Below are positions 1-22,340 of a DNA stretch of 22,340 nucleotides, one piece after another. This DNA is from a virus: positions 1-22,340 of the IMG/VR virus record IMGVR_UViG_3300032304_002224, one strand, 5' to 3'. The translations under genes and the position numbers were made by a program. The notes under the pieces were generated by a model. That model was not told the origin of the DNA. It did not search any database and worked only from the letters and a program-made list of their open reading frames with translations. Position 1 is the first letter of the stretch; every line of letters begins with the position of its first letter.

Positions 1-72
1 ACATCTCCCGATGAAGTTTGGTGTGTGGAGGAGATTGACGGCACCCCCTGCAACATCACGATCCAAGATTAG
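1..72 (+). CDS. 3' end of an unidentified gene (partial)
   Basis: Frame 1 is open from the first base to a TAG at 70-72 and encodes a 23-residue tail ending in NITIQD. The methyltransferase ATG follows four bases after this stop, which is the tight spacing of an operon. Too little is present to identify the product, and the start lies outside the window. Confidence 0.5.
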   Translation, partial: TSPDEVWCVEEIDGTPCNITIQD

Positions 73-75
73 CCG

Positions 76-699
76 ATGAATAATCCACCACCACCCCCAG
101 AAACCAAGCCCTGCCCTTCCTACCGCCAAAACAATGCCATGACTGCCCGCCCTCAATCTCCGCCATCGCCATCGACTCACGCCGGGCAGTCGTTGGCATC
201 TGTGCCTGGTTCGGTTTCTGCCGTGGACGTGTGCTGCGGGAGCCGGATGTTCTGGTTCGACCGCCAAGACCCTCGCGTGACCTTCGTGGACAAGCGCCGG
301 GAAAGCCATGTGCTGCCCGACAAATCAAGCGCGGGAGGAAGCCGGAAGCTGGTGATAGATCCCGACATCCAAGCGGACTTCACGGCGCTACCGTTCGCGG
401 ATGACACGTTCTCGCTGGTCGTCTTCGATCCGCCGCACCTCATCCGCAACGGCAAGAAAGGCTGGCTCGCGAAGAAATACGGGAAGCTGGAAGGCGACTG
501 GAAAGAGGAACTGCGCCAAGGCTTCGCTGAATGCTTCCGCGTCCTGCATCCCTCTGGAACTCTGATCTTCAAATGGAACGAGCATGAGGTGCCTGTGTCT
601 CAGGTTCTCGCGCTCACACCGGAGCGTCCGCTACTCGGCAACCGCTGCGGAAAAACGGCCAAATCACACTGGATCGTTTTCAGTAAACCGAACGCTTGA
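76..699 (+). CDS. Phage-type SAM-dependent methyltransferase (DPPH motif)
   Basis: A 207-residue class I methyltransferase. Visible features are a motif I-like stretch (residues 50-63, DVCCGSRMFWFDR), an acidic residue after the second strand (VDKR, 71-74), and a motif IV-like tetrapeptide DPPH at 118-121. A strand follows around FRVLHPSGTLIFKW (155-167). DPPx signatures are typical of amino-methyltransferases acting on DNA bases, so DNA modification is likely but the target is unknown. No target-recognition domain is seen. The first 45 residues are Pro/Ser-rich, so translation could instead start at the ATG at 139. The ATG at 76 was kept because it lies four bases after the previous stop. 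Genes of this small type are common in prophages as solitary methyltransferases. Confidence 0.75.
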   Translation: MNNPPPPPETKPCPSYRQNNAMTARPQSPPSPSTHAGQSLASVPGSVSAVDVCCGSRMFWFDRQDPRVTFVDKRRESHVLPDKSSAGGSRKLVIDPDIQADFTALPFADDTFSLVVFDPPHLIRNGKKGWLAKKYGKLEGDWKEELRQGFAECFRVLHPSGTLIFKWNEHEVPVSQVLALTPERPLLGNRCGKTAKSHWIVFSKPNA

Positions 700-707
700 G
701 ATCAGCC

Positions 708-725
708 ACGGGGCCTTAGCCCCGT
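708..725 (+). terminator. GC-rich hairpin after the methyltransferase gene
   Basis: ACGGGGC (708-714) pairs perfectly with GCCCCGT (719-725) around a CTTA loop, nine bases past the methyltransferase stop. No T-run follows, so a classical intrinsic terminator is not proven. The position, between a gene end and the promoter at 793-821, fits transcript termination or 3'-end stabilisation. Confidence 0.4.
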
Positions 726-784
726 TGGACTGCATCTCATTGTTCTCATTCCGTTGCCCAAGACCACCGCAAAAAATTCTTCCG

Positions 785-802
785 ATTATGTGTTGACATA
801 AT
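785..802. promoter_or_regulatory. Operator-like dyad overlapping the -35 box
   Basis: ATTATGT (785-791) and ACATAAT (796-802) form a perfect 7-bp inverted repeat with a 4-bp spacer. The right half-site overlaps the -35 hexamer TTGACA (793-798). A dyad of this size covering a promoter is the usual layout of a phage repressor or Cro operator. The binding protein is not known; the XRE protein at 22084-22293 is one candidate. Confidence 0.5.
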
Positions 803-821
803 TCAAGTGATCGACTAATAT
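793..821 (+). promoter_or_regulatory. Strong sigma70-type promoter
   Basis: A consensus -35 box TTGACA (793-798) is followed by a 17-bp spacer and a -10 box TAATAT (816-821). It lies 64 bp upstream of the ATG at 886 and should drive the three small plus-strand genes at 886-1873. It is the best promoter visible in the window. Confidence 0.7.
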
Positions 822-824
822 CAC
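807..824. promoter_or_regulatory. Second dyad overlapping the -10 box
   Basis: GTGAT (807-811) and ATCAC (820-824) form an inverted repeat with an 8-bp spacer that encloses most of the -10 box. With the dyad at 785-802 it places two candidate operator sites over one promoter. The short half-sites make this the weaker of the two. Confidence 0.3.
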
Positions 825-885
825 ATCGTCTCACAAGGGACACCGCACCGGCGGCTCCGGTCCAACTCAGCAAAGAATACAAGCT

Positions 886-1413
886 ATGACAACCACACAA
901 GACCTCGTCGCCATCACTGGCAACACCTACCCCGTCAAGGACGCACTGAAGGCCATCGGAGCACGATGGAATGCAGATCGCAAATGCTGGATGATCGCGC
1001 CAGACAAGGCCGACAAAGCCCGCCAGATCGTCAGCGGCAGCAACACCGCGCCATCCGCCCCGCGTGGATGCAATCCACCGCCCCGCCCTGCGCCAGCCCC
1101 AAGCCCCTACGCTGGCACGAAATACCAAGTGCGGCCCAAGCCAGTGAGCAAATATGCCCCACTCTTCGGAGCCGACACCCTCGAAGAAATCGTTGTCTGG
1201 CTGGACGCAAACACCCAGTGGAATTACAGTGGCACCAACGGCGGCTTTCAGACGCGGGGCAAGGGCTACACAGACATCGCCGTCTGCACCCGTGGCACCA
1301 CGATGGATGGCTCCGGCGAAAACCTCATCAGCAAATGGATGCCCTGCAAAGAGGATTACGACCTCTGCCATCGCGTCACACCAGGGCGCGAAAACAACTT
1401 CGACGACCGTTAA
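886..1413 (+). CDS. Phage protein with N-terminal DUF5710-like domain
   Basis: A 175-residue protein. Residues 8-48 (TYPVKDALKAIGARW then KCWMIAP) resemble the small domain found at the N-terminus of many phage and plasmid DNA-metabolism proteins (DUF5710-like: K-x-x-I/L-G-A-x-W-x-x-x-x-x-x-W). A Pro-rich linker follows (about 58-75), then a C-terminal part with several Trp residues and no motif I recognise. The gene is first downstream of the promoter at 793-821. The leader is about 60 nt and shows no clear ribosome binding site. The domain assignment is by eye; the function is unknown. Confidence 0.7.
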   Translation: MTTTQDLVAITGNTYPVKDALKAIGARWNADRKCWMIAPDKADKARQIVSGSNTAPSAPRGCNPPPRPAPAPSPYAGTKYQVRPKPVSKYAPLFGADTLEEIVVWLDANTQWNYSGTNGGFQTRGKGYTDIAVCTRGTTMDGSGENLISKWMPCKEDYDLCHRVTPGRENNFDDR

Positions 1414-1431
1414 TTTCACCCAACACCCAAA

Positions 1432-1668
1432 ATGAAAACAGATCTATTCTTTCCTCCTGGCGTCCAGCGCCGATTCTTCGAGCTGGTGCCCGAAAAACCA
1501 ACGCCACGCCTCGCCGACGATGCAATTCACGCGCGCATGGATGCGCTATGGCTCAAGCGCAACCAGTGCGACGAGTCGGAGATCGACGACATCGACGACA
1601 TCGACGCGGAGATGCTCCGCATCGCCGTTGCCGTTGCCCGCAACCTGCCGCTGCCACCAGATGAGTGA
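1432..1668 (+). CDS. Small acidic hypothetical protein
   Basis: A 78-residue protein with an acidic centre (DESEIDDIDDIDAEM, about residues 49-63), preceded by a helical segment with basic residues. It starts 18 bp after the previous stop and its end overlaps the next start by 8 bp, so it sits in the same transcription unit. The family is not recognised. Acidic small phage proteins sometimes inhibit host nucleases or DNA-binding proteins, but nothing here shows that. Confidence 0.6.
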   Translation: MKTDLFFPPGVQRRFFELVPEKPTPRLADDAIHARMDALWLKRNQCDESEIDDIDDIDAEMLRIAVAVARNLPLPPDE

Positions 1669-1873
1669 TGCGCAACCAACACGAGGAGCGCCCCCGAAAC
1701 GGGGCGCTCATGCCGCGTCCGCTTATCTCCACATCCGGCTTGATGTGGAGCGCAAAAACCACTACACGCGCTTCGCCAAAAAGCGCCGCACTGGAGACAA
1801 GACGCTCGCGGGCCTTGTGATCGACACGCTCGATGCGGCGACATGCTTCGTCAGGAATGAGAACGCTGTTTAG
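1661..1873 (+). CDS. Putative ribbon-helix-helix protein
   Basis: A 70-residue basic protein with the start chosen at the ATG that overlaps the preceding stop by 8 bp. After a Pro/Gly-rich N-terminal arm, residues 20-28 (SAYLHIRLD) look like the DNA-contacting beta strand of an Arc/MetJ-type ribbon-helix-helix fold. Two helices follow: VERKNHYTRFAKKR (29-42) and KTLAGLVIDTLDAA (47-60). The length and the alternating strand fit that family. A transcriptional repressor or an antitoxin-like role is possible, but no toxin gene is adjacent. The fold assignment is inferred from pattern only. Confidence 0.55.
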   Translation: MSDAQPTRGAPPKRGAHAASAYLHIRLDVERKNHYTRFAKKRRTGDKTLAGLVIDTLDAATCFVRNENAV

Positions 1874-1887
1874 CCTACTGGCTGTTA

Positions 1888-1901
1888 GCATAATTTTATG
1901 C
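1888..1901. promoter_or_regulatory. Short AT-rich palindrome after the early operon
   Basis: GCATAA-TT-TTATGC is a perfect 14-bp palindrome 15 bp past the stop at 1873. It could be a weak terminator stem or a protein binding site at the left edge of the attachment region. There is no supporting T-run. Confidence 0.25.
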
Positions 1902-1954
1902 AATTTATCCCCGCTCGCACAAGCCATCTTTTGTCACCGATCAGGGTTGTTGGT

Positions 1955-1972
1955 TTGCCCACTGATTGCCCA
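1955..1972 (+). repeat. Left pair of TTGCCCA arm-site repeats
   Basis: TTGCCCA occurs at 1955-1961 and 1966-1972, 11 bp apart, on the left of the tRNA fragment. A small inverted repeat, CTGATT (1962-1967) with AATCAG (1975-1980), surrounds the second copy. Confidence 0.55.
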
Positions 1973-2009
1973 TGAATCAGCTAACTCGTTGAAATGAAGC
2001 GTAAACACA

Positions 2010-2059
2010 GAAGACTCTTAATCTTTTGGTCGAAGGTTCGAATCCTTCCGGGGGTACCA
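2010..2059 (+). tRNA. 3' fragment of tRNA-Lys(CUU), attP core
   Basis: The fragment has a 5-bp anticodon stem (GAAGA 2010-2014 with TCTTT 2022-2026, one G-U pair) and loop CTCTTAA with anticodon CTT (2017-2019). Next come a 5-nt variable loop and a perfect T-arm (GAAGG 2032-2036, TTCGAAT loop, CCTTC 2044-2048). The acceptor 3' strand CGGGGGT (2049-2055), discriminator A and an encoded CCA (2057-2059) complete it. Homology stops at 2009: no D-arm fits and no ACCCCCG acceptor 5' strand lies upstream. It is therefore not a functional tRNA but a target-identical sequence of the kind integrases use for tRNA 3' ends. Confidence 0.8.
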
Positions 2060-2073
2060 CTCTTTTGGGGTGA

Positions 2074-2159
2074 TTGCCCAGTGTGGCGTTGATTTGGTGT
2101 TGTGTTGGTGTTGGGGTTGTGTAGAGTTTAAAGTATGCCGATTGCCCACGCATTGCCCA
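2074..2159 (+). repeat. Right-side TTGCCCA arm-site repeats
   Basis: Single copy at 2074-2080, then a pair at 2142-2148 and 2153-2159 spaced 11 bp, matching the left-hand pair. Between them (about 2083-2125) the plus strand is very G/T-rich with repeated GGTGTTG. The pair lies inside codons 3-9 of the integrase gene. Confidence 0.5.
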
Positions 2160-3274
2160 CCAGAAAACCTGCTCGTAGCCGGGAGGTAATCACGTTTGAG
2201 GGCGTCAATTACCCACTGACGCTGGAACTGGGGAAAGGGTGGCGGATGAGATCACGCTCAATTCATCGTCGTGTCGATTATTTTACGGGCACCCTCAACA
2301 AGGTCGTGGCTCGCCGTTTGTGCCTCGCTCATCTGGCGGAATTGAAGACGGGGAAGCCGAGGCCGACTACGCAGACGCTCGAAGATGTCGTTGCGTGCTA
2401 CCAAACAATGGCCAAGCGCGCCGGCATAGCGACCGAGAGATTAAACATCCGCAGCCTGCGGCAGGTGGTGCAGGCGGTCACGGGAAAGGATTTGCGGCAT
2501 TATTACCTGCACGATCTAGGGCCGGACCTGTGGGCAAAATATCAGGCCATTAAGCAAGGGTTGCCTCGGGTGGATTTGTCGATTCGGCGCGCGTCACACA
2601 CGAGCATCAACACGACCGTTAGGGCTGCGGTGTCGATGTTTATCCCTAAGCTGAGGCCGGGGTATGAGCGCGCGGGGCTCACGATTCCCACCAACACTTG
2701 CTCAGTGCAGTGGCTCCAAACGCTCAAGCGCCGGCCTGCGGGGTTTCAGGAGGCCGAGATGTTGGCAGCCTGGGCGGCGCTGACTGATCAACAGGCTTTA
2801 TGGTTTGCGGTAGCGCTGGCAAGGTTTGCAGGGTTGAGGAAAGAGGAGATCGGGGGATGCCGCGGCGGTTGGTTGGTGCGGCATGATGGGGTTTGGTGTC
2901 TGGAGATGCGCGACCGGGAAAGCGAAGGATGGTACACCAAGACCGGAGCGCACTATTTTGCGATGATCACTCACCCCGCGCTGATCGAGGCTTTGCAGGC
3001 GGTGCCACCGGACGATTTGGTCATTGGTGCCATTTCAAACCGCACCAACTGGCTGGATCGGGGGCCGCAACAATGGCTCAGGCCGTTCATGGGCACCCGT
3101 GAGGAAATTTACAGGCCCCTGCACCGGCTCCGCGCGGCTTATCTGGCCAGCATCCAGCGTGAGGCCCTGATCGAGATGCAGCAGGCGGCTACGCGCAAGG
3201 CATCCGCTCAAGCTGGCCACACTCAGACCACCACAACCAGTCGGCATTATTTGCCGGCCTCCATTGCCTCTTGA
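2135..3274 (+). CDS. int: Tyrosine-type site-specific integrase
   Basis: A 379-residue tyrosine recombinase that would catalyse integration and excision between attP and a tRNA-Lys attB. The catalytic set is complete: Arg235 (GLRKEE), a likely catalytic Lys near 269 in the beta hairpin, His330-x-x-Arg333 (HRLR), His362 (GH) and nucleophile Tyr372 (SRHYL). A core-binding SAM-like region lies around residues 78-180. The N-terminal 60 residues would hold the arm-binding domain. The start at 2135 lies within 80 bp of the tRNA core, and TTGCCCA repeats overlap the first codons. The length is normal for phage integrases. The next gene follows one base after the stop. Confidence 0.92.
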   Translation: MPIAHALPTRKPARSREVITFEGVNYPLTLELGKGWRMRSRSIHRRVDYFTGTLNKVVARRLCLAHLAELKTGKPRPTTQTLEDVVACYQTMAKRAGIATERLNIRSLRQVVQAVTGKDLRHYYLHDLGPDLWAKYQAIKQGLPRVDLSIRRASHTSINTTVRAAVSMFIPKLRPGYERAGLTIPTNTCSVQWLQTLKRRPAGFQEAEMLAAWAALTDQQALWFAVALARFAGLRKEEIGGCRGGWLVRHDGVWCLEMRDRESEGWYTKTGAHYFAMITHPALIEALQAVPPDDLVIGAISNRTNWLDRGPQQWLRPFMGTREEIYRPLHRLRAAYLASIQREALIEMQQAATRKASAQAGHTQTTTTSRHYLPASIAS

Positions 3275-3275
3275 C

Positions 3276-3596
3276 ATGCCATTCAAAGACCCAGAAAAAC
3301 GTAGGGCGTGGGACCGCGAAAGGTCACGCCAGCGCTATGTCAAAGATCCCGAGGCTGAGAGGGAGCGCCTCTTTCTCTACTACCAAGCCAACCTTGAAAA
3401 GCGGCGGAAGGTTAATGCTCAGGCCGCCCGCAAAGCTGGGAGAAAAGAAAAACCCAAGGGGCCCAAGGCCAAACAAGAGGTGGTCGTTTCTACTTCGAAG
3501 CGCTATCGGTATCTGAACGGCCTGATTTATTTCACCAGCAAAAAAGGATTTACGCTAGCTGAAGTGAAGGACATCCTGAAGGGCTATTCCCCCTAG
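3276..3596 (+). CDS. Small highly basic hypothetical protein
   Basis: A 106-residue protein starting at the ATG directly after the integrase stop. Residues 1-65 are rich in Lys, Arg and Glu (MPFKDPEKRRAW, then several RER and KRRK clusters) and probably form a long charged helix. This resembles the charged segment seen at the start of some phage HNH proteins. The last 35 residues (YLNGLIYFTSKKGFTLAEVKDIL) look like a small compact domain. It may be a DNA-binding accessory or excision factor because it is co-transcribed with int, but no known Xis motif is visible. It converges on the tail gene with only three bases between the two stops. Confidence 0.65.
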   Translation: MPFKDPEKRRAWDRERSRQRYVKDPEAERERLFLYYQANLEKRRKVNAQAARKAGRKEKPKGPKAKQEVVVSTSKRYRYLNGLIYFTSKKGFTLAEVKDILKGYSP

Positions 3597-3599
3597 TTT

Positions 3600-6323
3600 T
3601 TACACCCCTGCCCCAGCCCGATATTCGAGGCTGAGATCGCGCACGATAAACGGCTTTTGCTCCGCGCAGAGGATGCGAAAATTGACCTTCGCGGCCGTGT
3701 CGAGCGCGCTGAAAAGCAGTTTGTGCGCCCGGCCTTGGCCGAGGGTACCAATATCGCCGTAGGTGCGGGTCAGCGTGTTGCCGGCGGCGGTGGTAATCGT
3801 CATTTCCACGAGCCCGCGACTGCCCACAACAGTGTTCCAGATCAGTGCAACGAACTGTTTGCGCTGGCTGGCATCATTCAAATCGACCATGCCCGTTTCG
3901 AGTTCGGCGATATATGCGCGTCGGTAGGCCCTACCACCCCAGGTTGCTTGTCCGTAGCCGGCATCACCGACCGGCGCGGTATCGGGGATCGCATAGGAGG
4001 TGGCCGGTGCCACGATGGGCAGCGCGTCCGAAAAATCGCCTTGGTTGGCGGTGTCCCAGACAAACAAATTCATGGCTTCGTCTGCAAAGATAAACTCAGG
4101 CCGGTTTGGCTCCATGCCCGTGAGGCCGTGAATCTTTGGGTGATCGAACTCACCCACCAAACCCTTGGCTAAAAAGTCGTAGGCAAACCCTTTCAAGGTG
4201 CCATCAAGCGCTGGCACAAAAAACCAGATCATCTGTCCGCGGCTATCTGGAAACATAAAAACCCGCTCAGGATTTTTTTGCACCGCATCGCGATCTGCGC
4301 GAGCCATGATATACGCGGCAGAGTCCAGCGCGGCAAAATTCGAGTCGTTGCGGCCGTAGCGGGTGCCGTTGAATTGGTATAGCTGGAGATCCATGCCCAG
4401 AAAATACAACTCCCCTCCAACCCATTGGGTAATCGCATTGCCGTTGAGCGCACCCGCAATCCCTGGCGGTTGAAATTGGTTGTCGGGGTTGTTTGGGTCG
4501 ATCATCGACACCCCCACGGCCGTGTGCAGCGCGACTCGGAAATTGTCTGAGTACATCGCGGAGATGCGGTTCGACGATGCGCCGTGCCCCTGAAACACCT
4601 CGTACGAATCCACATTGGCCCCCTCGGGTGCCAGTTCCGTTTCGTTGGCCGGCCGGGAAACATAGAGCCGGTTTGGTTGGTCCTCGTATCCGCCGGACCA
4701 GTGTTGCCCATTGCACTGCACGCAGTGCAGCGTGGGCAGAGCTTGGTGTTGCTCCACGTACATTTCCTGCCCAAATTCCGTGTCTGACCCGATGGTAATT
4801 GTCTGGGTGGTACCGTTATTCGAGATCGGGTTGTCCGGCTCCACGAGGTAATACAATGCCGTCTCATCCTCACCAAATTGCAGGTAGATTCTAATATTGC
4901 TAAACCGACCGCCGCCAGCCACGGGATTGGTCGGGACCGTCACCACGATGTCATTAGCAGCGAGCGCGTTGATGATCACTGAATTGGAAATTGGGCTATT
5001 GAGCCCTTCGTAGCCGAGTCCATCCTTGCCAGTGTCAAAATACCGCGCAAAAACCGTCACCGTGCGGTTCGAAAAACCTGTGCTTTTACCGGTGCCACTC
5101 CCACCGGAAAGCGCGGTGATCGACCACGAGCCCGTGTCAGTGGTCGTGTTTGCGGCTGAGGTCGATGCACTTAGAATTGTGATCGCTTTTGAGTCGCCAT
5201 TGACGAACGAAACAATGGCGTTGTTGCTCGACCCACCTGAGCCCGGAGAGGTAAAAACGGTGTAATGGTAAGGGCTGGCAACCGTGCCCAACCCCGTCAG
5301 TGTCGAGCGAATGCCGACCCCGTACGGGTCGTAAGTGATACGCACATAAATGCGGCCATTGGCAGTTGACCCTGGAAAATTGGTGGCGTTGGCCTCAAAC
5401 GTCAGTGAGGCCGCGCCTGCGCGTTGGCCCGATCCTCCTCCGCCGGGAATGGTGTACTTGGCGGAGACGTTGGTGCTGGACGTAGGTGGCGTCACTGAGA
5501 CTTGCGGGGCCGCCGGTCGCGTGTTGTCACCTGAGAGCCGCCACTTGCCTGGGATCGCCGTGCGGGTAATTTGCACGATGGCCGGGATGTCTTTCCCGTT
5601 GCGCACATGAAGCTGGCTCTGGAAGCGCTGAGCATACCAGCGCGCTGAGGTATGCAGGCGGACGGCCAGCACTTCCCACGTTGCACCGGCGGCGGTAAAT
5701 TCCACCGTTCCCGTGTAGGTAGCATCATCGCCGCAGTAAAACGGTCCTCCGCGCGCCTTGCCTGCCGGGATGTTGTAGAACAGCAGGAAAGTCTTTCCGT
5801 ATTTGCTCAGCAGCAGCGCCACGGTGCTATCCGCGTCGGCCAAGGTGCGCTGCGGTTGCAGTTGAAGGAACCCCGTGCCTCCCGTCATGGAAATCAGCGC
5901 CGAGGATGGCGTCAGCGATAAACCGCAGATGTTGCCAACCAAATTCCTCACATAATAATTGGTGCTCGTGTTGAAAGTGTGCGGGCTGCCGGAAATGGAG
6001 GCCATGGGAAAGGTGCCCGTGGTCGAGACGCGCACGATCTCGCCAGCGGTCAGAAAATTCTGATAGACGTTCAGTTCAGTGGGGGTGCCTGCACGAGTGG
6101 TGCACTTGGCTAACGGAGGCCGCAGCGCGGTAATTGTCGTCTTGATCGTTTGGCTCGCCCCCAGCGCCCACAGCCGCTGGTAAATGGGCATTCCCTTGAA
6201 TCCGCCCCATGGGCGCAAAAGGATGTTCTTCGCTTTTTGCAGCTTGGTGCCGAGGTGAGTGGTTTCCAGCAGCGTCGAGATTCCGCCAAACCCTCGAATT
6301 GGAAAGACGCTTGTTTTAGCCAT
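3600..6323 (-). CDS. Large podovirus-type tail (stabilisation/tubular) protein
   Basis: A 907-residue structural protein. The N-terminal region (about residues 28-50, KAKNILLRPWGGFKGMPIYQ) has the arrangement seen in tail tubular B-like or stabilisation proteins, where a conserved Asn-Met/Leu-Leu-Arg-Pro-x-Gly-Gly segment precedes a beta-rich body. Residues 97-152 carry a short phage structural motif (STTGTFPMASISG, then NYYVRNL, then a Gly-rich end). The C-terminal half has repeated Trp/Gly/Asp strands (RLYVSRPANETE, AVGVSMIDPNNPDNQ, ELYFLGMDLQLYQFNG) suggestive of a beta propeller. It is the last gene of the minus-strand block, five bases after the 310-residue gene. No Shine-Dalgarno sequence precedes the ATG. 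Confidence 0.75.
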   Translation of the reverse strand: MAKTSVFPIRGFGGISTLLETTHLGTKLQKAKNILLRPWGGFKGMPIYQRLWALGASQTIKTTITALRPPLAKCTTRAGTPTELNVYQNFLTAGEIVRVSTTGTFPMASISGSPHTFNTSTNYYVRNLVGNICGLSLTPSSALISMTGGTGFLQLQPQRTLADADSTVALLLSKYGKTFLLFYNIPAGKARGGPFYCGDDATYTGTVEFTAAGATWEVLAVRLHTSARWYAQRFQSQLHVRNGKDIPAIVQITRTAIPGKWRLSGDNTRPAAPQVSVTPPTSSTNVSAKYTIPGGGGSGQRAGAASLTFEANATNFPGSTANGRIYVRITYDPYGVGIRSTLTGLGTVASPYHYTVFTSPGSGGSSNNAIVSFVNGDSKAITILSASTSAANTTTDTGSWSITALSGGSGTGKSTGFSNRTVTVFARYFDTGKDGLGYEGLNSPISNSVIINALAANDIVVTVPTNPVAGGGRFSNIRIYLQFGEDETALYYLVEPDNPISNNGTTQTITIGSDTEFGQEMYVEQHQALPTLHCVQCNGQHWSGGYEDQPNRLYVSRPANETELAPEGANVDSYEVFQGHGASSNRISAMYSDNFRVALHTAVGVSMIDPNNPDNQFQPPGIAGALNGNAITQWVGGELYFLGMDLQLYQFNGTRYGRNDSNFAALDSAAYIMARADRDAVQKNPERVFMFPDSRGQMIWFFVPALDGTLKGFAYDFLAKGLVGEFDHPKIHGLTGMEPNRPEFIFADEAMNLFVWDTANQGDFSDALPIVAPATSYAIPDTAPVGDAGYGQATWGGRAYRRAYIAELETGMVDLNDASQRKQFVALIWNTVVGSRGLVEMTITTAAGNTLTRTYGDIGTLGQGRAHKLLFSALDTAAKVNFRILCAEQKPFIVRDLSLEYRAGAGV

Positions 6324-6328
6324 AAGAA

Positions 6329-7261
6329 TTAATCAGTGAAATCGCCGGCGCAGACCACGTTGCTCTCAACGTAGCCGTGAGGTTTGAGCGATTCGAGCAT
6401 AGCCAGCGCGGTGTCGTAATCGTCCTGAAGATCGTTGCGATTGCCTGCAAACTGAGGCCAGCTTGAAAATTTCATTCTAAAGATCGGCATCAGGATGGAC
6501 TCATGGTAAGCATGAGGGACCAGCCATGTGCGGCTATCGTTCCACGCCGTTACCCGTGGGGCCGTTTGCTCGACCTTCATGGTGATCACCATTTGCTCAT
6601 CGGGCAGGCTGGAAAAGCGGAGCACGGGACCGCGGGATCCGTTGAACGTGCTTTGTTGCACAATCAAAAAAGCGGTCGGCGTTTGAATCTCGCGCTGCGC
6701 AAAGGTCAACGGGTAGAGCCATGGGCCAGCGCCGTGATTGCTGTTCATGGTGCCGCCGGCGTCGTAGGTCTGGCGGGTGCGCTCACTCTCAAGCGGGACC
6801 AGTTCCCACTTGCCCTCGATGACCACGGGCGGGATCACCTGCCTCACATTGTCACCAGGCTGAATAACATCTTGGTAAATCGTGGCCACAACTCCCGCGG
6901 CCGTCGGGCCGGTGTAGGGCTTGAGCAGCGTCGGGCTCGCGCCGGCGGCCGTAATGATCACGTTTTGCGCTTCATCGCCCGGAATAACGATGGTGCAACC
7001 GGCCATCCACGAGGAGTAACCCGTGATCGTGATGGCTTGGGATTTCTGCGTCACTGATACCGTGACCGATTGCGGGCCCCGAATCAGATAGCCCTGCGGT
7101 TCCTCGCACCAAAATGAATCTCCCATGAGGGTGTAAATGTGCTGGAGAGACGCATTTAGATCCCGCAACATGCGGTCGGCCGTGCCCGGTGCGGCGTGGG
7201 AGATGTCCTCAATGCCCAAAAGCCCGCACCCATCTTTTTGAATTTCTAGGGCCGCGCTCAT
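6329..7261 (-). CDS. Probable head-tail adaptor or tail protein
   Basis: A 310-residue protein between the small 157-codon ORF and the large tail protein. An N-terminal helical segment (DRMLRDLNASLQHIYTLMGDSFW, about residues 29-51) is followed by a beta-rich domain with Gly/Asp turns (VTVSVTQKSQAITITGYSSW, CTIVIPGDEAQNVIITAAG). The C-terminal helix has paired Asp residues (NDLQDDYDTALAMLESL). This architecture and its place next to a tubular B-like protein suggest a tail tube, adaptor or gatekeeper component of a podovirus, by analogy to T7 gp11. I do not recognise the family with certainty. It begins three bases after the preceding gene's stop. Confidence 0.65.
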   Translation of the reverse strand: MSAALEIQKDGCGLLGIEDISHAAPGTADRMLRDLNASLQHIYTLMGDSFWCEEPQGYLIRGPQSVTVSVTQKSQAITITGYSSWMAGCTIVIPGDEAQNVIITAAGASPTLLKPYTGPTAAGVVATIYQDVIQPGDNVRQVIPPVVIEGKWELVPLESERTRQTYDAGGTMNSNHGAGPWLYPLTFAQREIQTPTAFLIVQQSTFNGSRGPVLRFSSLPDEQMVITMKVEQTAPRVTAWNDSRTWLVPHAYHESILMPIFRMKFSSWPQFAGNRNDLQDDYDTALAMLESLKPHGYVESNVVCAGDFTD

Positions 7262-7264
7262 GGC

Positions 7265-7702
7265 TTATTTGGGGTTGGCTGGGCGGCCGCGTTTTTTGGC
7301 CGGCGGGGTTGTCGCGTCCGGCAGGGGTGGCAAGGGCGAAACAATCCCCACCGGCTCAGGAGACGGACGGGAAACCTGAGCGGTGGGGGTGTTTTTCTTC
7401 GCATCTCCAACCATGGCTTCAGCGGCAGAAAGGGCTTGGATGGCAAAAAGACCGTCCTCGGGCGGATCGGTGCACTCGCCTGTTTCAAGGTTGCGCACTT
7501 GCACAGCGGTCCAAAAGGTGGAGCCCATGCGCTTCACCAGATCGGCGTTCATTGTCTTAAAGGCCGCGTAGTCTTTGCAAACGTGGACCTGACAATTCAA
7601 TCGCGTGTCGAGGGTGGTCGAGCCCCCGAGTTTGGGGTGCAACTTGCGAATCACCCCAAAGGTCTTCGACGAACAAATCAAGTATTCAAGTTTGAGCTTC
7701 AT
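7265..7702 (-). CDS. Hypothetical protein with AT-hook-like C-terminus
   Basis: A 145-residue protein with its start placed at the ATG at 7702. The longer start at 7738 would translate through the strong hairpin at 7717-7755, so it is unlikely. The N-terminal half looks like a small alpha/beta domain (MKLKLEYLICSSKTF, then TRLNCQVHVCKDYAAFK). Residues about 102-145 are a Pro-rich linker ending in KKRGRPANPK, which resembles an AT-hook. It sits between the capsid gene and the tail genes, where head-completion or minor virion proteins are usual. The family is unknown. Confidence 0.6.
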   Translation of the reverse strand: MKLKLEYLICSSKTFGVIRKLHPKLGGSTTLDTRLNCQVHVCKDYAAFKTMNADLVKRMGSTFWTAVQVRNLETGECTDPPEDGLFAIQALSAAEAMVGDAKKNTPTAQVSRPSPEPVGIVSPLPPLPDATTPPAKKRGRPANPK

Positions 7703-7716
7703 GGTCGGAAAGGCAA

Positions 7717-7755
7717 GCGCCCGGCTCCAAAGTGTCACACTTCAAAGCCGGGCGC
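7717..7755 (-). terminator. Strong stem-loop downstream of the capsid gene
   Basis: GCGCCCGGCT (7717-7726) pairs perfectly with AGCCGGGCGC (7746-7755). Inside, after a 3-nt internal loop, AAGTG pairs with CACTT around a TCA loop. On the minus strand it starts about 26 nt past the capsid stop and ends 14 nt before the next ATG. No long U-run follows, so it may act as a partial terminator or an mRNA-processing or 3'-stability element that raises capsid expression over the tail genes. Confidence 0.6.
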
Positions 7756-7781
7756 AAGGTAGGAGTCAATTGTTCGTCACC

Positions 7782-9293
7782 TTAGACAATGGTCGGAAGC
7801 CCCTCGGGATTCCAAGCACTGACGATAATGCCGTAACCATTGACAAGGCCGTTGGCGTCCTGCGTGGCACGAGATCCCCAGCACATTTCCATGCCAATTT
7901 CGGAATCAAGGCCGTGGTTTTGGTGTTCCTCAGTGCGATGACCAAAGGCCAACCCCTGAGATCCCTGACCGTACCCGCAGGCGATGCCTTCGTTGGCGAG
8001 AGCGTAGCCGCGCACGTAAGGTTGACCCTTTTCGTTGCATGGAATCACCTCGCTGCCAATGGCGTGCTGCGTGGTCAGGAAATCGGTGGTCCAAACTCCC
8101 GTGTTCCAAACCACCGAACCCACGGTGCTTTGATTGATCGTGCCACCCGAGGTGCCGCTGCGCAGCGCCTTGGTCAGCGTGATGGTGTTGCCGTTGGTCA
8201 CTTGGTAGGCATACATGCCGAATTTGCCAGCGTCACCCGTGGCGGCCGATGCCTCCAAATTGCGGATGAGCAGATAGCGCTCGGTGCCGGTCACAGCGGC
8301 GATTTTGTCGCCTTCAAACCCACCAAACGCAGCAGACTCAAAGTACTGCGCATACAGCGGATCCGTTTTGGCGGCGGCAGCGGCGCTTCCACCGAGTTTT
8401 AACTGGTAGCCAGTCGCAGGGGATGCGGCAATGGCTTCACCGAGATAACCAATTGGCGCGCAGAGGGCACCTTGAGGGCCGTCGGCACTGTCGTTCTCGA
8501 TCTCCCAGCGATCCAGCACACAGCCACCCCACGATGGGAGCAAACCGGTGTAAAGGCTGTTTTCCTGTCCGCGCAGGTCCGAGTTGGCGAGCAGGGTTTG
8601 CCAGTCGTTCGAGGACTCAAGTTCGTCGAGCTGCTTGTGAGGAAGAAGAAGATAATACTTCTTGCGCTCCTGAAGCCCTTTTTTGGCGAGATTCACGGGC
8701 TTGGCCATGATCGTGCTGAGCGCATTGGCGATGCGCTTGGCGTCGTCGGCCATGAACGTGTCCGCGCTCGTGAGCTGGGAAACGGCAGTCTTGCGACCGG
8801 AATAAATGGTGTTGCGTGCGTGTGCACGCTTCAGCATCTCGGCTTCCCAGTTGTCGGCTTGGTAGCGCTTGAACCAGTCGGTCAACTTGACGCGGCTTTT
8901 GGCGTCGATGTTGCCTTTGCCGAGAGTGGTCTGATTCTTGGTGACGTTGTTCCATTTTGCGCCTTTCCACATCACTCCCAATTTGAATTGGTAGAGTTGG
9001 AATTTGGCGCTTTCGCCATTGCCGACACGTTGAGCGCCGGAACCTTGGTAGCCGGGGCCACCAAAGGGAGCCTCAACCTGCATGTTCACGGTGTCACCGG
9101 CGAGCTTTTGGGCGTCGAGGACGGTCACGATGGGTTTTCCTTCGCCGGCTCCACCAATGAGTTTGGCGAGGCGGGAGGACCGAATGGTTCCAACGGCCAC
9201 GGAGGCCGCCCATTTTTGTTCTTGCGAGTTTGCGCCGGCGGCCGCCACGACTTGGGCGACGGTTTGACCGGTAATCGATGCGTAGTTTGGCAT
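7782..9293 (-). CDS. Major capsid protein (N4-gp56 / DUF4043-like)
   Basis: A 503-residue protein directly downstream of the scaffold-like gene and upstream of tail genes. It has features of the N4-gp56-type major capsid family. The N-terminal region (about residues 40-95) contains an IVTVLDAQKLAGDTVNMQVEAP-like strand set followed by a Gly-rich loop. A long basic helical spine (DWFKRYQADNWEAEMLKRAHARN) follows. The C-terminal half has a TDFLTTQHAIGSEVIPCNEKG-like segment and a Gly/Tyr-rich end. HK97 fold is inferred from the family. No Shine-Dalgarno sequence precedes the ATG, but a structured 167-nt leader does. Strong expression of this gene is expected, with the hairpin at 7717-7755 closing its message. 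Confidence 0.82.
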   Translation of the reverse strand: MPNYASITGQTVAQVVAAAGANSQEQKWAASVAVGTIRSSRLAKLIGGAGEGKPIVTVLDAQKLAGDTVNMQVEAPFGGPGYQGSGAQRVGNGESAKFQLYQFKLGVMWKGAKWNNVTKNQTTLGKGNIDAKSRVKLTDWFKRYQADNWEAEMLKRAHARNTIYSGRKTAVSQLTSADTFMADDAKRIANALSTIMAKPVNLAKKGLQERKKYYLLLPHKQLDELESSNDWQTLLANSDLRGQENSLYTGLLPSWGGCVLDRWEIENDSADGPQGALCAPIGYLGEAIAASPATGYQLKLGGSAAAAAKTDPLYAQYFESAAFGGFEGDKIAAVTGTERYLLIRNLEASAATGDAGKFGMYAYQVTNGNTITLTKALRSGTSGGTINQSTVGSVVWNTGVWTTDFLTTQHAIGSEVIPCNEKGQPYVRGYALANEGIACGYGQGSQGLAFGHRTEEHQNHGLDSEIGMEMCWGSRATQDANGLVNGYGIIVSAWNPEGLPTIV

Positions 9294-9460
9294 AACGGTT
9301 GTTTGGGGGGTGGGTGCCCGCCGTTTGCGTCATGGCATCAAACCACGCGCCGCCGGCAAGGCGGGTTTTGGGGTAGATGCAACCCTTGCTTGCCGCAGAA
9401 GTGCGGCTGGGTTGCGTGAATCAGGCGGGTTAGCCTGAGATAGCTCCGGGTCGGTATGGT
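9294..9460 (-). promoter_or_regulatory. Structured leader between scaffold and capsid genes
   Basis: This 167-nt gap holds three stem-loops. GCAACCC (9379-9385) pairs with GGGTTGC (9409-9415) and encloses GCCGC/GCGGC (9392-9396, 9403-9407). TCAGGC (9421-9426) pairs with GCCTGA (9433-9438). CCGCC (9350-9354) pairs with GGCGG (9360-9364). They precede the capsid ATG on the same transcript. They may separate scaffold from capsid expression (termination or processing) or protect the capsid mRNA 5' end. Confidence 0.45.
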
Positions 9461-10573
9461 TTACCTGAACGTCACCCCGTACGCAGCTCCGCTGCCTCCA
9501 AGGTCTTCATTCAGAAACGCATCGATGTCTGCAAGATCATCACTCTGGGCGGCTGCCTGCAAGCGTTGAACTCGAACGTCATCGGGTGACACGTCTCGAA
9601 TACTGACACGGTGCGCCTGTCCAGTGGCACCAGAGAACGGCATTGGGCCCGGCTCCGCCTGGGCTGCTGTTCGCTGGGTCTGACGGCCCATTGGGTTTTG
9701 GGGGCTCCGACCCGGCTTCGCCTGGGTTGGAGCAATACCTTGCTCGCGCGCAATTTCTTGGGCGATGAGCAGAGCAAATTGGGGGTGGCGACGTTTCGCC
9801 AAATCAAGCGCAGCGTCGGGATCGTTTGCGATTGACGGATCGGCCGCAGCGGCGCGTTCGAGCGCATTGATTTCCTCCATGCGCTGAGTCGTGGCCAAGG
9901 TAAAGGGGTCGTTGTCGTCGGCCAGCGCCGGAAACATGTCGTAGGCAGCCTCCACGGCCGCATCTTCGATCCGCTGCACTTCCGTGGCCTGCTGGCGCTG
10001 CGTCACGACTTGCTCCCGCTGCATCAGTCGGAGATCGGCAATCAATTCCGCTTGGCGGGTGTTCAGGTCGTACACCTCGCGGTTGTAGGTGGAGCCAATG
10101 CCGCCATCCTCAGCAAAATCAATGAGTTTGGCCCGAACTTCTTCCAGTTCGGCTTCCAAAGCGTCCATGCTCGGATTGCTTTGCGCGGCCTCGGTTGGAG
10201 CGCCGGTTTCGTCGATCAGTCCCAGTTGCTGGTTGGCCATTGCTGAAATCTCCGATGGGGAGAGATCAGGGTTTTTCATGGCAATTTCCAGCATAACCTT
10301 GTGAGGTGTTGGAAGATGCTTGGTGTAAAACCGGTCTGGCAGCGTCTCAGGAATCGTCCGCGCCGGCGGTTCTTCGTTCACTGGCGCTGGCGCTGGCGCT
10401 TTCCGGTCTTCGACAAATAACGTCTGGGGCGCAGCCTGTTGCACTTGGGACGGTGCCGCTTCCTCGATCACCTCGGGCGCATCGCCCATGCCGGCAAGAG
10501 CCGTGTCCATGGCGGCGTCAAAGTCGGCGTCTTCGGTTTCAATCAAGGTTGGTGCTTCAGCGGTTCCCGTCAT
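9461..10573 (-). CDS. Capsid scaffold-like protein
   Basis: A 370-residue acidic protein with the start placed at the ATG at 10573 (an upstream TTG at 10609 would add 12 residues). It is rich in Ala, Glu, Asp and Gln and mostly helical, with an acidic N-terminal region (ETEDADFDAAMDTAL). A predicted coiled coil spans about residues 130-215 (DALEAELEEVRAKL, then RQAELIADLRLMQREQ). A disordered Pro/Gln-rich segment follows, and the C-terminal patch (VRVQRLQAAAQSDDLADIDAFL) could be the coat-binding helix. This composition and its place immediately before the major capsid gene match podovirus scaffolds. No protease domain is seen. Confidence 0.65.
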   Translation of the reverse strand: MTGTAEAPTLIETEDADFDAAMDTALAGMGDAPEVIEEAAPSQVQQAAPQTLFVEDRKAPAPAPVNEEPPARTIPETLPDRFYTKHLPTPHKVMLEIAMKNPDLSPSEISAMANQQLGLIDETGAPTEAAQSNPSMDALEAELEEVRAKLIDFAEDGGIGSTYNREVYDLNTRQAELIADLRLMQREQVVTQRQQATEVQRIEDAAVEAAYDMFPALADDNDPFTLATTQRMEEINALERAAAADPSIANDPDAALDLAKRRHPQFALLIAQEIAREQGIAPTQAKPGRSPQNPMGRQTQRTAAQAEPGPMPFSGATGQAHRVSIRDVSPDDVRVQRLQAAAQSDDLADIDAFLNEDLGGSGAAYGVTFR

Positions 10574-10611
10574 GGTGGGTATTCTATGTAATTTACTCCG
10601 ACCGCGCAAGA

Positions 10612-10638
10612 GTTATTCACAATTCAATTGTGAACAAC
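10612..10638. promoter_or_regulatory. AT-rich perfect palindrome upstream of scaffold gene
   Basis: TTCACAATT (10616-10624) and AATTGTGAA (10626-10634) are a perfect inverted repeat around one base, extended by GTT/AAC after one mismatch. It covers the stop codon of the upstream glycosyltransferase and lies 40-65 bp before the scaffold ATG. It could be an operator or an AT-rich stem. No convincing promoter could be placed next to it. Confidence 0.35.
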
Positions 10639-11172
10639 CTCCCACGGTTTGGGTTTGCCGTGATACACCACGACTGCGCCTGAGTCCGGCCCGTGGACTT
10701 TAAAACTCGTCACCAACGGCGGATGAAGATACTGAATGGAGTCTTTGAGCTTTGAGTAAATCCATTTCTGATCCCCTCCAGGATGCGGCGCGCCATCGTA
10801 ATCCACTGTGACCTCGGGACGTGGACCTTGCCATACCATGATGCTGCTGTTCAGATCAGGGAGGAGCGCGTCTTTCATGCCCCACACCTGCCCGTTGTCC
10901 GTGGGTAGGTCATCCAACCAGTTGAGGGGGCTGCGGATGGTCACGTCGAGATCGAAATAGCAGGTTTTGCCAAAGTCGTGATCAAACAGTTCCAGCTTCG
11001 ACCACCAGCCTTGCCAGCTTTTGACCAATCGAATGCCCGGTTGCTTCGGGTGATCGGTCAGACAAATGAACGGCGCTGCCTTGTAGTGCTGCCACACCAT
11101 GTCACTGAGCCGCTGGACGTGCTCCGGGACGTAAAGGCCGCCGGTCTTTAGGACGCAAACAAAGGTGTCCAT
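10624..11172 (-). CDS. Small GT-A type glycosyltransferase
   Basis: A 182-residue protein with its start at the ATG at 11172, which gives a 25-bp overlap with the FkbM gene. Residues 73-76 (FDLD, in CYFDLDVTIRSPLN) look like the metal-binding DxD motif of a GT-A nucleotide-sugar transferase. LNSSIMVW (107-114), GGDQKWI (132-138) and HGKPKPW (171-177) match the order of acceptor-side and C-terminal His-x-x-Lys-Pro motifs seen in GT8-like enzymes. It probably transfers a sugar from a UDP- or GDP-linked donor. The acceptor is unknown; the setting inside a virion operon suggests a virion protein or the host surface. It is short for a complete enzyme but all expected motifs are present. Confidence 0.7.
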   Translation of the reverse strand: MDTFVCVLKTGGLYVPEHVQRLSDMVWQHYKAAPFICLTDHPKQPGIRLVKSWQGWWSKLELFDHDFGKTCYFDLDVTIRSPLNWLDDLPTDNGQVWGMKDALLPDLNSSIMVWQGPRPEVTVDYDGAPHPGGDQKWIYSKLKDSIQYLHPPLVTSFKVHGPDSGAVVVYHGKPKPWEVVHN

Positions 11173-11804
11173 ACAAAAACATCGTCGTTCCCGATGCGGT
11201 CCACTTTCCGGTATTCCCGCTCGTGCAGCCAGTTGCGGGTGTAAGAGTCCGGCCACCCGTAGGGCTCGCCATGCCCTTTGAGTTCAAGGGCAATCACAGG
11301 ATGACTTACCCGGATGATCTCCTCCGACCCTTCGAGCGCCGCCTGTTCCCATCCCTCCACATCGAGCAGCATGAAATCCACGCCGGCGTGGGGCAAAACT
11401 TTGTCCAGCATGATCACGGGCGCGGCATGGGGCGCATTGCCTAACCTTACCTGAGTGGCTCCGTAATTGCCCCATTCCCTCGTGCTTCGCCAAGTGGTCA
11501 CGTTTCCCTCTTGGTTCCCAAGGGCTCCATATTTCAGGTGATAAAACCGTTCCGATTTCGATTTGCCGTTGTTGGCGAGCAGGCATTCGTAGTTCTGGGG
11601 ATCGGGCTCAAAGGTGAACACTTGTTGAAAGCAATCGACCAACCAATTGGCATACACCCCCACATTCCCGCCGGCCTGCACACAGATCCGGCGCGGATCC
11701 TGCACATGCTGCAAATACTGCGGCAAGCGCTCGACCTCGCGGAGCACCACCCCCGGCGTCACGGTGTCGCCATCCGGCCAGAAAAAACCTTGCCGCTCTT
11801 TCAT
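11148..11804 (-). CDS. FkbM-family methyltransferase
   Basis: A 218-residue class I methyltransferase of the FkbM type, which usually O-methylates sugars or polyketides with S-adenosylmethionine. The SAM-binding motif I is QAGGNVGVYA (43-52, with Gln where Asp or Glu is usual), followed by FEPDP (65-69) and the family hallmark LLDVEGWE (146-153). Its ATG overlaps the GT8 stop by 4 bp (ATGA), so the two are translationally coupled. The downstream glycosyltransferase overlaps its end by 25 bp. This suggests the three enzymes build and methylate one glycan. Confidence 0.85.
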   Translation of the reverse strand: MKERQGFFWPDGDTVTPGVVLREVERLPQYLQHVQDPRRICVQAGGNVGVYANWLVDCFQQVFTFEPDPQNYECLLANNGKSKSERFYHLKYGALGNQEGNVTTWRSTREWGNYGATQVRLGNAPHAAPVIMLDKVLPHAGVDFMLLDVEGWEQAALEGSEEIIRVSHPVIALELKGHGEPYGWPDSYTRNWLHEREYRKVDRIGNDDVFVWTPLFAS

Positions 11805-13681
11805 TTCCAGAGTGCCCTTTCTGGGTTAAGTGGGTTCATCGCCCTCACGGCGCGATGAAACGGACCTTGCCCGCTGGCCATTTTCGGAATGTGCAGCCAT
11901 TCGTAATCTTCAAACGTGGTCAAACCGATGGCCTTGGCAATGACCATCAGCATGAGGATTGCCTCGCGATCTTCCCTCATTTCCGCAAAGCGCAGCGGAG
12001 CCATTTTCCAGTCCAGCCCACCGATCTGCTTTTGCCATTGGTCTATGACTAAACTTATCACTGCTGCCGCTTGTTGAGCGTTGCCGAGGAGATAGTGCCC
12101 ATACGAAGCGATGACGGCAGTGCGCAACAGATTACACAAGGCCGCCGGCCAAATTTGGACATTTACAATTTGAGAACACACCTCCACGGCGGACATCCAG
12201 GCAAATTTTAATTTGCCTTGAAGCGCCATCATATAAACGACGGAGGTTTGCCAACTCATCGCCCACCGAAACCCCATCCCGTCGCTCATTGTTGGCATTT
12301 CAACCCCCGCCACGTCTGCTTCCCATTCGCTGTACGTTAGCAACCCCTCGCACACCCGATAGGTCAGGAACACCTTCAGCGCCGCAAGTGCTTCGCCTTG
12401 AATCAGGTGCTCAGGCCGGTCCCGAATCCAGCGCAGCGCGCGCTCGGTGCGGTAGGCAAGGGGTAAAGACTCGTCGTTGTTCGCTTCAAACACGTTGGTA
12501 ATTTGAGCGTCGGCCGGGTAAACGATCACCGTGTTCACCGTAAAAGGCGTCTTTTTGGGAGATCGATCTTCAAATTCAAACACTGCGGCATGGCTTTTGA
12601 GGTGCGCCAGCTTGTCGGCTTTCTTGACGCCGGCCGCGTGAAGTCCGTAAACCAGATCGGGCACACTGCCATAACCGTGGGAAACGGCGTGCATAAAGAA
12701 ATTAAACCCCGCCGGCATCGGGTGAAACGGCACCCCGGAACGCTGGACGGCCATGTTCAGTGGGGTCTGGTCGCCATAGTCGGCGATTTCATGGATTGTT
12801 TTGTCTTCAAGGATCTTTGCGGCTCGGCGAAAAGCCGCCCGGACGTGCTCACACGAAAAATCCGCGATGAACAGCCCCGAGTTGAAATACTGCCGGCGCT
12901 CCAGTCCCAACTTAGCACAGTCCAGCGACACAAACGACTGAGCATCCCGTGTGCCTGGGTCTGGCACCGCCGACACGGCACCCTTGGCCACTTGCGACAC
13001 CAAATCCGTTCGCCGGAGCAGCCACAAGTCGGCATCAAAAAACACCACTGGCACCGGTGGCAGGAGATCGGGCAGGGCTAGCTTGTAGGCAAAGCCGGCA
13101 TCGCCACTGAAGCGCAGCACGTTGCACGGCAATCCTGTGTGCTGGTGAAACCTCTTCACCGCTTCTTCTCCCATGGCTTCGTAGCCTGGGGTGATGATGG
13201 TAGCCCCAAGCAGCGGCAGCGGGTCGGAGGCGTTCCAGCCTGTGGCGATTGGCTCTAAAGGTTTGGTATGCTTACCGAGATAGAGCATCGACGCGCACGA
13301 TTCTTCGACCGTAGGCGTACGCTGATTGGCGATCTTCAACCATTTTTGGATGGTGTCAGGGTTTGGCGCTAGCTCCCAAAGCGTCACGCAATACACCCAT
13401 TTGCAATGGGCCATGTGCGCCTTTGCCAATGCGTGATATTCTGCCACTCCCTTGGGGTGCTCTTTGAGCCACAGAATCCATGCCCCTTTTCCAGCTAGTT
13501 CTTTGCCTTCGGGTTTGCTCCCGCACGAAATCATGAGGGTTTCAATTTTGAAATAGCCCGATGCGCCAAAAAACGCGCTTTCCCATTCATTGTGGCCCGG
13601 CGTTCCCTGTTTAAATGGGTTTACCCCCACCACTCCAAAGAAATGGGAGCCGTAGCCGTCGTGTCCGTCTGTCTGTTTCAT
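11801..13681 (-). CDS. GT8-type glycosyltransferase with extra domains
   Basis: A 626-residue protein. The central part carries the GT8 (glycogenin/galactosyltransferase-like) signature set: FFDADLW with the DxD metal site at 216-218, YFNSGLFI (265-272), YGDQTPLN (302-309) and GLHAAG (346-351). It should transfer a hexose from a UDP-sugar in the cytoplasm. The first 150 residues and last 250 are not recognised. The C-terminal part is helical with many Trp and Ala (HYLLGNAQQAAAVISLVIDQW), possibly for acceptor recognition. It begins three bases after the endolysin stop and is coupled to the FkbM gene by ATGA. The size is about twice that of a minimal GT8 domain. Confidence 0.78.
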   Translation of the reverse strand: MKQTDGHDGYGSHFFGVVGVNPFKQGTPGHNEWESAFFGASGYFKIETLMISCGSKPEGKELAGKGAWILWLKEHPKGVAEYHALAKAHMAHCKWVYCVTLWELAPNPDTIQKWLKIANQRTPTVEESCASMLYLGKHTKPLEPIATGWNASDPLPLLGATIITPGYEAMGEEAVKRFHQHTGLPCNVLRFSGDAGFAYKLALPDLLPPVPVVFFDADLWLLRRTDLVSQVAKGAVSAVPDPGTRDAQSFVSLDCAKLGLERRQYFNSGLFIADFSCEHVRAAFRRAAKILEDKTIHEIADYGDQTPLNMAVQRSGVPFHPMPAGFNFFMHAVSHGYGSVPDLVYGLHAAGVKKADKLAHLKSHAAVFEFEDRSPKKTPFTVNTVIVYPADAQITNVFEANNDESLPLAYRTERALRWIRDRPEHLIQGEALAALKVFLTYRVCEGLLTYSEWEADVAGVEMPTMSDGMGFRWAMSWQTSVVYMMALQGKLKFAWMSAVEVCSQIVNVQIWPAALCNLLRTAVIASYGHYLLGNAQQAAAVISLVIDQWQKQIGGLDWKMAPLRFAEMREDREAILMLMVIAKAIGLTTFEDYEWLHIPKMASGQGPFHRAVRAMNPLNPERALWK

Positions 13682-13684
13682 TTT

Positions 13685-14206
13685 TTATTCAATAATTCGA
13701 ATGACCTCCAGCACATTTTTGCGGATGCGGGGTTTTTCAAAAGTTCCCTCACCATCGCGCGCGGCGCGGGCATTGGTGTTGTAACCAATAGCATCAAACG
13801 GCCCGGTGGTGGTGCCGTCGTCGTTGGTGCAAAGTTCAATGTGGCTGTAATCAAAAATGATGATGTCGCCGGTTTTCAGAATGCAATTCTTGGGCAGGAT
13901 CCGCAGCTTGCGCCGGCGCGCCCACTTGCTCCACTCCCTCACGGCCGCACTCTTGCAGCGCCACGTTTCGGCGGTTGCCGGCGTCAATTTCAGGGCTGCT
14001 AGCACGTCCGGCCGTTTGAGCCATTCCCTCATGCAGTACGCGACCCCGGCTGCGCAATACGGCTCGCGATTGGTCATCCCTTCCGGGTAACTCGTGGCTT
14101 CCCACAGCTTCGCAATCCAAGGGGCGCGGTTTTTCGTCACCTCCACCCGGTCTTTATCCAGACGGGCGATCTCAATCAGCGCGAGACGTAACGGGTAAGT
14201 GCTCAT
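13685..14206 (-). CDS. Endolysin-like peptidoglycan hydrolase (CHAP/NlpC-P60 fold)
   Basis: A 173-residue protein. Cys51 lies at the start of a helix (REPYCAAGVAYCMREWL, 48-63) and His122 in a strand after a Gly-Asp turn (LKTGDIIIFDYSHIELC, 110-126), with a later polar strand (DAIGYNTNA, 138-146). This Cys...GDI-strand...His...Asn order is that of CHAP/NlpC-P60 cysteine peptidases that cut peptide bonds of the cell wall. No signal peptide is seen, so release would depend on the neighbouring holin-like protein. It is coupled by an ATGA overlap to the 125-residue gene upstream. Cell lysis at the end of infection is the likely role. Confidence 0.72.
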   Translation of the reverse strand: MSTYPLRLALIEIARLDKDRVEVTKNRAPWIAKLWEATSYPEGMTNREPYCAAGVAYCMREWLKRPDVLAALKLTPATAETWRCKSAAVREWSKWARRRKLRILPKNCILKTGDIIIFDYSHIELCTNDDGTTTGPFDAIGYNTNARAARDGEGTFEKPRIRKNVLEVIRIIE

Positions 14207-14580
14207 GAAACAATGTCTGGCACCGGCGGCAGGTTGATGATGCGCTGCCAGACCCCCACGCCTTCCGCAGCGAGCGAGACGAGTTCTTTTGTGATATCGC
14301 CTGAGCGGTGCGGAAAACCCAGCTCGACCATCAACGCGGCAATCTGTTCGCCCACTTGCTCCGCTTCGGCATCAGTGAGGTTCAGCAATTCGGCCGGCAC
14401 GTCTGCGATGCCGTCGAGCGCTTCTTTGAACACTGGCCATTCTCTGGCGAGGCTGAACAGTTCAAAAATGCTGATCTTTTTATCGGCTGCGATGTCGCGG
14501 CCTCGCAGGATCAACACGGCAATGGCAGCAATGAACTGCTGCGTCTGGATGATGGAACGGGTGTTAATGCTCATGGTCAT
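14203..14580 (-). CDS. Hypothetical lysis-region protein
   Basis: A 125-residue, mostly helical acidic protein (or 123 residues from Met3 at 14574). A hydrophobic helix at residues 14-26 (QQFIAAIAVLILR) could be weakly membrane-associated. It is followed by DKKISIFELFSLAREWPVFKEAL and an ELLNLTDAEAEQVGEQIAALM segment. Similar small proteins near holin and endolysin genes are common, but I do not recognise a named family. Its start overlaps the end of the holin-like gene and its stop overlaps the endolysin start by ATGA, so all three are coupled. Confidence 0.65.
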   Translation of the reverse strand: MTMSINTRSIIQTQQFIAAIAVLILRGRDIAADKKISIFELFSLAREWPVFKEALDGIADVPAELLNLTDAEAEQVGEQIAALMVELGFPHRSGDITKELVSLAAEGVGVWQRIINLPPVPDIVS

Positions 14581-15118
14581 GGTCCTTGGGGTGGTTCGGT
14601 AGATGACGCTCAGCCGCGTCGAGAATTTTTTGGGCGTAGCGATGCTCGCGGGCCTCCAACAGCCTCACGACACCGTGGATAACGGCAAACGACACAATCG
14701 AGGCCACGCCGCCGCCGAAAAACAACATAATCGGGTGCGTCAGCACCGCCGCCGTCTGCGGTAGGAGCAGGCTGGCAGCCACATTGAGCACGGCCCCAAA
14801 AAACAGCGCCATCATTCCGCGGCCCACCAGGATGTTCATCGGTTCTCTCCGTAGCCGAAAAATAATCATGGGGATCATCGTGCAGGCCGCCCCCATGAGC
14901 GGGAGTGCTAACACCCGCAGCTCAGTGATTTCGCCACTGGCCGCTTCCTCCGCGAGGACCATTCCACCTGGAGCAATGATGCTCAGGCCCAAAAAGATCA
15001 TGAGAGAATCAATCACGGCAATGAATCGGTGAGGCATAGGGTGCGAGGTGTGAGGTGAGGAGGAATGACACGCTTGGGAGCGCACGGGATCGGGACAGGA
15101 CAGGTTTAGACTTTTCAT
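14564..15118 (-). CDS. Holin-like multi-spanning membrane protein
   Basis: A 184-residue protein with four hydrophobic segments at about residues 32-54, 72-87, 101-122 and 128-148 and a charged, His-rich C-terminus (DHDHEH). The gene adjoins the endolysin region, so a holin role (timed pore in the inner membrane) is likely. It is larger than most holins. The start at 15118 gives 13 nt from the previous stop. An alternative ATG at 15037 would remove 27 Ser/Pro-rich residues and begin just before the first membrane segment. Confidence 0.6.
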   Translation of the reverse strand: MKSLNLSCPDPVRSQACHSSSPHTSHPMPHRFIAVIDSLMIFLGLSIIAPGGMVLAEEAASGEITELRVLALPLMGAACTMIPMIIFRLRREPMNILVGRGMMALFFGAVLNVAASLLLPQTAAVLTHPIMLFFGGGVASIVSFAVIHGVVRLLEAREHRYAQKILDAAERHLPNHPKDHDHEH

Positions 15119-15131
15119 AGGGTGGCGTCAA

Positions 15132-15512
15132 TTATTGAGGAGGGGAAGCTAACAGCACTTGGGTGGCGTTGTTGTCTTTGACAATCTCGACCGCTGCTGC
15201 CTCAGCCGTGGCTTTCTGGGAAGTCGCCGCTGCGTTGGTGTCGATCACCTGCTTGGTCATTTCCTGGGCCTCAGTTGCAGCAGCAGAAAATCCGCTGGTA
15301 GCGACGGCTGCGACTGCGAGCGCCCCGTCGCGAAACGATTTTTCCCCATTCCAGAAAAAGCCCTCCCCCCATTTGCCTGCGAACTTACCACCGAGGCCGT
15401 AGGCTTGCTTTCTTTCGGTAATGGTGTTGTCGGTCAGGTTTCGAACGGTTTCTTCCTTGATGCCCATGCAGGAGGCCAGCGCCAAGGGTAAGAGCAAAAG
15501 GAGCAATCTCAT
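15132..15512 (-). CDS. Predicted lipoprotein of 126 residues
   Basis: A short Leu-rich signal ends in lipobox LASC with the lipid-bearing Cys15. Residue +2 after Cys is Met, so by the E. coli rule outer-membrane sorting is expected. The mature part has a charged region and a Trp/Gly/Phe-rich patch (KWGEGFFWNGEKSF). It continues as an Ala/Thr-rich helix (residues about 75-118) that could span periplasm. It is the last of the ATGA-linked lipoprotein run and is followed by the holin-like gene. An outer-membrane spanin subunit is the simplest role, but no matching inner-membrane spanin is visible. Confidence 0.7.
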   Translation of the reverse strand: MRLLLLLLPLALASCMGIKEETVRNLTDNTITERKQAYGLGGKFAGKWGEGFFWNGEKSFRDGALAVAAVATSGFSAAATEAQEMTKQVIDTNAAATSQKATAEAAAVEIVKDNNATQVLLASPPQ

Positions 15513-15652
15513 GGCTTTGCGGCCCCTTCTGTGTCGAACATTGTAGCCACAAAGGAATTCATCGCCGAGTCAAACGGGTCCGGCATTTTCGGACTCGACT
15601 GGCAAGCCGGCAGACTCAGCAGCAGGATCACAACGAGGAATTGGGCTTTCAT
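15509..15652 (-). CDS. Tiny predicted lipoprotein (47 residues)
   Basis: A 47-residue ORF below the usual size cut-off. It begins MKAQFLVVILLLSLPAC, with signal h-region and lipobox LPAC at Cys17. The mature part is 31 residues (starting CQSSPKMPDPFDS). The stop overlaps the next lipoprotein start by ATGA, and its own start overlaps the previous gene's stop in the same way. Its small size and Pro-containing mature part are like Rz1-type outer-membrane spanins. The function is inferred from position only. Confidence 0.7.
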   Translation of the reverse strand: MKAQFLVVILLLSLPACQSSPKMPDPFDSAMNSFVATMFDTEGAAKP

Positions 15653-15780
15653 GGTTTCGGGTGTTGGTTTTTTGAAGCGATGTCGCCTACCGTTTTGTCG
15701 ACGCAGTAGAGGGTACCCTCAACGGGATTGAAAGCGCAGGAGGTCAGGATAGCCGTAAGTAAGAGGAGGATAAGTTTCAT
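15649..15780 (-). CDS. Tiny predicted lipoprotein (43 residues)
   Basis: A 43-residue ORF beginning MKLILLLLTAILTSC, with lipobox LTSC and Cys15. The mature part is 29 residues and has one further Cys (CAFNPVEGTLYC). Start and stop both overlap neighbouring lipoprotein genes by ATGA. The 14 bases TTTCATGGTTTCGG (plus strand) occur at both ends of this gene (15647-15660 and 15775-15788), which suggests that small lipoprotein genes arose here by duplication. Confidence 0.68.
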   Translation of the reverse strand: MKLILLLLTAILTSCAFNPVEGTLYCVDKTVGDIASKNQHPKP

Positions 15781-15944
15781 GGTTTCGGTTCTTGCTCCAT
15801 CCACCATTTTTCCACAGCGCTAGGCACATGCCCATCAGGATTGGTTTGCCTCAAGCCGATGATAAGACTGCATGAGGTCAGGGTGAGCGAAAGCACAAGA
15901 GCAAGCAGCAAAAGAGTGAGTTGTATATTTAAACACGTTTTCAT
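15777..15944 (-). CDS. Small predicted lipoprotein (55 residues)
   Basis: A 55-residue ORF. The signal has an unusually long hydrophobic run (LLLLALVLSLTLT) and lipobox LTSC at Cys25. The mature part is 31 residues and ends in a Trp-Trp patch (EKWWMEQEPKP). Its start overlaps the stop of the 155-residue structural gene by ATGA, and its stop overlaps the next lipoprotein in the same way. A competing 64-residue frame (15835-16029) was rejected because this frame alone shows a signal and coupling. Confidence 0.68.
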   Translation of the reverse strand: MKTCLNIQLTLLLLALVLSLTLTSCSLIIGLRQTNPDGHVPSAVEKWWMEQEPKP

Positions 15945-16408
15945 GTGACTCCTTGTTGAGGAATTGTGATCGTGGTATAAGAGGTTCCAACCGAAGCATC
16001 GGGTCGCGCCCCAGTGTTATAGTCCTCAACAGTGAAAGTTGCCGAATTTAAAGAAATTCCCGTGAAATAGTTGCTGACAACAGCATAAAATTTTGCCGCG
16101 ACTTTTGCTGCCGTGTCATCAGCAAATAGATTGAGGCTCACCCCGTGGACCCTGTTCGGATATCCGGGGGTGTCTTCGCCTACACCACCCGCAAGATACT
16201 GCCCAGTTCCAAAAAAACTACGAGGGCCATCACTATCGTACAGGGTAAAGTATAGAGCAGGCTCGCCCTCCTCATAATTGACTACCCACTCACTGGCCGC
16301 TGACCCTCCAAACGTAACAGTTGTGCGTTCTTTGGCAGGAGGAAAAGCAACAGATGCCTCGCTCGGGCGGGTGAAGGCCAATCCTAAAGCTATTCCAAGT
16401 GCGGGCAT
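15941..16408 (-). CDS. Probable fibre or decoration protein (155 residues)
   Basis: The protein begins MPALGIALGLAF, a Gly/Leu-rich start often seen in small phage tail-fibre or virion proteins, followed by a beta-rich body (TTVTFGG, EPALYFTLYDSDG, TFTVEDYNTG). No catalytic motif is seen. It starts three bases after the 92-residue gene, and its stop is fused by ATGA to the lipoprotein run. I assign a virion role from composition and position; the exact family is unknown. Confidence 0.6.
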   Translation of the reverse strand: MPALGIALGLAFTRPSEASVAFPPAKERTTVTFGGSAASEWVVNYEEGEPALYFTLYDSDGPRSFFGTGQYLAGGVGEDTPGYPNRVHGVSLNLFADDTAAKVAAKFYAVVSNYFTGISLNSATFTVEDYNTGARPDASVGTSYTTITIPQQGVT

Positions 16409-16411
16409 CGG

Positions 16412-16690
16412 TTAGGCGCGATTCGGAACCTTGTGGTAGCAGCGGATATGACCGCTGGCAAGCTGGCCAGCGTGGAAGTGCCCGTAAAAAATGTCACCGA
16501 CGGGGTAGGTTGCGCCGGCGGTGACCACTCCGGTGGAAGGGTTGGCCCCCTTGATGAGCCCGTTGCCTTGCAGTTTGCTAAAAACAGTGGCCGTCACGAT
16601 CTGGATCGCCGCAATGTTTTTGCCTGAAAAGGCCGTCGTATCCGCCACCTCGAAAAACCCGAGGCTGCCGTCAGTGAGTGAGACTTTCAT
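16412..16690 (-). CDS. Small structural-type protein (92 residues)
   Basis: A beta-rich protein with Gly/Thr/Ser repeats. An FFEVADTTAFSGKNIAAIQIV segment is followed by a Gly-rich turn and a YPVGDIFYGHFHAGQLASG segment. The second half resembles small fibre-associated or decoration proteins. It lies 28 bases after the 155-residue gene at 16719-17186 and three bases before the next gene. The function is not recognised beyond a likely virion component. Confidence 0.6.
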   Translation of the reverse strand: MKVSLTDGSLGFFEVADTTAFSGKNIAAIQIVTATVFSKLQGNGLIKGANPSTGVVTAGATYPVGDIFYGHFHAGQLASGHIRCYHKVPNRA

Positions 16691-16718
16691 CGTGTTTGAG
16701 GTGGCGGGTTAGGGTCAA

Positions 16719-17186
16719 TTAGACGGCGGCGATGGTGCAGACGTGTTTGCTCACCACATACCATTCGCCGGCGTTGGCTTCGAGTTCGAGCGCGGCCCCA
16801 GGGAATGCGGCAAACGTGGCCGTGTCTTTGGCTCCGCCGGTCACGCCGTCTTCCAAAAGGTTGGTAGCGGTGATGACATGGGCAAAGGCCGTTGTGGTGA
16901 TGATGCGCAACCGAGTCCCGTTCTGCGCGGTCGTCGGAGCAGCCAGCGTGAATGCGCCGGCTGAAGTTTTTGACAAAAGAACTGTGCCGCTTTGAATGGC
17001 AATAGCTCCATCCGTTGTGTAGCTGGTCTGCTCACCATTTACTCGCTGAACAGCCCGCTGAAGGTTGGCACCTGTGACCCGGCGGCGTTCCACCTTAGGA
17101 GCGCGCTCAATGTCAGTCACAGGAAAGTTGATAGCGCGGAAAATTTCCGCAGGGGTGGCACTCGGCAGTTTTTCAATGGCTTTCAT
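16719..17186 (-). CDS. Probable decoration or tail-fibre accessory protein
   Basis: A 155-residue protein. An N-terminal helical part with basic residues (RAPKVERRRVTGANLQRAVQR, about 28-48) is followed by a beta sandwich-like domain. That domain has the repeated pattern AIQSGTVLLSKTSAGAFTLAAP, TRLRIITTTAFAHVITAT, AALELEANAGEWYVVSKH (about 64-150). The pattern of hydrophobic strand, Gly turn, then a final GEWYVVS strand is common in phage fibre and capsid-decoration proteins. It follows the coiled-coil gene by 70 bp. No Shine-Dalgarno sequence is seen. Confidence 0.65.
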   Translation of the reverse strand: MKAIEKLPSATPAEIFRAINFPVTDIERAPKVERRRVTGANLQRAVQRVNGEQTSYTTDGAIAIQSGTVLLSKTSAGAFTLAAPTTAQNGTRLRIITTTAFAHVITATNLLEDGVTGGAKDTATFAAFPGAALELEANAGEWYVVSKHVCTIAAV

Positions 17187-17256
17187 GGCGGTGTTTTTTC
17201 AATATTGGGGTTTTGTAACGACTTGCATTTGTAAACCCTCGGCGGGTGGGTGTCAA

Positions 17257-17580
17257 TTATTCGTCATCCGACTCCGGTGGCAGGCCGGCGTCCCTCCGTT
17301 TTTGGATCCTTTCCATTTGGACCAATCGCTGCGCCTCGGCTTGTCGATACACCTCGACAGTGTCCGCGAGGTGCGATCTCATCTTTGTGGCCAGCAGCCA
17401 TTTTTCTTTGGCGACCAAACACTGCACGGGATCGGTGGCGGCCGTCAGGTTTTCCGCCATTTCCGTCACCTGCGCATCAAACCACTCCTTCAAAATGAAG
17501 TCCTGAAAATCGGAGTCGGCTAGCAGCTTCCGATAATGCGCTTCCCGGCGCTGGTTCCGTTGGGCAAGGTGTTCGATCAT
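17257..17580 (-). CDS. Hypothetical helical protein coupled to portal
   Basis: A 107-residue protein, almost entirely charged helices (YRKLLADSDFQDFILKEW, then VAKEKWLLATKMRSHL and RLVQMERIQKRRDAG). Its ATG overlaps the portal stop by 4 bp (ATGA), so the two are co-translated, which argues for a head-completion or portal-associated function. No known motif is visible. The length is in the range of small head-tail joining proteins, though these are usually downstream of the capsid gene. Confidence 0.65.
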   Translation of the reverse strand: MIEHLAQRNQRREAHYRKLLADSDFQDFILKEWFDAQVTEMAENLTAATDPVQCLVAKEKWLLATKMRSHLADTVEVYRQAEAQRLVQMERIQKRRDAGLPPESDDE

Positions 17581-19739
17581 GCCAAAGCTGAGGTGGAAGG
17601 TCCGGGATCCGCGCCGGCCATCACGGGAGCGACAGGCTCTGCATTGCGTGATCCCAACAGTTTCTCAGGGTTCTTTTCGCCCAAGTCACGCAGCAGTCCG
17701 GCATAGGTGTCCCAAGCGTTTCCACGCACCTCGGGGGGTAGCGAAAGCCAGTCTTTGAAAATGCGCAGCACCTCGTTCGACCGCTGGATGCGCTGGGTCG
17801 GGCTGCTTGCATTCGACACATACACGCGGATCACGTTTTTAAGCTTTTTGGCGTTCGACCTTGCCCATTCTTGAATGGCCTGTGCCCGTTGCAATCCGGT
17901 CAAGGGCTCGGGCATTAAAGCGGGGTCTGGCATCGGCTGAGGTTGCATTTCCGGCGGAGGCATCGCTTGCGCATCCACGACTTGGGGCAGCGCGCGCGCC
18001 TGGATGGTCTGCGCTTCGAGCAAATTTGCAATGCGCGGGAGATCCAGCGCCCCGTGTAGTTCGGCCTCGGCAAACGCGACAATCGCGGCGTTCATGCCCT
18101 TGCCGAGTTCGCCCTGCCGCTCGCGCAACGACGTGCTCTTTTGGGCATCCATGATTTGAATGGCCCCAAGAGTATCCGCCCCTACGCTGCCTTGGGTTGC
18201 ATCAGCAGGGTTCGCAAGCCCCACTTCCATTTCCAACTTCTGCTCCATGTTTTGGAGCGCCGTCTCGATTTCCATGGTCTGCGCCGGCACGGTGACCACG
18301 CTCACCACGTCCTCGGGCCGGAAGCCGGAGGCGGTCTGGATCGTCTCCATCGTCCGAAATTGAATCGGCTTGCCCGCTTTGGCATTGAGCGAGGCTTGCC
18401 GGTTCTCGATGAGCAGATTTCCGCTGCGCTGCAATTCCAACTCCAACCGGCACCAGCATTTATCGACGAACAAATTTTTGTCGGCGTACTTCTCAAAATA
18501 GCCTTGGCCATACCACCGATCCTCGAGCGGAAAAATGCGCGTCGGCTCGCCAAACGGGTGGGTGCGGGTGGTCCACGTCAGAATCTGCGAAGCCGGCCCG
18601 TAGTAGATCGGATAATTCAAATCAAGATCCACGCACAGTGCCATGTCTTCATAGCGCCCATTGCCGCGCACGTCGTATTTGAAATAAATCTCCGCGTACG
18701 TCCGCTCTTTGTAGGCTTTCTGGTCCGCGTCGGCCTGCACATCGGTCTTTTCTCCGCGACCTTTGATGGCGCGCTGCACCTCGGTGCCTTGCTCACTCTG
18801 TCCGGAGTCCTGCACGGCTTGCAGGTAAGCCAGCACCGCCGGCGTGTCTCGGATGCTTGCAGGAATGGTGTCCACCATGTCCATGTAGGGAAGCGCGAAA
18901 AGGTGCGCTTTAAGTTCGGCGGCGTCGATGCTGGTCGCCGTGGGAGGGATCACGAGATCCGCCCAATGAGGGAAGGCGAAGTCAGCGCCCACGGTCTGGG
19001 CGATGATGGCCGGAAGCTCAATTTCAGCGTCGGATAGCATGGCGGCCGTGCGGACATCCGCCGGCAGTGTCACCCGTGGATCCCGCACTAGGTATTGCAC
19101 GGCGGGGTTGTTGGGGTCTGCCTGCCAGCGGTCCACGCTGGTGATCAGTTCGCCCCGTGAATCGCGCTGCGGTCCATCGGTGCCCATGAGCACCCTGACC
19201 TTCTGCTGCACGCGGGTGCGGCTGATCTTTCGCACGATCTTCGGGACACACTCCCCGCGAATCAAAGCCGTCTTCACCGCCATCTTGCAGCGCTCCAACA
19301 GGTCTTGGCTTGTGGCGGCCGACTGCAACACGCGCTCGACATCCTCCAAAATCTCGCCGGCATCTTCGGGCCCTTCGGGTGAGATCCCGAAAAATTTCTC
19401 GCCGGCCAGCATGTCATCCACGATGCGGGATTTGTGCTGCTCAATGAACATCCCGATTTTGCCCAGCGACAAATTCACCTTGGCAAACAGGGAGCCTGGC
19501 ACCGCACGGTGGGAATAATCGCTTTCGAACATCCGGGTGTAACTGTTCCGCTTCCACAGCCACGAGTTCTTTTCATAACCGACAAGCCCGCCGGTCGCCC
19601 AGCCCATTTCCTGCCTCCAGAACCTCATGCGCTGGATGGCATAGAACACCATTTCCTGCTCCTCCTCGCCGTTAAGTTGCAACGAGGTCGGCGGAAACAA
19701 CACCTTCGGGGCGGAATGGGGGGAGTCGTCGGAGATCAT
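17577..19739 (-). CDS. Phage portal protein (P22-like size)
   Basis: A 720-residue protein, the expected size of P22-type portals (about 725). Evidence is the length, an N-terminal helical region with Trp-rich strands (about residues 38-70, WRQEMGW and SWLWKRNSYTRMF), and a wing-like region. A conserved-looking segment around residues 395-450 (FGEPTRIFPLEDRWYGQGYFEKYADK, then a CWCRLELELQRS helix) is probably the clip and stem. Next comes a likely crown helix and a Pro/Met-rich linker (about 600-640). It would form the dodecameric DNA gate of the capsid. The gene is preceded by a small Pro-rich ORF and ssb rather than by terminase, which is unusual. Confidence 0.8.
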   Translation of the reverse strand: MISDDSPHSAPKVLFPPTSLQLNGEEEQEMVFYAIQRMRFWRQEMGWATGGLVGYEKNSWLWKRNSYTRMFESDYSHRAVPGSLFAKVNLSLGKIGMFIEQHKSRIVDDMLAGEKFFGISPEGPEDAGEILEDVERVLQSAATSQDLLERCKMAVKTALIRGECVPKIVRKISRTRVQQKVRVLMGTDGPQRDSRGELITSVDRWQADPNNPAVQYLVRDPRVTLPADVRTAAMLSDAEIELPAIIAQTVGADFAFPHWADLVIPPTATSIDAAELKAHLFALPYMDMVDTIPASIRDTPAVLAYLQAVQDSGQSEQGTEVQRAIKGRGEKTDVQADADQKAYKERTYAEIYFKYDVRGNGRYEDMALCVDLDLNYPIYYGPASQILTWTTRTHPFGEPTRIFPLEDRWYGQGYFEKYADKNLFVDKCWCRLELELQRSGNLLIENRQASLNAKAGKPIQFRTMETIQTASGFRPEDVVSVVTVPAQTMEIETALQNMEQKLEMEVGLANPADATQGSVGADTLGAIQIMDAQKSTSLRERQGELGKGMNAAIVAFAEAELHGALDLPRIANLLEAQTIQARALPQVVDAQAMPPPEMQPQPMPDPALMPEPLTGLQRAQAIQEWARSNAKKLKNVIRVYVSNASSPTQRIQRSNEVLRIFKDWLSLPPEVRGNAWDTYAGLLRDLGEKNPEKLLGSRNAEPVAPVMAGADPGPSTSALA

Positions 19740-19846
19740 GACGGCACGGGGGCGGGGGGTGGAACAGGCGCGGGCTGGGGCGCTTGGGTAATTGAGTTTC
19801 GAGGGCTCTCAAACTCAGCCATGGGGTCGCAGCAAGCCATTTCCAT
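19736..19846 (-). CDS. Possible 36-residue Pro/Ala-rich protein
   Basis: An ORF of 36 codons between ssb and portal, starting 4 nt after the ssb stop and ending in an ATGA overlap with the portal start. It begins MEMACCDPMAEFESPRNSI and ends in repeated Pro-Ala-Pro-Val. Its tight fit on both sides favours translation, perhaps as a coupling peptide. Composition alone gives no function, and no ribosome binding site is evident. Confidence 0.35.
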   Translation of the reverse strand: MEMACCDPMAEFESPRNSITQAPQPAPVPPPAPVPS

Positions 19847-19850
19847 AACA

Positions 19851-20315
19851 TTAGAAAGGAATGTCATCGTCCTCCATCCCGTCGGTAATCGGGCCGTCGG
19901 GGTCGGGCAGGGTGCGAGAGGATTCCGCCGTCTCGCGGGCTTCAGGCCGGCGCGCGCGGTCAGGGGGTTCCTCGGGGGCGGCTCGGCTCTTGGCTTCTCC
20001 GCAGAACTCAAAACGGTCGATCATCACCAGCGTCTTGCTGCGCTTCTTCTCGGTGGCTTTGTCGATCCATTGCTCTTGAGCCAGTTCGCCTTCGATTAGG
20101 ATCGGCGAGCCCTTGCGGAAATGCTTGGCGATACTCTCCGCCGTCTTGCGCCAGGCTCGGCAGTCGATGAAACACACCTTCTCCTGCTTGTCGCCGGCAT
20201 CGTTGAACCAGACCTTGTTCACGGCAATGCCGATTTCGACTACGGCCGTGCCGTTGGGGGTGTATGTCAATTCGACATCTCTCGTGATATTGCCCTTGAG
20301 AATGACTATGTTCAT
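19851..20315 (-). CDS. ssb: Single-stranded DNA-binding protein
   Basis: A 154-residue SSB. The OB-fold is clear from MNIVILKGNITRDVELTYTP and later RAWRKTAESIAKHFRKGSPILIEGEL (residues about 52-77), with the IDRFEF strand at about 99-104. A disordered Pro/Arg-rich tail ends in the acidic partner-binding tip DDDIPF. It would bind single-stranded DNA during phage replication. The ATG at 20315 is preceded by a purine-rich GGAAGGTGGGAG. A GTG six codons upstream is possible but weaker. The gene lies between the candidate origin region and the portal gene. Confidence 0.9.
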   Translation of the reverse strand: MNIVILKGNITRDVELTYTPNGTAVVEIGIAVNKVWFNDAGDKQEKVCFIDCRAWRKTAESIAKHFRKGSPILIEGELAQEQWIDKATEKKRSKTLVMIDRFEFCGEAKSRAAPEEPPDRARRPEARETAESSRTLPDPDGPITDGMEDDDIPF

Positions 20316-20538
20316 CGGCTCCCACCTTCCCACCCCTCCGCGCTTTTGGCAAGCTCAGGAATTGACTCCGACCCTATGCGTTTGGCTCGGTGTTGAATGA
20401 CCCGCCGGAACCCATGACGATTTGACCAAATTCCGCCCCAATGCACAATTCAGAGTTTGCGCCATCAGAACCCGCCAAGGGCGATCAATGCGCTGCAACT
20501 CCAATAACGGCAATCCCGTGCGGCAAATCAGACCCGTT

Positions 20539-20611
20539 GAGCACCGGATTCGAATCCACAAATCTGGAATTTTGACTTCCACGTTCAACCAACTCGCACG
20601 TTTCTGTGCTC
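20539..20611 (-). other. tRNA-like cloverleaf candidate, CAA anticodon
   Basis: On the minus strand the 73-nt segment begins GAGCAC and ends GTGCTC (six acceptor pairs). It contains an AGTTGGTTGAA loop like a D-loop, a 5-bp stem TGGAA/TTCCA around GTCAAAA (T33, anticodon CAA), and TTCGAAT as a T-loop. The T-stem pairs poorly and U8 is missing. It may be a degraded tRNA-Leu or coincidence. Confidence 0.2.
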
Positions 20612-20725
20612 GGCAGGTAATCCATTCGTCTAGTGTCTTTCCCATCGCGCTCCATTGTTTCACGCAAAAGCAGGATTGAAAAGCTGATTTATTGACTCCG
20701 CCCCGCTACCCTTTTTGATTTATTT

Positions 20726-20784
20726 TTTAGGGTACTACATCTCTCCTTACTCCTCTGTACTCCCCCCTCTTTGTTTACCCTAAA
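20726..20784. repeat. Long-spaced inverted repeat around a pyrimidine tract
   Basis: TTTAGGGTA (20726-20734) and TACCCTAAA (20776-20784) are perfect inverted copies. The 41 bases between them are almost all pyrimidine on the plus strand. A further TACCCT lies at 20707-20712. A second perfect pair follows: TTAAACGC (20824-20831) and GCGTTTAA (20867-20874). Such dyads fit protein binding sites in an origin or operator. Confidence 0.4.
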
Positions 20785-20903
20785 TTCGGAATATTGGGCT
20801 ATTTTACGGACATTTGATCACGATTAAACGCGCATTTTTTCGGCATTTGTTCTTGGTTGAATGTGAGCGTTTAACCGTAATACAACAAACAAATCATCCC
20901 GCA

Positions 20904-20962
20904 AATGTGCCAAGCTATGCACCAAGAATGTGCCAAGCTATGCACCAAGAATGTGCCAAGCT
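20904..20962. repeat. Iteron-like 23-bp tandem repeats
   Basis: Two identical 23-bp units (20904-20926 and 20927-20949), each starting AATGTGCCAAGCT and ending ATGCACCAAG, are followed by a 13-bp partial third unit (20950-20962). Directly adjacent units of about 22 bp are typical of replication-initiator iterons. No initiator gene is seen in the window. Confidence 0.55.
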
Positions 20963-20971
20963 CTGGCGCAA

Positions 20972-21001
20972 AAACGAACAAATCAGCCGATTAGTTCGTT
21001 T
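20972..21001 (-). terminator. 30-bp dyad downstream of the HNH gene
   Basis: AAACGAAC (20972-20979) pairs with GTTCGTTT (20994-21001), and after one mismatch AATC pairs with GATT around a 4-nt AGCC loop (plus-strand letters). On the minus strand it lies 31 nt past the HNH stop, and the right arm runs into a stretch of five T. It can serve as an intrinsic terminator for the HNH operon, although its low GC content also allows an origin hairpin. Confidence 0.45.
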
Positions 21002-21032
21002 CTGCACTAGATTTGTTCACCATTTTCCACCA

Positions 21033-21794
21033 TTAGTTTTTCGTGCGTTTTCTTCCTCGCTTGATCGCGCCAACCGGTGTTGAAAGCGCTTTTTCCAGTG
21101 ACCAATTCATGATGTGAATGCGCGCATTCACAATGTGGATCGGGAGATTTGCAGCAGCGCACAAAGGCTTAAGTTCCGCAAGATCGCGTTTGGGCTTCCT
21201 GCGGGTAAAGGGTGTAGATAAAGCTTTCTCTGGCGACCATCCTCGCTTTTTAACACGGTAGAGGTAACTCCCATACCAAATGCCGCGTTCTTCACATAAC
21301 CTCATGATGTCACGAGGGCCGTTTACTGAACTATGTTGAGCTTGGGTTCTGCGGGGCGCATTAATCACCTTTGGTTTGGCTGGTTTAGGAGTCCGCACGG
21401 GTGTATCGAATGCCCTTTGAATATCCCAGCCTAAAGAATAAACGCGGCATTTGACCGAATGTACCGTCACACCGGCTAACGCACACGCTTCAACTAATGG
21501 TAATATCTGTCCTTTCCATGAAACCTTGAGTGAGTTTCTTTTGTTTCGCATTTGCTCCAAATTCGTCGCCCATCTGCAATTTGTGGGGCGGTAATCACCA
21601 TCATTATTGATTCGATCCAGCGAGAGTCCAGGAGGCGGTTCACCCATATCCTTCAAGAAATTGGAAAAGGTGAGCCACCTTTTGCACACCGTGATTCCCC
21701 TCCCTCCATAATTTGGATAGTCCTTACTCAGTGGATTCACGCAACGGCGCACCATTGCGTGCCACGCGGTATATGCTTTCGATTTAGAGGGCAT
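21033..21794 (-). CDS. HNH-type homing endonuclease-like protein with DNA-binding repeats
   Basis: A 253-residue protein. Residues 8-87 match the phage nuclease family with YTAWHAMVRRCVNP, then YGGRGITVCKRW (29-40), then LSLDRINNDGDYRPTNCRWAT (57-77), where the Asp-Arg-Ile-x-Asn-Asp and Asn-Cys-Arg-Trp parts form the betabeta-alpha metal site. The C-terminal part has three divergent repeats (about 100-132, 164-195, 208-240). Each ends in a pattern such as GWSPEKALSTP and probably forms a DNA-reading helix. It likely nicks or cuts DNA and spreads as a free-standing mobile gene. A near-consensus AAAGGAGG (21803-21810) lies before the ATG, unlike most neighbours. Confidence 0.82.
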   Translation of the reverse strand: MPSKSKAYTAWHAMVRRCVNPLSKDYPNYGGRGITVCKRWLTFSNFLKDMGEPPPGLSLDRINNDGDYRPTNCRWATNLEQMRNKRNSLKVSWKGQILPLVEACALAGVTVHSVKCRVYSLGWDIQRAFDTPVRTPKPAKPKVINAPRRTQAQHSSVNGPRDIMRLCEERGIWYGSYLYRVKKRGWSPEKALSTPFTRRKPKRDLAELKPLCAAANLPIHIVNARIHIMNWSLEKALSTPVGAIKRGRKRTKN

Positions 21795-22186
21795 TACGCA
21801 GCCCTCCTTTCTGTGGCGATTGACCGTGGAAGCAGTGTGACGCTAGAGTCCACCTGCGGGATCACACTGCTAACCATCCTGACGATTAGCCTCGGGCTCT
21901 GATAAATGGGCGCGCCGGCGTCCACCTCACTGCGAAGGGATTCATCAAGGCCGGCGTAGCATAGGCGGCAATCATCGACCAGCCATTGTTCGGCCTCTTC
22001 TCTGGTTTGGAAGGGGCCATTAGTCCTCCAGCTTTCTGGCCCGCCCTCAGTTACCGGGGTAGTTTCCAGTACAAAAAACGGCCCTACTTCTTCCGGCTTT
22101 TGGGCTTCGGTGTCAGGATGGCATCCAACTGAATATTCAATTGCGCCAACGCAAACCCACGAGGGGTTCGCTGGTCGTTTTCCCAT
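21794..22186 (-). CDS. Unknown protein overlapping the XRE gene
   Basis: The part from about 22083 to 21794 is clearly coding-like (GPFFVLETTPVTEGGPESW, then GPFQTREEAEQWLVDDC). Its stop overlaps the HNH start as TAATG. The start is uncertain: the ATG at 22186 gives 130 residues and a 103-bp overlap with the XRE frame. The same frame is open to an ATG at 22303 that has a good AGGAAG site but would overlap the whole XRE gene. No family is recognised; the GPFxTREEAExWL pattern is common in small uncharacterised proteins. Confidence 0.5.
   Translation of the reverse strand: MGKRPANPSWVCVGAIEYSVGCHPDTEAQKPEEVGPFFVLETTPVTEGGPESWRTNGPFQTREEAEQWLVDDCRLCYAGLDESLRSEVDAGAPIYQSPRLIVRMVSSVIPQVDSSVTLLPRSIATERRAA
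21803..21810 (-). promoter_or_regulatory. Strong Shine-Dalgarno of the HNH gene
   Basis: AAAGGAGG on the minus strand lies about 8 nt before the ATG at 21794. It fixes that start and contrasts with the portal, capsid, tail and glycosyltransferase genes, where no such site is visible. Confidence 0.7.
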
Positions 22187-22293
22187 GATATGAGGGTTCT
22201 GGATGGTATGCCCATCTTTTCTGCCATTCCCACTTGGGTGAGCCCTAGTTTCTCCCGTGCCGCTTGCAACTTGCGTTTTAGTTCTTCTGACAT
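22084..22293 (-). CDS. XRE-family repressor/Cro-like HTH protein
   Basis: A 69-residue DNA-binding protein with a classic five-helix HTH. Helices 2-3 are LTQVGMAEKMGIPSRTLISWEND (18-40), with the recognition helix around SRTLISWE. A short Lys-rich tail (KPKSRKK) follows. The size matches Cro-type or short repressor proteins, without a peptidase domain. It probably binds dyad operators; those at 785-824 are candidates but 21 kb away in this linear window. It lies at the head of the minus-strand HNH operon. The ATG at 22293 has no good ribosome site, whereas the ATG 10 bases upstream in another frame does. Confidence 0.78.
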   Translation of the reverse strand: MSEELKRKLQAAREKLGLTQVGMAEKMGIPSRTLISWENDQRTPRGFALAQLNIQLDAILTPKPKSRKK

Positions 22294-22340
22294 ACGATTT
22301 CATTGGTGTTACTTCCTCTGATACAGGTGGTTTCCCATGC

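Follow-up and report, generated by a model that had tools for sequence, protein, structure and literature searches.

What is a phage doing with four small lipoprotein genes in a row, at the seam between a gene exchanged among its relatives and its presumed lysis region? We addressed this question in 22,340 nt of DNA from an IMG/VR virus record (IMGVR_UViG_3300032304_002224; the whole stretch is referred to as the window). Its minus strand carries, from 15944 to 15132, four ATG-started genes of 55, 43, 47 and 126 codons (Lp1 to Lp4), each with a lipoprotein signal and a lipobox. In minus-strand order, the run and its surroundings are as follows.

15941..16408, minus strand: 155-aa gene, exchangeable, directly upstream of Lp1 and joined to it by ATGA
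15777..15944, minus strand: Lp1, 55-aa lipoprotein, lipobox LTSC, Cys25; mature peptide CSLIIGLRQTNPDGHVPSAVEKWWMEQ..., nearly invariant across three phages; dN/dS 0.07
15775..15788, minus strand: 14-bp direct repeat CCGAAACCATGAAA, exact, copy at the Lp1/Lp2 junction
15649..15780, minus strand: Lp2, 43-aa putative lipoprotein, lipobox LTSC, Cys15; recognised by its signal and ATGA joints only, missing from the close relative
15647..15660, minus strand: 14-bp direct repeat CCGAAACCATGAAA, exact, copy at the Lp2/Lp3 junction, bracketing Lp2 with the other copy
15509..15652, minus strand: Lp3, 47-aa lipoprotein, lipobox LPAC, Cys17; dN/dS 0.17
15132..15512, minus strand: Lp4, 126-aa lipoprotein, lipobox LASC, Cys15; mature part strongly constrained (dN 0.012)
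14564..15118, minus strand: holin candidate of 184 aa with four predicted TMDs, separated from Lp4 by 13 nt; no family match
14203..14580, minus strand: 125-aa protein encoded between the holin and endolysin candidates; no function assigned
13685..14206, minus strand: 173-aa endolysin candidate; the copy in the close relative has weak PHROG endolysin matches only (E 0.08)

In all four precursors a brief charged stretch is followed by a hydrophobic run and then by a lipobox ending in Cys, as in substrates of signal peptidase II. By sequence, Lp1 to Lp4 are thus bacterial lipoprotein precursors of this type, and their products would be lipidated and located in a membrane. These results bear out the four ORFs described in a first-pass annotation of the sequence, as well as its statement that each start is fused to the preceding stop and the first to the upstream gene, since 4-nt ATGA overlaps were present at all three internal joints and at the joint between the 155-aa gene and Lp1. 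The same annotation had noted that Asp is absent from position +2, which is correct (S, A, Q and M in Lp1 to Lp4, respectively); the outer-membrane sorting that it expected from this would follow if the +2 Asp rule, an enterobacterial one, also held in the likely host phylum, Verrucomicrobiota. Its remark that three of the genes are too short for routine annotation is doubtful, since gene callers accept ORFs of 30 codons. ATGA is common in this phage, occurring at 7 of the 14 junctions checked (also at portal/g107, g125/lysin and GT8/FkbM), so that the overlaps alone are ordinary and the lipoprotein run is the unusual part. No clear Shine-Dalgarno sequence precedes most window genes; AAGGAG is present at Lp1.

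The frequency of such chains was analyzed with one lipobox filter, applied everywhere and with Pro allowed at -2. Under this filter the window contained exactly one chain, of length 4, and after codon-block shuffling of the window (30 replicates) there were 10 single ORFs and zero chains. In the comparison set, 2.36 Mb of DNA from other phages, prophages and flanking regions, 106 single lipoprotein-like ORFs were detected, and the sole chain was the 3-chain of a close relative described below. Lp3 carries LPAC, which departs at -2 from the strict consensus ([LVI][ASTVI][GAS]C), and a stricter filter missed it; LPAC is also found in a 60-aa lipoprotein of a Phycisphaerae prophage. The hydropathy and helix filters used throughout were simple and purpose-made, in place of SignalP and DeepTMHMM.

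Other phages and proviruses that we compared (L181, L184, L188, L225 and L154) resemble the window in having a lipoprotein of 44 to 77 aa near lysis or scaffold genes. A 45-aa lipoprotein is ATGA-joined to a 55-aa hydrophobic protein in L181, and a 77-aa lipoprotein (4090-4323) is joined in the same way to a TMD-plus-helix protein (4320-4694) in L188. L154 has a 60-aa lipoprotein ahead of a scaffold-type gene. The provirus L225, from a Verrucomicrobiota genome, encodes between 8641 and 10364 a two-TMD protein of 70 aa, a 174-aa lipoprotein and a 197-aa protein, followed by a 44-aa lipoprotein (9952-10086) ATGA-joined to a 93-aa TMD-plus-helix protein (10083-10364); these last two are a good candidate for an o-/i-spanin pair in the Verrucomicrobiota. 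Unlike the window, however, these phages have at most two lipoproteins each, never a run, and the sequences are unrelated. The earlier view of the run as unusual therefore holds, as one or two lipoproteins are usual in the phages and proviruses compared and no chain occurred in the 2.36 Mb outside the phage pair. The window run is an expanded version of the usual one or two lipoproteins.

The capsid gene points to Verrucomicrobiota as the likely host phylum. With its profile, 4 of 388 genomes from the phylum of an Akkermansiaceae genome matched strongly (E 5e-39 to 2e-122), and one further match there was weak (6e-4); elsewhere no match was better than 2.7e-6, with 3 of 388 genomes from the Pseudomonas phylum and 1 of 382 from the phylum of a Phycisphaerae genome giving weak ones. 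On the plus strand of the window, an ORF at 2135-3274 that looks integrase-like by eye had weak tblastn matches in three Verrucomicrobiota genomes and no match in Pfam or NCBIfam. Beside it, on the minus strand (1977-2153), a short frame, PPEGFEPSTKRL, encodes a peptide of the kind that results when a tRNA gene is translated, which makes an attachment site possible; ARAGORN found no tRNA. A 253-aa ORF at 21033-21794 (minus strand), with repeated AP2-like segments, resembles by eye a homing endonuclease of the HNH or AP2 type. Among GenBank phages there were no sequence relatives of the capsid, portal, integrase, Lp1, Lp4 or the endolysin candidate, and relatives of the terminase (about 40% identity) had no structural gene in common with the window within the stretches compared.

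To evaluate coding status we used a close relative, G001, an IMG/VR contig of 57,705 nt whose portal protein is 99% identical to that of the window and which aligns with most of the window at 92-95%. A search for the same ATGA chain in related phages, as the first-pass annotation had proposed, returned a shorter version: Lp1, Lp3 and Lp4 are intact in G001 and form a 3-gene overlapping chain, from which Lp2 is missing. Comparison of the two phages gave dN/dS values of 0.07 for Lp1, 0.17 for Lp3 and 0.15 for Lp4, with a significant excess of synonymous changes (Fisher p 1.4e-10, 6e-5 and 5e-8, respectively). In Lp4, the signal peptide was free to change (dN 0.46), and the mature part was nearly fixed (dN 0.012). 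Lp1, Lp3 and Lp4 are demonstrably real coding genes under strong purifying selection. The annotation had also stated that frames disrupted in relatives with intact neighbours would speak against the genes; this was the case for Lp2 only.

Nucleotide similarity to G001 is lacking between 15656 and 16362, with the exception of 15788-15922 (78%). Synonymous divergence was 0.15 in the portal gene, 0.73 in g155a and 0.40 in g92; beyond the replaced gene it exceeded 2 in Lp1 and was 0.61 in Lp3, 0.33 in Lp4 and 0.10 in the 184-aa gene. Divergence is thus highest next to the replaced gene and declines in either direction from it, which places Lp1 to Lp3 inside an exchanged tract and Lp4 at its edge. 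The raised values in the pair of genes preceding the exchanged one (0.40 and 0.73 at 16412-17186, minus strand, against 0.15 in portal) indicate that the tract reaches upstream of the 155-aa gene.

Lp2 had no homologue in the comparisons made, so that the case for its coding status is its anatomy and it is the weakest of the four; being absent from a close relative, it is dispensable, as judged from its sequence distribution. The two exact copies of CCGAAACCATGAAA at its ATGA joints suggest that Lp2 was gained or lost by a repeat-mediated process, perhaps in a single event. About two fifths of the G001 genome is taken up by one uninterrupted reading frame, comfortably more than 7,500 codons long, which runs from L006:9768-1 (minus) through L008 to L001:1-3915; beside SSB in the window no such frame was observed. 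As the G001 frame spans the contig ends, the record is probably a circular permutation.

A search with Lp1 identified two more contigs from other metagenomes (L193 and L194, 99% identical to each other), in which Lp1 is 73% identical to that of the window. These contigs represent a very distant phage, with capsid and portal identities to the window of about 25% and 21% and nothing recognisably common in the lysis region. The only other strong DNA match, at about 80%, was to the first 47-63 nt of the gene preceding Lp1 (MPALG...RPS). Lp2, Lp3 and Lp4 were absent from both contigs and Lp1 was the sole lipoprotein found; it is followed by genes for proteins of 100 aa, 33 aa (single TMD), 135 aa (two TMDs and a helical tail), 124 aa and 94 aa, and by a 193-aa M15-type endolysin (Pfam 2e-7; PHROG endolysin 3e-27). 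Because Lp1 and the 5′ segment of its neighbour are common to such a distant phage, Lp1 travels with the exchangeable gene. In the latter, just the first 47 nt or so (MPALGxxLGLxFxRPS) are common to relatives and the remainder has been replaced: the counterparts of the 155-aa gene are 290 aa plus an overlapping frame of about 133 aa in G001, and 46 plus 264 aa in the distant phage. The 155-aa gene had no match to a recognised family and is probably a tail-fibre or receptor-binding gene.

The known spread of Lp1 is a lower bound. Searching the full records of 32 viral contigs returned just the three copies already known, and plasmids contained no relative of the Lp1 of the distant phage. Several further candidates were rejected. 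The best match of the Lp1 profile in 388 Verrucomicrobiota genomes (E 2e-4) lay inside a 532-aa frame, two short-frame matches with a KWW motif (L198 and L200; E about 0.007 per genome) are what chance would yield in a set of 388 genomes, and PDB profile matches to kainate receptors (best E 0.004) were likewise attributed to chance.

The lipoprotein run forms the last genes before a membrane-protein/endolysin-type cassette and the first after the exchangeable gene, a location that fits both a spanin and an exclusion function. The o-spanins are lipoproteins of lysis cassettes (PMC6139136). In the window, lipoboxes are present and the position is in or near a presumed lysis cassette, whose endolysin is only a weak candidate. 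As with two-component o-spanins of the Rz1 type (PMC6139136), the small lipoprotein genes are overlap-joined to the lysis cassette; in contrast to that type, there are up to four in a row, no i-spanin was found adjacent and there is no proline-rich region. A hydropathy/helix scan for i-spanins (N-terminal TMD plus periplasmic coiled coil) detected none in the window or in about 99% of G001, its only returns being an antisense ORF and a piece from within the 184-aa protein; the same scan recovered i-spanin-type proteins in the proviruses L224 and L225. Unimolecular spanins of the T1 gp11 type (PMC6139136) share with the run an N-terminal lipobox and, in Lp4, a predicted helical periplasmic part, but Lp1 to Lp4 have no TMD beyond the signal region and hence lack the C-terminal transmembrane domain of that type. 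AlphaFold2 models from two-sequence alignments (pLDDT 40 for the endolysin candidate and 57 for Lp4) were too poor for a fold search; in Lp4, residues 56-122 were predicted to form a long helix, with pLDDT reaching about 70 at most. Pfam, PHROG and NCBIfam returned for Lp1 to Lp4 weak matches in the signal-peptide region only, which were rejected (for example spanin2_2 at 16 bits, where the cut-off is 100). The interval from the endolysin candidate to a scaffold-type gene (11148-13681, minus strand) holds two genes, one resembling a family 8 glycosyltransferase (GT8; Pfam E 5e-5, just under the cut-off) and, by eye, a gene for an FkbM-type methyltransferase, which are possible surface or virion modification genes.

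Exclusion lipoproteins sit directly downstream of receptor-binding genes, as does Llp after pb5 (PMC9586334), and exclusion proteins and RBPs occur directly downstream of gpJ (PMC9586334); the Cor locus provides a further precedent (PMC13164509). Like T5 Llp and T1/phi80 Cor (PMC9586334, PMC13164509), Lp1 is a tiny phage lipoprotein directly downstream of a putative attachment-type gene within an exchanged cassette. It differs from them in sequence, in having no internal disulphide, in belonging to a late-looking operon and in a mature part that stays invariant while its neighbour changes. Lp1 to Lp4 showed no match to Llp or Cor in Pfam, PHROG or PDB. A second Cys is absent from mature Lp1, Lp3 and Lp4 and a single one occurs in Lp2, so that no intramolecular disulphide of the Llp/Cor type is present. 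We do not claim membership of Lp1 to Lp4 in the spanin or the Llp/Cor families.

Lp1 to Lp4 are probably a real, co-translated set of small envelope lipoproteins, Lp2 being included on anatomy. We place high confidence in the anatomy of the run, and moderate to low confidence in any function. Because the run sits where exclusion and lysis-cassette neighbourhoods meet, we took Lp1 as exclusion-type and Lp4 as lysis-associated, functions suggested by analogy. Our preferred but tentative reading is that two known kinds of phage lipoprotein have been abutted at the tail-fibre/lysis seam, with Lp2 and Lp3 as accessories. Lp1, as part of an exchangeable cassette, would target a conserved component of the host outer membrane from that membrane's inner face and would block re-adsorption, that is, cause superinfection exclusion in the manner of T5 Llp or T1 Cor. 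Lp4, beside the four-TMD holin candidate, would be a member of the lysis module that aids outer-membrane disruption in an o-spanin-like way. Lp2 and Lp3 may be accessory lipoproteins acquired at ATGA joints, Lp2 through the repeat-mediated event. Against this reading, mature Lp1 is nearly constant although the upstream gene is wholly different, whereas a receptor-specific exclusion protein should follow its partner. Moreover, the genes look late, being joined to structural and lysis genes, whereas exclusion of the Llp/Cor type acts early or from a prophage; in addition, no i-spanin partner and no Llp/Cor disulphide were found, and the upstream gene belongs to no recognised family.

It is rather doubtful that all four are lysis lipoproteins, forming a redundant or multi-part o-spanin-like set with the four-TMD protein or with a partner encoded outside the window. 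The run does lie directly upstream of the holin and endolysin candidates, the lipoproteins of L225 and L188 are ATGA-joined to TMD-plus-helix proteins, and Lp1 is the sole lipoprotein seen beside a real lysis cassette in L193/L194. However, the scan of the window and of about 99% of G001 returned no i-spanin, none of the four has the C-terminal TMD of a u-spanin, Lp1 is conserved across phages with unrelated lysis membrane proteins, which ill fits a dedicated partner, and Lp2 is dispensable; the four-part spanin proposed in the first-pass annotation is accordingly not supported. Its other proposal, a superinfection-exclusion set, stood as far as location after an exchangeable gene is concerned, and was weakened by the missing Cor/Llp similarity and the constancy of Lp1 beside a changing neighbour. 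That all four should be exclusion or surface-conversion lipoproteins, one receptor each, gathered beside the attachment gene, is unlikely: Lp4 lies at the tract edge beside lysis genes, even though the run adjoins the exchangeable gene within the exchanged tract, the gain of Lp2 is repeat-bounded and the integrase-like ORF suggests a temperate phage. Strong conservation between the window and the distant phage is confined to Lp1 and the MPALG segment, as would be expected if Lp1 were a virion-associated or assembly lipopeptide that works with the N-terminal MPALG part of the upstream protein, perhaps to attach the exchangeable protein or to release virions at the membrane. Virions assemble in the cytoplasm, however, out of which a lipoprotein signal would carry the peptide, and we know of no precedent for such lipopeptides, which makes this idea very improbable. 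Finally, the missing homologue of Lp2 and the atypical lipobox of Lp3 might suggest short hydrophobic frames that arose by chance and are not genes. This explanation is refuted for Lp1, Lp3 and Lp4 by their dN/dS values (Fisher p 1e-10 to 6e-5), the frames are intact in G001 and, for Lp1, in two further contigs of other metagenomes, and shuffling produced no chain; for the run as a whole it is barely credible.

Beyond the preferred combination of an exclusion-type Lp1 and a lysis-associated Lp4, a bolder and improbable scenario would make Lp1 a widely shared lipopeptide of about 30 residues in Verrucomicrobiota phages, acting on a conserved envelope target and serving as a fixed downstream anchor for a cassette through which attachment genes are exchanged, with Lp2 to Lp4 as a multi-lipoprotein system for outer-membrane disruption that dispenses with a classical i-spanin. 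No studied lysis or exclusion system for phages of Verrucomicrobiota turned up in a literature search, and this run bears on how such phages may breach the outer membrane. The short, highly conserved Lp1, which along with an exchangeable gene has crossed between phages very distant from each other, offers a handle on the host envelope component on which it would act. The run also suggests that lipoprotein genes can accumulate at one operon joint through repeat-bounded gain.
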